Program-made: the position numbers and the translations under genes
Notes under the pieces: generated by a model
The model's input: the letters and a program-made list of their open reading frames with translations, nothing else
What the model was told of the DNA's origin: nothing
The model's database searches: none
Shown here: piece by piece, positions 1 through 64,000 of the stretch
Numbering within the stretch: the stretch's first letter is position 1
Layout: each line of letters starts with the position of its first letter
Assembly (NCBI RefSeq): GCF_005405065.1
Contig: NZ_BJDI01000002.1
Coordinates: forward strand, 1 to 64,000
Origin: Lactiplantibacillus nangangensis
GTDB taxonomy: Bacteria > Bacillota > Bacilli > Lactobacillales > Lactobacillaceae
Length of the DNA: 64,000 bases
Reading direction: 5' to 3'

Positions 1-172
1 AGTCACTTTCTTTCTCTTGAAATGTGGTAGTGGATGGATACAAGTCTGCGACTATATCCCTTTTTTATACACTTTTTCACTCTTCACAGTATACGAAAAA
101 ATCCGCTGCCAGTAATCAAGTTTTTGATTACCAACAACAGATATTTTAGAACCGATAACCCTTGCTATTTTT
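1..172. other. Intergenic end of window, 3' of als
   Basis: No gene is supported here. The stretch is AT-rich and lies downstream of the leftward acetolactate synthase gene. A short inverted repeat (GTAATCAAG with GATTAC, about 111-133) could form a weak hairpin, but on the minus strand it lacks a convincing T-run, so it is not called a terminator. Confidence 0.4.
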
Positions 173-1840
173 TTAGAGGCGAATCGTTGTATTGCCGAGT
201 TTTTCAATTAATTTCAAGTTTTCACGGTAATCGACGGGCACGGTGATGATGTGCACACCAGTTTTGGCGGCGACGGCTTGACGGAGCATCGTTTTAAAGT
301 CGGCCGCGTGTGCAACACGATAACCAACGGCTCCGAAACTTTCAGCGTATTTCACGAAGTCGGGGTTGCCAAAATCGACTTCATCATGATGCTGTAATTC
401 CATGTCCATTTTCCATTTGATCAAACCATATGACGCATCTTCCCAAATGACGAACACGAGATGGAGTTTTTCACGGATGGCAGTTTCGATTTCTTGAGAG
501 TTCATCATGAAACTCCCATCACCCATGACAGCGACGACGGTCCGATCGGGGTAGGCGAGTTTGGCACCCAGCGCCCCAGGTAAGGTCCAAGCCATCGTGG
601 ACAGACCGTTATCAATCAAACAAGTATTTGGCAAATAGGTTTGATACAAGCGCGCCATCCACATTTTGACGGCCCCAGTGTCCACCAAGACGATATCATC
701 ATCGGCAAGCACTTCACGGGTGTCGCTGACGACTTTTTGTGGCAACATTGGAATCGCGTCACTGGCCGCACCAGTGGTCAGTTCTTTTTGGATCATTGCA
801 CGGATCATTGGTTTGCGGTGGTCAAAATGAATATCTTGTTCCTGCAAAGCTTTGATTAACGCCGCTAAACTGGGGCGAATATTTGCAATGATGTTTAAAG
901 TCACATCGTAATGGCTGTCAGTATCTTGACGGAACATATTGATATGAATAATTTTCTTGTCGCCGCGGGGATTGATCTTTTTAGGATCAAATTGTTGGAT
1001 TGAGAACCCAATGGCGATAATCAAATCGGATTCTTCAAAAGCAAAGTTTTCATAATCTTTACGCATGAAGCCCACGACGCCGAGGGCGTTCTTGTGGCGA
1101 TCAGAGATAACGCCTTTACTCATAAAAGTAGTTGCCACCGGAATATTCAGCAGTTCGCTTAATTGTTGGACATATTGTTCAGCATGTTTCCAGGTAACCC
1201 CGTCACCAGCCAAAATAATCGGGTGTTTGGCGGCGGCAATCAATTTAACGGCGCGGTCGATATCACTTGCTGTTGGTTGTGTCACCGAAATGGGCGCAAT
1301 CGGTAATGGCCGACTTTCAGGATCGGCGGGAGCCATTTCGACATCTTGTGGAATCGAAAGGTACGTTGCCCCAGGCTTGTCACGTTTTGAAATGGAGAAG
1401 GCTTTACGGACCATTTCTGGGACGGCGTGCGCAGTCAAGACCATGCGAGCGTATTGGGTGACGGGCTTGAACATTGAGACTAAGTCGATAACTTGATGAG
1501 ATTCTTTGTGTAAGCGATCCAAGCCACCTTGCGCGCTAATTGCGACGAGGGGTGTTGAGTTGGTTTCGGCATCCGCAACGCCTAATAACAAGTTGATGGC
1601 GCCGGGGCCAAGCGTCGCCACACAGACCCCTGGATTACCGGTCAAACGGCCATAGACACTGGCCATAAATGAAGCGCCTTGTTCGTGCCGCGTTAAGATA
1701 AATTTAATTTTAGTCGACTGATTGATGGCGTCGACCAGATGGATATTTTCCTCGCCAGGGATCCCGAAAACGAATTTGACGCCTTCATTTTCTAAACATT
1801 CTACGAGGAGCTGCGCAGTATTTTTACTAATTGTTGCCAT
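173..1840 (-). CDS. alsS: Acetolactate synthase (catabolic type)
   Basis: ThDP-dependent enzyme that condenses two pyruvates to 2-acetolactate and CO2, feeding acetoin formation in lactic acid bacteria. The 555 residues match the family size. The N-terminal Pyr domain carries the FGIPGEEN signature and the RHEQGASFMA segment with the glutamate expected at the ThDP aminopyrimidine. The C-terminal domain has the Mg/ThDP motif starting GDGSFMMNSQE, about 60 residues of which are well conserved in AlsS-type enzymes. No small regulatory subunit gene is adjacent, which favours the catabolic AlsS over the biosynthetic IlvB form. The start codon lies 2 nt after the stop of the upstream permease, with an AGAGGG ribosome site inside that gene's end, so the two are co-transcribed and probably translationally coupled. 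Function assignment is firm; the catabolic label is inferred. Confidence 0.93.
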   Translation of the reverse strand: MATISKNTAQLLVECLENEGVKFVFGIPGEENIHLVDAINQSTKIKFILTRHEQGASFMASVYGRLTGNPGVCVATLGPGAINLLLGVADAETNSTPLVAISAQGGLDRLHKESHQVIDLVSMFKPVTQYARMVLTAHAVPEMVRKAFSISKRDKPGATYLSIPQDVEMAPADPESRPLPIAPISVTQPTASDIDRAVKLIAAAKHPIILAGDGVTWKHAEQYVQQLSELLNIPVATTFMSKGVISDRHKNALGVVGFMRKDYENFAFEESDLIIAIGFSIQQFDPKKINPRGDKKIIHINMFRQDTDSHYDVTLNIIANIRPSLAALIKALQEQDIHFDHRKPMIRAMIQKELTTGAASDAIPMLPQKVVSDTREVLADDDIVLVDTGAVKMWMARLYQTYLPNTCLIDNGLSTMAWTLPGALGAKLAYPDRTVVAVMGDGSFMMNSQEIETAIREKLHLVFVIWEDASYGLIKWKMDMELQHHDEVDFGNPDFVKYAESFGAVGYRVAHAADFKTMLRQAVAAKTGVHIITVPVDYRENLKLIEKLGNTTIRL

Positions 1841-1842
1841 AA

Positions 1843-3222
1843 TTAACCCTCTTTATGTGATTTAAGCTTTTGACTGAGATAGTAACCAAGATAACAAATT
1901 AAGACGAATGGGACGGTATAATATAACGCGATTCGCTGATTGGGGTCAAACCAAATCAGCAAACAAGACAGCCCGCTCAAGATGAACGCCAACCAAGGGA
2001 CGACCGGATAGCCCGGTGTGCGATAAGTTAAGTCAGCGATGTTTTGACCACTTTTTACGTAAGCTTTACGAAAATTAATTTCCGACAGGGCGATTGCCAT
2101 CCAAACAATGACGACGGCTAGCCCGGAGATTGAAACGAGTACTAAGTAAACGGACCCGGCAGCGTAAACACTAGATAGTAAGGCCAAAATTCCACCAAGC
2201 ATGCTAGTCATGAGGGCAATTAACGGAACGTCACGTTTAGTGGTGCGTTTGAAGACTTTAGAAATGGTGCCTTCGTTTGCTAATGACCAGAGCATCCGCG
2301 TTGAGGCGTACAAGCCGGAGTTGGCAGCGGACATGATGGCGGTTAAGACGACAAAGTTCATAATATCAGCTGCATACGGAATCCCAATTTCTTTGAAGAC
2401 AAGCACAAAGGGACTTTGGGTGACGCCGGCTTGTTTGTAAGGAATTAAGGCGGCCATCACGAACATACTGCCGACGAAAAAGATGATCAAGCGCCACAGC
2501 GTGGTTCGAATGGCAGTTGGAATCGTGTGGGCAGGATCCTTAGCTTCGCCCGCAGTAATGCCGATTAATTCCGTCCCCGAGAACGCAAAGTTGACCGTCA
2601 ACATCGTGGTGAAGACCCCACCAAAGCCGTTCGGAAACCAGCCATTTTTAGTATAGTTCGTTAATAGTGGCGCACTCGACTGGCCGGCTAAAGGAAGCCA
2701 ACCGACAATGGCGAGGCCACCAAGAATGATAAAGGCAATGATGGCGATGACTTTAATACTGGCAAACCAAAATTCGGCTTCTGCGAACCACCGGACTGAC
2801 ATGGCATTGACCGTGAATATCACGACCATGAAGGCCAGACTCCAAATCCAAGTTGGAATATGTGGAAACCAATTTTGCATGATCAGCCCGGCGGCCGTAA
2901 ATTCAGAACCTAATGCAATCGTCCACGTGAGCCAATACAGGATGGCAACGGTAAAGCCAGTCCCTGGGCCGATGTACTTTTTAGCGTAGACGTGAAAGGC
3001 GCCGGTATATGGCATTGCGACGGCCAGTTCGCCCAGACAGAGCATGACGAGATAGACCAAAATAGCACCGATTGTATAAGCCAATAAGGTCCCAATCGGG
3101 CCGGCTTGGTGAATGGTATAACCGGAACTTAAGAAAAGCCCGGTCCCAATCACGCCGCCTAATGAGATCATTAAGACGTGCCGTGATTCCATTTGGCGAT
3201 TTAAATGAGTTTGTTTTGACAT
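1843..3222 (-). CDS. APC-family amino acid permease, possibly S-methylmethionine permease
   Basis: Integral membrane amino acid transporter of the AAT/APC superfamily (459 residues, about 12 hydrophobic helices). The N-terminus [21 protein letters not shown] is the classical APC helix-1 region, followed by GPIGTLLAY and [16 protein letters not shown], and a [21 protein letters not shown] segment in helix 6. I start it at the ATG at 3222 because AAGGAG sits 7 nt upstream; an in-frame start 17 codons earlier has no ribosome site. It is divergent from the homocysteine S-methyltransferase gene, so a role as S-methylmethionine importer (MmuP-like) is plausible. Co-transcription with acetolactate synthase is unusual and leaves other amino acids possible. 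Family is certain, substrate is inferred. Confidence 0.85.
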
Positions 3223-3305
3223 GAAGATACTCCTTGCAGGCTTGGAATAATTAGAATAAGATGAGATAATCATATCATAATGTAAGTGAAGAAAGGAAAC
3301 TGATT

Positions 3306-4235
3306 ATGCAAGTTTCATCAATGAAAACGTTATTACAACAAGGTCCGGTCGTTTCAGATGGGGCCATGGCGACGGAATTAGAAAAACGCGGCGTCGATAC
3401 CGACAGTGCTTTATGGTCAGCGACGGCCATGATTGATCACCCCGAAGCCATCACGGCGGTTCATAAGAGCTATTTTGAAGTTGGGGCGCAGCTTGCGACG
3501 ACCAATACTTATCAAGCTAATGTACCAGCTTTTGTTGCGGCGGGGGTTCCGGCTGAATCGGCTCGTAAGTTAACCCAACAAGCCGTTCAACTGGCCAATC
3601 AAGCACGGGATGACTACGCCGCAACGCATCCGGACTTTACTGGGCTCGTCGCCGGTAGTATTGGCCCATACGGCGCTTATTTGGCGGATGGTAGCGAATA
3701 TACCGGCGACTATCAGCTGACGGCAGCCGCCTATCAAGATTTTCACCGCGAACGGCTCCAACTCATTACGGGGGTCGGGGTTGACGTACTCGCATTGGAG
3801 ACGATGCCTAACTTTGCGGAAGTGCAAGCACTGGTTCAATTAGTAACCAAGGAATTTGCCGGTCAAGACTATTGGGTCAGTTTTAGTCTGAAAGATCCAC
3901 AAACGCTCTGTGATGGCACGTCACTCGCGACCGCTGCCAAATGGGTCGCACAACAACCGAACGTGGTCGCAGTCGGGGTGAATTGCACAACGTTAGAAAA
4001 TATTGAGCCGGCCTTGCAAACATTAAATGCGGCAGTCAAGATTCCGTTGATCGTTTATCCCAACTCTGGGGATGAATACGATCCAACGACCAAAACGTGG
4101 CAAAAGACCGAGCTTAGTCATACGTTCGATAGCTTTGTGCCAAAGTGGTTAGCGGCTGGCGCCCAAATTATTGGGGGCTGTTGTCGGACGACACCAACAG
4201 ATATTGCGACGGTACATGAGTTAGTGCGCGCCTAA
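3306..4235 (+). CDS. mmuM: Homocysteine S-methyltransferase (S-methylmethionine type)
   Basis: Transfers a methyl group, typically from S-methylmethionine or SAM, to homocysteine to make methionine. The 309-residue protein is a single Pfam S-methyl_trans domain: DGAMATELEKRG at the N-terminus, GSIGPYGAYLADGSEYTG in the middle, and the zinc ligands in GVNC (about Cys227) and GGCCRTTP (about Cys292-293) near the C-terminus. Length matches bacterial MmuM, and there is no MTHFR fusion, in contrast to the YitJ-type protein at 41.8-43.7 kb. It is divergent from an amino acid permease, with 83 nt of shared promoter space. A GAAGAAAGGAAAC ribosome site precedes the ATG. A bidirectional terminator follows. 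Confidence 0.92.
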   Translation: MQVSSMKTLLQQGPVVSDGAMATELEKRGVDTDSALWSATAMIDHPEAITAVHKSYFEVGAQLATTNTYQANVPAFVAAGVPAESARKLTQQAVQLANQARDDYAATHPDFTGLVAGSIGPYGAYLADGSEYTGDYQLTAAAYQDFHRERLQLITGVGVDVLALETMPNFAEVQALVQLVTKEFAGQDYWVSFSLKDPQTLCDGTSLATAAKWVAQQPNVVAVGVNCTTLENIEPALQTLNAAVKIPLIVYPNSGDEYDPTTKTWQKTELSHTFDSFVPKWLAAGAQIIGGCCRTTPTDIATVHELVRA

Positions 4236-4248
4236 CCCATCGCTACAC

Positions 4249-4294
4249 AAATAAGGACTCGGAAAGTCAAAAATTGATTTCCGAGTCCTTATTT
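4249..4294. terminator. Bidirectional intrinsic terminator
   Basis: Near-perfect 17-bp stem (arms 4249-4265 and 4278-4294, core GGACTCGGAAA/TTTCCGAGTCC) flanked by AAA and TTT, placed between the convergent mmuM gene and the leftward membrane protein gene. The same stem core recurs in the terminator at 62332-62372. Confidence 0.85.
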
Positions 4295-4308
4295 GGTTAA
4301 CACTACTT

Positions 4309-5028
4309 TTAATAAAGTAAAAACATGAGCACTAATTGAATCCCAGCATTGATCATCAGGTGTAATTTTAGCCGGCCAAAAGATTGTTGGCTGAACCAAA
4401 CGGCGATGGTGATGACGATGGCAGTAATCGTTTGCCAAGTAATCGGCTGTAAAAAGATTGTGATGACCAAGATGGCACCAGTAATGGCTGAAATCACTTG
4501 ATTGATTTGACGCTGCTTACTAAAAGTTGGAACATACAGGAACACATAACTAGCAACAAGTGGCGCGAGTCGCCATAAAAAGGTCGTGGAGAGGTAGTCG
4601 TTTTGTAAGTAGAAGACGGCGACCGGAATCGTATAAGTCATCACGATGCTAAAGACCACTAACCCGAAGTAGTTTTGCATGCCGAATCGTGGAATAGCCA
4701 TGATGAATAACCAAACGCTACAAGTTAGGAGCAAGTAGAGCAGTTCAGATTCTTTCGCGATAATGTTGGTAAAGGCGAAAGCCACTGAAATGCCGATTGC
4801 AATTAAACTCCATTGCGCGGGAATTCGGCGATCGAGAATAATGAAGACAGTGGCGGCGATCGCTAACGTGTAACCAATCAGTGGCAGCTGGGCCGCGGAA
4901 AATTTTGCGGTTTGAAATGAGCGACCATAGTCTAGTGCTGCCCACCAAACCACGATACTTTGAATGATTGTAAAAATCACGAGGTGTAAATAATCGCGTT
5001 TTATTTTGAGCTTTCCAATTCGAATCAT
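4309..5028 (-). CDS. Multipass membrane protein, function unknown
   Basis: A 239-residue hydrophobic protein with roughly eight membrane segments and a short basic N-terminus (IRIGKLKIKRDYLH). I do not recognise a named family. Notable elements are AALDYGRSFQTAKFSAAQLPL after the first helix and a Phe/Tyr-rich periplasmic-side loop near LQNDYLSTTFLW. It sits alone, convergent with mmuM and divergent from metK, with the metK riboswitch leader starting about 120 nt away. The ribosome site before the ATG is poor. It is probably a real lineage-conserved gene because the reading frame is long, the hydrophobic periodicity is regular and it fills the space between two terminators or promoters. Confidence 0.7.
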   Translation of the reverse strand: MIRIGKLKIKRDYLHLVIFTIIQSIVVWWAALDYGRSFQTAKFSAAQLPLIGYTLAIAATVFIILDRRIPAQWSLIAIGISVAFAFTNIIAKESELLYLLLTCSVWLFIMAIPRFGMQNYFGLVVFSIVMTYTIPVAVFYLQNDYLSTTFLWRLAPLVASYVFLYVPTFSKQRQINQVISAITGAILVITIFLQPITWQTITAIVITIAVWFSQQSFGRLKLHLMINAGIQLVLMFLLY

Positions 5029-5150
5029 AAGGCAACATCTTTCTGATAAGTATTATTTCAATCCTACCGATAGACGGTCAGTCAGTCAATAATTTGATAA
5101 GATTCTTTAAAAAAAATGATGATTGTGATAGGCTGGTATAGTTATGAGCA

Positions 5151-5333
5151 GTTCCCGAAAGGATAAGAGCGAGTTCGATCTGAACAATCGAATCGTGCAT
5201 AACAGGGCTGTTGACTGTTGATCGTGCCGGTTAAATTTGAGGCTTAACTCGTCTCGGATTTCGGCGTGATGACTCAGTCAAAGCCCTGTTTGTCACTCTT
5301 AGATGCCTTGTAACCGAAATATCTCAAGGGGGA
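5151..5333 (+). promoter_or_regulatory. SMK-box (SAM-III) translational riboswitch with long insertion
   Basis: The 5' block GTTCCCGAAAGGAT (5151-5164) and the 3' block GATGCCTTGTAACCGAA (5302-5318) plus the ribosome site AAGGGGG (5326-5332) are the hallmark sequences of the SMK box, which binds SAM and sequesters the Shine-Dalgarno of metK in Lactobacillales. Between them lies about 130 nt instead of a short linker. The insertion is itself structured: TAAGAG (5164-5169) pairs with CTCTTA (5296-5301), and ACAGGGCT..TGACTG (5202-5217) pairs with CAGTCA..AGCCCTGT (5275-5289). An extended -10 (TGGTATAGT, 5134-5142) supplies the promoter. Identity is firm from the conserved blocks; the role of the insertion is unknown. 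Confidence 0.9.
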
Positions 5334-5341
5334 ATTTTAAA

Positions 5342-6547
5342 GTGAGTGAAAGACACCTATTTACATCTGAATCTGTTTCTGAGGGCCATCCCGATAAAAT
5401 TGCGGATCAAATCAGTGATGCGATTCTAGATGCTATGTTAGAACAAGACCCGCAAGCCCGGGTTGCCGTTGAAACTTCTGTGACAACGGGGTTAGTGCTC
5501 GTCTTTGGTGAAGTATCGACCAAAGCCTACGTCGATATTCAAAAGGTCGTGCGTGACACGATCAAGTCGATTGGCTATGTTGATGGCCAATACGGCTTCG
5601 ACGGTGACAACTGTGCTGTTTTAGTTTCATTGGATGAACAATCACCTGATATCGCGCAAGGGGTCGATGATTCCCTAGAAACTCGTGAAGGTGACGAGGA
5701 TCCATTAGACAAGATTGGTGCCGGTGATCAAGGGATGATGTTTGGCTATGCCATTAACGAAACCCCAGAATTGATGCCATTACCAATTGCCTTAAGCCAT
5801 CGGTTAATGCGTAAGATTGCTGAGTTACGGAAAAACGGCACCATCAAGTGGTTGCGGCCAGATGCGAAAGCTCAGGTCACGGTCGAATATGATGAAAATA
5901 ATCAACCACAACGTGTGGACACGGTCGTTTTGTCAACGCAACATGATCCTGACGTTGACTTGGACACGATTCGCCAAACGGTGATCGACCAAGTCATCAA
6001 AGCCATCATTCCAGCTAACTTGTTGGATGATCAAACCAAGTATTTGGTGAACCCAACTGGTCGCTTTGTGATCGGTGGTCCTCAAGGGGACGCTGGTTTG
6101 ACTGGTCGGAAAGTCATCGTAGATACTTACGGTGGTTTTGCGCATCATGGTGGCGGGGCCTTCTCAGGGAAGGATGCCACTAAGGTTGACCGTTCTGCAA
6201 GCTATGCGGCGCGTTACATTGCCAAGAACATTGTGGCGGCTAAATTAGCTGACCGGGTCGAAGTCCAATTAGCGTATGCAATTGGGGTCGCTGAACCGGT
6301 ATCAATTTCAGTTGATACAGCTGGAACTGGTAAAGTCAGTGATGAAGCCTTGATTGCGGCAATTCGTAAGCACTTTGACTTACGGCCAGCCGGTATCATC
6401 AAGATGTTAGACTTACAGCGCCCAATTTACCGTCAAACGGCGGCATATGGTCACTTCGGTCGGACTGACATCGATTTACCATGGGAACACACTGATAAAG
6501 TTGAAGCCTTACAAGCTGAATTCAGTGCCACTGAACTTAATAAATAA
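5342..6547 (+). CDS. metK: S-adenosylmethionine synthase
   Basis: Makes SAM from methionine and ATP. The 401-residue protein has all family hallmarks: [11 protein letters not shown] near the N-terminus (ATP site), [12 protein letters not shown] in the middle, and [17 protein letters not shown] toward the C-terminus. I use the GTG at 5342 ([11 protein letters not shown]) because it is 9 nt from the GGGGG ribosome site of the SMK box. The ATG at 5303 lies inside the riboswitch and would add 13 residues that the family lacks. It is monocistronic, followed by its own terminator, and regulated by SAM at translation initiation. Confidence 0.97.
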
Positions 6548-6594
6548 ACGCGACGAGCTTATCGGCCATCGCGGTCTGTAGGTACTCGACGCTA

Positions 6595-6627
6595 AAAGCG
6601 ACCTTTTTTCTGGGGTCGCTTTTTTTG
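6595..6627 (+). terminator. metK intrinsic terminator
   Basis: AAAGCGACC pairs with GGGTCGCTTT and is followed by seven Ts. A copy of the structured intergenic repeat starts five nucleotides after the T-run. Confidence 0.85.
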
Positions 6628-6631
6628 TGCA

Positions 6632-6770
6632 AGAGTGTTCCAATCAACGGGTTGCTCCTGAGCATTGCCTAGCCAAAGGTATAATGCGGTTTTGGCATTG
6701 TGCCTTTGGCGTAGCAAGCGGAGGGAGCAGTTGACTGGAGCACGTTTCGACTGTCAAGCTAAGGGAGCAG
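6632..6770 (+). repeat. Structured intergenic repeat, copy 1
   Basis: First of three related copies in the window (the others are at 6771-6860 and 11725-11852). Shared blocks in order are AGAGTGTTC, TGAGCATTGCCTAGCC, AATGCGGTTTT, GGCGTAGCAAGCGGA and CACGTTTC followed by TCAA. The core folds into a 16-bp hairpin: GCCAAAGGTATAATGC (6672-6687) with GCATTGTGCCTTTGGC (6695-6710), loop GGTTTTG. Compared with copy 3 the stem bases differ but pairing is kept, which points to a selected or recently mobile structured element. No coding potential. Confidence 0.7.
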
Positions 6771-6860
6771 GATAATGCGGTCTTAGCATTGTGCCTTTGG
6801 CGTAGCAAGCGGAATCCCCAGGCTTGCCGAACACGTTTCAGCTGTCAAGGTAAGGAACAA
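6771..6860 (+). repeat. Structured intergenic repeat, copy 2 (5'-truncated)
   Basis: Repeats the segment from ATAATGCGGT through GCATTGTGCCTTTGGCGTAGCAAGCGG (given here in two overlapping parts of the copy-1 sequence) and the CACGTTTC...TGTCAAGGTAAGG tail. The 5' stem arm is replaced by AGGGAGCAGGATAATGC, so only the inner part of the hairpin can form. It looks like a tandem partial duplication or a second insertion into copy 1. Confidence 0.6.
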
Positions 6861-6893
6861 CTGGTAGCATGCAAAATGGCTGTCCACTTGCCG

Positions 6894-7040
6894 CCTTCCG
6901 GTCGGGGCCTAAAACGCTGGAACGCCATGGGCCATTTTGAAGCCAAAGGGCGGTCTTCAAAACTGTCCTTGTTCTAAGTCCGGGAAACCTGCCCGCACTA
7001 AGAACAATTTCATGGCCGAGCATTTTAGGCCCCGACCTCA
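6894..7040. repeat. Composite palindromic element (three nested hairpins)
   Basis: About 145 bp bounded by a perfect 15-bp inverted repeat, GGTCGGGGCCTAAAA (6900-6914) and TTTTAGGCCCCGACC (7023-7037). Inside are two further hairpins: TTTTGAAG/CTTCAAAA (6935-6942 and 6955-6962) and a 16-bp arm pair with two mismatches (6969-6984 and 6992-7007, TTGTTCTAAGTCCGGG). There is no ORF of believable quality. The architecture fits either a non-autonomous mobile element (MITE-like) or a structured RNA domain. Confidence 0.6.
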
Positions 7041-7405
7041 CGGCTAAATTAAGTTAAACCTGGCATTAGAGTAATGTTAGTTAATCAAAATGGTTAAGCT
7101 TCAGTCGGTAGCTAATTTAGCGTTCAATCGTTATCGCTTTAGTCAGTATGTTAGGCTAAACACGGGTGATTTTGTTGATGTGTTTTAAATTGCCTAATAC
7201 AGACTCAGAAAAACACTGGAAAGTTAATTCCCGAACTTGCCATAATCAGACTAACTAAATTAGGCAGTAATCTCCTAATCTAGTCGCAAGATGGGATGAT
7301 GTTTTTAGAACAGTAATCAATATTCGAAATAACCTTTTGCGTATAAAAACGGTTATTCCACAAGAACTTGTTAGTAACAAATGAGCACAGAGAGAGGAAA
7401 CAACT
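7041..7405. other. Intergenic region upstream of the MFS exporter
   Basis: No gene is supported in this 365-nt AT-rich stretch. Its one clear element is an inverted repeat AATAACC (7328-7334) / GGTTATT (7351-7357) with a further TTTT/AAAA inside, about 50 nt before the start codon of the exporter. It is well placed as an operator for a TetR- or MarR-type repressor, but no regulator gene is adjacent. Confidence 0.4.
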
Positions 7406-8902
7406 ATGCAACAACGTAAAACCAATGTAATGGCAGTAACGATTGCCATTTATGTGGCGACTTTTATGAGTGCGATCGAGGGGACGATCGTTTCAACCGC
7501 CTTACCAACCATCGTCGGGGACCTACATGGGGTCTCCTTAATGAACTGGGTTTTTTCAATTTATCTTTTGACTAATGCCATGATGACCCCAATCTATGGC
7601 AAATTGACTGACTTGATAGGCCGTAAACCAGTCATGCAGGCCGGACTGATTATTTTTATCGTCGGGTCGATGATGAGTGGCTTGTCAGATTCAATGCCAG
7701 TTTTAATCTTCTGGCGAGCGATTCAAGGTATCGGTGCGGGGGCGTTAATGCCCGTTTCAATGACTATCATCGCGGATATTTATTCCTTTGAACGACGCGC
7801 CAAAGTGCTTGGCTTCAATAGTTCTGCTTGGGGGATTGCCTCCGTGCTCGCACCCTTAATTGGGGGCTTGATCGTTGATAAGTTAAGTTGGCATTGGATC
7901 TTCTTTATCAATGTGCCAGTTGGCTTGATTACCTTATTCTTATTCCAATTTTATTTACGGGAACCGAAACGGCATAATAATGTCAAAGTGGACTACTTAG
8001 GGAGTTTCTGGTTAATGCTATTCTTACTCTGCTTGATGTTGAGTTTCCAGCTCTTGAGTAATGCAACGATCAACTGGGCCACGGTGATTGTGGCTTGGGT
8101 CGTGAGTGGCTTGAGCTTATGGCTGTTTATTCGGCGCGAAAGCCATACGCCAGAACCGGTTATTTCCATGAATTTGTTTAAAAATCGCACGTTTGTGATT
8201 CAAAATGCCGTTGCCGCGCTAATCAGTGGCTTTTTGATGGCGGTGGAAGTCTACATTCCAACTTGGACTCAGGGGATTCTAGGTGTGCCAGCATCCTTAG
8301 CCGGTTTTGCGGTGACACCAAGCTCCTTAATGTGGATTATCGGGTCGTTTGTGACCGGTCGCTTGCTAGCGAAGTGGGCACCACGGCGAATTCTGTATTT
8401 GAGTTTATTCTTTATTCTCTTTACCGGGATTTGTTTGGCCTTAATCCCAGTTTCAACACCATTTATTTGGTTCTTTGCCATTACCGCTGTTGGCGGGATT
8501 GGGTTCGGAATTACGATTACCGCCACGACTGTGACTTCACAACACTTGGTTTCACCGAAGAATGTGGGGGTCGCGACTTCGTTCAACACGTTGAGTCGGA
8601 CGATTGGGCAAACTGTGATGATTTCCATTTTTGGGATTGCCTTGAATGTTGGGATGAATCAAGGAATTGCACAACATCACGGCACGAACATGGCGATGAT
8701 GAATAAATTGATCAATCCACAAACGGCCACCGAGCTGCCAGCCAAATTATTACCAACGTTGCGCGGTATTCTATATACTGGGTTACACTGGGTTTATTTA
8801 ATCGGCTTAGTCTTGATTATCCTAGCGTTTATTGTGAATAGTTTGGACCGTGGCAAACAAATGACTGCGGCGCAGCATGCGGAACGGTTGAAGAAGGAAT
8901 AA
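7406..8902 (+). CDS. DHA2-family MFS multidrug exporter (EmrB/QacA type)
   Basis: Proton-coupled drug antiporter of the 14-helix DHA2 group, 498 residues. Motifs visible are GKLTDLIGRKPVMQAG (motif A, loop 2-3), the RAIQGIGAGALMPVSM segment (motif B) and WGIASVLAPLIGGLIVD (antiporter motif C). The N-terminus AIYVATFMSAIEGTIVSTALPTI includes the acidic residue in helix 1 usual for DHA2 members. A GAGAGAGGAAAC ribosome site lies before the ATG. It forms a two-gene unit with the alpha/beta hydrolase 3 nt downstream. An inverted repeat upstream suggests repressor control. Family is certain; substrates cannot be told. Confidence 0.9.
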   Translation: MQQRKTNVMAVTIAIYVATFMSAIEGTIVSTALPTIVGDLHGVSLMNWVFSIYLLTNAMMTPIYGKLTDLIGRKPVMQAGLIIFIVGSMMSGLSDSMPVLIFWRAIQGIGAGALMPVSMTIIADIYSFERRAKVLGFNSSAWGIASVLAPLIGGLIVDKLSWHWIFFINVPVGLITLFLFQFYLREPKRHNNVKVDYLGSFWLMLFLLCLMLSFQLLSNATINWATVIVAWVVSGLSLWLFIRRESHTPEPVISMNLFKNRTFVIQNAVAALISGFLMAVEVYIPTWTQGILGVPASLAGFAVTPSSLMWIIGSFVTGRLLAKWAPRRILYLSLFFILFTGICLALIPVSTPFIWFFAITAVGGIGFGITITATTVTSQHLVSPKNVGVATSFNTLSRTIGQTVMISIFGIALNVGMNQGIAQHHGTNMAMMNKLINPQTATELPAKLLPTLRGILYTGLHWVYLIGLVLIILAFIVNSLDRGKQMTAAQHAERLKKE

Positions 8903-8905
8903 GTG

Positions 8906-9619
8906 ATGAAAAAATGGGTGAAATTTAGTCTCGCAGGGGTGATTGTCGCAATTTTGGCGGTGCTGGTGGCCGTCGGCGTGATCAAATCAAAAGAATACGC
9001 ACCGTCAGCCGAGGCCACGCGAGTTGCCCGCCAAGCGACGCAGACGACCCGCGAGTATACGTATTTCAAGGGTGATGCGGACAAAACGGCGGTCGTCTTC
9101 TATCCGGGGGCCTTGGTCGCGCCGGATAGTTATAGTATTTGGGCGGCGCAATTAGCTCGTCAAGGACATTCGGTTTATCTGATGCATTTTCCATTGGATT
9201 TAGCGGTATTAGCAGGTAATCGGGCGACCGCGGTCCCCAAGTCAGTCCGACAAAATTACGTTATCGGGGGTCATTCACTAGGTGGTGTGATGGCGAGTCG
9301 TTATGTGGCTAAGCATCAGACTAAGGGGCTAAAAGGCGTGTTCTTTTTAGCGAGCTATCCGGATGAAAAGGGTCGGCTTGACACTAGCAGACTACCGGTA
9401 CTTTCAGTGACGGGGTCGCGCGATGGTGTGCTGAATTGGCAAAATTATCGTCAAAATCGGCGTTATTTGCCTAAAAACACGCGTTATCTAACGATCAAAG
9501 GTGGCAACCACGGTGGCTTTGGGAGTTATGGTCATCAAAAGGGTGATCACCACGCGACGGTCAGCAATGCGAGCCAGCAACGTCAAATCAGTACGGTATT
9601 AATTGATTGGTTAAAATAA
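8906..9619 (+). CDS. Membrane-anchored alpha/beta hydrolase
   Basis: Serine hydrolase of the alpha/beta fold, 237 residues. The first 25 residues (KKWVKFSLAGVIVAILAVLVAVG) form an uncleaved signal anchor, so the catalytic domain faces outside. The nucleophile elbow is GGHSLGG, the acid is likely in VTGSRDGVLN, and the catalytic His is in KGGNHGGFGSYG. FYPGALVAPDSYSIWAAQLA resembles the oxyanion-loop region of the Abhydrolase_5 group. The start is the ATG at 8906, preceded by GAAGAAGGA; a GTG one codon earlier is possible. It overlaps the promoter-less end of the exporter gene and is co-transcribed with it. Substrate unknown. Confidence 0.85.
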   Translation: MKKWVKFSLAGVIVAILAVLVAVGVIKSKEYAPSAEATRVARQATQTTREYTYFKGDADKTAVVFYPGALVAPDSYSIWAAQLARQGHSVYLMHFPLDLAVLAGNRATAVPKSVRQNYVIGGHSLGGVMASRYVAKHQTKGLKGVFFLASYPDEKGRLDTSRLPVLSVTGSRDGVLNWQNYRQNRRYLPKNTRYLTIKGGNHGGFGSYGHQKGDHHATVSNASQQRQISTVLIDWLK

Positions 9620-9626
9620 GATTGGC

Positions 9627-9667
9627 ATCGTCATGGTCAGCTGAGATGCTACCGTGGCGATTTTTTT
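9627..9667 (+). terminator. Intrinsic terminator
   Basis: ATCGTCATGGT pairs (with two G-U) with ACCGTGGCGAT, followed by a run of Ts. It ends the exporter-hydrolase unit. Confidence 0.75.
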
Positions 9668-9755
9668 GACGTTAGCGTCGTCAAAATCGGCGTTTATGTC
9701 GATATAATGTCAATCCAATTCATGGTGATAAGATAATACTGAAGGGGACGATCAG

Positions 9756-10031
9756 ATGTTTTTAAAGTCTAAACGACCAGCAATATTGAACCAGGTTGGC
9801 GACCTTGTTCAGAATTCAACGATTTCACCAGCTGAGCGTCAATTATTATTGGCCGCTCAAAAAGGGCTAGCGAGTGGTCACTATGATGAACAAGTGGCCC
9901 AGCAGTTGAAACGCCAATTATCAGTTTTGGCGATGAACCGCCATCTGACACCAGCGATGACGTCGTTTTTTATCGAGCTGTCGCGGCAATATCTCGGTTA
10001 TGGTCAACGTGGTATGGTCAGTCTGTGGTAA
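9756..10031 (+). CDS. Small helical protein, bacteriocin-immunity-like (EntA_Immun type)
   Basis: A 91-residue, soluble, all-helical protein. Spacing and character resemble the enterocin A/pediocin immunity family: a first helix (ILNQVGDLVQ), STISPAERQLLLAAQKGLASGH, a long amphipathic helix (QVAQQLKRQLSVLAMNRH), then LTPAMTSFFIELSRQYLGYGQRG with the G.G near the C-terminus. No bacteriocin precursor, leader peptidase or transporter is adjacent, so it would be an orphan immunity gene, a common state in lactobacilli. The ribosome site AAGGGGACG precedes the ATG. The family call rests on pattern recognition only; the gene itself is well supported. Confidence 0.6.
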   Translation: MFLKSKRPAILNQVGDLVQNSTISPAERQLLLAAQKGLASGHYDEQVAQQLKRQLSVLAMNRHLTPAMTSFFIELSRQYLGYGQRGMVSLW

Positions 10032-10042
10032 ATCGAGCTAGC

Positions 10043-10088
10043 AAAAAAGTAGTTGTCATCCCGATGAGGTGAAGGCAACTACTTTTTT
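10043..10088. terminator. Bidirectional intrinsic terminator
   Basis: AAAAAAGTAGTTG (10043-10055) pairs with CAACTACTTTTTT (10076-10088) between the convergent immunity-like gene and the leftward methyltransferase gene. Confidence 0.85.
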
Positions 10089-10653
10089 AACGTTTTTGGA
10101 TAGCAATTAAGTCAGGTGGAAAGTGAACTTGATTCATAAAGCCGTAATGTAGGACTTGATAGTTGTGCTGATCCAATTGGCGAGCATAGTCGGTGACAGC
10201 CTGTGCTTCTTGTTGGCCGCCAGGATGGCCAGCGTAGACGAGTACAATAATCAGGCCATTAGTGACCAGCCGTTCTTGAATCGCTTGAATCGCGGTGAGG
10301 GTCGTGGTCGGCTTAGTAATAATGGTTTTATCACCACCGGGTAAATAACCCAGATTGAAGCAGGCACATTTGATTGGTTGCTCGGCGGCAATGACCGTGC
10401 TGAGCGTCTCATGGCCAGCGTGAGTCAACGTCACCTGATGGTCGAGTCGCTCAGCTTTAAGGGCAGCGGCGGTATTTTCGATGGCTGTTTGTTGAACATC
10501 AAAGCCATAAACGTGACCGTTCGGACCCACCAATTTTGCGAGATAGACGGTGTCGTGACCATTGCCGACGGTCGCATCAATGACGGTATCACCAGGATCA
10601 ACGACTTGATTCATCAATGTATGACTAAAAGCTAGTGCTGAACTGAGTTGGAT
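10087..10653 (-). CDS. YtqB-type class I SAM methyltransferase, likely ATC start
   Basis: rRNA-methylase-family protein (Pfam rRNA_methylase, Bacillus YtqB type; tRNA wobble-modification methyltransferases belong here). It has VIDATVGNGHDTVYLA (SAM motif I), YGFDVQQ (motif II) and the family signature FNLGYLPGGDKTIITKP. The first ordinary start in frame is TTG at 10617, giving 176 residues. The frame stays open upstream and encodes IQLSSALAFSHTL, which aligns in length and sequence with the YtqB N-terminus as I remember it. The codon at the expected Met is ATC (10653-10651), 8 nt after GGGAGG. No ATG, GTG or TTG lies between it and the upstream stop. The gene begins 18 nt after the PAP2 gene's stop, so the two are coupled. 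Confidence 0.8.
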   Translation of the reverse strand: MQLSSALAFSHTLMNQVVDPGDTVIDATVGNGHDTVYLAKLVGPNGHVYGFDVQQTAIENTAAALKAERLDHQVTLTHAGHETLSTVIAAEQPIKCACFNLGYLPGGDKTIITKPTTTLTAIQAIQERLVTNGLIIVLVYAGHPGGQQEAQAVTDYARQLDQHNYQVLHYGFMNQVHFPPDLIAIQKR

Positions 10654-10671
10654 TTTGAGTCCCTCCCTTAG

Positions 10672-11331
10672 CTAGTGCGATTGGCGTTTAAACTTAAAAT
10701 TGCCGTGGCGATGACCATGAGTCAAACGGGCACTCAGGTACGTTAAGCAGGTACCAAGCATGAGTCCGCCCAAGGTATCGCTTGGATAATGCACGCCGAC
10801 GATAATCCGACTGATCATCATCAACAAAATTATAGCGATTCCGAGTCCAAATAACCATCGTTTGAGCTGCTGATTTTTAAGCAAGTCATAGGCGATGACC
10901 AACAGACTGCCAATGAGGACGGTCGTGGTGGTAGAGTGACCACTTGGATAACTGTAGCCACCAATTTGCACTAAACGCCAGGCAGTCGGTCGAGGACGCT
11001 GAATCAGTTGTTTGATGAAATAATTGCCATAACCAGCTAAGCCCCAAGTATTGAGCCAGAAGAAGGCGGCAGCCTTACTTTGACGGGCAAAGATTAGGCC
11101 AAGACCCACGATCGCGGTGATTAGCGTGATACTATGTGGATCACCTAAGTGGGTATAATTGACCATCATCGTTTGAAACCATTGGGGACTGTGATGCAGT
11201 GGCAGGGCGATTGCTTGGTCGAACCAAGTAATGGCTGCTGCATGTTGCCAAACAGCAATACTCCAAGCGAGCCAAATTAAGGCGAGTCCACTCATTGCGA
11301 GATCACGTCGATGCCAAATCTTTTGGGTCAT
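10672..11331 (-). CDS. PAP2-family membrane phosphatase
   Basis: Integral membrane phosphatase of the type 2 phosphatidic acid phosphatase family, 219 residues with about six helices. The three catalytic motifs are all present: KQLIQRPRP (KXXXXXXRP), YPSGHST (PSGH) and SRIIVGVHYPSD (SRXXXXXHXXXD). Such proteins dephosphorylate phosphatidylglycerophosphate, phosphatidic acid or undecaprenyl pyrophosphate on the outer face of the membrane; which one cannot be told here. It is the first gene of a leftward pair with the YtqB-type methyltransferase. Confidence 0.9.
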   Translation of the reverse strand: MTQKIWHRRDLAMSGLALIWLAWSIAVWQHAAAITWFDQAIALPLHHSPQWFQTMMVNYTHLGDPHSITLITAIVGLGLIFARQSKAAAFFWLNTWGLAGYGNYFIKQLIQRPRPTAWRLVQIGGYSYPSGHSTTTTVLIGSLLVIAYDLLKNQQLKRWLFGLGIAIILLMMISRIIVGVHYPSDTLGGLMLGTCLTYLSARLTHGHRHGNFKFKRQSH

Positions 11332-11474
11332 GTCGGTTCCTCCGATAAAAAATTTACTTTGATTATTATAGCATGTTTTATAACTAGATTAATGGGAGGG
11401 AGCGGCCAACAAACTCGGTCAAGATTGCGCCTCACCCCTTGAAAAAGTGGCGGGGGTTTGCTAGTATAAGTATC

Positions 11475-11722
11475 AATAACTTTACGACTCTGACAAGGAT
11501 TAGTAATTAGCGATGTTTTACAGAAACGCCGTGGTCGTTGCAAACGACGATTCATCACTAACGAACTCACCTTCGAGTCTTCCGGCTGAAAAGGCAACTT
11601 GTAGGCACGGACGTGGTTTCGCGTTAAGAATCCCAAGAGGCCACGCCAGACGTGGAATCATAGGTGGTACCGCGGAACCTCGTTTCGTCCTATAAGCGCT
11701 TTTTGCTTATGGGGCTTTTTTT
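11475..11722 (+). promoter_or_regulatory. T-box leader of leuS (Leu specifier CTC)
   Basis: The T-box core TAGGTGGTACCGCGG spans 11661-11675 and is followed by a terminator (TATAAGC / GCTTATGGGG, then seven Ts, ending about 11722). The stem I region contains GAACTCA with the likely leucine specifier CTC at 11566-11568. A promoter fits TTGAAA (11439-11444) and TAGTAT (11462-11467). Uncharged tRNA-Leu would stabilise the antiterminator and allow leuS transcription. Confidence 0.92.
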
Positions 11723-11724
11723 GT

Positions 11725-11852
11725 AGAGTGTTCACTGGAGCGGTTTGAGGATGAGCATTGCCTAGCCATTGGCTGAATGCGGTTTTAGCATTTAGTCAAT
11801 GGCGTAGCAAGCGGAACCAGCAGGCTTGGTCACCACGTTTCGGCTATCAATG
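11725..11852 (+). repeat. Structured intergenic repeat, copy 3, within the leuS leader
   Basis: Third copy of the family at 6632. It begins with AGAGTGTTC right after the T-box terminator T-run, just as copy 1 begins right after the metK terminator. Its hairpin is GCCATTGGCTGAATGC (11765-11780) with GCATTTAGTCAATGGC (11788-11803), loop GGTTTTA. Relative to copy 1, at least three base pairs are swapped (A-T to T-A) with pairing retained. It lies between the T-box and the leuS start codon, so it is transcribed whenever leuS is read through. Confidence 0.7.
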
Positions 11853-11940
11853 TCGCACTCAATGCTATTAAGAAAGTAAGCACACCATCCAAGTCAAAGT
11901 CGTATTTGCTAGTTACATAGCATAAGAAAGGGGCACAATT

Positions 11941-14364
11941 ATGGCATACAACCATAAAGTCATTGAACACAAGTGGCAACATTATTGGAAGGAAAATAAA
12001 ACCTTCAAAGCTTTAGATAACACCGATCAAAAGAAATATTACGCCTTAGACATGTTCCCATATCCATCCGGTCAAGGGTTACACGTTGGGCATCCTGAAG
12101 GTTATACGGCGACTGATATTATGTCACGGATGAAACGGATGCAAGGTTTCAACGTGTTACATCCAATGGGTTGGGATGCTTTTGGGCTACCTGCAGAACA
12201 ATATGCGATGAAGACTGGGCATAACCCAAAGAACTTCACCGCGCAAAACATTAAAAACTTTAAGCGGCAGATTCGCTCCCTCGGATTTTCATATGACTGG
12301 GATCGTGAAGTCAATACCACTGACCCAAGTTATTACAAATGGACCCAATGGATTTTCGAACAACTTTATAAAAAAGGCCTCGCCTATGAATCTGAAACGC
12401 TCGTCAATTGGGCACCAGATATGATGGGTGGGACCGTGGTCTCAAACGAAGAAGTCGTTGATGGCAAGACTGAACGTGGCGGCTATGACGTTTATCGTGT
12501 ACCAATGAAACAATGGAGCTTGAAGATTACGGCTTATGCTGACCGTTTGATCGATGATTTAGATGATATCGACTGGCCAGAAAACATCAAAGAACAACAA
12601 CGTAACTGGATTGGTCGTTCCATTGGGGCTTCGATTCGCTTTAAAGTTGCGGGTCAAGAAGATAAGTCAATTGAAGTCTTTTCAACGCGTCCCGACACTT
12701 TGTACGGGGCAACTTATATGGTCTTAGCACCAGAACATGACTTGGTTGAAGCCTTGACCACGCCAGAACAAGCTGATGCTATCAAAGCATACAAAGCTAA
12801 GATTGCCAGCAAGTCTGATTTGGAACGGACCGATTTAAACAAAGATAAGACTGGGGTCTTCACTGGGAGTTACGGGATTGACCCAGTTAATGGCGAAAAA
12901 TTACCAATTTGGATTGCCGACTATGTCTTAGCCTCATACGGAACTGGGGCCATCATGGCCGTACCAGCTCACGATGATCGTGATTATGAATTCGCGAAGA
13001 AGTTTGATTTGCCAATCAAACCAGTCATCGCTGGTGAAAATGATTACGACGAACAAGCCTATACCGGTGATGGTGAACATATTAACTCTGGCTTGGTTGA
13101 TGGCTTACAAAAGCAACCAGCAATCGATAAAATGATCGACTGGTTGGTTGAACATGATTGTGGTGAAAAGAAAGTCAACTACCGCTTGCGGGATTGGATC
13201 TTCTCACGGCAACGTTACTGGGGTGAACCAATCCCAGTAATCCATTGGGAAGATGGCGAAACGACGTTAGTTCCTGAAGATGAATTACCATTGCGTTTAC
13301 CAGCCACAAAGAATTTGGAACCTTCTGGAACTGGTGAAAGTCCATTAGCTAATATCGATGACTGGGTCAATGTCGTTGACAAAAATGGCCGTAAAGGAAA
13401 ACGTGAAACCAACACGATGCCACAATGGGCCGGGAGCTCATGGTACTTCTTGCGTTACGTTGATCCACACAATCCAGATGCGCTTGCAGACTACAAGAAG
13501 TTGGAATACTGGTCACCAGTTGACTTGTACGTTGGTGGTGCCGAGCACGCCGTCTTACATTTATTGTATGCGCGTTTCTGGCACAAGTTCTTGTATGATC
13601 TCGGAGTTGTTCCAACCAAGGAACCATTCCAGAAGTTAGTGAACCAAGGGATGATCTTGGGTGATAACCATGAAAAGATGTCGAAGTCACGTGGTAATGT
13701 CGTTAATCCAGATGATATTGTGGAACAATACGGCGCCGATACTTTGCGTTTGTATGAAATGTTCATGGGGCCATTGGAAGCCTCAATTCCATGGAGTACG
13801 GATGGCTTACATGGTGCCAACAAGTGGATCGAACGAGTTTGGCGTTTAATGATTGATGAAAATAATCGGGTCCGTGACCGCGTAACGACCTTTAACGATG
13901 GTAAATTGACGAAGGTCTACAATGAAACGGTTAAGAAAGTTACCGAAGATTATGAAGCCATGCGGTTTAACATTGCCATTTCACAAATGATGGTCTTTGT
14001 TAATGAAGCCTACAAAGTTGACGACTTACCAATTGTCTACATTGAAGGGTTAGTTAAATTGTTAGCGCCAATCACGCCACATTTATCTGAAGAACTTTGG
14101 TCATTGTTAGGTCATGATAAGACCATCACGTACGCAACCTGGCCAACTTATGATGAATCTAAGTTAGTTGAAGACACGGTTCAAATCGTCTTACAAGTTA
14201 ATGGTAAGGTTCGGTCACACGCCGAAGTTGCCAAAGACATGGGTAAAGATGAGTTGGAAGCCTTGGCTTTAGCTGATGAAAAAGTGAAAGAATTTACAGC
14301 TGGCAAGACGGTCCGTAAAGTGATCGCTATTCCTGGTAAATTAGTTAATATCGTTGCCAATTAA
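11941..14364 (+). CDS. leuS: Leucyl-tRNA synthetase
   Basis: Class Ia aminoacyl-tRNA synthetase charging tRNA-Leu. The 807 residues match Firmicute LeuRS. The HIGH-type motif is HVGH (residues 48-51, in [13 protein letters not shown]) and the KMSKS motif is exact (about residues 579-583). The editing (CP1) domain includes [12 protein letters not shown], the threonine-rich site that hydrolyses mischarged tRNA. The ATG is preceded by GAAAGGGG. Expression is governed by the T-box leader, with an unusually long spacer of about 220 nt between T-box terminator and start codon that holds a repeat element. A terminator follows the gene. Confidence 0.98.
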
Positions 14365-14378
14365 GCGCAATTAGTTGG

Positions 14379-14422
14379 AACACCTTGTCATCTCGTTTTA
14401 TCGTGATGATGAGGTGTTTTTT
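14379..14422 (+). terminator. leuS intrinsic terminator
   Basis: AACACCTTGTCATC pairs with GATGATGAGGTGTT, followed by TTTT. Confidence 0.8.
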
Positions 14423-14548
14423 GAGTGTGGAATCGGTTGGTTGCTTAAGGTTCAGTTAAACTCACGCAGAAGCTAGAAATTGAATTGCAACTTAGGAGGA
14501 TTTCCTCTAAAATGGTTAAGATTGAACTAAGAAAGTAGGTACGGGACA

Positions 14549-16219
14549 ATGTCTGAGGAACCAAAGGCTAATCAGCCACAGAATGGCCACGTCAACTCCG
14601 AAGCTGATGCGCATCAAAAAATGGTGCGGGGCTCAGCTTGGATGACGGCGGGCAGTCTCTTTTCACGAATTCTGGGTGCCATTTATATTATTCCCTGGGT
14701 CATTTGGCTTGGTAATAATTCGCAACAGGGGAATGCCCTCTATGCGAAAGGGTATAATATCTACAGCTTCTTTCTCCTGGTGGCAATTGGTGGGATTCCA
14801 TCAGCCATTTCAAAACAGATTTCAGAATATAATACAATCAATGAATATGGTGTTGGTCAACGGCTCTTTAAACGAGGGCTGTTACTGACAACTGCACTCG
14901 GTATTTTAAGCGGATGCGTGCTCTGGTTTGGCGCACATATCATTGCCGCTGCTTTTGGCGGTGGTGATCCGAATGTCATTCCGGTGTTACGGGCTTTAGC
15001 AATTGCGTTGGTCATTATTCCATCGATGTCGTTGACACGGGGCTTTTTCCAAGGTTACCAACAGATGGCGCCGTCAGCGATTTCCCAGTTTGTTGAACAA
15101 GTTTTTCGGGTCATTTACATGTTGGGCGCGACTTACTATATTATGCGCGTACAAAAGGGTGACTGGGTTAATGCAATTACCCAATCAACGTTTGCTGCCT
15201 TTGTCGGTGCGGCTGCCAGTTTTTTATTGCTGGGGCTGTACTATTACCGTCAACGACCAGAGTTAAATCGACTCGCTGCGCAGAGTGATGCCAAACTAGT
15301 GATTCCAGTTTGGCAGTTGTTCCGAGACATTATTGTGCAAGCTATTCCATTTATCGTGATCGATACTGCGACGACGGTCTTTAACTTACTTGATCAAGCG
15401 ACATTCCAACCGATCATGCAAGCGACGTTCCATACCAAAGTTGCCGTAATCAATGATTTGTATGCGTTATTTGCTTTTAATGCGAATAAATTAGTCATGA
15501 TTATCGTGTCACTGGCCTCGGCCATTGCGGTGACGGTGGTACCATTATTATCTGAATCGTTAGCAGCGCATAATATGCGTAATATTCGTAAACAATTGGA
15601 AGATGCTTTTACGCTGTTTCTGTTTATTATGATTCCCGGTGCGTTAGGGATGGCAGCGGTGGCACAACCATTGAATACGTTATTTTATGGGTATAGCAAA
15701 GCAGGGACAATGATTCTGGAAATCTCGGCGTTTACGGCGATTATTCTCGGCCTATTCACCGTTGCTTCGGCTTTGATGCAAGGGTTGTCGCGCAATCGCG
15801 ATATTATCCGTTTCTATTTGATTGGTTTGGCCGTGAAATTAGTCGTGCAGTGGCCATGTATTTATTTCTTGTCAGCAGCAGGCCCACTAGTTGCGACGGC
15901 CATTGGGATGCTTGTCGCTAGCATGATGGCGCTGTACGACTTGGAAGTGAACTTTGGGGTGCGTTATGTGAAGTTACTCCCAAATGTGAATCGAATCTTG
16001 ATTTTCTCGATTTTGACTTATGTTTCAGCGGCTTTAGTCGTTTACGGCTTGAATTTCGTGATGAATGAACAAAGTAAAACTCAGGCGTTTGTGATCGTAG
16101 TCTTAGCGGTCGCCGTTGGTGGAGCGGTGTATGCATACTTCGCCTTACGCTCGCATTTAGCTGATTTGATGATTGGTGAACGAGCGAACGGTTTACGGCG
16201 CAAACTCCGGATTAAGTAG
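14549..16219 (+). CDS. MOP-family flippase, MurJ/SpoVB-like
   Basis: Polysaccharide-transport/flippase protein of the MOP exporter superfamily, 556 residues with about 14 helices. After a polar 30-residue N-terminus it begins GSAWMTAGSLFSRILGAIY, the usual first helix of Gram-positive MurJ/YtgP/SpoVB proteins, and includes ARALAIALVIIPSMSLTRGFFQGYQ-like sequence in helices 4-5 (the exact text is RALAIALVIIPSMSLTRGFF). These proteins flip lipid II or other undecaprenyl-linked precursors. The gene is followed 4 nt later by a pseudouridine synthase gene, an arrangement common in lactobacilli. Membership is firm; lipid II as substrate is inferred from YtgP-type relatives. Confidence 0.88.
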   Translation: MSEEPKANQPQNGHVNSEADAHQKMVRGSAWMTAGSLFSRILGAIYIIPWVIWLGNNSQQGNALYAKGYNIYSFFLLVAIGGIPSAISKQISEYNTINEYGVGQRLFKRGLLLTTALGILSGCVLWFGAHIIAAAFGGGDPNVIPVLRALAIALVIIPSMSLTRGFFQGYQQMAPSAISQFVEQVFRVIYMLGATYYIMRVQKGDWVNAITQSTFAAFVGAAASFLLLGLYYYRQRPELNRLAAQSDAKLVIPVWQLFRDIIVQAIPFIVIDTATTVFNLLDQATFQPIMQATFHTKVAVINDLYALFAFNANKLVMIIVSLASAIAVTVVPLLSESLAAHNMRNIRKQLEDAFTLFLFIMIPGALGMAAVAQPLNTLFYGYSKAGTMILEISAFTAIILGLFTVASALMQGLSRNRDIIRFYLIGLAVKLVVQWPCIYFLSAAGPLVATAIGMLVASMMALYDLEVNFGVRYVKLLPNVNRILIFSILTYVSAALVVYGLNFVMNEQSKTQAFVIVVLAVAVGGAVYAYFALRSHLADLMIGERANGLRRKLRIK

Positions 16220-16223
16220 GTGA

Positions 16224-16970
16224 ATGATGCGAATTGATAAATTTTTACATGCCATGCGAGTGGGGACGCGAACGCAGGTCCGACGACTCATCAAGGATGG
16301 GCATATTACGACGAATGGTGAACCAGTGTTGTCTGGTAAACAACAAGTCAATCCCGGTAGCGACATGGTGCGATTAGATGATCAGCAGGTACGCTACCAA
16401 CAATATTTTTATTATGTGATGAATAAGCCCGTCGGTGTCATTACGGCGACCGTCGACGCGCAAGCGAAAACGGTGCTCGATCTGTTCAATACCACTGACT
16501 ATCGTGACGACCTCTTCCCAGTCGGCCGTTTGGATAAGGATACTGAAGGGGTCCTCGTGATGACGAATGACGGGGCCTTGTCACATGCTTTGTTGTCGCC
16601 GGCTCATCATGTAACCAAGGTCTATGAGGCCGAGGTCACCGGTGAAATTACGCCAGCACAAGTGGCTGGGTTCAATGATGGGATTACGCTTAAAGATGGG
16701 ACACAATTACAACCCGCAGAAGCGGAAATTGTGGCTTTTCATGAAATTGAAAACTTTACGACTTTACAAATTAAGATTCATGAAGGTAAGTATCATCAAG
16801 TTAAACGGATGATTGGGACGCTCGGTGAACGGGTCGTTCAACTCCGCCGTATCGCCTTTGGGTCATTAGAGTTGCCCGTGGGATTACTGGCCGGTAATTA
16901 CCGTGCCTTGACGGATGACGAATTAAAGGCGCTAAAACAGGATGCTGGTCAAGCGACTGACATCGACTAA
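16224..16970 (+). CDS. RsuA-family rRNA pseudouridine synthase
   Basis: Converts a specific uridine of ribosomal RNA (16S in RsuA itself) to pseudouridine. The 248-residue protein has an N-terminal S4 RNA-binding domain (RIDKFLHAMRVGTRTQVRRLIKDGHI) and a catalytic domain with the signature GRLDKDTEGVLVMTNDG, whose Asp is the nucleophile. The closing motif HQVKRMIGTLGERVVQLRR is typical of RsuA/RluB proteins. The start overlaps the flippase end region (ATG at 16224 or 16227), so translation is probably coupled. The target uridine cannot be read from sequence alone. Confidence 0.92.
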   Translation: MMRIDKFLHAMRVGTRTQVRRLIKDGHITTNGEPVLSGKQQVNPGSDMVRLDDQQVRYQQYFYYVMNKPVGVITATVDAQAKTVLDLFNTTDYRDDLFPVGRLDKDTEGVLVMTNDGALSHALLSPAHHVTKVYEAEVTGEITPAQVAGFNDGITLKDGTQLQPAEAEIVAFHEIENFTTLQIKIHEGKYHQVKRMIGTLGERVVQLRRIAFGSLELPVGLLAGNYRALTDDELKALKQDAGQATDID

Positions 16971-17018
16971 AAAATCATCGAAACCTAGCTGATTATGGCT
17001 GAGTTTCGATGATTTTTT
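16969..17018. terminator. Bidirectional intrinsic terminator
   Basis: AAAAAATCATCGAAAC pairs with GTTTCGATGATTTTTT between convergent genes. Confidence 0.85.
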
Positions 17019-17057
17019 ATTAGCCGCGACCTCCGGCTAAATCGGTGGGGTGACTGA

Positions 17058-17903
17058 TTAATTGAGACTATAACGATGCATGTATTTCGGAATTTCGGCA
17101 CTAATCTGGTGTGGGAGGACGACATAGCGTGATTGTGCCAAGTCATCGGCAATTTCACTATGCAAATAAACCGCACTGAGAATAGCATTGGTAAAGTCTT
17201 TAAATTGGGCCGTAAAGCCACCAATCATGCCAGCTAACGTGTCACCCATGCCGCCAGTGGCCATCGCCGGTGTACCGCCGGGATTGAACCAGACACGGTC
17301 GTCGGTGTAAATCGTCGTGTGATGCGCTTTAACGACGGCAGTGACGCCTAGTCGTTGCTGAGCCAGATGGTTGGCTGTCGGCGTTTGGTCAGCGATTTTA
17401 AGCCCACTGAGCCGTTGCCACTCCATTTGGTGCGGGGTCACCACGATTGGGACTGCCGGCAGTGGCTGCTGACGAGTCGCTAATAAGGTCAGAGCGGAAC
17501 CATCGATGACGAGTCGTTGATTGGCTTGGACGTGTGCCAACACCGTTGACAGCAAGTGTGTCGCTAACTGGTCCGTGCCCAAGCCAGGACCGATGACGAT
17601 CACATCCATTGTTTTGAGTAATTGACTGACAAATTCGGTTTGATGATAGTCTACGACCATGGCTTCCGGTAATTGCGCGTGTAAACTTGTGAAGTTGCTG
17701 GCATCGGTCGCAACGGTGACTAGGCCCGCACCACTGAGGACAGCGGCAGTTGCGGCCATAATGATGGCGCCACCATAGTTTTGGTTGCCACCAATCAGCA
17801 TCAGCCGACCGTAAGTGCCTTTGTGAGATTCGGCTGGTCGGCGGATGATCGTTTGATGGACTAATTCAGCTGTGATTGATTGCAAATGAACACCCACTTT
17901 CAA
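17058..17903 (-). CDS. nnrD: ADP-dependent NAD(P)H-hydrate dehydratase
   Basis: Metabolite-repair enzyme that restores NAD(P)H from its hydrated form. The 281 residues form a ribokinase-like fold: SHKGTYGRLMLIGGNQNYGG at the N-terminus, VIGPGLG, VVTPHQMEW and the diagnostic GTPAMATGGMGDTLAGMIGG (quoted as a 20-residue core) near residue 215. It is the stand-alone C-terminal YjeF domain; no NnrE epimerase domain is fused. The start is taken at the TTG at 17903; a TTG at 17885 giving QSITAELVHQ as the N-terminus is equally plausible from family alignment. It is monocistronic and convergent with the pseudouridine synthase gene. Confidence 0.92.
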   Translation of the reverse strand: MKVGVHLQSITAELVHQTIIRRPAESHKGTYGRLMLIGGNQNYGGAIIMAATAAVLSGAGLVTVATDASNFTSLHAQLPEAMVVDYHQTEFVSQLLKTMDVIVIGPGLGTDQLATHLLSTVLAHVQANQRLVIDGSALTLLATRQQPLPAVPIVVTPHQMEWQRLSGLKIADQTPTANHLAQQRLGVTAVVKAHHTTIYTDDRVWFNPGGTPAMATGGMGDTLAGMIGGFTAQFKDFTNAILSAVYLHSEIADDLAQSRYVVLPHQISAEIPKYMHRYSLN

Positions 17904-18013
17904 TGATTTAACTCGAGTATAACATGATTGCTTGAGAGCGGTTGCTTCCGATTATTAACTTCGCATAACCTATGCTAAAATTGAGTTAGTAAACGATTGG
18001 GAGGAATTTTAAC

Positions 18014-19417
18014 ATGACAATTGATTGGCAAGCTGAAGCTGCAAAGTACCAAACAGATTATCTGGCAGACTTAACCACCATGTTACGCGTACCTAGTTTC
18101 CGTGATGACGCACAAGCAACTCCTGAGGCACCCCTTGGTCCAGGTCCTAAACAGGCCTTAACGACCTTTTTAGCCTTGGCGGAACGCGACGGTTTCAAAA
18201 CTAAAAATATTGATAACTTAGTCGGTTATGCTGAATACGGTGAGGGCGATGAAACCCTAGCTGTATTGGCTCATGTTGACGAAATGCCAGCGGGGAATGG
18301 CTGGGATACGGATCCGTTTGAACCAACTATCAAAGACGGTAAAATCTATGCGCGTGGGGCTTCTGACGACAAAGGTCCTGGGATGGCCGCATATTATGGC
18401 CTTAAAATGGTCAAAGCGCTTGGCTTGACGTTGAACAAAAAGGTTCGTTTCATTGTTGGAACCGATGAAGAAAGTAATTGGACCGGCATGAAACGGTATT
18501 TTGAAGTTGAACCAGCACCAACGCTGGGATTTTCGCCAGATGCCGAATTCCCGTTAATTAATGGGGAAAAAGGTAACGTTAGTTTGCAAGTTCATTTTGG
18601 CAACCAAGCGAAAGCACCGTTTGAATTGGTTTCCTTTGATTCTGGTTTGCGGGAAAATATGGTGCCACGTGAAGCAGTCGCTGTGATTAATACTCCCGCT
18701 AATGATCAAGTGGTCACTAATTTCGAAGCCTTCTTGGCAGCCCAACCAGTCACTGGTCAAGCGACACAAGCTGCTGATGGGCTAAAACTCGAAGTTGTCG
18801 GTAAAGCCGCACATGGGATGGAACCGCGCAATGGCATCAACGCTGGGACTTATTTAGCCACCTTCTTGAGTCAGTATACGTTTGGCGCCGATGCACAGGA
18901 TTTCTTGAGTTTCATTGCCACTAAATTGCATGATGATTCACGCGTTAAGCAGCTAGAACTTGCTTATACAGATAAAGTGATGGGCGACTTGACGATGAAC
19001 GTGGGGCTCTTACATTTTGATCAACAAAATGGGGGCGATTTGACCTTAAACTTCCGTTATCCAAAGGGTATCGAACCAGCAACGCTGACTGAAAAAATTA
19101 AGCAGCAATTACCAGCTGGCGCAACGATTAGCCAGGGAGATTTCATGGTGCCACACTACGTTGATCCCGCTGACCCAATCGTTAAAGATTTGATGGACGT
19201 CTATCGTCGGCAAACTGGTGACACTGACTCACAGCCAGAAATTGTTGGTGGTGGGACGTATGGCCGAATGATGGCACGTGGGGTGGCCTTTGGGGCTTTG
19301 TTCCCATATACTGAAGACACGATGCATCAAGCCAACGAATTTCAACCAATTGATGATTTGATTGCAGCGATGGCCATTTACGGCGAATCGATTGCCGTGC
19401 TCGCAACTGACAACTAA
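18014..19417 (+). CDS. pepV: Dipeptidase PepV
   Basis: Zinc-dependent M20-family dipeptidase that completes breakdown of short peptides in lactic acid bacteria. The 467 residues match PepV. Metal and catalytic residues are visible in AVLAHVDEMPAGNGW (His, Asp), YARGASDDKGPGMAA (bridging Asp), FIVGTDEESNW (Glu pair) and AEFPLINGEKG. GKAAHGMEPRNGINAGTYL marks the lid domain, and the C-terminal GGGTYGRMMARGVAFG holds a final metal ligand region (the expected His lies in DTMHQANE). The ribosome site GGGAGGAAT is strong. The universal stress protein gene follows 30 nt later, with no terminator between, so the two may be co-transcribed. Confidence 0.96.
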   Translation: MTIDWQAEAAKYQTDYLADLTTMLRVPSFRDDAQATPEAPLGPGPKQALTTFLALAERDGFKTKNIDNLVGYAEYGEGDETLAVLAHVDEMPAGNGWDTDPFEPTIKDGKIYARGASDDKGPGMAAYYGLKMVKALGLTLNKKVRFIVGTDEESNWTGMKRYFEVEPAPTLGFSPDAEFPLINGEKGNVSLQVHFGNQAKAPFELVSFDSGLRENMVPREAVAVINTPANDQVVTNFEAFLAAQPVTGQATQAADGLKLEVVGKAAHGMEPRNGINAGTYLATFLSQYTFGADAQDFLSFIATKLHDDSRVKQLELAYTDKVMGDLTMNVGLLHFDQQNGGDLTLNFRYPKGIEPATLTEKIKQQLPAGATISQGDFMVPHYVDPADPIVKDLMDVYRRQTGDTDSQPEIVGGGTYGRMMARGVAFGALFPYTEDTMHQANEFQPIDDLIAAMAIYGESIAVLATDN

Positions 19418-19452
19418 GATTCGACTATCATTTTTAACTAAGGGGGATGCTG

Positions 19453-19962
19453 ATGATGACTGGTTATCAAGACGTGCTGGTTGGCGTAGATACGTCACCA
19501 CAATCGCAATTAGCACTAGATAAAGCAATTGCGATTGCGGCACAAATGCAAGCAACATTAGATATTGTGACGATTATTAATACTGAAAAATTTATTGGAA
19601 TCACACAAGGACCAATGGGGTTTGGCGCAGCCACGCCACAAGTTTTGGACGAACTGACAACTAAGCTCAAGGCGAACCTAGTGCGGGCACGCAAGGCTGC
19701 GGTGGCTGCCGGGGTGACGGATGTGCAGGTTCACTTGCATTCTGGTAATTCGAAATCATTACTGGCAACGACCTTACCTACGCGTTATGGGACGGATCTA
19801 ATTGTGTTGGGGGCGACTGGACTCAATGCGGTCTCCCGTTTCCTAATTGGGTCGAACGCCACCTATGTCACTCGTAACGCACCTTGTGATGTCTTAGTTG
19901 TGCGTACGGATCAGCAGCATCAACCGGTTAAAACGAGTACGCGGCTAACCCGCCGACTATAA
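19453..19962 (+). CDS. Universal stress protein (UspA family)
   Basis: Single Usp domain, about 169 residues. DVLVGVDTSPQSQLALDKAI is the N-terminal strand-helix and GATGLNAVSRFLIGSNATYVTRNA fits the ATP-binding pattern G-2X-G-9X-G(S/T). Usp proteins of this type bind ATP and accumulate under stress; no specific reaction is assigned. I start at the ATG at 19453 because AAGGGGG (19440-19446) abuts the earlier ATG at 19447; 19456 is also possible. The GGGGGAT at the ribosome site is one of several in the window that could pair with the C-rich loops of the candidate sRNA at 33704-33837 (inference). Confidence 0.9.
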   Translation: MMTGYQDVLVGVDTSPQSQLALDKAIAIAAQMQATLDIVTIINTEKFIGITQGPMGFGAATPQVLDELTTKLKANLVRARKAAVAAGVTDVQVHLHSGNSKSLLATTLPTRYGTDLIVLGATGLNAVSRFLIGSNATYVTRNAPCDVLVVRTDQQHQPVKTSTRLTRRL

Positions 19963-19999
19963 TGATTCTTTTTCAACCGCTATTGATGAGGAACTTTAT

Positions 20000-20040
20000 G
20001 AGAAAATCAATTCATTTTCGAATTGGTTTTCTTTTTTTGT
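20000..20040 (+). terminator. Intrinsic terminator after usp
   Basis: GAGAAAATCAATTC pairs with GAATTGGTTTTC, followed by seven Ts. Confidence 0.8.
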
Positions 20041-20240
20041 TCCGAATTCTTGTGTAAAATCGCGTTCTGTCAAATGAGGATGTTGAAAGGTTGAATTGTT
20101 GCTATCGACATCAGTACAAATGATGTTAGGGTCTTTAATTTGAAGTGTATCTTTGAAAAAACGGTTTGGAGATATTTCTTCTCACTTGCTTTTACTTTGG
20201 ACGGTCCTAGTGATAAAATGCGGAGTTTTGTCCTTTTTAT
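20041..20240. other. Decayed intergenic DNA, unassigned open stretch on the minus strand
   Basis: No intact gene. The minus strand is open for about 60 codons (roughly 20171 down to 19990) and reads FFKDTLQIKDPNIICTD in part, which faintly resembles N-termini of ISL3-family transposases; it has no start signals and ends inside the usp terminator. I treat it as remnant DNA of unknown origin. Confidence 0.25.
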
Positions 20241-20625
20241 TTGACACAAATATTGGGTGTTGGTTGCTTCACTTATTGTCCTTGCCTTGTAGGCGTCATC
20301 GATTTCTTTTAACTGAATGGGTACGTGAAGACTTTGCCAGGATGAATGTCACTGCCCAATACAGCCTTCAACAACACTTGCTTACCATAAGTGGAACCGC
20401 CCACAATAATGGTGTTGTAATCAAACGAAGCTGTCATAGCTATTTTAGGTTCGTGTGGTAAATCAACGTGACCAGCAATGGTGCAAAGACGAGCAACGGT
20501 CATCGCCATTTCGTTTGATAACTCGGTGCTACCACATTTAAGTACGGCATCCGCAACCGCGTCATTGGTCGGTTCTTTAATGTACTGAATATCATCTCAC
20601 CAAGTTTGGCAACTGTCGATTATAC
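20241..20625 (-). pseudogene. Remnant of a zinc-type alcohol dehydrogenase (C-terminal half)
   Basis: The minus strand encodes the C-terminal half of a medium-chain dehydrogenase/reductase in pieces. A long in-frame piece contains DAVADAVLKCGST, VARLCTIAGHVDLP and VGGSTYGKQVLLKAVL, ending DIHPGKVFTYPF where a stop intervenes. The reading then continues in another frame as QLKEIDDAYKA, the expected C-terminal motif of these enzymes. Upstream, a further frame change joins VAKLG to DDIQYIKE. The coenzyme-binding and zinc-binding N-terminal half is missing. At least two frameshifts and a missing N-terminus make this clearly non-functional. Low GC and isolation suggest leftover accessory DNA. Confidence 0.75.
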
Positions 20626-20839
20626 CCAATTATAAGGCCAATTTTTGATGGCCTTATGGCGACTCATCACAACAATCAGTTTAGCCCTAAGTGTCTTAGT
20701 AGCAAACTTTACATGATATACGTATTTGCTATAGTAAGACATTCGATATAGGTATTTTACATTGCTACATTCTCGCATTATGATAATTTCAACGTTTTAG
20801 GATATTTGGCTTTTACATGTGAGAAGGGGAAATTTTAAG
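20626..20839. other. Intergenic region upstream of the flavodoxin gene
   Basis: AT-rich stretch with no supported ORF. It must hold the promoter of the flavodoxin gene; the AGAAGGGGA ribosome site (20820-20828) is clear, while no single -35/-10 pair stands out. Confidence 0.4.
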
Positions 20840-21460
20840 ATGCGAAAATTGAGTTTAATCCTCATTGGACTTGGCGCTATTATTATTGTCGGAGTTTTGT
20901 TGGTTACCCATATCAACACCGATAAAAATTCAGGCACTACAACCAATCAAACGGTGGCCGCTACCAAAAATAAACAGTCTGACGGTAAGTCTATTGTTAT
21001 TTATATGACCCGTACCGGAAATACTGCAACAGTTGCTAAGACCATTCAAAAACAAGTAGGTGCCGACATTTATCATCTACAAACCAAGGAAAAGTATCCG
21101 ACCAGTTATCAAAAAATGTTGAAGGTTGCACGTTCTGAACAGAATCGGAATTCACGACCAGAATTGACCGGAAAACTCCCAAATTTAACAGGGTATAAAT
21201 ACATTTTCTTAGGTTATCCAATATGGTTAGATAAAAATCCGATGGCCATCAATACTTTTCTTAATCATTACCCAAGTTTCAAGGGAAAAACGATTTTACC
21301 ATTTACGACTAGCGGTAGTAGTGGCCTAGGATCCAGTATGCCCGAATTGAAGCAGTACGCGAAACGGGCAAGCTTTAGGTCAGGACTGGGGCTTACCGAT
21401 GATCAATTAGGTGACACAAAACAGTTAGTAAGGTCTTGGTTGGCAAAGAATCATTTTTAA
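20840..21460 (+). CDS. Membrane-anchored flavodoxin-like protein
   Basis: A 206-residue flavodoxin-fold protein with an N-terminal membrane anchor (RKLSLILIGLGAIIIVGVLLV) and a polar linker. SIVIYMTRTGNTATVAKTI is the phosphate-binding loop for FMN (T/S-x-T-G-N-T), followed by YKYIFLGYPIWLDKNPMAI and ILPFTTSGSSGLGSS, the two other flavin-contacting loops. It belongs to the Flavodoxin_4-like group often annotated as secreted or cell-surface flavodoxins. The start is the ATG at 20840 behind AGAAGGGGA; an in-frame GTG 21 nt earlier overlaps the ribosome site. Extracytoplasmic electron transfer is a reasonable inference, with partners unknown. Confidence 0.85.
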   Translation: MRKLSLILIGLGAIIIVGVLLVTHINTDKNSGTTTNQTVAATKNKQSDGKSIVIYMTRTGNTATVAKTIQKQVGADIYHLQTKEKYPTSYQKMLKVARSEQNRNSRPELTGKLPNLTGYKYIFLGYPIWLDKNPMAINTFLNHYPSFKGKTILPFTTSGSSGLGSSMPELKQYAKRASFRSGLGLTDDQLGDTKQLVRSWLAKNHF

Positions 21461-21773
21461 ACCGATAAATTGGCCGATATTAAGGTGAAATCAGTGTAAA
21501 AAAGCACTGACTAGTGAATTAATCGATTTTCAAGCGCCAGAACATGAAGACTCAAAAATATAATTGAATATGACTTTCAAAGCCCGCTTGACGAGAAATC
21601 GTTGAGCAGGCTTTTATAATGGCCAAATAATCGTTGTGTGGTGCAACATTTTACGCAAGTCATACATAAACTTTACAGCAAGTCGACACGATTGAAACGT
21701 TCATCTGGCATGATTTAGGAAGTGATTGATTTGTTTAAATCACTAATAAATTGTTTAAGGGAGTAGGACAGAC
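21461..21773 (+). other. Intergenic region with a terminator at 21579-21616
   Basis: No gene is supported. AAAGCCCGCTTGACGAG pairs with the GTTGAGCAGGCTTTT side as an imperfect stem with a T-run (21579-21616), probably ending the flavodoxin transcript. The remaining 150 nt precede the glycerol-3-phosphate operon, whose ribosome site AAGGGAGTAGG lies 12 nt before the first start codon. Confidence 0.5.
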
Positions 21774-22883
21774 ATGGGAATCGAATTGAAAGGCATCACT
21801 AAGACTTATGATCATAGCGAAAAGCCAGTTTTGAGCGAGGTTAACGCCGAAGTTCAAGATGGTGAATTATTTGTGATCGTTGGTCCATCTGGTTGTGGGA
21901 AAAGTACATTATTGCGGATGGTTGCGGGGATCATTCCAATTTCTGACGGTATTTTAAAAATCAATGGTCAGGTCATGAACAATGTGCCACCGAAGGACCG
22001 GAATTTATCAATGGTCTTCCAAAGTTACGCGCTATATCCATTTTTAAGTGTCGCTGATAATGTGGCATTCGGTTTAAAAGCCCGTAAGATGGCGGCAGCC
22101 GAAATTACCCAACGTGTTGACGATGCTTTAAAGATGGTCAACTTAACGAAATATCGTGACCGTAAACCACGGGAACTTTCAGGTGGTCAACGGCAACGGG
22201 TCGCTTTGGCACGGGCAATTGCGAGTGATTCAAAAATCTGCTTGATGGATGAACCTTTGTCAAACTTGGATGCGCAATTACGGGTTCGGATGCGTTCTGA
22301 AATTCGCGAATTACAACGCAAATTAGGGTTAACTTTGATCTACGTGACCCATGATCAAACTGAAGCGATGACAATGGCTGACCATGTGATGGTTTTACAT
22401 GATCAACATGTCCAACAGATCGATTCACCACTTGGCATTTACAATCACCCAGCCAACCATTTCGTTGCCCAGTTCTTTGGAACCCCTCAAATTAACTTGT
22501 TAACGGCAACGACTAGTGGGAATGGGACTGCAACCCAATTGATTATTGATGAATATTTACAAGTGTCACTCGATAACCCAATCGCTGCTGGGACATATAC
22601 GGTCGGTATTCGACCAAACCAACTTGGCATGAAGCAAGTTGCTGCAAACAGTGGGAATGCCACGGTTATCAATGTGGAAGCCCTTGGTGACCAAACAATT
22701 ATTGAAGCTGTTATGGATAACGACGTTGAAGTTCGCATCGTTAAAGATGGCCAAGTTCACGTTGAATTGGACCAACGGGTTGCTGTGACGGCTCTTGGAC
22801 CAGCCTTTGTATTCGATGACCATGAAGCCTTAATTGCGGAACAAGGAGGGGTAGAAAATGATCGAATCGTTGCCGTCAACTAA
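21774..22883 (+). CDS. ugpC: Glycerol-3-phosphate ABC transporter ATPase
   Basis: ATP-binding subunit of a carbohydrate-type (CUT1) importer, 369 residues. Walker A is GPSGCGKST (about residue 37), the signature is LSGGQRQRVALARA, Walker B is KICLMDEPLSNLD and the H-loop His is in VTHDQTEAMTMADH. The C-terminal 130 residues are the MalK/UgpC-type OB (TOBE) regulatory domain, with VGIRPNQLG as its hallmark. It heads a five-gene operon: permeases and binding protein follow with overlapping ends, and a glycerophosphodiesterase closes it. The gene overlaps the next by 26 nt. Specificity for glycerol-3-phosphate or its diesters is inferred from that context. Confidence 0.92.
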   Translation: MGIELKGITKTYDHSEKPVLSEVNAEVQDGELFVIVGPSGCGKSTLLRMVAGIIPISDGILKINGQVMNNVPPKDRNLSMVFQSYALYPFLSVADNVAFGLKARKMAAAEITQRVDDALKMVNLTKYRDRKPRELSGGQRQRVALARAIASDSKICLMDEPLSNLDAQLRVRMRSEIRELQRKLGLTLIYVTHDQTEAMTMADHVMVLHDQHVQQIDSPLGIYNHPANHFVAQFFGTPQINLLTATTSGNGTATQLIIDEYLQVSLDNPIAAGTYTVGIRPNQLGMKQVAANSGNATVINVEALGDQTIIEAVMDNDVEVRIVKDGQVHVELDQRVAVTALGPAFVFDDHEALIAEQGGVENDRIVAVN

Positions 22884-23814
22884 GCAACAACCTAAAGGCC
22901 CTGAAGCGAATAATGAAGTGACTGCTAAAGTCAAAAGCTTCGAGTTAAAAAAGAATGACAAGTATTATGCTTGGTTGTTCTTGGGGCCATCAATCTTATT
23001 ATTAACGGTCTTTGTCTTCTTCCCAATGTTGCGAACTTTATACTTGAGTCTATTTTTGACAGATACATTTGGGAATCCAACCGTCTTTATCGGTTTGAAG
23101 AACTACACGACCTTGCTTAAATCTGCATCATATATTGCAAGCTTGAAAGCAACTGGGACGTATGTTATTAGTGTTTCTGTTTTCACTATTATTTTTGGGC
23201 TATTACTGGCAGCCTTGGCAAACCAAAAACTGCGTGGGATTAGCTTCTTCCGCAATATTTTTACCGCCACGATGGGTGTTTCGGTTTCAGTTTCAGCCGT
23301 TTTCTGGCTGTTCATGTTTAACCCATCATTGGGTATCTTAAACAAAGTTGTTGTTGCATTTGGTTTTCATCCAATCAACTGGTTAACAACGCCAGGTTGG
23401 GCGATGACCGCTGTGATTGCAACAACTGTGTGGATGCATTTAGGTTTTACGTTCTTACTATTCTTTGGCGCGTTACAAGCTGTTCCTAAAAGTTTGTATG
23501 ACGCTGCGTCTGTTTCAGGCGCGACATCACGGTATCAATTTTGGCACATTACGTTACCAATGATTTCACCAACCATGTTTTTCGTCGCTGTGATCACGTT
23601 GATCTCAGGGTTCAAGAGCTTTGGACTAATCGATTTGATGACAGGTGGTGGCCCAACTAATGCAACTAACTTGTTAGTTTACCGGGTCTATAAAGATGCT
23701 TTCATGAATGGTAACTATGCACAAGCAAGTACGGAAGCCATTATTTTGACGATTATTATTGCCATTATTACATTTGTTCAATTTAAGCTCTTAGCAAAGC
23801 GGGTGAATTACTAA
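22858..23814 (+). CDS. ugpA: Glycerol-3-phosphate ABC transporter permease
   Basis: First membrane subunit of the importer, 318 residues and six to seven helices after a 40-residue cytoplasmic N-terminus. The EAA loop that docks to the ATPase is SLYDAASVSGATSRYQFWHI. The start ATG is preceded by AAGGAGGGG inside the end of ugpC, so translation is coupled. GGPTNATNLLVYRVYKDAF is a typical CUT1 permease C-terminal segment. The stop codon overlaps the next start (TAATG). Confidence 0.92.
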   Translation: MIESLPSTKQQPKGPEANNEVTAKVKSFELKKNDKYYAWLFLGPSILLLTVFVFFPMLRTLYLSLFLTDTFGNPTVFIGLKNYTTLLKSASYIASLKATGTYVISVSVFTIIFGLLLAALANQKLRGISFFRNIFTATMGVSVSVSAVFWLFMFNPSLGILNKVVVAFGFHPINWLTTPGWAMTAVIATTVWMHLGFTFLLFFGALQAVPKSLYDAASVSGATSRYQFWHITLPMISPTMFFVAVITLISGFKSFGLIDLMTGGGPTNATNLLVYRVYKDAFMNGNYAQASTEAIILTIIIAIITFVQFKLLAKRVNY

Positions 23815-24662
23815 TGGAAAATTCCATGATGAAACAAGTTGCCAAGAAAAAAATACTTGGTAATACCGTTAAATATTTACTGTTGGCCATTTTGGCTTTT
23901 ATTGTCATTTTTCCCTTCGCCCTTGGAATTTGGACGAGCTTTTTGCCATCCATGGATATTGCTAAAGGGACGCTTTGGGGTGGCGGTCAGTTGACGCTAC
24001 ATAATTACGTCACTGCTTTTACTCAGACTAAGATTTTGCGTTATCTGTTAAACAGTTTAGTAATTGCAACCTTGGTGACAGCGGCGCATTTATTCTTCTG
24101 TTCATTAGGAGCCTACGCTTTTGTCTTCTTAGATTTTAAATATCGTGATTTCTTGTTTTACGTGGTTTTAGGCACAATGATGTTGCCATTTGAAGCAGAA
24201 GTGATTCCAAACTTTGCAACGGTCAAAATGCTTGGGTTATTAAACCATTATTCTGTAATGGTGATTCCGTTCTTGACTTCAGCATTCGGAATCTTTATGC
24301 TACGCCAGACTTTCAAACAAATTCCACGAGATTTAAAGGAAGCTTCCGATGTTGACGGGTTATCGCATTGGCAATTTTATTGGAAAGTGGTTATGCCGTA
24401 TTCCAAGATTAGTTTGTGTACATTAGCTGCCTATAGCTTTTTAGGCGCTTGGAACCAATACCTCTGGCCAATGTTAACGACTTTTAGCGATCATTTGCGT
24501 CCAGTACAAGATGGCTTACGACAACTACAGTCAGAAGAAACATTCAATGACTGGGGTATGGTACAGGCTAGTGCAGCAATCGTTGTTGTACCAACATTGA
24601 TTGTCTTATACATTGGCCAACATTACTTTAAATCAGGCTTAAATGAGGGATCCGTCAAATGA
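23814..24662 (+). CDS. ugpE: Glycerol-3-phosphate ABC transporter permease
   Basis: Second membrane subunit, 282 residues with six helices. The EAA loop is DLKEASDVDGLSHWQFYWKV. It pairs with UgpA to form the translocation channel. The start shares a base with the ugpA stop, and its own stop overlaps the ugpB start (ATGA), so the four transport genes are tightly coupled. Sequences such as GAWNQYLWPMLTT and MLPFEAEVIPNF are characteristic of UgpE-like permeases. Confidence 0.92.
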   Translation: MENSMMKQVAKKKILGNTVKYLLLAILAFIVIFPFALGIWTSFLPSMDIAKGTLWGGGQLTLHNYVTAFTQTKILRYLLNSLVIATLVTAAHLFFCSLGAYAFVFLDFKYRDFLFYVVLGTMMLPFEAEVIPNFATVKMLGLLNHYSVMVIPFLTSAFGIFMLRQTFKQIPRDLKEASDVDGLSHWQFYWKVVMPYSKISLCTLAAYSFLGAWNQYLWPMLTTFSDHLRPVQDGLRQLQSEETFNDWGMVQASAAIVVVPTLIVLYIGQHYFKSGLNEGSVK

Positions 24663-26020
24663 AAAAACTTAGTCAGTTATTTAAACGTTATTGGCAGCTT
24701 TTTAGTGCCGCTGCAGTTATTTTGGTTATTGGTCTTGGTGTCTTCGGCTATTCGAAATCACAAGTACACGCCGCTTCTGGACGGACGCGGGTCGTCTTTT
24801 GGCATGAAATGAAAGGTCCTGGTCAGAAAAAATTAGTGACTTTTATCAATGAATTTAATAAGTCACAATCGAAGTATGAGGTCGTTCCCCAATTCCAAGG
24901 TGGTTACAATGATGTGATTCAAAAGATCATGAACACCCACGGAACTGATGCCTCACCAGCGATTTTCCAATCAATGGATATTTCAACTAGCCAAATGTAT
25001 CATAGTGGTTTTACGGTTCCAATGCAGAAATTTATTGATAAAGAAAATTACGATATTAGCAAGATTGCATCGGTTGCCAGAGGGGTTGCTACTCGGAATA
25101 ATACGTTATTAGCAATGCCATTTAACACATCGCAAACGACATTGTATTATAATGCTGGTTTGTTGAAGAAGTATAAGATTACACCACCACCAGTTAACCC
25201 AACTTATAGTGATATTACTAGGGTTTCTAAACAACTTTATGACCGTTCTAACCACAAAGTTAAGGGTATTAGTGTTGAAGCCTACTCATGGTTATTTGAA
25301 CAATTCTTATCAAATGCCAACGAAGAATTTGCCAACAAGAACGATGGTCATTCTGGTATTTCAACCAAGGTAAACTTTACTGGGCCAACAGCTATTAAAT
25401 CAATGACTTGGGTACAGGATCGTGTCAAATACGGTGATTTCATGAACTTTGGTTCTCACAAAAATGAAATGGCTGCCTTCCTATCTAATAAGTTAGGGAT
25501 TTATATGCAGACTTCAGCTGATATGAGTGTGTTAGCTAAAGGCTTAGGTAAGAACCTTGGAGTCACCTATTATCCACGACCTGATGGCGTTAAAGCCAAC
25601 GGGATTTCAGTTGGTGGCGCCTCACTTTGGATTTCTAATGATAAATCTGAAGCCGTTCAACAAGGTGCTTGGGAATTCACTAAGTTCTTGATTAATCCTA
25701 AGAATCAAGCCCGCTGGGAAAAGGCTACTGGTTATTTAGCGATTAACAAGGATTCTGCGAATGAACCAATCTTAAAGCAGTCCTATGAAAAGTTACCAAT
25801 GCTTAAAGTGCCAAGTGATCAGTTGAAGAGTGCCAAAGCCAATTACACCAACTCCGGAATTTTTGTAGATGGCGTGGTTGCAGCTCGTTCACTCGTTCAA
25901 AATGCCATGCAACAAATTTATGCCGGGAAAGATGTCTATAAATCACTTAAGGCAGCTGAGGATTCTTATAATAAAGTGTTAGAATCAAATAACCTGGCCA
26001 ATGGCTGGACGAAGAAATAA
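24659..26020 (+). CDS. ugpB: Glycerol-3-phosphate-binding protein of the ABC transporter
   Basis: Extracellular substrate-binding subunit, 453 residues, of the SBP_bac_1 family. The N-terminus (residues about 14-37) is a hydrophobic segment followed by the VHAASG region, which could be a signal-peptide cleavage site. No lipobox Cys is present, so it may be retained by an uncleaved anchor or released. TRVVFWHEMKGPGQKKL and EFNKSQSKYEVVPQFQGGYND are typical of UgpB proteins, as is the GGASLWI segment in the second lobe. It would deliver glycerol-3-phosphate or glycerophosphodiesters to UgpAE. Confidence 0.88.
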   Translation: MKKLSQLFKRYWQLFSAAAVILVIGLGVFGYSKSQVHAASGRTRVVFWHEMKGPGQKKLVTFINEFNKSQSKYEVVPQFQGGYNDVIQKIMNTHGTDASPAIFQSMDISTSQMYHSGFTVPMQKFIDKENYDISKIASVARGVATRNNTLLAMPFNTSQTTLYYNAGLLKKYKITPPPVNPTYSDITRVSKQLYDRSNHKVKGISVEAYSWLFEQFLSNANEEFANKNDGHSGISTKVNFTGPTAIKSMTWVQDRVKYGDFMNFGSHKNEMAAFLSNKLGIYMQTSADMSVLAKGLGKNLGVTYYPRPDGVKANGISVGGASLWISNDKSEAVQQGAWEFTKFLINPKNQARWEKATGYLAINKDSANEPILKQSYEKLPMLKVPSDQLKSAKANYTNSGIFVDGVVAARSLVQNAMQQIYAGKDVYKSLKAAEDSYNKVLESNNLANGWTKK

Positions 26021-26040
26021 GTGGAAAGAGTTGAAAGATA

Positions 26041-26727
26041 GTGACAAGTAAATCGTTGATTTATGGTCATCGTGGCGTTCCGGTGAAGTTTCCAGAGAAT
26101 TCATTAGCGGGATTTGCATATGCGGTGGATCAAAAGATTGATGGCTTGGAATTTGACGTGCATCTGACGAAAGACAGTGTGCCCGTTATTATGCATGATG
26201 AAAAGATTGACCGGACAACGGATGGTCAGGGAAAAATCTCTGATTATACGTATGCCGAGTTGCGTCAATTTTCATTAGCCAATGGTGAACCAGTCCCATC
26301 ACTGAAGGAGTTATTGGATTTAGTGAGTGGTGAACCAGTGCATTTGAACTTGGAATTTAAGACGGATAAGCATTATTATCAGGGGATTGAACGAATCGTC
26401 TTACGTTTAGTTCACCAAGCTGACTTAGTTTATCCCGTTGTATTTTCGTCATTCAACTTGCATAGTTTGGAACGTGGCTATCGCCTAGATCCAAGTCAAA
26501 AGTACGCCTTTTTATCCGCGGCACATATTGGAAATCCCGAAGATTTCTGTGCAAGCGAACATTTAGAAGGGCTACATTTAGAACATTATCAGGCAATGTC
26601 GACTGTTTCCGAACGGGTCTGGACGGTTGATGATCCAGATGAAATGCGGCAATTGTTTGATAAGCAAGTGAGTGCCGTGATTACGAACAATTTTGAATTG
26701 GCTCGCGATGTGCGTGCGGTGAGCTAA
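26041..26727 (+). CDS. ugpQ: Glycerophosphodiester phosphodiesterase
   Basis: Hydrolyses glycerophosphodiesters to glycerol-3-phosphate and an alcohol. The 228 residues are a complete cytosolic GDPD TIM barrel: YGHRGVPVKFPENSLAGF carries the HRG and EN pair, LEFDVHLTKD the metal-binding ExD, and VPVIMHDEKIDRTTDG the catalytic His. There is no signal peptide, so it acts after import, matching UgpQ. The start is GTG with only a weak ribosome site 20 nt after ugpB, so it depends on read-through from the transporter genes. A strong bidirectional terminator follows. Confidence 0.93.
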   Translation: MTSKSLIYGHRGVPVKFPENSLAGFAYAVDQKIDGLEFDVHLTKDSVPVIMHDEKIDRTTDGQGKISDYTYAELRQFSLANGEPVPSLKELLDLVSGEPVHLNLEFKTDKHYYQGIERIVLRLVHQADLVYPVVFSSFNLHSLERGYRLDPSQKYAFLSAAHIGNPEDFCASEHLEGLHLEHYQAMSTVSERVWTVDDPDEMRQLFDKQVSAVITNNFELARDVRAVS

Positions 26728-26739
26728 AGTTAATGGCAT

Positions 26740-26789
26740 CAAAAAAGCACTATCGTTACGGAAGTTATTCCGTGGCGGTAGTGCTTTTT
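26740..26789. terminator. Bidirectional intrinsic terminator
   Basis: AAAAAAGCACTA pairs with TAGTGCTTTTT, separating the ugp operon from the convergent deoxynucleoside kinase gene. Confidence 0.85.
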
Positions 26790-26792
26790 GCG

Positions 26793-27440
26793 TTAAGCTT
26801 TGGCTGGGTTGCGGATCTTGCCAAGTTCAGCGTCGATTTGGGCTAAGACGGCCTGTTGATTTTCAGGCTTTTCCAAGTCATAGTGTTGTAAATCAATCTT
26901 CATTTTTGGACTAGCATCGTATTCGTCAAACCACTTACGGTAAGCTGTCCACATTTTGTAGTAGTACGATTCCAATTCAGGATTGTTATCGAATTGTTCA
27001 TAATCACGACCACGTTTCTTGATGCGATAAAGGATCGTGTCAAAGTCAGTTTCTGAATAGACCATCAAATCTGGCGCCTTTTTAGGGAGTTCAGTTAATT
27101 CGGTCATCATGTTATCTAACAATTGAAGATAAACGCTTAATTCGGTATCAGAAATGTTACCTTCGGCGTTGTTTTCTTGAGTGAAGAGGGCATCTTCATA
27201 GATTGAACGGTCGAGGACGTTATTATCATCCGCCAATGCCTTCTTGATCATCCCAAAACGTTTATTTAAGAAATAAATTTGTAGTAGGAAACCGTAGTTT
27301 TTCGGATCCGAGTAGTACAGTGGTAAGACTGGATTGTCACCAACGGGTTCGTAAAATGCTTTTGTACCAAGGTGGTCGGCGATTAAACCAGTTAACGTGG
27401 TTTTGCCGACCCCAATCATTCCTGCTGTTATTATCACCAT
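26793..27440 (-). CDS. Deoxynucleoside kinase (dAK/dGK type)
   Basis: Phosphorylates deoxyadenosine and/or deoxyguanosine for nucleotide salvage; lactobacilli depend on this family. The 215 residues show the P-loop AGMIGVGKTTL (about residues 6-16), the substrate-binding glutamate in FYEPVGDNPVL, DRSIYEDALF with the DRS and catalytic glutamate region, and the lid KKRGRDYEQF. Length is typical. L. acidophilus-type enzymes come as tandem heterodimers, but here only one gene is present, as in L. plantarum-group genomes. Whether dA or dG is preferred cannot be told. The gene lies downstream of mscL on the same strand, with a terminator between. Confidence 0.9.
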   Translation of the reverse strand: MVIITAGMIGVGKTTLTGLIADHLGTKAFYEPVGDNPVLPLYYSDPKNYGFLLQIYFLNKRFGMIKKALADDNNVLDRSIYEDALFTQENNAEGNISDTELSVYLQLLDNMMTELTELPKKAPDLMVYSETDFDTILYRIKKRGRDYEQFDNNPELESYYYKMWTAYRKWFDEYDASPKMKIDLQHYDLEKPENQQAVLAQIDAELGKIRNPAKA

Positions 27441-27483
27441 GATAGCCCCTCTTTATAGAAAATTGCACTACATATTGTATACC

Positions 27484-27525
27484 AAAAAAAGTTTCAATAC
27501 CATATAGACATTTGGTAGAAACTTT
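27484..27525 (-). terminator. mscL intrinsic terminator
   Basis: On the minus strand AAAGTTTCTACCAAATG pairs imperfectly with a GGTATTGAAACTTT arm, followed by seven Ts (complement of the A-run at 27484-27490). Confidence 0.75.
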
Positions 27526-27534
27526 GCTTAGTGG

Positions 27535-27921
27535 CTATTTTTTGGCTTGTTCTTTTAGCAAATCACGGATTTCAGCGAGGTATTGAGCCGATAGATCCGG
27601 CGTTTCTTCATCTTCATCGTCTTCAACTGGTTCTGTGCGGACGACGCGATTAATTATTTTGACCATGAAAAAGACGACGATGGCCACGATAAAAAAGTTA
27701 ATGACTGAGTTGAGAAAAGCCCCGTATTTAAAGGTGGCTTCACCAATTGTAAATTTCAAATTTGATAGATCAATCTTTCCTAAAAAAATCCCAATTAATG
27801 GATTAATCAGATAATCAGTTAAAGATTTGACGATTGCGGTAAAAGCCGAGCCGATAATGACCCCAACTGCTAAGTCAATGACATTGCCACGAGCAATAAA
27901 TGTTTTGAATTCTTCAATCAT
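27535..27921 (-). CDS. mscL: Large-conductance mechanosensitive channel
   Basis: Homopentameric pressure-relief channel opened by membrane tension on hypo-osmotic shock. The 128 residues are complete: [20 protein letters not shown] is the N-terminal amphipathic helix and start of TM1, [21 protein letters not shown] the pore-lining helix, then the periplasmic loop, TM2 ([17 protein letters not shown]) and an acidic cytoplasmic helix ending [14 protein letters not shown]. It is monocistronic with its own terminator. Confidence 0.97.
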
Positions 27922-28115
27922 GCAGAAAAACTCCCTTCAGTTTTTATCTTGACTAGTATAGCGAAAACTGAAAGCGGCCTCAACTGCTTTGCACTGCTAA
28001 ATCAGAATTAGTAGTGTTAGAACGGTCACTAGCCAAACCAACGATAAAAGCGGTTGCATTTCCCAGATGAGTTCGCTAAAGTGAAAGTATGACTATGAAT
28101 TGCGAGGGGTTTGCT

Positions 28116-28937
28116 ATGTATAAAATGATCGTATGTGATTTGGACGAAACTTTAATGAATGATGATGGAACGCTCTCTGATAAAAATGCGGCAGCGATTC
28201 AAGCGGCAACTGCTAAGGGCGTCTACTTTGTGCCTAATTCTGGTCGGAGTTATACCTCATTTCAAAATGATTTGGAAAAGATGCATTTGCGCGACCAAGC
28301 AGGGCAATATTCGATTTCTTATAATGGTGGCTTAATCTTAGAAAATGCTGGGAACCGCCCAATTGCTGTTAACGCGATGCCGTATGCCATGGCCAAAGCA
28401 GTTTTTGAGACTGGTGCGGCTAACAAGCAAGCGGCGACTCATGTCTATACACAAGATGTGTTGTACATTTATAATCCAACGCCCGAAGATTCTGCTTACC
28501 TGACTAATCGTGGGGTCTCGTTTGAAGTGTTGAAGACGCCGGATTTTGAGCAGTTTAAAGATATGAATATTATGAAGGTCATCATGGCATTGCCAACGAT
28601 GTCGGCGCGCAAAGCCATGCGAGCGGCGGTCGAAAAGCAAGTTGATCCGACTGAATTAGCCGTCACTTATTCCTCTGATCGTTATGTTGAATTTAATCGG
28701 GCCGGCGTGGATAAGGGGTCAGCCTCAGTTCAACTTGGTAAGTTGTTAGGCATCAAACCTGACGAAATTATTGCGGCTGGTGATAACAGTAATGATTTAC
28801 CAATGCTGAAAGCGGTTGGACTACCAGTCAGTGTCGCTAACGGTTTAGATGTGGTGAAATCAGTGGCAAAGTACGTGACAACTGCCGATAATAATCAGGA
28901 TGCCATTGCTGAAATAATTAACAAGTTTATATTGTAA
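28116..28937 (+). CDS. Cof-type HAD-superfamily phosphatase
   Basis: Sugar- or nucleotide-phosphate phosphatase of HAD subfamily IIB, 273 residues. Motif I is VCDLDETLMNDDG, motif II VPNSGRSYTSF, motif III is the Lys in GVDKGSA, and motif IV is AAGDNSNDLPML. The start is the ATG at 28116 (YKMIVCDLDE), with GCGAGGGG 6 nt upstream; an earlier ATG at 28089 adds nine residues without a ribosome site. It stands alone. Substrate cannot be deduced, as is usual for Cof/YidA relatives. Confidence 0.9.
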   Translation: MYKMIVCDLDETLMNDDGTLSDKNAAAIQAATAKGVYFVPNSGRSYTSFQNDLEKMHLRDQAGQYSISYNGGLILENAGNRPIAVNAMPYAMAKAVFETGAANKQAATHVYTQDVLYIYNPTPEDSAYLTNRGVSFEVLKTPDFEQFKDMNIMKVIMALPTMSARKAMRAAVEKQVDPTELAVTYSSDRYVEFNRAGVDKGSASVQLGKLLGIKPDEIIAAGDNSNDLPMLKAVGLPVSVANGLDVVKSVAKYVTTADNNQDAIAEIINKFIL

Positions 28938-29076
28938 AATGAGCTGGTAATCAACGGTAGCAGTCTCCGTTTGAATTGAGGGTTTTACAAGTGGTATGAT
29001 AGGGATTGAAATTAGTAAATTGAAGTATACTAGCCAGTGATAACTCACTGGACATCAGTGAATGGAGGAACGCGCA

Positions 29077-29685
29077 ATGAGTGCGATTCGAGACGATTTA
29101 GCTAAAGCAATCAAAAACAAAGCCCTCGTTGAAATCTATTCTAAAGGGACCAACGAGCAGTTTAGCGTTGGCTATGTCATGCAACAAGACGAAAAGTTTG
29201 TCTTAGTCGAAGCCATTAATGTTGACGGTGAGTTAGATGGTTTGGTAGTTTTCCGTAAGGCGTCCTTAGCCAAGGTAATTGCGTCTTCCGATTATTTGAA
29301 GAGTATGGCGACAATTGTCAGTTTAGCGCAACAACGGGGCTACTATGACATTTGGAATACGGAGCATTTGGTGGCCAAGTTTTTGAAGAAAGAGGCTCAA
29401 CACGATCATTCTTTGTTAAAGACGTTGTTGAAGCTAGCGTTCAAAAAGGATCAAGTGATTCAGCTATCAGGTCGTATCAAAAAACATGGCGACAGTTATA
29501 CTGGTTTTATTCATAGCGAACATAAAAAATATTTGGAATTCAATTATGTGGATACCTTTGATTTAACCAAACGTCCTCAAATTGCAGTTCGGTATGCTGA
29601 AATTGACGAAGCCAGTTTCCACAGCTTTGAAACGTTCAACATTACGGCTGTCATCGAAAGCTATATGCCCGGTGATTTCCATTAA
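29077..29685 (+). CDS. Conserved hypothetical protein
   Basis: A 202-residue soluble protein that I do not recognise. It is rich in beta-strand-like segments: VEIYSKGTNEQFSVGYVMQQ, EKFVLVEAINVDGELDGLVV and, in the second half, VIQLSGRIKKHGDSYTGFI with HKKYLEFNYVDTFD. The two halves look like two SH3- or Sm-like barrels joined by a helical linker (YLKSMATIVSLAQQRGYYDIW). This is an impression from hydrophobic pattern, not a domain match. I choose the ATG at 29077 because GGAGGA sits 8 nt upstream; the ATG at 29062 overlaps that site. It is monocistronic with its own terminator. Confidence 0.7.
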   Translation: MSAIRDDLAKAIKNKALVEIYSKGTNEQFSVGYVMQQDEKFVLVEAINVDGELDGLVVFRKASLAKVIASSDYLKSMATIVSLAQQRGYYDIWNTEHLVAKFLKKEAQHDHSLLKTLLKLAFKKDQVIQLSGRIKKHGDSYTGFIHSEHKKYLEFNYVDTFDLTKRPQIAVRYAEIDEASFHSFETFNITAVIESYMPGDFH

Positions 29686-29700
29686 GATGACTTTTGAAAG

Positions 29701-29736
29701 GCATCAGGTCGAGTTGGTCGATCTGGTGTTTTTTAT
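29701..29736 (+). terminator. Intrinsic terminator
   Basis: GCATCAGGTCGA pairs with TCGATCTGGTG (with G-U), followed by TTTTTT. Confidence 0.75.
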
Positions 29737-29877
29737 TGCCTGCAACTAACTAAGGCAGGGAAAGATTAAGTAAAGATTATTAAGTTTTATCAGATGAAAT
29801 ATACAAATGGCGGTCATTTCGATACAATAAGACTATTGAACTATCGGTTTTCGGGGGAGGGGCGCACCATCGTTTAT

Positions 29878-31182
29878 GTGTATTGGTATATTGCCGCATT
29901 TGATCACTGGTATTCAGTCATGCTGGTCTTTATGCTACAGATTTTAATTAATCGCGAGTTGCGACAGCGGCGCGTCTATGTGACGGTCGTAATGATGGCG
30001 TTGTTACTAACTGGCCTATATATGTGGTATGACGATTATTCGGATATTGCGACTTTCATTGTAAATTTAGGGTTGTTGTGGTTTGTCCGCAATAAAAAGT
30101 TCTTTATTGTCACCAGTTTGACGGCGACCTTATCGTATATCTTGTTCAGTTATTTCGGTAATTTCGCAACCGAGACGATTTTTCATCTGTTTGGGCTTGG
30201 ACTGGATCAATGGAGTGGCTGGTTATTTGAAATTGTTGGTGAAACGATCGTCACCGCCTGCATGTTGGCCGTGGCCATTAGTTTTCAAATCTTGTATAAA
30301 CGACATGCGCGTCAATTTACGGATGAAGTGTTGTTAAACGTCGTCGTGTGTGCATTAGCCGTCGTGGCAATTGCTTTTTTTGCCATTACAACTGCCGCAG
30401 ATAATTACAATATTGGTTCTGGATTTTTAGGAATCTTAATGATTATTCTGGTTGCTATTTTACTGATTAATGGTGGGACGTTCATCTACCTATTTTATAG
30501 TTATACGATGCGGGTTCAGGCTCATCGCCAGTCGCTAGAACGTAAGCAGTATGATATTTACGTTAATAATTTGGAAAGTAGCTATCAAAATTTAAGAAAA
30601 TTTCGTCACGATTATCAAAATATTTTGCTATCATTGGGCGAATATATTCATGCAACCGATAATTCTGAGCTTAAAACCTATTTTGATGAAGTCGTGCTAC
30701 AGTCACAAAAAAGTTTAACCCGTGACTTTGGCCATTTTGACAACTTGGAACGGATTAAGGATAAATCGTTAAAGGCAATCATTCAAAATAAATTTTCAGT
30801 TGCCCGCCAAGCCGGTATCAAGGTCCGACTTGAAGCGAGTGAGCCGGTGACGCAGTTGGCAATCGATCCGGTGACATTAGCGCGGGTGAGCGGTATCTTA
30901 TTAGACAATGCCATTGAAGCGGTGAAGAGCCAAGCAGATGGTCAAATTGCCGTTGCCGTTGTAAAATACCCTAAAATGGTTGAGTTAGTGTTTGCTAATT
31001 CGATTCAGGCACCAATCGCGCGTTTGGATGAATTAATGACTGCTGGGCATACTTCTAAAGGTGTCGGCCACGGTCAGGGTTTAGCCACGGTGCGTGAGTT
31101 ATTAGATCCGTTAGATAATGTGACCTATGAGTTGGGTGCCCGTGATCAGTTCGAATTCATTATCAGTATTGAAAGTGAGTGA
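29878..31182 (+). CDS. Agr-type sensor histidine kinase (HPK10 family)
   Basis: Membrane sensor kinase of the AgrC/ComD/PlnB group, 434 residues from the GTG at 29878. Six or so N-terminal helices are followed by the H-box in RKFRHDYQNILLSLGEY, the N-box ILLDNAIEAVKSQ and the G-box TSKGVGHGQGLATV of a GHKL ATPase. The frame is open from an ATG at 29794, but a -10-like TACAAT at 29823-29828 would place the transcript start beyond that codon. The GGGGGAGGGG ribosome site (29853-29862) is 7 nt from an in-frame ATC (29869) and 15 nt from the GTG, so the exact start is uncertain. It overlaps the response regulator gene by 4 nt. Kinases of this class usually sense peptides, yet no peptide precursor or processing gene is adjacent. 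Confidence 0.88.
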   Translation: MYWYIAAFDHWYSVMLVFMLQILINRELRQRRVYVTVVMMALLLTGLYMWYDDYSDIATFIVNLGLLWFVRNKKFFIVTSLTATLSYILFSYFGNFATETIFHLFGLGLDQWSGWLFEIVGETIVTACMLAVAISFQILYKRHARQFTDEVLLNVVVCALAVVAIAFFAITTAADNYNIGSGFLGILMIILVAILLINGGTFIYLFYSYTMRVQAHRQSLERKQYDIYVNNLESSYQNLRKFRHDYQNILLSLGEYIHATDNSELKTYFDEVVLQSQKSLTRDFGHFDNLERIKDKSLKAIIQNKFSVARQAGIKVRLEASEPVTQLAIDPVTLARVSGILLDNAIEAVKSQADGQIAVAVVKYPKMVELVFANSIQAPIARLDELMTAGHTSKGVGHGQGLATVRELLDPLDNVTYELGARDQFEFIISIESE

Positions 31183-31955
31183 GTGGTTTGTTAAAGACTT
31201 TTGTCGTTGAAGATGATCCAGAGCAATTAGCAACCTTAAAGCAAATTATCAATAACCATATCATGATTAATGATTTTGATATGTGTTTAACGCTGGCAAC
31301 TGGTGAAGCGCAGGCACTTTTGGATGAAGTTAATGCTCACCCAGACTCTGAAGGACTCTATTTTTTGGATATTGATTATCCTGGACAGGCGCTCAATGGG
31401 TTGGAATTGGCCAGCAAGATTAGAGAACAAGATGTGAATGCCAAAATTGTTTTCGTCTCGACACATGCCGAAATGGCGTTCCTCACGTTTGAACGTCGCA
31501 TTGAACCGTTGGATTTTATTGTGAAGGATTTAGGACAAGCGGCAGTTAAAGAAAAAGTCGAAAAAGATATTCGAATCGCCTATGAACGTTATACGAAGCA
31601 AGGTGTTTCGAGCAAGGCCATGTTTTCTTATTCAAAGGGTGGTCAGCTATTTAATTTGCCGTTATCGCAAGTCTTATTTATTGAAACTGGGATGAGTCGG
31701 AATAAGCTGGTTTTGCACTTAGTGGATCGAATCGTACAGTATAATGGCAAAATCAGTGATGAAACAGTTGCACATCCGGAACTTTTTCGAGTCCATAAGA
31801 GCTTTTTGGTCAATCCAAACATGTTGGTGCGGGTGGACAAGCAAGCACAATTAGGCTACTTTGAAAATGGTGAGACAATTGACATTGCAATCCGTAAAAT
31901 GCATGATCTGTTGGCGTTAATTAAACAGGCGCAATTGCCAGTAAAATTAAATTAA
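31179..31955 (+). CDS. LytTR response regulator (AgrA type)
   Basis: Cognate transcription regulator of the upstream kinase, 258 residues. The receiver domain has the acidic pair in FVVEDDPEQ, the phospho-acceptor Asp in YFLDIDYPG and the switch Thr/Lys region (VFVSTHAEMAF; IVKDLG). The C-terminal LytTR DNA-binding domain includes LFIETGMSRNKLVLHL and FRVHKSFLVNPNMLVRVD, the classical LytTR signature. The GTG start overlaps the kinase stop (GTGA); a TTG 9 nt later is an alternative. LytTR regulators bind paired direct repeats about 21 bp apart; I did not find a convincing pair in the window. Confidence 0.9.
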   Translation: MSGLLKTFVVEDDPEQLATLKQIINNHIMINDFDMCLTLATGEAQALLDEVNAHPDSEGLYFLDIDYPGQALNGLELASKIREQDVNAKIVFVSTHAEMAFLTFERRIEPLDFIVKDLGQAAVKEKVEKDIRIAYERYTKQGVSSKAMFSYSKGGQLFNLPLSQVLFIETGMSRNKLVLHLVDRIVQYNGKISDETVAHPELFRVHKSFLVNPNMLVRVDKQAQLGYFENGETIDIAIRKMHDLLALIKQAQLPVKLN

Positions 31956-32005
31956 TGACTCTTATGTAACAAAATCGTTGTGTGAACTAAAATTGAAGTA
32001 ACGTT

Positions 32006-32038
32006 GGTGCAGGCTATTTTAGGCTTTGCACCTTTTTT
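32006..32038 (+). terminator. Intrinsic terminator of the two-component operon
   Basis: GGTGCAGGCT region pairs with the AGGCTTTGCACC arm, followed by TTTTTT. Confidence 0.7.
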
Positions 32039-32119
32039 GTTTACTGAACGGAAGTCTCAATTATGATAAGACTATCGACTTAGTCAGTTGTGGGGACTGG
32101 CTAAAAGGGGGATACATTA

Positions 32120-32461
32120 ATGAAGCAGTTTTGGTCGCTGATATTGATGATTCTCGCCGGATGCTTATTAATTCTAGGTTCGGAGTATAGTTTGCAGGGC
32201 GATTATCGTCATCATCGACATCAAGTGACGGCCACCATGACTTATGATGCCGCTAAAAAAGCGGCCATCGTGCGTGGTCGGACGAAGCATGGGGTGATTG
32301 TGACTTTTCGCGCGGGTAAGTTGACGCGACAAGTCATCTCGAACAAACAAGATGGTCGCTTCTACGTCAAACTAGTGATGAAAAATCAATCCAGCGTGGC
32401 TGTACAAGTTGCTGGATTGAAAACAAAAACATTGAAAGTACCAGTAGCGTCAAAGCGTTAG
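32120..32461 (+). CDS. Small exported or lipid-anchored protein, function unknown
   Basis: A 113-residue protein with a short hydrophobic N-terminus (KQFWSLILMILAGCLLILG) and a polar, basic remainder that looks like a single beta-sandwich (VTATMTYDAAKKAAIVRG through VAVQVAGLKTKTLKV). LAGC at positions 12-15 fits a lipobox, though hydrophobic residues continue after the Cys, so a plain membrane anchor is possible. A hairpin (TTAGTCAGT with ACTGGCTAA) lies just before the AAAAGGGGGATA ribosome site and could modulate translation. It follows the two-component operon after a terminator. Confidence 0.65.
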   Translation: MKQFWSLILMILAGCLLILGSEYSLQGDYRHHRHQVTATMTYDAAKKAAIVRGRTKHGVIVTFRAGKLTRQVISNKQDGRFYVKLVMKNQSSVAVQVAGLKTKTLKVPVASKR

Positions 32462-32476
32462 GGCATAATTGGGTAA

Positions 32477-32508
32477 GATCCGGAAGGTCACTTCGCGGGT
32501 CTTTTTTT
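32477..32508 (+). terminator. Intrinsic terminator
   Basis: Short stem GATCCG/CGGGTC with seven Ts. Confidence 0.6.
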
Positions 32509-32592
32509 GCTAAAAAAGGGTTAAGCTTCAGTGGGAGAGGTAGGCGTCTTGTGCTAAATAGGGTATGGTTACATTGACTATAAAAAGGAGTC

Positions 32593-32973
32593 GTGAAAAA
32601 AACCATGCTAGTCGTTTGTTTGATATTGGCTGTTGGCTTGATTGGTACCGGAGTTTTACGTTTTCGTTACCATTATCGGTTGTCGATGGGGACGATTACC
32701 GAGACCGCTTTTGCTTGTTCGTTATTAAATATTGGGGTGTTTCTTTTTTTTGTGTTACTGGGGCAGCTTTCAGGACCAATTGTCACGGGGCGTTTTTATT
32801 TGCCATTTTATCGACTTTTACAAGGTGGCTTGATTCCCTTAATCGGCATATTGTTATCGATTTATGGCATGTGGCGGGAAAAGGGCCTGATGAATTGGTG
32901 GCTATTGCAATTTAACTTGTTATTTTTGATTTTTGATATTTTATTAGTTTGGTTTGGCGGGGTTGCAAGTTAA
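32593..32973 (+). CDS. Four-helix membrane protein, function unknown
   Basis: A 126-residue protein with four predicted membrane segments: LVVCLILAVGLIGTGVL, FACSLLNIGVFLFFVLLGQL, LQGGLIPLIGILLSIYGMW and WWLLQFNLLFLIFDILLVWF. I do not recognise a family. The start is GTG at 32593, very close to AAAGGAG (2 nt); the ATG at 32605 is 14 nt away, so neither spacing is ideal. It ends 4 nt inside the convergent neighbour gene, with no terminator between them. Confidence 0.6.
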   Translation: MKKTMLVVCLILAVGLIGTGVLRFRYHYRLSMGTITETAFACSLLNIGVFLFFVLLGQLSGPIVTGRFYLPFYRLLQGGLIPLIGILLSIYGMWREKGLMNWWLLQFNLLFLIFDILLVWFGGVAS

Positions 32974-33521
32974 GCTTTTTTGAGGGCTTGCTTGATCACA
33001 TTATAAAATTCACGTCCATTGGCGACGGCAGTTTGATTGACTTTCACTGTCGTCGCTTTTTCGCGCTCAAAAAGGGTGGTCGTTTTGAGATCCGGATTGG
33101 TGAGTTTAACTGTGATGTCATGAGTGCCCCGATTGGCCAGTTGGATAGTTAGACGGATCTCATTACCAGTAATGGGTAGAGCGCTAACTGAGGTGCCCAA
33201 AATGAGGCTGAGGGCAGTTTCTAAATCGGCTGCGTCACCCGCCGTAAATTGGCTTTTATGTCCATTCCGGACGTCCGTAATCAAATAATTGATCGTATTA
33301 ACAGCGTTGACATAGGCTTCACCGTTCTGATGTTGTCGCTCGTTACCACTGTCAATTTGTGAAAGTGGGCGCCGGTGAATGATGACCAATCGGATGAAAT
33401 AGAACATGACAATAACAACCAGGATACTCGCAAAACCCCTAAAAAATAACATATGACTGAAAGACACTCCTTTAAAATGTAAACTGACGAGAACAGTTAG
33501 CCGTTTAATCAAACCGTTCAT
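32970..33521 (-). CDS. Membrane-anchored protein, function unknown
   Basis: Up to 183 residues: one membrane helix (FRGFASILVVIVMFYFIRLVI, about residues 28-48) followed by a polar external domain. That domain has a helical part (NAVNTINYLITDVRNG) and a beta-rich part (IRLTIQLANRGTHDITVKL). I do not recognise it. Two starts are possible: ATG at 33521, or ATG at 33452 (LFFRGF) with AAAGGAG 14 nt upstream. The external domain resembles a small adhesion- or inhibitor-like fold only in general hydrophobic pattern. It ends in overlap with the convergent four-helix protein gene. Confidence 0.55.
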   Translation of the reverse strand: MNGLIKRLTVLVSLHFKGVSFSHMLFFRGFASILVVIVMFYFIRLVIIHRRPLSQIDSGNERQHQNGEAYVNAVNTINYLITDVRNGHKSQFTAGDAADLETALSLILGTSVSALPITGNEIRLTIQLANRGTHDITVKLTNPDLKTTTLFEREKATTVKVNQTAVANGREFYNVIKQALKKA

Positions 33522-33670
33522 TTGCTTTAACGGTTCCTATCCTAACATGATTTAACCCAAAAAGGTGAAAATTTTTTAACTAATTTTAGAGGCTTACATA
33601 ACTATTTAAATATCATGTAATTTTATATTTTGAAAAATATATTTCTATTTTTCGTGTTTTAAGCATAATC

Positions 33671-33697
33671 TTCACACTTTCTTCACAATTATATAAT
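33671..33697 (+). promoter_or_regulatory. Promoter with direct repeat TTCACA-N5-TTCACA
   Basis: A perfect TATAAT (-10) at 33692-33697 is preceded by TTCACA at 33671-33676 and 33682-33687, two direct copies 11 bp apart (one helical turn). This spacing is typical of OmpR-type response regulator sites such as PhoP or CiaR boxes. The first copy overlaps the -35 position. Transcription would start near 33704. Confidence 0.5.
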
Positions 33698-33703
33698 AGT
33701 ATA

Positions 33704-33837
33704 TACATGTACCTAATAATTATACACTTGTTCATTTTACTCCCCCAAAGTGGATGGACAAGTAAGTACAATCCCCCATATTGTACTTAAACCTAACTCT
33801 TTGGCCCTACTGCTTTATGCGGTAGAGTCATTTTTTT
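33704..33837 (+). ncRNA. Candidate small regulatory RNA with two C-rich hairpin loops
   Basis: Between a consensus -10 (33692-33697) and a terminator lie about 134 nt with no credible gene. Hairpin 1 pairs ACTTGTTCAT (33726-33735) with ATGGACAAGT (33754-33763), with an inner ACT/AGT stem and apical loop CCCCCAA. Hairpin 2 pairs AAGTACAA (33764-33771) with TTGTACTT (33781-33788), closed by T-A, with loop CCCCCAT. Hairpin 3 (33803-33813 with 33819-33829) plus seven Ts is an intrinsic terminator. Both loops expose five Cs able to pair with GGGGG-type ribosome sites, the design of RsaE, LhrC and csRNA regulators in other Firmicutes. Existence as a transcript is inferred; the structure is seen in the sequence. 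Confidence 0.6.
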
Positions 33838-34424
33838 ATCCCCATTTTTGAAAAATGCACCAAAAGTGCACTATCCAAGATTATCGAGTGCAGAGAGTGT
33901 TTTTGAACGTTCGGCTTTTTGCATTTCATCCATAACATGGCTATACACGCTCATTTTATTTTGTATGTTGCGTGGCCTAATCTAATACCAAAGATAGTGA
34001 CTTATTTTTATAATAAATATGATGCGTGAGTATGACGTAATGAGGAAAGTAGAATTCTGAAATGTTAATATCACACTTGGCGAGCACTTTGCAGACTTGC
34101 TTGTTCAGGGTTGCCGTTGAGTTTAGTTCAGGTGAAGCACATCTTTAACTCTGGAGGAGGTGGGAGGTGTTTTTTCATTGAGTAAATGTGATTGACTATA
34201 AAGACTGTTATACGTTAAAATGACGATAAGATAACTTGAGAAGGAATAACACTGGGTCCCAAGATGGGGTAGGTACTTTTGTACTTAGCATTCCCATGTG
34301 CCTGGGGTTATCTTTTTTATTTCTTTGCTTTTAAGTTTTCAACAGATGTTGTGAGAGTCTGTTCGTTAATAAGATGAAGCTTCATCAAAAAGTTGTTTAC
34401 CACAAAATGAAAGGGGTTACAGGC
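33838..34424. other. AT-rich intergenic region with hairpin-terminator at 34245-34318
   Basis: No intact gene is supported. Elements seen are a small hairpin TGCAC/GTGCA (33856-33870), a strong GC-rich structure from 34245 to 34312 (TAGGTAC/GTACTTA around a TTTT loop, flanked by ATGGG/CCCAT and ATAAC/GTTAT) that runs into TTTTTT, and a minus-strand open stretch around 34000-34160 of unknown origin. The 34245 structure reads as a terminator or attenuator in front of the decayed methyltransferase gene. Confidence 0.45.
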
Positions 34425-35183
34425 GTGAATCTGATAACTGAATGGCGAGCCGAGAGTAAGCTGGCTATGCGTGGTTGGAATTTCAGTCATCTCGATGGTC
34501 GTTGGGAGTTGCAACCGTTGCCTTAGGACTATTCAGAACTGGTCAAGTCTAAGTTAACAGATGATCAGATGTGGCTGGATGTTGATACAGGTGGCGGAGA
34601 ATTAATGAGTAGTTTTCATCATCCGGCAAGCAAGACAGTAGTGACTGAGGGCTGGGCGCCAAATTTGAAGTTATTACGAGAATCATATTCTGATTCTGAA
34701 ATTGAAGTTATCGCAGACCCAGCTGAGAACTTATAGCAGGTGCCCGATAACACTTTTGATATTGTGACTAATAGTCATGGGGCGTTACCCGTTGCTGAAA
34801 CGGTGCGCAAATTACGAACAGGCGGAACTTTTATCACGCAACAGGTTGGTGGGACAAATAACTTTGCCTTATCACGGTTTTTGGATCCAAGTTACATGCC
34901 AGCGTACCCGGATAACACGTTAATTAATGTTTGTACCCAATTGCAAGAAAATGGCATGCATATTCAACAACAAGCAGCAGCATTCTCGCAGATGCGCTTC
35001 TTTGATGTTGGTGCAATTGTTTATTATGCGAGCGTTATCCCTTGGGAGTTTCCGGAGTTTTCAGTGACAAGTTGTTTGCCACAATTAGAAAAATTAGCAC
35101 GTTTGATTGAGACGCAAGGTAGTATTAGTACGTTTGAGGATCGGTTTATGATTGTTGCCGATAAGCAGGTTCAATCAGCTTAA
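34425..35183 (+). pseudogene. Class I SAM methyltransferase with two in-frame TAG codons
   Basis: From a GTG at 34425 one frame runs for 252 codons to the stop at 35183, broken only by TAG at 34524-34526 and TAG at 34734-34736. Translation gives NLITEWRAESKLAMRGWNFS, then LDVDTGGGELM (SAM motif I), FDIVTNSHGALPVAETVRKL and GGTFITQQVGGTN, all standard for this Methyltransf_11-like group. The first TAG falls in LP[stop]DYSEL where the family normally has Trp (TGG), and the second in NL[stop]QVPDNTFD at a likely Gln (CAG). Everything else, including the C-terminus, is intact, so inactivation is recent or the stops are read through. Pseudogene is the default reading. Confidence 0.8.
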
Positions 35184-35276
35184 CAGGCGAGCGACAGCAG
35201 GGTGTCTTTTTCCGTTTGCGAAATTGTGTAACTTATGTGGCACTGCGGTAAAATTAAGCTGGAAGAGGTGAGGTTG

Positions 35277-35972
35277 ATGCAGACAGTAGATCGTGGCCTA
35301 AGTTGGTTGTGGCGAGTGGTCATTTCAGTGGGACTAATCATTGGGATTGTGATTCCACCAATGTTACTCAGGTTATTGAATGAGTTAAATGATAATGACG
35401 GTTTCATTGGCTGGCAAATCGCGTTGGTTATTGCGTATTTTGCCGTCTTTCTGTTGGTTATTGTCGTGGCTGGCGCCGTTTATCGTCATTATACGGGTGA
35501 AGTGCAGTTAAAGCGGCTTCACCATCAAGATATTGGTTTTGTGTTTGGTGGCTATTTGGCAATTATTGTTTGTGAAGGTGTTTTTCAGATGATCAACAAA
35601 CTTCTTTATCAGCAGAGCCAGACGCAAAATAATGCCGCTATCAAAAATTTAATGAGTGGCAGTCCGGTTGCCATGTGGATGTTAGCGATTAGTGCAGTGT
35701 TCATTACGCCCATTGTAGAGGAGATGGTCTTTCGGGGTGTCCTCACAAATTTGTTTTTTAAGCAGGAATGGTTGAAAATTAGCCTTAGTGGGGTCGTATT
35801 CGGCAGCCTACATAGTAGCTCAACCTTACCAAGCTTTATGATTTATGTCACAATGGGATTAATTTTAGCGACAGTTTATCGATTATCAGGGAAAATACAA
35901 GATTCGATTATTTTACACTTTTTAATTAATGCCGGTGCAATGAGTATTATGCTAATTAGTTTGTTAAATTAA
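35277..35972 (+). CDS. CPBP-family intramembrane metalloprotease
   Basis: Membrane protein of the CAAX protease/bacteriocin-processing (Abi) family, 231 residues with about seven helices. Motif 1 is ITPIVEEMVFRGVL (EExxxR), motif 2 is VFGSLHSS with the His, and the C-terminal ILHFLINAGA has the third conserved His/Asn. In lactobacilli such proteins often accompany bacteriocin loci as immunity factors, but here no bacteriocin gene is near. The ATG at 35277 follows AGAGGTGAGG; an upstream in-frame ATG at 35235 lacks a site. It follows the decayed methyltransferase gene after about 90 nt and ends at a bidirectional terminator. Confidence 0.88.
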   Translation: MQTVDRGLSWLWRVVISVGLIIGIVIPPMLLRLLNELNDNDGFIGWQIALVIAYFAVFLLVIVVAGAVYRHYTGEVQLKRLHHQDIGFVFGGYLAIIVCEGVFQMINKLLYQQSQTQNNAAIKNLMSGSPVAMWMLAISAVFITPIVEEMVFRGVLTNLFFKQEWLKISLSGVVFGSLHSSSTLPSFMIYVTMGLILATVYRLSGKIQDSIILHFLINAGAMSIMLISLLN

Positions 35973-36010
35973 AAAATAGCTCACAAGTCATTAACTTGCG
36001 GGCTATTTTG
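35971..36010. terminator. Bidirectional intrinsic terminator
   Basis: AAAATAGC (35973-35980) and GCTATTTT (36002-36009) with an inner ACAAGT/ACTTG stem, between convergent genes. Confidence 0.8.
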
Positions 36011-36487
36011 CTAAACTTCATTGCCAGTGTACTTAATTTTTTTCGGATCGGCATTTTTGATCCGGTCAGAAGCAAAATTAACGGTGTTACGTGTTTCAGC
36101 ATAGGTTTTGTCATCCATGCCGAGTAAATCCATACAAGAATTCACATGGGCGAAGATGTCATTTTTTGCATCAATGGCCTTTTGTGAAAGTGAAATATTG
36201 ACTTGACGTTCATCATCTTCATCACGCTTACGTTCGACCCACCCTTGCGTTTGCATCCGCTTGAGTAGGGGTGTTAACGTTCCACTATCCAGATTGACAT
36301 GTGAGCCCAATTCTCGTACTGTCATGGGACTATTTTCCCAGAGTGCAAGGAGGGTAATGTACTGTGGATAGGTAAGCTTAAATGGCGCTAAAGCATCCGC
36401 ATAAAAGTGATTAAATCGCTTACTAGCAGTATACAAGGCAAAACAAAGTTGATCGTCCAGCAAGATATTCTTGGTTGGAGTTGCCAT
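36011..36487 (-). CDS. MarR-family regulator, OhrR-like
   Basis: Winged-helix repressor of 158 residues. LLLDDQLCFALYTASKRF-like N-terminus (actual text ILLDDQLCFALYTASKRF) places a single Cys where OhrR has its peroxide-sensing Cys (about residue 15), and LTYPQYITLLALWE matches the OhrR helix 2-3 region with the conserved Tyr residues. The wing region is KRDEDDERQVNISLS. OhrR represses peroxiredoxin ohr genes and is derepressed by organic hydroperoxides. No ohr gene is adjacent in this window, so its target is elsewhere. The ribosome site AAAAAGGAGG is strong. The 250-nt AT-rich upstream region contains TTGTACGCAA-type dyads that could be its own operator. Confidence 0.85.
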   Translation of the reverse strand: MATPTKNILLDDQLCFALYTASKRFNHFYADALAPFKLTYPQYITLLALWENSPMTVRELGSHVNLDSGTLTPLLKRMQTQGWVERKRDEDDERQVNISLSQKAIDAKNDIFAHVNSCMDLLGMDDKTYAETRNTVNFASDRIKNADPKKIKYTGNEV

Positions 36488-36740
36488 TAAACCAGCCTCC
36501 TTTTTATTATTCTAGTATATTGTACGCAATTAATTAGGCATTTGCAATATTAATTACTACAACTAATGAAATAATTAATTTAATATTGAAAACCATTGAT
36601 TTTTGGGAATAATGTGAGTCTTCTTTTTAAGAAGAAAATTTTAACTGAATTAGTGGCGATTGAGGCATAATCAATTCTGGATATGATTGCGATAACATCA
36701 ATTTTCAAGTAAAATTAGCTGTAAATAGGGGGTTACAACA

Positions 36741-37022
36741 ATGTTTTTGACAACTGGTGATTTACAACGGTCACATATGATTAAATCAGTCGTATCAGCG
36801 ACCGAGCATGCAATGTTTCAGTCTGATCACATTGATCAATTTGAACGTTTCGATGAGTTGATTGATCAAGTTAAACAAGATTTGATTCAGAAGGCTCAGG
36901 ATCAAGACGGTGATGGCTTGATTTATGTTAACTTCAATACAGAAGTAGTTCAGATGAGTGTGGCCCCACGGTTCTTAGTCGTGACCGGTTATGGCACGAT
37001 TGTAAAGCTCGCTGATCAATAA
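36741..37022 (+). CDS. YbjQ/UPF0145-like small protein
   Basis: A 93-residue protein resembling the YbjQ (UPF0145) family: FLTTGDLQRSHMIKSVVSAT at the N-terminus, DGDGLIYVNFNTEVVQM in the middle and FLVVTGYGTIVKL at the end, matching the family pattern of a starting TTGD/TTGN, a central AVIGV-type strand and a closing YGTAVKL. The family forms a dodecin-like beta-sandwich pentamer of unknown function, sometimes linked to metal binding. The protein is somewhat shorter than most members. The ribosome site AGGGGG is strong and the gene is monocistronic with a terminator. Confidence 0.65.
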   Translation: MFLTTGDLQRSHMIKSVVSATEHAMFQSDHIDQFERFDELIDQVKQDLIQKAQDQDGDGLIYVNFNTEVVQMSVAPRFLVVTGYGTIVKLADQ

Positions 37023-37024
37023 AA

Positions 37025-37070
37025 TAAAGCCCAACAATGACGACAATTTAGTAGTCATTGTTGGGCTTAT
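37025..37070 (+). terminator. Intrinsic terminator
   Basis: AAGCCCAACAATGAC pairs perfectly with GTCATTGTTGGGCTT. Confidence 0.8.
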
Positions 37071-37187
37071 TCACTTGCCTTTGACACGAGTATTCTGAGA
37101 AGTTCAACGTCATTACTAAATCTGGGCCAACAAAAAAATTGCACTAATTGAAATCAATCAGTACAACTTTATCCGAAAAACTATAAG

Positions 37188-37261
37188 GGCGGTATGTGGG
37201 AATCGAACCCACGCGTGCCGGAGCCACAATCCGGTGCGTTAACCACTTCGCCAATACCGCC
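37188..37261 (-). tRNA. tRNA-His (GTG)
   Basis: On the minus strand the sequence folds into a standard cloverleaf. The acceptor stem GCGGTAT pairs with ATACCGC, with the extra 5' G (position -1) encoded at 37261 opposite C73, the identity mark of tRNA-His. The anticodon loop is GATTGTGGC with GTG, and the T arm is GTGGGTTCGATTCCCAC. CCA is not encoded. Confidence 0.96.
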
Positions 37262-37421
37262 AACAAGTTGATTAAGTAACCAACAGAACCTAGTATACAC
37301 TAAATTACGGTCCTGCAAACGACTTATCATGAATTTTTTCAGTTTTAATGCATAAAAATAGAAAAAGGTTTATTTTTAACCCGAGTTTCGCTATAATTAA
37401 CTGTGTTGTTGAATAGCAACT

Positions 37422-37505
37422 GCCCCAGTGGCGGAACTGGCAGACGCGCAGCGTTCAGGTCGCTGTATTGGCAACAATGTACAGGTTCGAATCCTGCCTG
37501 GGGCA
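37422..37505 (+). tRNA. tRNA-Leu (CAG)
   Basis: Class II tRNA of 84 nt with acceptor stem GCCCCAG/CTGGGGC, anticodon stem CAGCG/CGCTG and loop TTCAGGT giving CAG, a long variable arm and T arm with GGTTCGAATCC. It reads CUG. A TATAAT-like -10 precedes it (37392-37397). CCA is not encoded. Confidence 0.96.
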
Positions 37506-37520
37506 TAGAAGATATGGTTT

Positions 37521-37572
37521 AAAAAAGTAGAGATCCCGTTAAATTAGTGTTTAGCGGGGCCTCTATTTTTTA
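37521..37572 (+). terminator. Intrinsic terminator after tRNA-Leu
   Basis: AAAAAAGTAGAGATCCCG pairs with CGGGGCCTCTATTTTTT (bulged), followed by further Ts. Confidence 0.8.
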
Positions 37573-37850
37573 TTTGTGCTTGAAAATGCTATGTCTAAAA
37601 AAACTTGGCGGACAATCAGGACAGTTTTGCATCGTGATACGCGTAGTAAAACACTTGGCATTGTATGTTTTCGATGACAAATGAGTCTGTTCTAGTAGTA
37701 ACTGAACTGAAATGGTTGAGTAGTTTTGAATTTGCGTGCAAGTACCCCTACAACAATGGATAAGGTTTAATGAGTGCGTTTGGTATGACCAGAAATGAGG
37801 ATCATATTTTTGGACGAAAAAGAGCCAAGTAGCAACGGCTACGTGGCCCT
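37573..37850 (-). mobile_element. Possible remnant of an ISL3-family element (left end)
   Basis: The minus strand begins near 37836 with GGCTCTTTTTCGTCC, which resembles ISL3-family terminal repeats (GGCTCTT-type ends as I recall them). It runs through an interrupted reading frame to a NCPDC zinc-ribbon-like pair, where ISL3 transposases carry their N-terminal CPxC motif. No intact transposase remains and no right end was found. The call is weak and based on two short resemblances. Confidence 0.3.
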
Positions 37851-37925
37851 TTAATCGATAACCCAAATGTTGATACCATCTCATTGAGCGAACGGTCGAA
37901 CCGTCCTTTCCTTGTCTGAATACTA

Positions 37926-38495
37926 TCAGGTTGAAACTTGATAGTCAATAATATTGCCGAGAATTTCTTTGAACTGATTTATAGATGCGATAGTCTGATA
38001 ATATTCAGGATGTCGATTAAATCTTTCAATAATTTTCATTCCATGATTATGAAAATGTTCTCTGGTTGCGTTACTTGTTAATAATTTGTTTAAGTAGAAT
38101 AGCCCGATTAAGTCATGAATTTTCATATCATTTAATAGTAAATTATCAATATTCATTAAGCTTACTTCAGAAATGATAGTTTGTGTAGGGTGTGGTAAAA
38201 ATTCTTTGGGGGTAAAAAGATTGACCAAAATTGGATTAGAATGGGCAGCAGCATTTCTGATGTTTTTAGTGAATTTCATATTTGCCACAATTGTTTTCAA
38301 AACTTTGGTTGGATATTTGTTAAAATAAAACGCTATAAACTGTGATAAATCCCTAAATGGTACAACTTCTGAAAACACCCAAATCGCCAAGATATATGAA
38401 GGATTGAAATGGTATTCGATGATACCGCCTAGAAAATTTTGATATGAAGTATCAAATTCTGTTGAAAGGATAGTGAGTATGGTTGGAATCTCCAA
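37926..38495 (-). CDS. Abi_2-like protein (AbiD/F family), short form
   Basis: A 189-residue protein similar to the C-terminal two-thirds of Abi_2 (AbiD/AbiF) phage-resistance proteins. SYILAIWVFSEVVPFRDLSQFIAFYF corresponds to the PLW..LE..SFG.LS.FY core (long stretch given only by its parts), and FTKNIRNAAAHSNPIL to the RN..AH motif of this HEPN-like family. Full-length members are about 300 residues, so an N-terminal helical region is missing. The start would be TTG at 38495 with no clear ribosome site, and it overlaps the opposite-strand gene at 38483. This is probably a truncated relic, though the catalytic-type RNxxxH motif (IRNAAAH) is intact. Confidence 0.6.
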   Translation of the reverse strand: MEIPTILTILSTEFDTSYQNFLGGIIEYHFNPSYILAIWVFSEVVPFRDLSQFIAFYFNKYPTKVLKTIVANMKFTKNIRNAAAHSNPILVNLFTPKEFLPHPTQTIISEVSLMNIDNLLLNDMKIHDLIGLFYLNKLLTSNATREHFHNHGMKIIERFNRHPEYYQTIASINQFKEILGNIIDYQVST

Positions 38496-38749
38496 AGTGT
38501 AAGAGAAATGACAACCGCTTTAATTCTTTAGATGAACTTTACAATGCGATTGATGTGCATCTAGATATTCGAATAAAAATAAATGGGTCTGAGTGGTATA
38601 TTGGTTCACCACAAGGGCCAAGGATTATTGCTAGCGGTGATTTCAATCATCAATTCAAAAGCGATGATCCAGATGAAGTATTGAACTTTGTTATTGATGG
38701 AAGAAGAATTCGTGACCAATGGCGTGAAATCGAGATTATAGTGATGTGA
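38483..38749 (+). CDS. Small acidic protein, immunity-like, function unknown
   Basis: An 88-residue acidic protein: IDVHLDIRIKINGSEWYIGS, GPRIIASGDFNHQFKSDDPD and EVLNFVIDGRRIRDQWREIE. Its size, acidity, single-domain alpha/beta look and position beside another small acidic gene recall immunity proteins of polymorphic-toxin cassettes, but I cannot name a family. The only starts are TTG at 38483 or later internal codons, and the ribosome site is weak. No toxin gene is adjacent. AT-rich composition matches the surrounding accessory island. Confidence 0.55.
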   Translation: MESPKCKRNDNRFNSLDELYNAIDVHLDIRIKINGSEWYIGSPQGPRIIASGDFNHQFKSDDPDEVLNFVIDGRRIRDQWREIEIIVM

Positions 38750-38789
38750 GAATAATTGAATACGACTGTTTATATCAAGGAGATTAAGT

Positions 38790-38972
38790 ATGGAAATTAA
38801 AGTGTTCGATGATGTTGTTTTAAAGGATGGTCGAACAGCCGGAATTATTGAAATTTTCGATAGTACGCACTTCTTAGCTGATGTGGGTGATGGACCCAGT
38901 AACTGGGATACGATACAGATTGAGTTAAAAGATATTGTGCGTGTGTATAATCGTCCAAGTGATTCTGAATAG
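38790..38972 (+). CDS. DUF4926-like small protein
   Basis: A 60-residue protein with a strong ribosome site (AAGGAGATTAAG). VFDDVVLKDGRTAGIIEIFD followed by FLADVGDG and ELKDIVRVY matches the SH3-like pattern of DUF4926, a family common among orphan immunity proteins in polymorphic-toxin loci: a starting D.VVL.DG motif, G.I..I, and a closing L.DI..V. It follows the 88-residue gene by 40 nt in the same orientation and is probably co-transcribed with it. Function as an immunity protein is inferred from family habit. Confidence 0.6.
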   Translation: MEIKVFDDVVLKDGRTAGIIEIFDSTHFLADVGDGPSNWDTIQIELKDIVRVYNRPSDSE

Positions 38973-39079
38973 GTTCAGATATCCAGATGATAACTTATAG
39001 TTGTAGAATAGTTGTAAGTGACATCGATATTGATTTAACAGCGTTGACGAGACTTGAGATTGAAACCTGACATAACATA

Positions 39080-39124
39080 AACGCTCGTTATCAAAGCCAA
39101 GCTGACTTTAGATAACGAGCATTT
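39080..39124. terminator. Intrinsic terminator
   Basis: AACGCTCGTTATC pairs with GATAACGAGCATTT downstream of the leftward lipoprotein gene. The T-run on the minus strand is short. Confidence 0.65.
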
Positions 39125-39127
39125 ATA

Positions 39128-39559
39128 TTAATTGGCTTGTTTAGTTGTAATGGAACCGTCTGGATAAACAAAGTAGCTTTGTAAAAAGTTGCTATGGGCT
39201 GGTGATGCGGTCTGACTAAAAGCATCAACTTGATAGTAATGATGTCCGTGACTATCGGTATTGGCATCTGGTATCGCTTTAAACGCGGTATCTTTTGGGT
39301 TGTTTAAGACTTGTTGAACAGCTTTTATTGCTTGCGGGGCACCAGTAATATGGTCGTTAGTAGCCTGATACTGTTTGCCGGTCTGCGCGGCAGCGCTGGC
39401 GTCCTTGGCTTTATCACGTGAGGTTGCGTCGGCTTGACGATTAGCTGTGGCAATTTGATTAGCCGTTTTGGCGGTAATGCTTGGTTGGGCTTGTGCGGCA
39501 CAGCCACTGAGTAATAGGGTGAGCCCTAAACAGCTGAGAAGTATCGTTCGCTTCACCAT
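39128..39559 (-). CDS. Small lipoprotein, function unknown
   Basis: A 143-residue exported protein with a textbook lipoprotein signal: KRTILLSCLGLTLLLSGC, lipobox LLSGC with Cys at about 21. The mature part starts with an Ala/Gln/Thr-rich helical linker and ends in a small domain (GHHYYQVDAFSQTASPAHSNFLQSYF given in part: HYYQVDAFSQTAS) closing FVYPDGSITTK. I do not recognise the domain. The start is the ATG at 39559 behind GGAGGA; an upstream ATG at 39577 overlaps that site. It is the last gene of a three-gene leftward unit with a 39-residue membrane peptide and a 337-residue membrane-anchored protein. Confidence 0.8.
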   Translation of the reverse strand: MVKRTILLSCLGLTLLLSGCAAQAQPSITAKTANQIATANRQADATSRDKAKDASAAAQTGKQYQATNDHITGAPQAIKAVQQVLNNPKDTAFKAIPDANTDSHGHHYYQVDAFSQTASPAHSNFLQSYFVYPDGSITTKQAN

Positions 39560-39573
39560 TAGAGTTCCTCCAG

Positions 39574-39693
39574 TCATTCGGTTTGTTCCTGTGACAGGCT
39601 TGGCGTGGTGGCATGATGGATAATTGTCGCGTCAATCCCAGCCATGATGAAAATACTAATAATTAAAAAGGCTGCGAGTAAAATTTTTCGCAT
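39574..39693 (-). CDS. 39-residue membrane peptide
   Basis: A small gene below usual ORF cut-offs. It encodes 39 residues: RKILLAAFLIISIFIMAG forms a single membrane helix after a basic start, then a short polar tail rich in Thr, Ser and Gln. The ATG at 39693 is preceded by CGAGGTG at proper spacing, and the stop (TGA, 39574-39576) is followed 14 nt later by the lipoprotein start, with GGAGGA between. It lies 13 nt after the stop of the 337-residue gene, so the three look like one translationally coupled unit. Function unknown. Confidence 0.6.
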   Translation of the reverse strand: MRKILLAAFLIISIFIMAGIDATIIHHATTPSLSQEQTE

Positions 39694-39706
39694 GTTAACA
39701 CCTCGT

Positions 39707-40720
39707 TTATTTCCAATTAGGCACCCAAATAATTCGATCAATTTGAGCTGGGGTCACGCTGATTTCTTGCCCAGCATTCGAGCCAGCCTCCACATTAACG
39801 AGATAAGTGGTCGGTTCAGCTTCCACGGTAATGACTGTGCCACGTTGACCATCGACGGTATCAATCAAACTATAAAGTGGAATTTGGTTCGTTGGAATTT
39901 CCATTTCATAAAGCGTGAATTGTAAGAAGTAGGATTTTTGCCCGGTCTTGATCTGCAATGGGGTGTCAATTGAGCCATAATCCGGCAACGTCCGGTTTTG
40001 GGCGTTGGGATCATTGAGATATTGCATTTCATCGACGGCATCAATTGCCATCTTCCATTGACCACCAGTGAGACGCGTCTTCGAGGAGAGCGTCATCACT
40101 GAGTTGGCGTAAATGTCGATCACGTTAAAGGCTTCATTTACTTGTTTTTTAGGAAGATAGCCGATGACATAGCCATGGTTAGCGACTTTTAATTCCACCC
40201 GTACGGAGCGTTTGGCGCCATCGACCTCTTCAACGAGTTGGACTTCACCAATATTGGCATCGGAATCGACGCGATACTTCTTATCGTAGAGGTAGTCAGC
40301 TTTCAGTCCTGAATCATTATAATCATCATAAGGTTTGAAGTAACCACGACGACTAGCATCGGCCAAGGCTGCTTCAAATTCTTTTTGATAATAATCGAGG
40401 CCAACGACGTATGACCGGAAAATGGCCCGTGAATTAGCGTTAATGCGGCGATTTTGTGGCACATCGATTGGTTTCGGACCAGGTTTCAAAAATTTTTCCT
40501 TATAAGTGTCGTTTTCGTCCTTCAGCGTTGCTAACGTCGCATCTTGTTTCTGATTGGCGAGGGTTTGATGAACGAGGCGCGTCCGAATCGACTTTAAGAG
40601 GGTGCTTTGTTCTTTGGCCGACCGTTTCAAACGGTGGATACGCACCAATAATGCGATTAAAATAAAACATAAAATCAGACTGATCGCAGCCAGTCCAATT
40701 AAAATAGTTACAAGTGTCAT
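39707..40720 (-). CDS. Membrane-anchored coiled-coil protein, function unknown
   Basis: A 337-residue protein: an N-terminal helix (VTILIGLAAISLILCFILIA, residues 4-23), a basic charged coiled-coil to about residue 75 (SAKEQSTLLKSIRTRLVHQT and onward), then a soluble domain of about 250 residues. That domain begins SRAIFRSYVVGLDYYQKEFE and ends with an SH3-like barrel (GQRGTVITVEAEPTTYLVNV, ITPAQID-type closing strand). HGYVIGYLPKKQVNEAF resembles HIRAN-domain sequences (VGYLP..), which would fit the middle region. Family not recognised with certainty. It is the first gene of a leftward unit with two small envelope proteins. Confidence 0.65.
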   Translation of the reverse strand: MTLVTILIGLAAISLILCFILIALLVRIHRLKRSAKEQSTLLKSIRTRLVHQTLANQKQDATLATLKDENDTYKEKFLKPGPKPIDVPQNRRINANSRAIFRSYVVGLDYYQKEFEAALADASRRGYFKPYDDYNDSGLKADYLYDKKYRVDSDANIGEVQLVEEVDGAKRSVRVELKVANHGYVIGYLPKKQVNEAFNVIDIYANSVMTLSSKTRLTGGQWKMAIDAVDEMQYLNDPNAQNRTLPDYGSIDTPLQIKTGQKSYFLQFTLYEMEIPTNQIPLYSLIDTVDGQRGTVITVEAEPTTYLVNVEAGSNAGQEISVTPAQIDRIIWVPNWK

Positions 40721-40892
40721 ATGGTTTCACTCCAAAAATAAGTGCAGATTAGTTTAAGTATAATTGACTCCTAAGCGTAACGCCAATTTTGCGCTTGTCA
40801 GGCGGCTATTAAATGGGTTATGATGTTTCATAAATGACTTCTGGTTGTTTATAATCTTGAAGAAACGGCGGCGAGCAGCGGTGCAAGTCTTG

Positions 40893-41348
40893 ATGAAAAT
40901 TTATCGGCGATACCGGTACTTTTGGAAATATGCAATTTTCGGCTTCATGGCCGCAATAATTAATGTGCTCGCTTTTTGGCTGTTACATACAGTTCTCTTA
41001 GAGCATTATTTATTTTCAAATACCATTGCGTGGATTCTCGCAACTTTATTTAGTTTTTATGCGAATAAAGCGGTCGTTTTTCGTTCTAAATCGACTAATT
41101 CATGGCAGCTGTTTCGTGAATTTGTGGGGTTCATGCTGACACGCGGACTCTCATATTTATTTGATACGTTCTTGATGTTTCTGGGAATTTCAGTGTTATT
41201 TTGGGCACCAATGCTAGTTAAGATTCTCGATCAAGTTCTGGTCGGCTTGTTCAACTATGTCACTTCACGACTGATTTTCATGGAACATAATCAAAAAATG
41301 CGTATGCGGCGTAATCTCATGAAACGATTGAGCAATCGCAATGACTGA
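40893..41348 (+). CDS. GtrA-family membrane protein
   Basis: A 151-residue protein with four membrane helices: YAIFGFMAAIINVLAFWLLH, the FSNTIAWILATLFSFYANKAVVF segment (diagnostic 'FSFYANK.WVF'-type motif of GtrA), GFMLTRGLSYLFDTFLMFLG and a final helix with NYVTSRLIF. GtrA proteins are linked to transfer of lipid-linked sugars for cell-wall glycans. The start is the ATG at 40893 (KIYRRYRYFWKYA); the frame is open 48 nt further upstream, but a TATAAT at 40849-40854 suggests transcription starts inside that extension. Confidence 0.85.
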   Translation: MKIYRRYRYFWKYAIFGFMAAIINVLAFWLLHTVLLEHYLFSNTIAWILATLFSFYANKAVVFRSKSTNSWQLFREFVGFMLTRGLSYLFDTFLMFLGISVLFWAPMLVKILDQVLVGLFNYVTSRLIFMEHNQKMRMRRNLMKRLSNRND

Positions 41349-41377
41349 GTCTGACGAGCTGTCAGGCTCTTTTTTTG
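41347..41377 (+). terminator. Intrinsic terminator
   Basis: GAGTCTGAC pairs with GTCAGGCTC, followed by seven Ts; the stem overlaps the gtrA-like stop codon. Confidence 0.75.
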
Positions 41378-41394
41378 ACCATAACTAGTCACGA

Positions 41395-41754
41395 TTAGAA
41401 CCAATGACCAGCTAATAAATAATGAAGGCTAAAGCCACAGACAATCGTCAAAATTAGTCCAGCGGAGAGTAAACTTAATAATTGGGGACTGAGGCGACTT
41501 TCTTGTTTGCGAGCAAAGGCGACTTCAATCAACCCGATTGTGCCAATACCAAGGATGCCTTTTAGTAAGGTGAGTAACCAGGCTCCGCTGAAAGTTTTGG
41601 TGCTAAGATAAACGCCGCTAATAATGAGCAGCAAGTAGCCGAGCCGACTTAAAATCAAATATCGGTTGGTCGCTTTGACTGAATGCCGTGTCAGACCAGC
41701 GATGACCATGACTAATAGCCACAGCCAACTCCCAAGATGAATACTTAAAATCAT
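41395..41754 (-). CDS. YisL/DUF1516-family membrane protein
   Basis: A 119-residue protein with four membrane helices, matching the small YisL (DUF1516, UPF0344) family: HLGSWLWLLVMVIAGL, YLLLIISGVYLS, LLTLLKGILGIGTIGLIEVAF and LLSAGLILTIVCGFSLHYLL. The His in helix 1 and the KGILGIG segment are family traits. Function is unknown. It lies just upstream of nothing on its strand and downstream of the metE operon promoter region only by position; it appears monocistronic. Confidence 0.8.
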   Translation of the reverse strand: MILSIHLGSWLWLLVMVIAGLTRHSVKATNRYLILSRLGYLLLIISGVYLSTKTFSGAWLLTLLKGILGIGTIGLIEVAFARKQESRLSPQLLSLLSAGLILTIVCGFSLHYLLAGHWF

Positions 41755-41822
41755 AAAAACGCCTCCGTCAACACTTTGAGTCTAATTTTAGCATGAAAGT
41801 GTTGTGCGGGGGCGTTAAGTTT

Positions 41823-43679
41823 TTATTTGGTTGGAATCAGATTTTTCGCTTGGACGTAATTAACGAGTTCAATCACGGTTTTAAAGCGATTGAAGGGGGT
41901 AACGATGTGAACGCCGTTGAAGCGCGTACAGATACCGTCAATCAATTCTTTCGCAATTTGAATACCGACAGCGCGTTCGTTGCCATCGATCTCGGCCTGC
42001 GCCATCCGTGCCAATACCGTTTTCGGCAACCGGATGCCGTGGACTTCATGATGCAAGAATTCGGCATTGCGTTTGGAGACTAGCGGCATCACGCCGACAA
42101 ATACGGGAATATGAATGTCATTGGCGGTGAGTGCGTCCGCTAAAGCCGTAACGTTTGCGAGATCAAAGACGGGTTGTGTAATAATATAGTCACAGCCGTA
42201 ACTGATTTTTCGTTCAATCGATTTGGTCGAAACGTTGGTCCGGTAGGCATTCGGGTTAAAGGCACCGGCCACGCGAAAGTCGGTGGCCTGCTTCAGGGAT
42301 TTCCCGGTCGGCCCGATGCCGCTGTTAAATTGTTTGATTAGTTTGATGAGCTCCACGGAACGGACATCACCCACGGAGGTTGCTCCGGGGAAATCGCCCA
42401 GTTTTGCTGGATCACCAGTAACGGCGAGGATATCTTCGATGCCGAGGCTGTGCAGGCCCATAATTTCTGACTGCAAGCCAATCAGATTATGATCGCGGGT
42501 CGTCAAGTGGACGATGGGGGTAATGCCATAGCCTAGTTTGAGCTCCGCGGCAATCGTGGCGTTAGCGATGCGAACGGTGGCTAAGGAATTATCTGAAAGG
42601 GTCAGGCCATCGACACCGGCTGCTTTCAAACGTTGTGCCCCTTTAAAAAATTTAGCTGTTTCAAAATCTTTCGGCGGGTCGAGTTCGACTAGCGCCGTTT
42701 TTTGCGTGGCAACCTTTTGTAAAAAAGCATGGCGGCCAAGCGTTTGTGCCAGTGGCTTCGGCTGCGCTGGTGCAATTTTGCCGGTGCGACCGACAATACT
42801 GCGACTAGCTAAGCCACGAACGAGTGCGGCGGTGTGGAGTGGTGTCGTCCCACAGCAACCGCCAATTAAATTAAGGCCGAGTTGCCGGAAGCGTTCGGCA
42901 TAGTCTTCGAAATAACTGGGCTCGCCATCGTAAACGACGTGACCGTCTTGATCAGTTCCAGGTAAACCAGAGTTTGGGTAGACGGCTAATTTTACATTGG
43001 CGGGAATTGCCAAGTTTTCAAAGGATTGTGCCAGATAATATGGTCCCAGTCGACAGTTGGCGCCGACCACGGTCGCACCCGCGGCGGCCAGTTGGCGCAG
43101 GGCAGCGCCAAAAGCTGTGCCATCGCGCAAAACACCCGGTGCGAGCATTGACACGTTTGTGATCACCGGTAAATCCGTCTTAGTGCGCACGATTTTTAAG
43201 GCAGCGAGTAACTCGGGTAATTCATAGTAAGTTTCTAGTAGGATGCCATCGAGTTTTCCAGTTGCCAATAGCGCCGTCAGCTGTTCGGTCAAGCTGGCTG
43301 CAATTTCAGCCGGAGTGGCCTGTAGGACAGTTTGATCCGTGTCGCCAGCTAAACCGCCAATCGTGCCTAAAATATACACAGGGTGATCTGCTTGTGCCCG
43401 TGCTTGTTCAGCAATTTTAACGGCGGCTTGATTGATGGCGGTGACTTGTTTTTGCAAGTCATAGCGCGTCAGTTTTAAGCGATTGGCGGCATAGGTGTTG
43501 GTTTGAATCACATCTGCACCGGCGTCGATATAAGATTGATGGACACGTAAAATCGTGTCAGGATGGGTCAAGTTTAAATTTTCAAAAGCCGACGAAATAC
43601 CATAATTGCCGTAGAGGAGGGTGCCCATTGCGCCATCTGCGACTAGCACCCGTTGTTGTAAAGCTTGTCGTAAATCCAT
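41823..43679 (-). CDS. yitJ: Bifunctional homocysteine S-methyltransferase / methylenetetrahydrofolate reductase
   Basis: 618-residue fusion like Bacillus YitJ. The first 300 residues are a zinc homocysteine methyltransferase domain (VADGAMGTLLYGNYGISSAF; ligands in GANCRLG and GGCCGTTP). The last 300 are a MetF-type MTHFR TIM barrel (ALVELDPPKDFETAKFF, VTGDPAKLGDFPGATSV, DYIITQPVFD, FVGVMPLVSKRNAEF), which reduces methylene-THF to methyl-THF. It supplies methyl-THF for MetE, whose gene ends 11 nt upstream. The ATG at 43679 follows TAGGAGG inside the intergenic gap; the open frame extends 39 codons further into metE, but those residues are not family-like. Confidence 0.93.
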   Translation of the reverse strand: MDLRQALQQRVLVADGAMGTLLYGNYGISSAFENLNLTHPDTILRVHQSYIDAGADVIQTNTYAANRLKLTRYDLQKQVTAINQAAVKIAEQARAQADHPVYILGTIGGLAGDTDQTVLQATPAEIAASLTEQLTALLATGKLDGILLETYYELPELLAALKIVRTKTDLPVITNVSMLAPGVLRDGTAFGAALRQLAAAGATVVGANCRLGPYYLAQSFENLAIPANVKLAVYPNSGLPGTDQDGHVVYDGEPSYFEDYAERFRQLGLNLIGGCCGTTPLHTAALVRGLASRSIVGRTGKIAPAQPKPLAQTLGRHAFLQKVATQKTALVELDPPKDFETAKFFKGAQRLKAAGVDGLTLSDNSLATVRIANATIAAELKLGYGITPIVHLTTRDHNLIGLQSEIMGLHSLGIEDILAVTGDPAKLGDFPGATSVGDVRSVELIKLIKQFNSGIGPTGKSLKQATDFRVAGAFNPNAYRTNVSTKSIERKISYGCDYIITQPVFDLANVTALADALTANDIHIPVFVGVMPLVSKRNAEFLHHEVHGIRLPKTVLARMAQAEIDGNERAVGIQIAKELIDGICTRFNGVHIVTPFNRFKTVIELVNYVQAKNLIPTK

Positions 43680-43690
43680 CGCAAAGCCTC

Positions 43691-45997
43691 CTAGTTGGTC
43701 GGTGTGCTGAGTTGTGCTTGAATCGCGTTGCGAGCAGCGACCATGTTCTTTAAAGCGGCCAAGGTTTCGGACTCTTGGCGGGTCTTCAGCCCACAATCGG
43801 GATTGATCCAGAATTGCCGTGCGTCAATGACGCGCAACCCGCGTTGAATGTTGGCTTCGATTTCGTTGACGCTTGGAACGCGGGGACTATGAATATCATA
43901 GACACCGAGTCCAATTTCCTTGTCGTAACCCGTTTGTTCGAAGGCGGCGATGATTTCACCATGGCTACGGGAAGTCTCAATCGAAATGACGTCGGCATCG
44001 AGCGCCTTAATGGTGTCGATAATGTCGCCGAAGTTGGAATAGCACATATGCGTGTGAATCTGCGTGTCATTGGCGACGCCGGTCGTCGTGATCTTAAATG
44101 AATAAACGGCTTCATCTAAATAGGCTTGCCAGTGGCGTGGCTTCAGCGGTAGGCCTTCACGCAAGGCTGGTTCGTCGACTTGGATAATTTTGATACCGGC
44201 TTTTTCTAAGTTCTGCACTTCTTGTCGGAGCGCGAGTGCGATTTGATTTTGCACTTGAGCTTTAGAGATATCATCGCGAACGAAGCTCCAGTTGATAATC
44301 GTTAAGGGCGCCGTTAGCATTCCTTTGACCGGCTTATCAGTCAAACTTTGGGCGTAAACCGATTCCGCGACGGTGATCGGCTTGGTATAAGCAACGTCCC
44401 CAAAGATAACGGGTGGCCGGACCGCTCGCGACCCATAGGATTGGACCCAGCCATTTTGGGTGGCATAGAAGCCAGTTAGTTTTTGACCAAAGTATTCGAC
44501 CATGTCGGTTCGTTCAAATTCACCATGGACGAGGACATCTAAGCCCAGTTTGGTTTGCAAGTCGATCCAACGGGCGGTTTCTGCTTTGAGAAAAGTTTGA
44601 TAATCGGCATCGGAGAGGTTGCCTTTGCGCCAGGCTGCGCGTTTGGCGCGGACAGTTGGGCTTTGTGGGAAACTCCCAATCGTCGTTGTCGGTAAGAGTG
44701 GCAGGTTTAAGCGGTCATGCTGTAATTTAATCCGAGTGGCGAAAGGCGCTGCCCGTTCAAAAGTCCGTTCAGGTAGTTGAGCTTCAGCCGTACGCACTGC
44801 CGCATTGTTGCGGTGTGTGGAGTGGTTCAAAGCCTCCAGATTTTTTTGATTAAGATTAAAGGCAGCTTGTACGGCGGCGATGCCTTGATTGGCGGCTGTG
44901 GTCAAAGCCGTGAGTTCCGCTAATTTTTGATCAGCGAAGGCGAGTCCACCCAATAGAACTGGGTCAGCTTTGGTTTCGTTGGCGGTTGTAATGGGCACAT
45001 GTAACAGTGAATTAGCCGGCTGTAACCACAAGTGGTCAGGTGCTACTAGGTTTTTAAGCTCAGTCACCAGTTGCAGCTTTTGGGTTAAGTCACTGGCCCA
45101 GATGTTGTGGCCGTCAATGATTCCAGCCGCGAGAATCTTGTCGCTTGGGAAGCCGCTGGTCCGCAAGTGGGCTAAATTTTCGCCGTGGTCATGGACTAGG
45201 TCTAAGCCCAGCGCTTGAACGGGTAATTTGACAACTTCATCGTATAAATCCAAGCTGTCAAAGTAAGTTTGGAGTTCAATTTTCAAGGCTGGAACGGCAG
45301 CGTGCAGGGTAGTGAGCGCTTTTCGGTAGGGGTCAAGTTCGTCACTAGTTGTCGTTTTCACCAACGCTGGTTCGTCGAGTTGAACCCAAGTAGCGCCGGC
45401 AGCTGCTAACTCTTCGAAGACTTGTTGATAGAGTGGTAACAGTTGTGGCAATAAGGCTTCCACGTCGGCGGCGGTTAAATAATGGCCATCCCGTTTGCCA
45501 AGCTTTAAGAAGGAGACCGGTCCTAGAATGACGGGCTTGCCTTCGATACCAAGCTCAGTTTTGGCTTCTTGATAGTAACGGAGCCAGCGATTGTCTAGTA
45601 ATTTGAATTGGACATCGTCGAATTCTGGCACGATGTAATGGTAGTTGATATTGAACCATTTCGTCATTTCAGCGGCCACCGCCGTTTTCGTGCCGCGGGC
45701 AATTGCATAATATTCTGGCAAGCTCAAGGCTTGGTCGAAATGGCCGAAGCGGGTCGGAATGGCGCCGAATGCGGCCAAAGTGTCTAAGACGTGATCATAA
45801 TCGGAATTATCGGCTACTGGAATTAAGTCGATTCCCAATGCTTGGGCCTTTTTTAAATTAGCTAGTCGCAGTGCTTTTGATTTAGCATGGAAGTCGGCAT
45901 CACTTAACTTGTGTTGCCAATAATGTTCCAATAAATGTTTCCACTCGCGATGTTCCCCTAAACGTGGGTATCCTAAATTACTACTAATAACGGTCAT
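43691..45997 (-). CDS. metE: Cobalamin-independent methionine synthase
   Basis: Transfers the methyl group from methyl-tetrahydropteroyltriglutamate to homocysteine. The 768 residues are complete, with both halves: N-terminal [16 protein letters not shown] and C-terminal catalytic barrel with zinc ligands in THMCYSNF (His, Cys) and in NPDCGLKTR (Cys), plus [13 protein letters not shown]. The start is the ATG at 45997, 8 nt after GAGGAG; a GTG 9 nt upstream overlaps that site. It is the first gene of the metE-yitJ operon, controlled by a methionine T-box leader. Together with mmuM and metK, the window holds most of the methionine cycle. Confidence 0.96.
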
Positions 45998-46034
45998 GCC
46001 GATCACTCCTCATCTTCAAATCTGAATTTTCAAC

Positions 46035-46321
46035 GATAAAAAAACGACAACTTCGCCTGAAAAGGACGAAGTTGCCGTTCGTGGTACCACCTTAGTTTAT
46101 CAACACCTCACGATATTGATCTTATCCCGTACGTTTCATACGGTAGCTGGTTAACAGTAGCTGGCTGTCATCACCTGGCATTTGCTCAGTGGTGCCGTTT
46201 AGAGGCCATTTTTCGGTAATTGCTCACTTGCTTGGTTCGCACTAGTCCAAGCTCACTTCGTAGTAGCAAAAACTTACTTTCCTCATCTACACGTTGTTGT
46301 TTTATGAATGCTTAAAAAGTA
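46035..46321 (-). promoter_or_regulatory. T-box leader of the metE-yitJ operon (Met specifier ATG)
   Basis: On the minus strand the T-box core GGTGGTACCACG (46081-46092) precedes a terminator with stem CAACTTCG/CGAAGTTG and a T7 run (46035-46080). Stem I contains GAAAAATGGCC, placing a likely specifier ATG at 46209-46207, matching tRNA-Met. The promoter fits TTGACT (46339-46344) and TACTTT (46316-46321) with 17-bp spacing. Low charged tRNA-Met would switch the operon on. Confidence 0.92.
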
Positions 46322-46800
46322 CCACCAATTTTCAATTTAGTCAAAGCAAATTTTAATAATTAACGCAAGATTCTCATTTTTAATTAAATTAATTATGTTG
46401 GGGTTACAGTTGTTGTCACGCATGTAACCGCTTTACCGATGATTGGCAGGCTATTCTAATAAGTTAATAAATTTTTTAGTTCAACCGCCAATGTAATTTT
46501 CAAAGAAATGATTAGCGAGCTTAACCAACAAATCGAATTTTAACACATGCTCGCTAGTCGGCCATGGCAGTTAAGCTGATAACCGGTCGTCGCGTGGATG
46601 AGGGAGGCCTCTTCACAATTTTAAAAAACGTGCCACAAATGACCTCGCACTTGCGACGACTAGCTAGTGATAAGCAGGTGAAAGTCACGATTTAATCACA
46701 TTTTTTTCCAGAACTGGTTATAGCTTTGCACAACCTTCTTGGTAGGCTATTACTTGAGCCCACCGGCAAAGCAACTTGTTTCAAAAAATAATGAACTAGG
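46322..46800. other. Divergent regulatory region between metE and the sulfation cassette
   Basis: Contains the metE promoter (46316-46344, minus) and a perfect inverted repeat GGTTACA (46402-46408) / TGTAACC (46423-46429), a possible operator. A 43-codon open stretch (46564-46695, plus) starting AVKLITGRRVDEGG has no ribosome site; it includes an 8-bp inverted repeat GTCGTCGC/GCGACGAC and is not called a gene. The last 100 nt must hold the promoter of the sulfotransferase gene. Confidence 0.45.
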
Positions 46801-48402
46801 ATGACTAAAATGGCGCAAGGAATCTTTCAACGACTGTTTGGCAAACATCAGACCAAAAAAGCGGTCCTAATATTAGGCAGTGGTCGTTCAGGCACGTCGG
46901 TTTTAACCAGATGTCTTAATTTAATGGGGATTTCGCTGGGAACCGATAATTTACTCGCTCCCAGTAAACGCATCAACCCCAAAGGCTATTTTGAAAATAA
47001 AGATATTATCAAAATTCATAAGTCGTTAGGAGGCAAGCTTCGTTATCGGCCATCGTACGAGGGCTATTATGACAGTCCGAAGATCAAGGCGGACCGCCAA
47101 GCGCTGACGACTTATTTGCAGAATTATTTTGCGACGAACCAACTTTTGGCAATCAAGGATCCACGGATGAATGACTACATTGAATTGTGGCAAGCGGTGT
47201 TGGCTGATATTGACGTTGAACCCGCTGAAATCATTCTGGTGCGAAATCCACTGGATGTTGTGAGTTCCAATGAGCGTGCTTGGCATCGCGATAACATCTT
47301 AGCGTTGCGGCAATGGCAAGTTAGAACATTATTATCGCTTTGTGATACTGACCGTGACCACCGAGTCCTGTTGACTTATGAGGACTTGTTTAATCAAACT
47401 TTGCCGAGTCTACATCGTGTCGCGACGAAATTAGACCTACCTTGGCCACAGGATGAAGCAGCCTTACAAGCGCAAATCGATGATTTTATTGATCCAAATT
47501 TACAAAAGAGTGATAGTGGTGAATCCTTAGCTGACTTTGAAACGCGTACAGATGTTGATACGGACGTGAAAGCCTTGTATTTATTGGCGCGACACGCGGC
47601 CGCCGATGAAGCCTTCTTTGCTTCTGACCAGTTTGATCAAGCAATTCATGGCTTGGTTGAAGATTACTTAACGACGTATGGTGCCTTGTATCGTGATTTT
47701 AATGCCCAAATTGATCACAAGATATTTTATATCTTTGGCTCACGGCAAGTTGAGATTGATCAAGTTAAGTCACAATTAACGACAGCTGGCGTTCAATTTG
47801 ATGAGACTCCGAAAAATGCCGGTCACCAGGCGGCAATCGCGATTGGACAACAATTGAGCAGTGGGCAAGTTTTGTTAGCCACGTATTCGAAAGATTTTCA
47901 GTTGGTTGAACTCAAGGAAGAGCTGAACAATTATTTGCGACGTAATGCGAAAAAACAAGCCTTGTGGGGCATCGGCGACGTCACTTCAGGTCAGATTGTG
48001 GAGATGCTGACAACAGTGAGTGATGAAATTGGTGCAGAGACGCATAACCTCATTATTGCCGATGACTACACAACGATTGCTGACCCTATCGCGCAAAAAA
48101 CTGCCATTCGACAACTTTGTCGGACGATTCAAGCGGTACAGCCGCGCCCATACTTACTCTTGATGAACTCGGAATTATCCGAAAAAGCCACCGCTGAAAA
48201 AGTACAGGCGTTTGTATCAGAAACTGCATCGGCAATCCCGTTGACAATGACGACAACTACGCAAGAATTAGCCACACCAATTGATTGGTCAAAACTGGCG
48301 ACGACGCTCACGACTGCTTGCAAGGCCGCGGCACAAGAGCAGTCACAGCAGGCGGCACTCAATGTATTCGTAACCACAAACTTTCAAAAAATTATAAATT
48401 AG
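46801..48402 (+). CDS. PAPS-type sulfotransferase with unrecognised C-terminal half
   Basis: 533 residues in two parts. The first 270 form a sulfotransferase-like P-loop domain: KKAVLILGSGRSGTSVLTRC is the 5'-phosphosulfate loop (about residues 20-39), and EIILVRNPLDVVSSNERAW the 3'-phosphate site (RNPxDVxxS, about residue 143). NPKGYFENKDI is typical of bacterial members. The rest (YIFGSRQVEIDQVKSQLTTA onward) matches nothing I know; it has alpha/beta character with GVQFDETP, NNYLRRNAKKQALWGI and NLIIADDYTTIADPI. Directly downstream are ATP sulfurylase and APS kinase genes, so PAPS as donor is strongly implied. The acceptor is unknown. First gene of the cassette; the stop is 13 nt before the next start. 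Confidence 0.85.
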   Translation: MTKMAQGIFQRLFGKHQTKKAVLILGSGRSGTSVLTRCLNLMGISLGTDNLLAPSKRINPKGYFENKDIIKIHKSLGGKLRYRPSYEGYYDSPKIKADRQALTTYLQNYFATNQLLAIKDPRMNDYIELWQAVLADIDVEPAEIILVRNPLDVVSSNERAWHRDNILALRQWQVRTLLSLCDTDRDHRVLLTYEDLFNQTLPSLHRVATKLDLPWPQDEAALQAQIDDFIDPNLQKSDSGESLADFETRTDVDTDVKALYLLARHAAADEAFFASDQFDQAIHGLVEDYLTTYGALYRDFNAQIDHKIFYIFGSRQVEIDQVKSQLTTAGVQFDETPKNAGHQAAIAIGQQLSSGQVLLATYSKDFQLVELKEELNNYLRRNAKKQALWGIGDVTSGQIVEMLTTVSDEIGAETHNLIIADDYTTIADPIAQKTAIRQLCRTIQAVQPRPYLLLMNSELSEKATAEKVQAFVSETASAIPLTMTTTTQELATPIDWSKLATTLTTACKAAAQEQSQQAALNVFVTTNFQKIIN

Positions 48403-48415
48403 ATAGGTGATAGTA

Positions 48416-49585
48416 ATGGAAAAAGTATACGGCATTACGCCACATGGTGGTCAGTTAATTAATTTAAAAGACTTTTCGGCAACTACAATGGCCGAGGCCG
48501 AGCAACTTCCGAGTTTGACGATCAACGCTTGGAATTTATCCGATTTGGAATTGATCGGCATCGGCGGTTTCAGCCCCTTATCCGGCTTTATGACTAGTGA
48601 TGATTATCATTCGGTCGTTAAAACGATGCATCTCAAAAGTGGGGTGCTTTGGTCGATTCCGATTACGTTGCCAGTGGCTGCCGAGACCGCTGCCAAGTTT
48701 GACCTGAATCAAAAAATTGCCCTGCGAGATGCAAAAGGTGACATTTATGGGACCTTACTGCTTGAGGATAAATATACGCCGGATAAAACGTTAGAGGCGC
48801 AAAACGTCTATGGCACGACAGAATTGGCCCATCCAGGCGTGAAACGATTATTTGAAAATGGGGCCGTCTATCTTGGTGGCAAAGTTAAGCTCTTAAAGCA
48901 GCCGAGCCATGGTGATTTTAGCGCCTATTACTTAGAACCGCTGGCGACGCGCAAGTTGTTCCATGATTTAGGTTGGCAAACCATCGTCGGCTTTCAGACT
49001 CGGAACCCCATTCATCGCGCTCATGAATATATTCAAAAATTAGCCTTAGAAAATGTTGACGGGTTATTTTTGAATCCGTTGGTTGGTGAAACGAAGGCCG
49101 ATGATATTCCCGCGGATGTCCGGATGGCAAGCTATGAAGCTATTTTGAAGGCTTATTATCCTGCTGACCGTGTCCGACTGGTCATTTATCCTGCCGCAAT
49201 GCGCTACGCGGGCCCGAAAGAAGCTATTTTACATGCAATCGTGCGGAAAAATTATGGTTGTACCGATTTCATTGTTGGCCGCGATCATGCGGGTGTTGGT
49301 GATTACTATGGCACTTACGAGGCGCAAGAATTGATCACGTCGGTTCAGGATGAACTTGGGATGCACTTCTTCAAATTTGATAATGCCTTTTATTGCAAAG
49401 TTTGTGGGTCAATGGCGACACATAAGACTTGCCCACATGGTGATGCTGATCACATCTCGTTAAGTGGGACTAAAGTTCGACAAATGCTGAGTGATGGCAT
49501 TGTGCCGCCAAAGGAAGTTTCACGGCCAGAAGTGGCTAAAGTGTTGATCGATGGTTTGAAAAAGCGGGCATCAATGGAGGTGTAA
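48416..49585 (+). CDS. sat: ATP sulfurylase (sulfate adenylyltransferase)
   Basis: Makes APS and pyrophosphate from ATP and sulfate. The 389-residue single-subunit (Sat) form is complete: [11 protein letters not shown] at the N-terminus, [19 protein letters not shown] (QxRN and HxxH, about residues 190-206), [17 protein letters not shown] and [17 protein letters not shown], a Cys-rich zinc-like motif seen in many bacterial Sat proteins. The start is the ATG at 48416 behind GATAGGTGATA. APS kinase follows after 2 nt, giving a direct route to PAPS. No APS reductase gene is near, so it is dedicated to PAPS-dependent transfer here. Confidence 0.96.
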
Positions 49586-49587
49586 AT

Positions 49588-50220
49588 ATGACAAAATCTG
49601 ACAATATTACTTGGCAAGTCGCGAAAGTTAGCAAAACCGAACGGCAGCAATTGTTAGGTCACCGGAGTGCCGTTCTCTGGTTTACGGGTTTATCGGGTTC
49701 CGGTAAGTCGACCATTGCTAACGAGGTTGAAAAACGACTCTATGAAACTGGTATCAGCAGTTATGTTTTGGACGGCGACAATATCCGATTTGGCTTGAAC
49801 AGCAATCTCGGTTTTTCTGCAACTGATCGGCAAGAAAACATTCGCCGCATCGGTGAAGTGGCCAAGCTATTTGTTGACGCTGGCACGATTACATTGACGG
49901 CGTTTATTTCACCATATCGGGTGGATCGTGATCAAGTTCGAGCCCTACTAGGACCCACTGAATTTATTGAAATTTTTGTCGATACCCCAATTGAAGTTTG
50001 TGAAGGACGTGACGTCAAACAGCTTTATGCGAAGGCACGCCGAGGTGAAATCACCGGTTTTACCGGTATCGATGCACCGTACGAAGCGCCAGTTGAGCCA
50101 GAAATAACAATTGACACGTCAAAACAGCCGTTGACGCAGTCGGTTGATCAAATCATGGCTTATCTGAGCGAGCAGGGAGTTATTTCGTTTTCGATGGTGG
50201 CAAGACATGCAGCCGACTAA
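49588..50220 (+). CDS. cysC: Adenylylsulfate (APS) kinase
   Basis: Phosphorylates APS at the 3' position to form PAPS. The 210 residues contain Walker A in [18 protein letters not shown] (about residues 34-42), the substrate loop [19 protein letters not shown]-like sequence (shown: [16 protein letters not shown]), [10 protein letters not shown], and the family signature [19 protein letters not shown] with [11 protein letters not shown]. It starts 2 nt after sat and its 3' end overlaps the DHH phosphoesterase gene by 14 nt, so the three are translationally coupled. Its C-terminal 15 residues extend slightly beyond the usual end. Confidence 0.96.
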
Positions 50221-51142
50221 ACTCATTGCTGCAATTGAGCCCCATCAACGGCTGTTTATTTATCGTCATACCGCTCCTGATCCAGATGCGATTGGGAGCC
50301 AGTACGGGTTGGCGTTAATTTTGAAGAAAGCTTGGCCGAATAAAGTAATCATTCCAGTTGGCGCAGTGCCAACACCGTTAAATTGGCTTGGTGACCCCGA
50401 AACTTTGCCACAATCGGTCGCCCCAACGGCTTCAGATTTAGCCATTGTCGTGGATTGCGCTAACCAGAGTCGAATTGCGGGTGAGTTACCGGCTGGCATG
50501 ACCGTGTACAAAATCGATCATCATCCCAACCGGGAGCCGTTTGGGACCTGGAACTGGGTAGATGAGAGTTACTCCAGTTGCGCTGAAATGATCTACGCGC
50601 TGACGACGCTGGTTCCGGCCAAACTAAAAATGACGCCAGCCGCTGCCACCGCTTTATATGCTGGTCTGATTGGCGATACAGTGCGTTTTTCAATCCCCGG
50701 AACGACGACACGGACGTTGAAGATTGCTGCTGCCTTGGCGAGTCATGGTGTCGATATCGCTGCTGTCAGTTATCAAGAAATGGCAATAACTCCGGCAGTG
50801 GGCCGTTTAACGAGTTATGTGTTGCAGCAGCTCCAGGTCAGTCCAACGGGGTTAGCACATATTGTGTTGTCACAGGCAAAATTACACCAACTCGGCGTGA
50901 GTGAGGCAGAAACGGATGCGATTAAAGCCTTACCCGGCAGCTTAACGACCGTACAAGTTTGGGTCATCTTTATTGAACGGGCTACCGGCGATTATCGGGT
51001 CCATTTTCGGTCCAAACGGCGACCTATCGATAGTGTGGCTAGAGCTTTTAATGGCGGTGGTCATTCACTAGCAAGTGGGGCGTTCGTCCCAGATTTGGCG
51101 ACAGTGCAGCAGGTGATTGCCAGACTGGAAACTGAAGATTAA
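50207..51142 (+). CDS. DHH/DHHA1 phosphoesterase, probable pAp phosphatase/oligoribonuclease (NrnA type)
   Basis: 311-residue protein of the NrnA group, which cleaves nanoRNA and removes the 3'-phosphate of adenosine 3',5'-bisphosphate (pAp). [11 protein letters not shown] holds the N-terminal Dx[13 protein letters not shown] the middle Asp, [11 protein letters not shown] the DHH triad, and the C-terminal DHHA1 domain has [12 protein letters not shown]. pAp is the byproduct of PAPS-using sulfotransferases and is toxic if it builds up, so translational overlap with cysC makes pAp recycling the likely role. A general NrnA may also exist elsewhere in the genome. Confidence 0.9.
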
Positions 51143-51310
51143 CGCTTATTCGGAACCATTTAGATCTCATTGAGAAAAAATAATGGGATTTGAATGGCTT
51201 TTGTGAGTCAAACTGGCTTTAATAAAGTATGCTTACAATCAGTTAAAAAATAATCTGTTTGCTAGTCTCAACAGACGGCAGAAATTAGTTGAATGAAGGA
51301 AGGTTTCGCG

Positions 51311-53068
51311 ATGCACAAAAAAGGTTGGTTGACTACGATTGTCCTCGTCATTTTGCTTGCAATCGGTAGTTTTTATGGCTATCAACACCAGCAAAATTCC
51401 TCAACGAGTTCCTCATCTTCGAGTGCAACAGTTACAACGAGCAAAGTGCGTTCGGCCGCAGCCACGACGAAGGACATCAATACTCGGTTAGTCGATACTG
51501 AGATCAAGGCGCAGAGTTCGGTTACGACCGCGTTAAAGCAGGCAGCGGCCGATTCGAGTTATACGTTGGACAATATCTATACTAAGGTCAATCCTTATGG
51601 TGTCTCGCCCTTGTCAGCGGTCGCAATTTTTAAGACGACTAAAGCGGCCAAAGTGAGTTATACCGTGGTTGGTAAGTCTAAAGGGACCTCGATTACGAAC
51701 AGTGAGAGTACCTATTCGACGAGCCATAATTTAACAATTCTAGGTTTGTATGCTGGTTACAATAACACCGTCAAGTTGACCGTGACGTACAAAGACGGGA
51801 CCAAGGCGACTAAGACGATTCGGTTGCAGACGGCAAAATTACCGTCATCATTAGCTAGCGTTAAAATCAATGTGACTAAGGCTAATAAGTCTAAGATGGC
51901 GCTTGGAACCGGCAATTCGAAGCTGACCTTTATGGTTCGGACCACCATTTCTGGCAAAAATCAATCTAAGAACTATAGTTTTGGGATTGACGCTGACGGG
52001 GCAATTCGTTGGGTGACGACCAAACCGACGTCACATATTTTCAAACAGTTAACGAACGGTCACTTGCTAATTTGGACTAAATCAAAGGCAAGTAATTCTT
52101 ATTTTGATGAGTTGGTCGAGATGGATTACACCGGGAAAGTCTACAAAACCTATAAATTTAATCATAAATCGTGGGGAAAAGCGGCGGGTTCTAAGAAACA
52201 GAATCATAACCAAGTCCACCATGATGTGACTGAGTTACCAAATGGCGATTTAATTGCAACAGTGTCGGATGGTAGCCGGACTTATGTGGAAGATACGATG
52301 ATCGTGATTTCACACCGAACTGGTAAAATCATCAAAGTGATCAATATGAAGAATATTTTGCCATCGAAATTCTATACACACTACAATGCGACGAGCTCGA
52401 GTAAATATATGGGTAAACGGGATTGGTTCCACGAAAATTCAGTTTATTATGATCAGACGGATAATAGTTTGATTATTTCTAGTCGAAATCAGAATTTGGT
52501 GATGAAGATTGATTACAAGACACAAAAAATCAAGTGGATTCTGTCTGGTAAGAAACGGTCGGCATGGCCGAAAGCCTATCGGAAGTACTTGCTCAAAGCA
52601 AGCGGCAAGATTTCTTGGCCAGGTGGGCAACATGCGGCAATCGTCGATCCAACAACTTTAGGCAATCAAAGTGCACTTAAACTATTGATCTTTAACAATA
52701 ATATTGCGGTCGGTGACACTAAGACTTCTCTAAAGGCGTCTTCTGGGAAGTATTCGGAAGGTGTCGAATACAAAATCAATGAGAAGACTAAGACCATTAA
52801 ACAAGTCGGCGCTTATGGGAAATCATTAGGTAAAGCTAATTTTGCTAACATTATTGGCTCAAATCGTTATTTGAGTGCTGCCAATCGGTTGATCGACTTT
52901 GGTTGGCTGGACGGTGGTAAAGCCGCAAATGTGATTGAATATGACACGCAGACGAAACAGGAAGTTTTTAATGTCAAATTGAGCAATTTAGGTTCAGGTG
53001 GCTATGTTTATCGTTCCGAACGTTTCTCGCTATATCCAACTAAGCACAGTTACGGGGTTAATGAATAG
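51311..53068 (+). CDS. Exported arylsulfate sulfotransferase (AssT family)
   Basis: 585 residues. A signal anchor (GWLTTIVLVILLAIGSFYGY) and a Ser-rich linker precede an N-terminal beta domain and a six-bladed propeller of the Arylsulfotrans family. Catalytic residues of E. coli AssT have clear counterparts: the His in HHDVTELPNGD, the His in DWFHENSVYY, the Arg in ISSRNQNLV and the His in GGQHAAIVD, the last being the sulfo-accepting His. AssT enzymes move sulfate from one phenol sulfate to another phenol outside the cell, without PAPS. There are no Cys residues, unlike the disulfide-bearing E. coli enzyme. The ATG at 51311 follows AAGGAAGG. It lies 170 nt after the phosphoesterase gene and ends at a strong terminator. 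Confidence 0.9.
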   Translation: MHKKGWLTTIVLVILLAIGSFYGYQHQQNSSTSSSSSSATVTTSKVRSAAATTKDINTRLVDTEIKAQSSVTTALKQAAADSSYTLDNIYTKVNPYGVSPLSAVAIFKTTKAAKVSYTVVGKSKGTSITNSESTYSTSHNLTILGLYAGYNNTVKLTVTYKDGTKATKTIRLQTAKLPSSLASVKINVTKANKSKMALGTGNSKLTFMVRTTISGKNQSKNYSFGIDADGAIRWVTTKPTSHIFKQLTNGHLLIWTKSKASNSYFDELVEMDYTGKVYKTYKFNHKSWGKAAGSKKQNHNQVHHDVTELPNGDLIATVSDGSRTYVEDTMIVISHRTGKIIKVINMKNILPSKFYTHYNATSSSKYMGKRDWFHENSVYYDQTDNSLIISSRNQNLVMKIDYKTQKIKWILSGKKRSAWPKAYRKYLLKASGKISWPGGQHAAIVDPTTLGNQSALKLLIFNNNIAVGDTKTSLKASSGKYSEGVEYKINEKTKTIKQVGAYGKSLGKANFANIIGSNRYLSAANRLIDFGWLDGGKAANVIEYDTQTKQEVFNVKLSNLGSGGYVYRSERFSLYPTKHSYGVNE

Positions 53069-53100
53069 TTCACTGAAGACTAAACTGAAAAATCGATAAG

Positions 53101-53147
53101 ATAAGCATTCAGAAATTATTTTAGAATTTCTGAATGCTTATTTTTTT
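53101..53147 (+). terminator. Intrinsic terminator after the AssT gene
   Basis: A 17-bp perfect stem, AAGCATTCAGAAATT with AATTTCTGAATGCTT, followed by seven Ts; one of the strongest in the window. Confidence 0.9.
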
Positions 53148-53418
53148 ACGCCGTGTAAAGGACCAACCAACGCTTTCGTAAAAAGATTTCAACCAATACC
53201 CCCGAAATCGTCATAGTCGCCGAATTGTGACAATTTATGGCTGAATTGTTTCACACCGTGTCGCTAATTTAGTCACATTTCAAGTTTAAACTTAATGACA
53301 TGTTGGTAAGCAAGTTAAGTGACTAATAATCATGATGGTCACGACCAAGTGCTTGCGCGTTGACCGCCAACGCCCACAACATTGATTCAGCAGATTTTAA
53401 TATTGGAGTGAAACGTCT
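53148..53418 (+). promoter_or_regulatory. Promoter region of the sulfate-type permease with dyad
   Basis: No gene. An imperfect inverted repeat TGTGACAATT (about 53226-53235) / AATTGTTTCACA (53244-53255) lies about 170 nt before the start. A block GTCGCTAATTTAGTCACATTT (53262 on) resembles GTCACGATTTAATCACATTT near 46684, upstream of the sulfotransferase gene, so the two ends of the cassette may share a regulator. Confidence 0.4.
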
Positions 53419-55194
53419 ATGACCGTAAAAATTGCAGTTGTTTTAATCACGCTATTGGTGACGTTTGTCTTGATGGCAATGGAAATCACCACCCCAAATG
53501 CCGTCATTTTGTGTGCGTTGAGCTTCTTGATGTTCGTGGGTATTTTATCGCCAACCGATGCACTGGCTGGCTTTGCAAATGATGGCCTCGCAACGATTGC
53601 CTTGATGTATATCGTGGCCTATGCGATTGCCAAAAGTGATTTAATCACGCGGTTGTTTAATCGTATTTTAGGAAATGGCAAGAATGAACGGGTCTCTTTA
53701 TTGAAACTATTAGCAACGGTGAGCTTGATCTCGCCATTTATGAATAATACGCCGATTGTGTCCACATTGACGCCGATGGTTCAACGTTGGTGCAAACAGA
53801 AGGGACTGGCCGTTTCGAAATTTTTGATTCCGTTATCCTATGCCACCATTCTAAGCGGCCTGTTGACGGTATTAGGGACGTCCACAAATTTAGTGGCGCA
53901 AGGGTTGCTCTCAAAATATCATCTGAAACAATTTGGGACGTTTGACTTAGCAATTGTAGGGATTCCGATTACGATTGTCGGCTTGGTCTACTTACTAACA
54001 GTCGGTTACAAATTGTTACCGACTTATCATGGCAGCTCGGTGGATGAGGTCATGGCCGAGCCCAATAATTATTTGATTGAAATGTCCATTGGGCCGGACT
54101 TTGACTATTTGAATCAGACCGTAGCGGATGCTAAGCTGCGACATTTAAACAATGTCTTTTTAGCAGCGATTAATCGACGGGGTGACCCCATCGTCCCAGT
54201 CACTGATGGCACGATTTTACGGCTACGCGATCGCCTCTATTTCACTGGGGCAGTCGACTGTATTCAAGACTTATTGCAAATTAAGGGCTTAATTCCAAGT
54301 ACTGAGAAAATCGATATGGCGGATGTCACAAGTGATCGTGCCCGCTTAGTCGAGATCTCGATTCCAGACAATTCTAGTTTGATCAATCAAACCGTTAAGT
54401 CCGCGCAATTTCGGCGGGTATATGGAAGTGTTATTGTTGCCATTTAGCGTAATTCGGTCCGGTTGCACGATCAGATCGGTCACATTGCATTAAAAGGTGG
54501 TGACAATCTGGTTGCTATTACCAATAATGAGCCAGCTCAGTTAGAAACGATGCCCGATTTACACGTGTTCAATGTCCAAACGGTTCAAAGCAGTCACAAA
54601 AATTATCGCGATTTTTTACCAATTTTATTATTGGTTGTGACGATTATTATTTCAACGTTGGGCCTTGTGGATCTGTTTGTTGGACTAGCCGCGACTTGTG
54701 TCATTCTGTTTGTCACAAAATGTGTCAGCGTCAGCGACATTGTCAAAGCAGTCGATATGAATGTGTTATTCTTAGTGGCCAGCAGTTATGGTCTGGGACT
54801 GGCAATGTCCAATGTGGGGGCGGACAAATATATTGCGAAAGCCATGGTTGCTGTGGCCGGAACTTCGGCACCGTTGATCTATATGTTTCTACTATACTTT
54901 ATAACTAATTTTTTGACGGCCATCCTCTCAAATGCGGCGGCAATTTCATTGATGTTTCCAATCGTGATCTCGGCGGCAGATATTGTCAATTTGCCGGTGA
55001 TGGTGTTAGTCATGCTGATTACGATTGCCGCGACGGCCGACTTTTCAACGCCCATCGGTTATCAAACAAATCTGATCGTCTATGGTCCCGGACATTATAA
55101 ATTCACGGATTACTTTAAAGTTGGGATTCCACTCAACTTAATCTGTATGGTGATTTGTGTTCTTGTCACTTATTACGCTTATATGGTTGCCTAA
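53419..55194 (+). pseudogene. SLC13/DASS-type anion permease (probable sulfate permease) interrupted by one TAG
   Basis: One frame of 591 codons with an internal TAG at 54445-54447. The upstream part (342 residues) has CitMHS-type helices with SPFMNNTPIVSTLTPMV and ILSGLLTVLGTSTNLVAQG, the two re-entrant anion-site hairpins, then TrkA_C (RCK_C) domains (LIEMSIGPDFDYLNQTVADA and ARLVEISIPDNSSLINQTVK). The TAG falls in the second RCK_C, at VAI[stop]RNS where a Gln (CAG) is likely. The rest (243 residues) completes that domain and carries the last helices with TAILSNAAAISLMFP and FSTPIGYQTNLIVYGPG. Such SAC1/SLT-like carriers take up sulfate, fitting the cassette. As written the protein is truncated unless the TAG is read through. 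Confidence 0.8.
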
Positions 55195-55208
55195 CTCATT
55201 GAAGTGAA

Positions 55209-55245
55209 ACTGACTTGCTGAATGCTAGCATGAGTCAGTCTTTTT
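55209..55245 (+). terminator. Intrinsic terminator
   Basis: ACTGACTTGCT pairs with the GAGTCAGT side (AGCATGAGTCAGT), followed by TTTTT. Confidence 0.7.
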
Positions 55246-55412
55246 GTGTCAGTGGGCTGGTCGATATTACAGAATAATTACTTTTATATTTCGCGAGTAA
55301 ATTACTAGTATTGCAGTGGTAAAGTTGTTATACTAACAAAGTTTGCTTGGGAACTGACGGGAAAGAAAACGGTTACCAAGTGGCGAGTTGACTTAACGAA
55401 AGGAGTGTAAAA

Positions 55413-56804
55413 ATGAATGATTTAACGAAGGGGAACCCGTTAAAACTAATCTTTTGGTTTACGATTCCATTATTAATCGGAAATATTTTTCAACAATTTT
55501 ATAGCTTATCTGACACTTTGATTGTCGGCCAAACGTTGGGCGTGAAAGCCTTAGCGGCGGTCGGATCAACCGGGAGTGTGCAATTTTTAATTATTGGCTT
55601 TGCCCAAGGCTTAACGGCTGGATTGTCAATCCTGACCGCGCAACACTACGGCGCCAAGGATTTTAAAGGCGTCCGGCGTAGTTTTGCCATCAGTATCGTG
55701 ATTAGTTTAATTGTTGGGATTATTTTAACGATTATTTCTTTAATTTTTGTTGACCACATCTTAGTGTTAATGCAGACGCCAAAGGATATTATTGACGATG
55801 CGCGAACCTTCTTACAAATCATGTTGGGCGGGATGTTAGCGCCAATTGCGTTTAACCTATTATCCAACATCATTCGTGCGCTCGGGGATAGTCGGACGCC
55901 ATTGTGGTTTTTGATCGTGAGTTCGTTGATTAATATTGGTTTGGAATTGCTCTTTATTTTAGGCTTTCACTGGGGCATTGCGGGTGCCGGTTGGGCCACG
56001 ATTTTGGCACAACTGATTGCTACCTTAATGTGCGTTGTTTATATCATTGCACGCGTGCCAATTTTGCACATTGGTCGGCGGCATTTCAAATTACGGCGGC
56101 TTGAAGTTGGGGCTCACTTAAAGGTCGGGCTACCCATGGCATTTCAAATGTCAATCATTGCGATTGGGACAATCGTGTTGCAAGCGGCTTTAAATAGTTT
56201 GGGAACCAATTCAGTGGCCGCCACGACAGCGGCCCAAAAGATTGACCAAGTGGCGACGCAACCTTTAATGTCCTTCGGGGTGACGATGGCGACCTTTGCG
56301 GCTCAGAATTTTGGTGCGCATAAATATGACCGTATCGTCAAAGGGGTCAAACAAACGATGTGGTTGTCTGGTAGTTTCAGTGTCGCAGCCGGTTTAATTG
56401 AAATTATTTGGGGCAAACAATTGGTTGGCTTATTCGTCGGCCACCAAGATATGGCCGTCCTGAATTTATCACAAACGTATTTTAATGTTATTGGAAGTAC
56501 TTATATCTTATTATCTATGTTATTTATTATGCGGAACACGCTTCAAGGCTTGGGTCGTTCTGCAATTCCAACCCTGGCAGGGGCTGCCGAACTGTTTATG
56601 CGGGTCTTTGCGGCTTTGATCATGGTCAAGTTGCTCGGCTACACCGGGGCTTGCTCATCTGAACCGTTAGCTTGGCTAGGGTCATGTGCGGTCTTGTTAC
56701 CGGCTTATATTAAAGCGGTGCGTGAGTTACGCCATTTAGCCCGGGCTGAAGCGCATAATCAAGTTAAGACGGCGCCAGTCATGGAAGCTTCCGTAAAAAA
56801 CTAA
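55413..56804 (+). CDS. MATE-family efflux transporter
   Basis: Cation-coupled multidrug exporter, 463 residues, 12 helices in two halves. Both halves have MATE motifs: FTIPLLIGNIFQQFYSLSDT and TLIVGQTLGVKALAAVGSTG in the first, VGLPMAFQMSIIAIGTIVLQ and MSFGVTMATFAAQNFGAHKY in the second. It follows a TATACT -10 (about 55329) and a strong GAAAGGAG ribosome site. It stands after the sulfate permease terminator, so it is not part of the cassette operon. Substrate unknown. Confidence 0.92.
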   Translation: MNDLTKGNPLKLIFWFTIPLLIGNIFQQFYSLSDTLIVGQTLGVKALAAVGSTGSVQFLIIGFAQGLTAGLSILTAQHYGAKDFKGVRRSFAISIVISLIVGIILTIISLIFVDHILVLMQTPKDIIDDARTFLQIMLGGMLAPIAFNLLSNIIRALGDSRTPLWFLIVSSLINIGLELLFILGFHWGIAGAGWATILAQLIATLMCVVYIIARVPILHIGRRHFKLRRLEVGAHLKVGLPMAFQMSIIAIGTIVLQAALNSLGTNSVAATTAAQKIDQVATQPLMSFGVTMATFAAQNFGAHKYDRIVKGVKQTMWLSGSFSVAAGLIEIIWGKQLVGLFVGHQDMAVLNLSQTYFNVIGSTYILLSMLFIMRNTLQGLGRSAIPTLAGAAELFMRVFAALIMVKLLGYTGACSSEPLAWLGSCAVLLPAYIKAVRELRHLARAEAHNQVKTAPVMEASVKN

Positions 56805-56873
56805 GAATTTCACTTGCAACTGAAGGTTATCTTTGATAATATTTGTTATCAATTTGAATGAAGGAGATTTCTA

Positions 56874-57119
56874 ATGGCTGTAGAATTAAAAATTGGCGAT
56901 TACGTCCAAGGTAAAAAATTTGCTTCACTTGAACATGATTTTAAAGGTGAAATCGAAAAAGTTTATGAAAACTCAGTTCTGATTTTAATTAAAGAATTTA
57001 CGAAGTCTGATGAACCAATCGTGAACGAATACAATCATCGTGCCGTTGTTCGCAAGGCGGATGCTAAGATGATCAAGGCTGCACCAGCGCCAGTTGAAGT
57101 TCCAGAACCAGAAGCATAA
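56874..57119 (+). CDS. DUF2187-family small protein (KOW-like)
   Basis: An 81-residue protein; KIGDYVQGKKFASLEHDFKGEIEKVYENSVL is the DUF2187 pattern (ends shown in separate parts as KIGDYVQGKKF and DFKGEIEKVYENSVLI), a single KOW/SH3-like barrel, followed by YNHRAVVRKADAKMI and a Pro/Ala/Glu tail. Function is unknown in this family. AAGGAG lies at proper spacing. It ends 62 nt before tRNA-Gly with no terminator between. Confidence 0.8.
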   Translation: MAVELKIGDYVQGKKFASLEHDFKGEIEKVYENSVLILIKEFTKSDEPIVNEYNHRAVVRKADAKMIKAAPAPVEVPEPEA

Positions 57120-57180
57120 TTTTTTAAATTTAACGATGACAAGGCAGAAAATATATGCTATACTATTTTCTGTTGTCAAT

Positions 57181-57251
57181 GCGGGTGTAGTTTAGTGGTA
57201 AAATACAAGCTTCCCAAGCTTGAGTCGCGAGTCCGATTCTCGTCACCCGCT
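57181..57251 (+). tRNA. tRNA-Gly (CCC)
   Basis: 71-nt cloverleaf: acceptor GCGGGTG/CACCCGC, D arm GTTT..AAAT, anticodon stem CAAGC/GCTTG with loop TTCCCAA giving CCC, T arm GCGAGTCCGATTCTCGT. It reads GGG. CCA is not encoded. A TATACT-type -10 lies at about 57160. Confidence 0.95.
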
Positions 57252-57338
57252 TAAATTTCAATTCGGCAAACTAGTAACTTGGCAGTCAGGTTACTAGTTT
57301 TTTTGTGCCGTTTTTCTAACTGAGGAGTGTGAATTGAC

Positions 57339-57797
57339 ATGCAGTTTGAAGGTTATCAGTTTGATGAATTAACACCACGGCAATTACAGGGCATCTATAA
57401 ATTGCGGGTGGCAATCTTTGTGGTGGAACAAAATTGTGCGTACCAAGAAGTTGATGATACTGATTTAATAGCCACTCACTTACTAGGAACAGATTCGGCT
57501 GGACAGTTGATGGCTTATGCGCGTCTAATGCGTGAACCAAACAATCAGGCGCGGTTTGGCCGAGTCATTGTCAGTCAAGCCGCACGTGGTCAGGGGAATG
57601 GACAGGCATTGATTATCGAAGCCATTCGGCAGATTCGAAGCCTTTGGCCGGCGACGACGCAGATCAATATTCAAGCGCAGCATTATTTAGACCGGTTTTA
57701 TCGTTCCTTTGGCTTTACGCCAGTTTCGGCAGTTTACCTAGAAGATGGCATTCCACATCAGGATATGATCTTGAAATTCTCGAATAAGATTTGCTGA
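57339..57797 (+). CDS. GNAT acetyltransferase, ElaA-like
   Basis: 152 residues of the GNAT fold resembling ElaA: FDELTPRQLQGIYKLRVAIF and VVEQNCAYQEVDDTDLIATH are its hallmark N-terminus, then RFGRVIVSQAARGQGNGQAL gives the acetyl-CoA loop (R-x-x-G-x-G/A). Substrate is unknown. It follows tRNA-Gly and has its own terminator. Confidence 0.88.
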   Translation: MQFEGYQFDELTPRQLQGIYKLRVAIFVVEQNCAYQEVDDTDLIATHLLGTDSAGQLMAYARLMREPNNQARFGRVIVSQAARGQGNGQALIIEAIRQIRSLWPATTQINIQAQHYLDRFYRSFGFTPVSAVYLEDGIPHQDMILKFSNKIC

Positions 57798-57826
57798 TTA
57801 GTAGTAGGACCAATTGAATTTGTTAA

Positions 57827-57860
57827 CAAAAATCGTTTTGACTCAAAAACGATTTTTTTG
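57827..57860 (+). terminator. Intrinsic terminator
   Basis: AAAAATCGTTTT pairs with AAAACGATTTTTTT. A small hairpin (CGCTC/GAGCG, about 57877-57894) follows. Confidence 0.8.
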
Positions 57861-57937
57861 TAGACGCAATTAATTGCGCTCGGGCCTACGAGCGGTACAC
57901 TAAATTCAACTAAAGACTGAATCTGGGGGAATAGGTC

Positions 57938-59071
57938 ATGACCGAGACAACACAATGCTTATCAGCAACTGAGATGCAAACGTTGGTGCAGCAACTTAAA
58001 ATGGTGGGCGCAACGGTTAATTTGGAACCAATCGTGCAAGTGACACTCACATTTGAAACTGGTGAGGCAGTCGGTATTCGAGGCACCGCGATCCAAGATT
58101 TAACGTTAGTCCCGAATCGCGCGAGACCAGATGGGGTCAGTCTTGCTGGTTTTCACTTACAATTGGCCACGACAGAACTGGCCGATGCTAGCACAGCGCG
58201 ACTTGCAAAGGCAGCAGATCTCACTCGCTTGACGGTCGTGACCAATCATCAAACGGTCACTTATGCCATCAGTTGGTCACCATTGTCATCCGCACAGACT
58301 GGCAATTTGACTCAGTTTTGTTTGACGACCCCAACGACGCTGACTCTGGCAGCCAAATTGCCACGCTTCTATGATTGGCCAGCCGTCTTGACCGCTGCCT
58401 TGAGCGATGACCATCTGGTGATGATGGCGAAGACCTTGGCAACGGCTGAGTTGACTGAAGGTTGGGCGGCACTTGACTACCTAACTTACTTAAGATACCT
58501 GATCAAGACGATGCAGCGTTATTCAGCGGCGGCAGTGACGAAGTCGTACTTATTAGTTCGGTACTCGCCAACAGCTGTTGACGGGGAAACCTGGGACCCA
58601 GTGATTTTTGACCCGGAGGACGCTGGTGAAGGCGATCATTTCTTTGCCGGCATTGAATTCTTATCCTATCCAGAACTGCTGGCGATGCCGGTCCGCGTCG
58701 AAACGATGGGGCCTTTCTGGGAAGGGATGGCGTGGCTATTTTGGGAGATCTCATTTAATGGCATCGAAGAAGCGGATCGCCGAGCGGCAAGTCAAGAACT
58801 GACGACGGCAATGTCGGAATGCCAAGCGTTCAAGCAAGAATCGAAAAAGTTAGCGGCTTTTCTGGAAGCCTATGCGCAAACACATCCAACCGAAGCACAC
58901 TTAAAGACAACTATTGCCAAGTACTGGCCGCTGACGACTGTTCAGTTACTAAATCAGGACGATTATCCGACGGGGTCAATGGTCCAACGACGTGATCCGA
59001 AACTATGGGCGGCCTTTCAAGCCCAATTTGGCAAGGCTTATCAAGCATTTGATGATCCAACCGTTAATTAA
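57938..59071 (+). CDS. Conserved hypothetical protein
   Basis: A 377-residue soluble protein that I do not recognise. The first 200 residues are beta-strand-rich (IVQVTLTFETGEAVGIRGTA; LTLVPNRARPDGVSLAGFHL; LTVVTNHQTVTYAISWSPLS), the second half helical with many aromatic residues (LDYLTYLRYLIKTMQRYSAA; WEGMAWLFWEISFNGIEEAD). No signal peptide or membrane segment. Acidic overall. The ribosome site GGGGGAATAGG precedes the ATG. It is monocistronic between a terminator and the argS T-box. Confidence 0.65.
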   Translation: MTETTQCLSATEMQTLVQQLKMVGATVNLEPIVQVTLTFETGEAVGIRGTAIQDLTLVPNRARPDGVSLAGFHLQLATTELADASTARLAKAADLTRLTVVTNHQTVTYAISWSPLSSAQTGNLTQFCLTTPTTLTLAAKLPRFYDWPAVLTAALSDDHLVMMAKTLATAELTEGWAALDYLTYLRYLIKTMQRYSAAAVTKSYLLVRYSPTAVDGETWDPVIFDPEDAGEGDHFFAGIEFLSYPELLAMPVRVETMGPFWEGMAWLFWEISFNGIEEADRRAASQELTTAMSECQAFKQESKKLAAFLEAYAQTHPTEAHLKTTIAKYWPLTTVQLLNQDDYPTGSMVQRRDPKLWAAFQAQFGKAYQAFDDPTVN

Positions 59072-59159
59072 GCTGGCCACGATTGGAAAGCAATGATTAC
59101 TCGCGTTAGAACTTGGGGTTGTGACTAGTCAAACTGGTTAAACTCTGTTATACTAACGC

Positions 59160-59370
59160 TTGTTAAAAACTCGTCTAATGAGAAAGAAAAGTAGATTGGT
59201 TAAGCTGTTCAGCGAATCTGGGGTGATGCAAGCCAGGTCAGCAGACTGATTGAAGCGCGCTTTTGAAGACTACAATTTAAATAATAAGTGGATATTATAT
59301 CAATTAGAGTGGTACCGCGGGAATTCTCGTCTCTTACATGTTTTGTTTAATGTGTAGGGGACTTTTTTTG
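59160..59370 (+). promoter_or_regulatory. T-box leader of argS (Arg specifier CGC)
   Basis: T-box core AGAGTGGTACCGCGG (59306-59320) followed by a terminator (CTTACAT / ATGTGTAG, then seven Ts at about 59363-59369). Stem I contains GAAGCGCGC with a likely Arg specifier CGC at 59256-59258. A TATACT -10 sits at 59149-59154. Confidence 0.9.
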
Positions 59371-59405
59371 TCCGGTAACCACCTGTGAACTATTAGGAGG
59401 AAAAC

Positions 59406-61094
59406 ATGGATTACAAACAACAAGTGGCCGCTGCGTTAGCACCAGCACTGCCAGATTTAACGTTAGCCGATATTTTGGCTAAGATCGAACAACCCAAGAC
59501 TTCTAAGCAAGGGGACTTGGCGTTTCCAACGTTTACGTTGGCTAAAACCATGCACAAAGCCCCACAATTGATTGCTGGGGACTTAGTTGAGAAAATTGAT
59601 CAAGCTGGTTTCGAAAAAGTCGTTGCAATGGGACCATACGTTAACTTTTTCTTGAAGAAAGCTGACTTTTCAGCCGATATTTTAAACCAGATCATGACAG
59701 CTGGCGGTCACTTTGGTGATGCCAAGTTAGGCAATGCTGGCCAAGTGCCGATTGATATGTCATCACCAAACATTGCTAAGCCAATTTCAATGGGGCATTT
59801 ACGGTCAACGGTCATTGGGAATTCGTTAGCGAATATCTTGAGAAAAATTGACTATAAGCCTGTTAAAATTAATCACTTAGGTGACTGGGGCACGCAATTT
59901 GGTAAGTTGATCACGGCTTACAAAATGTGGGGGAGCGAAGCTGAAGTTAAGGCTGACCCCATCAATAATTTATTGAAATATTATGTTCGTTTCCATAAAG
60001 AAGACGTTGAACATCCTGAAATGGACGATGAAGCCCGTGAATGGTTCAAAAAGTTGGAAAACGGCGACGAAGAAGCTTTAGCTTTGTGGAAATGGTTCCG
60101 TTCAGAGTCATTGAAAGCTTTCAAAAAAATCTATCAACGTTTGGATATCGAATTCGATTCATTTAAAGGGGAAGCCTTTTACAATGATAAGATGGATGAA
60201 ATCGTTGATATTCTTGAATCAAAAAACTTATTGCATGAGAGTCAAGGTGCTGAAGTTGTTGATTTAAGTAAATACGATTTGAACCCCGCCTTGATCAAGA
60301 AGTCAGATGGCGCGACGTTGTATATCACGCGTGATTTAGCAGCTGCGTTATACCGGAAGCGGACTTACGATTTCGTCCAATCGCTATACGTGGTTGGGAA
60401 CGAACAAACGAACCATTTCAAGCAATTAAAAGCTGTTTTGAAAGAAATGGGCTTTGATTGGTCCGATGAAATTCATCATATTCCATTCGGGTTAATCACT
60501 TCAAATGGGAAGAAGTTGTCGACGCGCAGTGGTCGAGTCATCTTATTGGATAAAGTTTTGGACGATGCGGTGGCTTTAGCTCATCAACAAATCGATCAAA
60601 AAAATCCTGATTTGGCCGACAAAGATGCCGTCGCTGACGCTGTCGGGATTGGTGCGGTCGTTTTCCATGATTTGAAGAATGAACGGATGAATAGTTTTGA
60701 TTTCAACTTGGAAGAAGTTGTCCGTTTTGAAGGTGAAACCGGTCCTTACGTTCAGTACGCTCATGCTCGGGCTGAAAGTATCTTACGGAAAGCTGGTAGT
60801 CCCGTGCTTGCTGCAGACGGGCAAGCTCTGAGTGACCCAGCTGCTTGGGATACCTTGAAGTTGTTGAGTGAATTCCCAGCAACCATCGTTCGTGCAAGCA
60901 ACGAATATGAACCATCAATTATTGCGAAATATGCGATCCATTTGGCAAAAGCCTTTAACAAGTATTATGGTAATACTAAGATTTTAGTTGAAGATGATGA
61001 TTTAACTGCGCGCTTAGCTTTAGTTAAGAGTGTTAGCATCGTCTTGAAGGAAGCATTACGACTCTTAGGGGTTAAAGCACCTGACGAAATGTAG
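59406..61094 (+). CDS. argS: Arginyl-tRNA synthetase
   Basis: Class Ia synthetase for tRNA-Arg, 562 residues. The N-terminal additional domain precedes [20 protein letters not shown], the HIGH-type motif as MGHL; the KMSKS loop is degenerate (GKKLSTRSG), as usual in Arg[16 protein letters not shown] and the C-terminal anticodon-binding helices ending [10 protein letters not shown] are typical. Start ATG follows TTAGGAGGA. It is regulated by the upstream T-box and followed by a terminator. Confidence 0.97.
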
Positions 61095-61105
61095 GCCATA
61101 AAATT

Positions 61106-61144
61106 AGAGCGACTTAGTCTTAAGTGACGAGGTCGCTCTTTTTT
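61106..61144 (+). terminator. argS intrinsic terminator
   Basis: AGAGCGAC pairs with GTCGCTCT, followed by TTTTTT. Confidence 0.8.
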
Positions 61145-61232
61145 GAGTTGACAGGTTGCAATCGCTTACGTATAGTTAAAACACCTTGGCATAATTGTCT
61201 TGGCAGAAACAGGAAAGCGACGCGATGAAACG

Positions 61233-62303
61233 ATGAATGATATTTTACATCGAGTTAGGGTTAATCGGGGGATTGTCGTGGCGTTATTAGGGTTATTGTA
61301 TGTGTTTGCGACAATGCCGTTGATGACCTTGGCCAGTGTGGGTCTCGCTGGCGGCCTAATTGTGCGCACGTGGCTCACAAATTCACAACGGCGGGTCAAG
61401 TTGGGATTGAGTGCGGCTTATATCGGTGTGATGGTATTTCAATTAGTATTTAACGCCATGGTCTTATTTCCGATGCGGGGTTGGACGGCGTTATATTATC
61501 CCACTAAGCTAGTGGCGTTAGCGTTACTATTATTACCTTTGTTGGTGGAACGGTTTGTGATCGTGCAACATCAAGATGATTTTTATATGCCATCCGCCGC
61601 AGATGCCAGTGCCATTAGTTTTGCAGAACTACGGCGCAACCGGGATCGGGTCAAAAAGAGTCTGCGACAAATGTCAAAAATGTCGCAGAGTATGTCGATT
61701 GACCACTTAAAAACCGTTCTAAGCGATTTACCACGGCACAGTGCGACCCGCTATATCAACCATGGAACACTGACACCAGCTTATTTTGAAGATGCCACGG
61801 CCACTTTAGCTGATGAAGGCATCTATATTGTGGTTTCCAACACTGGGAGCCCTGCGAGTGAAATCATCTCGTCTTTTACTCAGAAACAGTATAACCATGT
61901 GTCGTTGGCATTTGATCATGACTTGGCGACGATTCTGAGCTACAACGGTGGCGATAATGTTTATCCACCAGGGATGAATGCCGAAAATTTGGAATTCTTT
62001 CATCAGAAGCCAGATGCGTCGGTCTTAGTCTATCGCTTGCCGGTCACCCGTTCTCAAAAGCAAGCGATGATTGACAAAATTGCCGAAATCAACCGTGAAG
62101 GCAGTGCTTATAATATGGTCGGACTGGTTGCCAAACACTCCTATCGGCCCAATATTATGTTCTGCTCACAGTTTGTCTATACGATGTTGAAATTAGCTGG
62201 CGTAGTGTATTTTGACAAAGCCCCCGGTGAAGTTCGACCAACGGATTTTATTGAACTTGATTATTATAAAAAAGTTCAATTTGATTATGAGATTACTTTT
62301 TAG
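61233..62303 (+). CDS. YiiX-like permuted papain-fold membrane protein
   Basis: About 356 residues. Four N-terminal membrane helices (GIVVALLGLLYVFATMPLMT, AGGLIVRTWL, AAYIGVMVFQLVFNAMVLF, VALALLLLPLLVERFVIV) precede a cytoplasmic linker and a C-terminal domain of the YiiX/EbsN (NlpC/P60-like, circularly permuted) group. Its catalytic His is in QKQYNHVSLAFD and its Cys in IMFCSQFVYTMLKLAG. Such domains act as amidases or lipid-modifying enzymes; the substrate is unknown. The start is taken at the ATG at 61233 (NDILHRVRV); a TTG at 61200 is also in frame, and neither has a strong ribosome site. Confidence 0.8.
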   Translation: MNDILHRVRVNRGIVVALLGLLYVFATMPLMTLASVGLAGGLIVRTWLTNSQRRVKLGLSAAYIGVMVFQLVFNAMVLFPMRGWTALYYPTKLVALALLLLPLLVERFVIVQHQDDFYMPSAADASAISFAELRRNRDRVKKSLRQMSKMSQSMSIDHLKTVLSDLPRHSATRYINHGTLTPAYFEDATATLADEGIYIVVSNTGSPASEIISSFTQKQYNHVSLAFDHDLATILSYNGGDNVYPPGMNAENLEFFHQKPDASVLVYRLPVTRSQKQAMIDKIAEINREGSAYNMVGLVAKHSYRPNIMFCSQFVYTMLKLAGVVYFDKAPGEVRPTDFIELDYYKKVQFDYEITF

Positions 62304-62331
62304 CACGTCAATTTGGTTAGGTTTTAAAATA

Positions 62332-62372
62332 GGACTCGGAAATCAGTTTAAAAATTTCCGAGCCCTTTTTTG
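62332..62372 (+). terminator. Intrinsic terminator
   Basis: GGACTCGGAAAT pairs with ATTTCCGAGCCC, then TTTTTT. The stem core is the same as in the terminator at 4249-4294. Confidence 0.85.
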
Positions 62373-62498
62373 TCGAATGGTGACAACCAACTGGGCAGAC
62401 ATTGTTTGGGTTAACTTTATGTTTTCTTTACACTTATTAGTCAATTGATTTAGACTTCGACGGTAAAGTATAAGTATCGATGATGAGGAGTGAGAAAA

Positions 62499-63401
62499 AT
62501 GACAGAAACAATCTTAAAAATACAAGACCTTGTTAAGCAGTATGCGGGCCGAACTGTGATTGATCATGTCAGCTTGGAGATAAAGCGAGGCATGATCTAC
62601 GGCTTGATTGGTGAGAATGGGGCCGGTAAGTCAACAATTATGCGACTAATTATGGGATTGACGCATTATGATCAGGGCCAGATCACCTTATTTGGTCAAC
62701 ATGATGAGCTTGGTCTCCAGGCGGGGCGGCGCAAAATTGGACAATCAATTGAAACCCCGGCGTTGTATCCAGAATTGACTGCTCGTCAGAACATGGCAGT
62801 TCAAGCGGCTAATGCGGGCGTTGGCGAGTCTGAAGTTACCGACTTACTGAGGCAAATGGGATTGAGTGATACCGGCAAAAAGTTGGTCAAAAATTTTTCT
62901 TTAGGGATGCGACAACGCTTGGCAATTGCGCAAACCTTGATTAGTCATCCGGAGTTGTTGATTTTAGATGAACCAATCAATGGATTAGATCCAGCTGGAA
63001 TTATTGAAATCCGGACCATCATTCAACGCTTGGCTTCAGAACAAGGTATCACCGTCTTGATTTCAAGTCACATTTTGGATGAATTATCACAAGTCGCAAC
63101 TGATTATGGCATCTTGCATCATGGTCAATTGATTCAAGAATTATCCCAGGCGGAATTGGCAGAAAAGACGCGCCGCTACGTTGACTTGGTCGTGGATGAT
63201 GCCAAGCAGGCGGTCGTGGTCCTTGATCAAATGGCGATCACTGATTATACAGTTAGTGATGCGCATCGCTTACAGATTTTTGCTGCGGTTTCAGTACCGG
63301 AACTCACGCGACAATTGGTTGCAGCCGATATTGCCGTTGAGCGGATTGGGATGACCAATCAGAAGTTAGAAGATTATTTTATGAGCGTAACGGAGGGGTA
63401 A
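62499..63401 (+). CDS. ABC-2 exporter ATP-binding protein
   Basis: 300-residue ATPase of the drug/bacteriocin ABC exporter type (BcrA-like). Walker A is GLIGENGAGKSTIMRL, the signature NFSLGMRQRLAIAQTL, Walker B LLILDEPINGLDPAGI and H-loop LISSHILDELSQ. SIETPALYPELTARQNM is typical of lantibiotic-immunity/bacitracin ATPases. The ATG at 62499 follows GAGGAGTGAG. The membrane partner starts 3 nt after the stop. Confidence 0.92.
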   Translation: MTETILKIQDLVKQYAGRTVIDHVSLEIKRGMIYGLIGENGAGKSTIMRLIMGLTHYDQGQITLFGQHDELGLQAGRRKIGQSIETPALYPELTARQNMAVQAANAGVGESEVTDLLRQMGLSDTGKKLVKNFSLGMRQRLAIAQTLISHPELLILDEPINGLDPAGIIEIRTIIQRLASEQGITVLISSHILDELSQVATDYGILHHGQLIQELSQAELAEKTRRYVDLVVDDAKQAVVVLDQMAITDYTVSDAHRLQIFAAVSVPELTRQLVAADIAVERIGMTNQKLEDYFMSVTEG

Positions 63402-63404
63402 GGC

Positions 63405-64000
63405 ATGTTAAACTTATTGAGAGCTGAACGTTTGAAGTTGCAAGGTGGTCGCAAATTTTGGTTGGTCGTTGGCTTAGTCATCATTTTACCGATTTTTCAA
63501 TTGTTGAATAGTCTGTCTAAGAATCACTATCAGGGTGGCTTAACGTTGCAGGTTGATCAAGTGGTCAATGGTGCCAGTGCTGTGTTGATGTCGTTGAAGA
63601 GTAACCTACTGATTTTACTCCTGTTTTGTGCCTTTATCAGTTTTTATATTGGTGAGGAATTTGAGACTGGCACGATTCGCAACCCCTTATCGCTTGGCAC
63701 GAGTCGTTTGAAGTTTTATTTGACTAAATTAGCTGTCGCACTTGGGCTTACCGCGCTGACCGTAATCGTTGTCACGGGAATGAGTATGGTAGGCTATGGC
63801 TTGGTTTTTGGTTTTGGTAAAATGGCAGGTGTCACAAGTTATGGCGTGTATTTTTGGCTAGTACTAGTGACGTTATTTAGTTTGTTGGCTGCGGGGGTTG
63901 CAGTGTATGTGGCCATCAGTTTTATGACACAGAAAATCGGGTCAGCACTCATCTGGTCATTTGTATATACGATTGGCATGGGCTTAGTACCAGGCGTTTT
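63405..64000 (+). CDS. ABC-2 exporter permease (cut by window end)
   Basis: Partial membrane subunit; the frame is open from the ATG at 63405 to the window edge (198 codons). It begins LNLLRAERLKLQGGRKFWLV, the usual N-terminus of lantibiotic-type ABC-2 permeases, with helices WLVVGLVIILPIFQLLN, LLILLLFCAFISFYIGEEFE and later VAVYVAISF. GEEFETGTIRNPLSLGTSR is a typical cytoplasmic loop after helix 2. Ribosome site CGGAGGGG overlaps the ATPase gene's end, so both are one unit. Confidence 0.88.
   Translation, partial: MLNLLRAERLKLQGGRKFWLVVGLVIILPIFQLLNSLSKNHYQGGLTLQVDQVVNGASAVLMSLKSNLLILLLFCAFISFYIGEEFETGTIRNPLSLGTSRLKFYLTKLAVALGLTALTVIVVTGMSMVGYGLVFGFGKMAGVTSYGVYFWLVLVTLFSLLAAGVAVYVAISFMTQKIGSALIWSFVYTIGMGLVPGV

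What the first reader, a model, noticed from the sequence alone, without database searches (positions are those of the whole stretch)
33671..33837. Candidate small RNA presenting two CCCCC loops, with its own promoter and terminator
Seen directly: a consensus TATAAT, two consecutive stem-loops whose apical loops are CCCCCAA and CCCCCAT, and an intrinsic terminator, all within about 165 nt of otherwise gene-free DNA. Known: Firmicute sRNAs such as RsaE/RoxS, LhrC and the streptococcal csRNAs use unpaired C-rich motifs to block GGGGG/GGAGG ribosome sites. Inferred: this RNA does the same. In this window GGGGGAT or GGGGGA ribosome sites occur before usp (19441), the 113-residue exported protein (32106) and metK (5328).
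Basis: partly seen in the sequence, partly recalled or inferred. Interest (0 to 1): 0.78.

Follow-up and report, generated by a model that had tools for sequence, protein, structure and literature searches.

The report
Multicopy ribosome-site-blocking small RNA family
This stretch encodes one copy of a so far unnamed, multicopy family of small RNAs in lactic acid bacteria that hold out C-rich loops able to cover ribosome-binding sites, most of whose promoters share a conserved site of the kind bound by two-component regulators, so it looks like a widespread stress-response RNA that had been overlooked.

Summary
In detail: 33709-33837 folds into two hairpins with CCCCCAA and CCCCCAT loops plus an intrinsic terminator (z -4.45), conserved in 20 of 20 same-genus (Lactiplantibacillus) genomes. 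It is not alone. A core-motif scan and a covariance model find the family in nine named Lactobacillaceae genera and in other families of the order; relatives occur in Enterococcus and Vagococcus records. The window's genome has six copies, five within 5 kb (one scores weakly). Stems differ between genera while loops stay C-rich. No Rfam family matches.

A similar motif precedes 9 of 30 PieR-like regulator genes against 0 of 30 PhoP-like ones. Hairpin 1 is antisense to an ideal gene start (GGRGG-6-ATG). Genes with TTGGGGGA ribosome sites are mostly envelope or transport genes, including dltA.

It works like LhrC and csRNAs but is a separate family. All evidence is computational.

The parts
33671..33687 (+). 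Direct repeat TTCACA-N5-TTCACA, proposed binding site of an OmpR-type response regulator
   Evidence: sequence; 0-2 mismatches in 52 of 52 non-Levilactobacillus sites; only perfect copy in the own genome
33697..33702 (+). -10 element TAGTAT (proposed), nine bases after the repeat
   Evidence: Spacing conserved in 47 of 48 distinct promoters
33709..33837 (+). Small RNA, about 130 nt (start inferred, end at the terminator T-run)
   Evidence: 20 of 20 same-genus genomes; model R1 84.2 bits at 33721-33837 (R1 was built with this sequence among its 36)
33726..33763 (+). Hairpin 1, loop CCCCCAA at 33742-33748; its 5' arm and loop are antisense to a GGGGG-AGTAAA-ATG gene start
33764..33788 (+). Hairpin 2, loop CCCCCAT at 33773-33779
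   Evidence: its 9 pairs never vary within the genus
33789..33801 (+). Single-stranded linker with CCTAACTC, a third possible pairing element
   Evidence: Unpaired probability 0.967 for CTAACTC; a linker of this type found in 79 of 81 members
33802..33837 (+). Intrinsic terminator
5328..5344 (+). GGGGGA ribosome site of metK, possible weak target
19442..19458 (+). GGGGGA ribosome site of the usp gene, possible weak target
32107..32122 (+). GGGGGA ribosome site of the 113-residue protein, possible weak target

Best explanation
33709-33837 is one of six related trans-acting small RNAs in this genome. Shown by computation: the fold, the family, the copies, the conserved unpaired C-rich loops and the promoter repeat. 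Inferred: an OmpR-type response regulator, most likely the PieR-like one (G000:C3:159870), binds the TTCACA-N5-TTCACA repeat over the -35 region and switches on the box-bearing copies together. Each RNA then offers two or more C-rich elements (loop 1, loop 2, the linker, in some copies the terminator loop), which pair with G-rich ribosome-binding sites and block translation; hairpin 1 can in addition reach the start codon, being antisense to GGRGG-AGTAAA-ATG-A. The preferred targets have GGGGGA-type sites and are rich in envelope and transport genes such as dltA, a CPBP-type membrane protease, transporters and a WxL-interacting surface protein.
For: Fold and loops. Conservation of box plus RNA; unrelated flanks seen in the 12 of 21 rows that were in the right orientation (9 were reversed by mistake). 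Family: 101 stretches in named genomes, 80 loci returned, 77 kept. Hairpin 2 mean z -4.7 and terminator mean z -4.4 in 79 of 81 members. In 13 of 15 representatives a hairpin-2 stem as long arises in at most 2 of 500 shuffles (exceptions Lcb. zhaodongensis 145 and Loi. iwatensis 22 of 500), while arms crossed between species pair at 722 of 1702 positions (0.42): compensatory change. Multicopy. Box as the family's promoter; a matrix made only from the loci finds boxes at 13.1, 20.7 and 16.2 bits 76-79 bases before three of the five other own copies, and at 18-30 bits before 12 of 14 members outside the family, against a maximum of 12.5 in 2711 background windows. Regulator: PieR-like gene 9 of 30 upstream regions above 5.5 bits (five genera), PhoP-like 0 of 30, random 0.8% of 1344. 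Targets: TTGGGGGA-start genes 9 of 11 with a predicted membrane or signal segment against 5 of 23 TTAAGGAG-start genes, p 0.002, or 8 of 11 and p 0.008 if dltA is not counted. Antisense gene start: codon 2 reads AAA in 69 of 81 members.
Against: No expression data. Within the genus no base pair changes on both sides (0 of 35; 28 never vary), and 9 of 20 distinct rows break the outermost pair of hairpin 1. RNAalifold on the cross-genus alignment does not recover hairpin 2. 7 of 79 members lack a C-rich hairpin-2 loop, and the window copy's terminator loop is not C-rich. All 28 Levilactobacillus-type sites lack the box but keep the RNA, and Levilactobacillus keeps the PieR-like gene. Two of the five other own copies have no recognised box, and a 16.0-bit box hit on the same stretch lies inside a gene without any sRNA. 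One-mismatch repeats in the own genome are hardly commoner than the control pattern (13 sites including the perfect one, control 9), and one of 14.2 bits precedes recU, not an sRNA. Two of 14 members outside the family (10.2 and -5.3 bits) and 5 of 14 further members inside it score below 12.5; the Vagococcus plasmid copy scores 0.3. 21 of 30 PieR-like orthologs show no forward box. 46 of 81 family genomes have no match to the model. One own copy scores weakly (19.7 bits, E 0.16). The CAT of the antisense start was required by the search pattern. The envelope bias of GGGGGA genes could exist without the RNA, and is weaker in the two other species (10 of 17).
Confidence: 0.8

Rival explanations
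1. A C-loop sRNA that mainly acts as a sponge or protein-binding RNA, for example titrating another RNA or an RNA-binding protein, rather than blocking ribosome sites.
For: The loops are redundant and strongly conserved, as in protein-titrating RNAs (general knowledge); up to 12 matches per genome.
Against: Loop 1 with its 5' arm is antisense to a ribosome site plus start codon, and genes with the complementary site form a biased set. I did not search for a partner RNA or protein.
Confidence: 0.1
2. Same sRNA mechanism, but the controlling regulator is not the PieR-like one (e.g. WalR/YycF, ArlR/LisR-type or VanR-like regulator).
For: Levilactobacillus keeps a PieR-like gene but lacks the box. 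The regulators L171 (YycF) and L181 (ArlR/LisR-like) have reciprocal best matches in all seven genomes compared. In Listeria the analogous LhrC needs LisR (passages).
Against: Box-like sites precede 9 of 30 PieR-like genes and 0 of 30 PhoP-like genes; in the other groups of the 8-genome set only one forward hit passes 5.5 bits (Agr L171, 9.9) and two reverse ones (LoiZha L197 10.9, SecFol L185 5.9).
Confidence: 0.4
3. A mobile-element remnant RNA without regulatory role: the locus abuts an integrase remnant.
For: Integrase C-terminal remnant at 33839-34020 on the minus strand; in G006 a partial copy lies beside an integrase-like gene (both named by my reading).
Against: Presence in 20 of 20 same-genus genomes, other genera and other families. 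The partial copy holds only the 3' half, as expected of an attachment site.
Confidence: 0.03
4. The conserved core is the start of a small protein gene on the minus strand (or the plus strand codes), not an RNA gene.
For: The reverse complement of the core is a perfect ribosome site plus ATG; the three unrelated matches do start frames of at least 81 codons there.
Against: In the 81 members that minus-strand frame is not kept: 56 of 81 have 9 codons or fewer, the longest 68. Hairpin 2 varies from 27 to 60 nt and its stem changes by compensation. On the plus strand I see only tiny ATG frames (by eye).
Confidence: 0.01

Closest known systems
LhrC1-5 of Listeria monocytogenes (Rfam RF00616)
   Same: Several copies; [quoted passage not shown] switched on by a two-component system under cell-envelope stress (PMC4132741, passages only).
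   Different: No covariance match: RF00616 matches 33 of 246 order genomes, all in one family and none in Lactobacillaceae, and nothing in the window. The TTCACA repeat comes within one mismatch in 1 of 13 LhrC promoters read, of 20 loci fetched.
csRNAs / Ccn sRNAs of Streptococcus (CiaRH-controlled)
   Same: Several homologous copies under one response regulator (title and abstract start of PMC11478796); unpaired C-rich motifs (recalled).
   Different: The CiaR repeat TTTAAG-N5-TTTAAG (recalled) is absent upstream of the window RNA, which has TTCACA-N5-TTCACA. I had no csRNA model to test homology.
RoxS/RsaE
   Same: C-rich single-stranded motif aimed at G-rich ribosome sites (recalled).
   Different: No Rfam match in the window; promoter and copy number differ (recalled for RoxS/RsaE).

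Membership tests
LhrC (RF00616) | Match to the family covariance model | tested here: not met
   No hit in the window at gathering or at E up to 10 over 33600-33900; own genome 0 matches (stricter filters)
LhrC (RF00616) | Redundant CU-rich motifs in hairpin loop, single strand and terminator loop | tested here: inconclusive
   Loops 1 and 2 and linker in the window copy, but its terminator loop is not C-rich; it is in own copy C7:167808 and in several genera
LhrC (RF00616) | Several copies per genome | tested here: met
   Six copies in the own genome, one of them weak
LhrC (RF00616) | Transcription depends on LisR | not testable with these tools
   An ArlR/LisR-type regulator (L181) exists (the LisR likeness is recalled); LhrC promoters do not generally carry this repeat
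csRNA / Ccn | CiaR direct repeat in the promoter | tested here: not met
   Sequence 33600-33710 read: TTCACA repeat, a single TTTAAG but no TTTAAG-N5-TTTAAG (CiaR motif recalled)
csRNA / Ccn | Multiple homologous copies under one response regulator | tested here: inconclusive
   Copies shown; box before the window copy and 3 of the 5 others; regulator not shown
RoxS/RsaE | Match to a described family model | tested here: not met
   No Rfam hit in the window
Anti-Shine-Dalgarno trans-acting sRNA (functional class) | Represses targets by pairing at the ribosome site | not testable with these tools
   Only complementarity and a biased gene set were shown

The most novel reading that the evidence does not exclude
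This is an ancient regulatory module spanning several families of the order Lactobacillales: one OmpR-type (PieR-like) response regulator, bound at a TTCACA-N5-TTCACA site nine bases before the -10, drives an expandable set of up to a dozen C-loop RNAs. Their first hairpin is a molecular mirror image of a gene start (ribosome site, spacer, ATG, and often AAA codons as in exported proteins), so that they reset envelope protein synthesis. It would be the counterpart of LhrC in Listeria and csRNAs in Streptococcus, or even share a common ancestor with them. The set expands by tandem duplication, occurs on plasmids, and in one lineage its 3' half serves as a prophage attachment site.
Probability: 0.35. 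Interest if true: 0.78.

Novelty: new member of a known kind. Interest (0 to 1): 0.63.

Why it matters
Post-transcriptional control in Lactobacillaceae is little charted (general knowledge). A multicopy sRNA family with a shared regulator-type site, present in Lactiplantibacillus and related genera and with relatives in Enterococcus and Vagococcus records, would give these food and gut bacteria an sRNA circuit comparable to LhrC or the CiaR-csRNA system, probably for envelope stress. It links a candidate two-component system to candidate targets such as dltA, and can be tested at once with deletions in laboratory strains and with existing RNA-seq data.

Tried and rejected
The Rfam route gave nothing for the sRNA. 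In one search one match, rli28 in L397, is a separate feature downstream of the sRNA; it seems to hold a small toxin-type ORF (my reading), and I left it there. Covariation inside the genus is uninformative, and RNAalifold across genera misses hairpin 2; I used shuffles and crossed arms instead. I first took the repeat for a PhoP box (recalled resemblance); 30 PhoP-like genes show no forward site. I then thought of LisR, because LhrC needs it; 1 of 13 LhrC promoters comes within one mismatch, so this is unproven. Loss of a regulator together with the box in Levilactobacillus was tested and not seen: in the 8-genome comparison each own OmpR-type regulator but L207 has a reciprocal match there. 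Three ORFs in that set were picked wrongly by my script (LcbSha L160 and L175, Agr L199) and one of the 30 PieR-like windows starts at the wrong place (L253). A blastn search of the phage collection with the sRNA found nothing, nor did one of the plasmid collection with L399. Literature: a description of this family was not found in ten searches, which cover only an open-licence library. Seen as passages only: PMC4132741, PMC5880928, PMC13109727, PMC3040137, PMC8249650. PMC11478796: listing with abstract start and one passage. Other papers: search listings only.

Full report
What is there. The window lies in a 2.9 Mb genome (G000, contig C2 1-64000) of a genus that matches Lactiplantibacillus: the same-genus genome G006 has a contig of 131588 bases, like the L. 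daowaiensis record of the same length. Between a divergent 183-residue ORF (32970-33521, minus) and an integrase remnant lies a sequence that folds into two C-loop hairpins and an intrinsic terminator, with energy z -4.45 and 0 of 200 shuffles as stable. Both CCCCC runs are unpaired (probability at least 0.997), and so is the linker CTAACTC (0.967).

Conservation. All 20 same-genus genomes among the 60 relatives searched carry it at E 3.7e-54 or better; the other 40 gave weak or no matches, of which G035, G032 and G030 proved on reading to be members. In the 21-sequence alignment the RNA is nearly invariant and the terminator loop is free to vary. Flanks beyond the repeat and the T-run do not align, judged and from the 12 rows in the right orientation (9 rows had been reversed by mistake). 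Within the genus no pair changes on both sides, so covariation cannot be tested there.

The family. The exact core CATTTTACTCCYCCAAAGT occurs in 101 stretches of named bacterial genomes; 80 loci were returned. Three (two Ruminococcaceae, one Paracoccus) were dropped: read on the other strand they are ordinary gene starts. That leaves 80 sites in 77 loci from Lactiplanti-, Levi-, Secundi-, Loigo-, Lacticasei-, Agri-, Lapidi- and Latilactobacillus, Candidatus Paralactobacillus and L. selangorensis; genus labels for a few unnamed isolates are mine. With the window that makes 81 members. In 79 of 81 (L080 is cut by the contig end, L089 differs) a hairpin 2, a linker such as CCTTACTC and a terminator follow; mean z is -4.7 for hairpin 2 (below -1.5 in 71 of 79) and -4.4 for the terminator, and 72 of 79 have CCC or more in a hairpin-2 loop (counted by eye; exceptions L042, L046, L053, L057, L065, L110, L112). 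The stems differ: crossing the arms of 15 representatives leaves 722 of 1702 positions paired (0.42), whereas a real stem's length is reached in at most 2 of 500 shuffles in 13 of 15. Loops stay, stems change by compensation.

Copies and range. A covariance model built from 36 members matches 35 of 81 Lactobacillaceae genomes and 20 of 40 genera at E up to 0.01, and 65 of 246 genomes of the order at E up to 0.001, 49 of these in other families, with up to 12 matches per genome and tandem runs. E-values of this model are rough. The own genome holds the window copy and five more on one strand within 5 kb of contig C7 (at 163370, 166390, 166781, 167808, 168212; 38.4, 19.7, 30.5, 66.0, 53.9 bits), with protein genes between some of them; the 19.7-bit one is weak on its own. 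A BLAST search with one member from outside the family (L397) gives 12 plasmid records of Enterococcus and Vagococcus; another member (L399) gives none. Of the 12, three were read: the Vagococcus one has the full core but no scored box, the E. faecalis one a shortened core (ACTCCTCAAGT) and a box by eye, the E. faecium one only ACTCCTT with a CCCC terminator loop and a box by eye.

Promoter. In all 52 non-Levilactobacillus sites a TTCACA-N5-TTCACA repeat with at most two mismatches lies upstream; in all 28 Levilactobacillus-type sites the best match has 3-5 mismatches. The single Lapidilactobacillus box lies unusually far away. The own genome has one perfect copy, the window one; with one mismatch allowed there are 13 sites against 9 for the control pattern, so near-matches mean little by themselves. 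A weight matrix made from the loci alone also marks three of the five other own copies, 12 of 14 members outside the family at 18-30 bits, and 9 of 14 further members inside it above 12.5 bits, some of which were already in the matrix; 2711 background windows reach at most 12.5. On the own C7 stretch one hit of 16.0 bits lies inside a gene with no sRNA, and a 14.2-bit site precedes recU. An 11-base direct repeat overlapping the -35 region is a usual site of an OmpR-type response regulator (general knowledge).

Which regulator. The genome has seven OmpR-type regulators. NCBIfam names one above its cut-off, YycF/WalR (L171); L162 is nearest to PieR but below the cut-off (297.8 against 450 bits). 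Among 30 orthologs of L162 (of 55 found in 81 genomes) a forward box-like site above 5.5 bits lies upstream in 9, from five genera, against 0 of 30 for the PhoP-like gene and 0.8% of 1344 random windows. This suggests autoregulation through the same motif and makes the PieR-like regulator my first candidate, at about even odds. Against it, Levilactobacillus keeps the gene without the box.

Mirror of a gene start. Read on the other strand, the 5' arm and loop of hairpin 1 spell ACTTTGGRGGAGTAAAATG: ribosome site, six-base spacer and start codon. Codon 2 would be AAA in 69 of 81 members, and codons 2-3 AAA AAA or AAA AAG in 33 of 81, but the frame behind it is not kept (9 codons or fewer in 56 of 81), so it is no gene; the ATG part was imposed by the search pattern. 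The RNA can thus pair over both ribosome site and start codon. In LhrC part of stem A likewise pairs with -2 to +7 of its target (PMC4132741, passage).

Targets. In the own genome TTGGGGGA-N3-12-ATG occurs 23 times against 5 for the reversed pattern; three of the 23 are the antisense of sRNA copies. Of the other 20, eleven begin ORFs of 80 residues or more. Nine of these have a predicted membrane or signal segment (simple hydropathy scan; dltA doubtful) against 5 of 23 for TTAAGGAG starts (29 of 39 control sites examined), p 0.002, or 0.008 without dltA. Two further species gave 10 of 17 (26 of 36 sites examined); pooled 19 of 28, p 0.002. Named by Pfam or NCBIfam: two MFS transporters, a CPBP-type protease, a WxL-interacting protein, a beta-lactamase-fold protein, DltA and a DegV protein, and in G019 UDP-galactopyranose mutase and a glycosyltransferase; L312 and L327 have no Pfam match. 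The TTGGGGGA site is also seen in dltA of G002 (88% identity) and in CPBP homologs of G002 and G019 (61 and 56%). These are predictions only.

How it works. Most likely, envelope or antimicrobial stress activates the regulator; several near-redundant RNAs are made; each exposes C-rich loops that cover G-rich ribosome sites of envelope-protein mRNAs. Signal and repression are inferred from the likeness to LhrC, for which both were shown (PMC4132741, passages).

What it is and is not. It works like LhrC and csRNAs. It is not a member of LhrC: RF00616 matches 33 of 246 order genomes, all in one family, none in Lactobacillaceae. It lacks the CiaR site that marks csRNAs (motif recalled). I therefore call it a new family of a known kind, without a match in Rfam 15 and not found in my literature searches.

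Side finding. In G006 the 3' half of the sRNA gene (query 76-138, 95% identity) is repeated about 40 kb away beside an ORF that reads as a tyrosine-type integrase (named by my reading), and in the window an integrase C-terminal remnant abuts the terminator. The gene's 3' half thus probably serves as an attachment site, as tRNA genes often do.

Searches were added on rereading; they supplied the mirror-image reading, the minus-strand-gene test and the names of usp, recU and DegV.

Noticed in passing
window 33839-34020 (minus): Remnant of an integrase C-terminus by my reading (NIQNKMSVYSHVMDEMQKAERSKTLSALDNLG, then stop) directly after the sRNA terminator.
   Followed up: partly
L036 (G006:C6:58393-58456) and L014: Partial copy of the sRNA 3' half next to an integrase-like ORF, intact copy about 40 kb away: the sRNA gene looks like a prophage attachment site.
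   Followed up: partly
L299 2050-2366, 5062-5126, 6495-6559; window 6738 and 6829: A repeated element follows sRNA copies on contig C7 (five 65-nt copies, 69-100% alike, part of longer repeats of about 126-133 nt); its end motif also occurs twice near 6.7-6.8 kb in the window with 1-2 mismatches, though the number of matches in the window is no more than chance.
   Followed up: partly
L040-L119, Levilactobacillus loci: Levilactobacillus keeps the RNA but lacks the regulator box and seems to use another promoter, with a shared GTTGCGG and a TCTGTCCTCATTCAACAGAC leader.
   Followed up: no
L145 around 1501-1517 (G000:C2:244531-244547, minus): A 14.2-bit copy of the regulator box lies about 50 bases upstream of a recU gene (Pfam PF03838), near a DivIVA-domain gene on the other strand; recU is usually followed by a penicillin-binding protein gene (recalled), so the box may also serve an envelope operon.
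   Followed up: partly
L434 (Vagococcus fluvialis plasmid NZ_CP122525.1): A C-loop sRNA of this family on a 10-kb plasmid, between an amidase-domain gene and a helix-turn-helix gene.
   Followed up: partly
window 29794-31955: GHKL-type histidine kinase and LytTR response regulator pair (Pfam) about 2 kb upstream of the sRNA.
   Followed up: no
L397 1265-1468 (minus): Rfam rli28 match just downstream of an sRNA of this family in a genome of another family of the order; by my reading it contains a small toxin-type ORF.
   Followed up: partly
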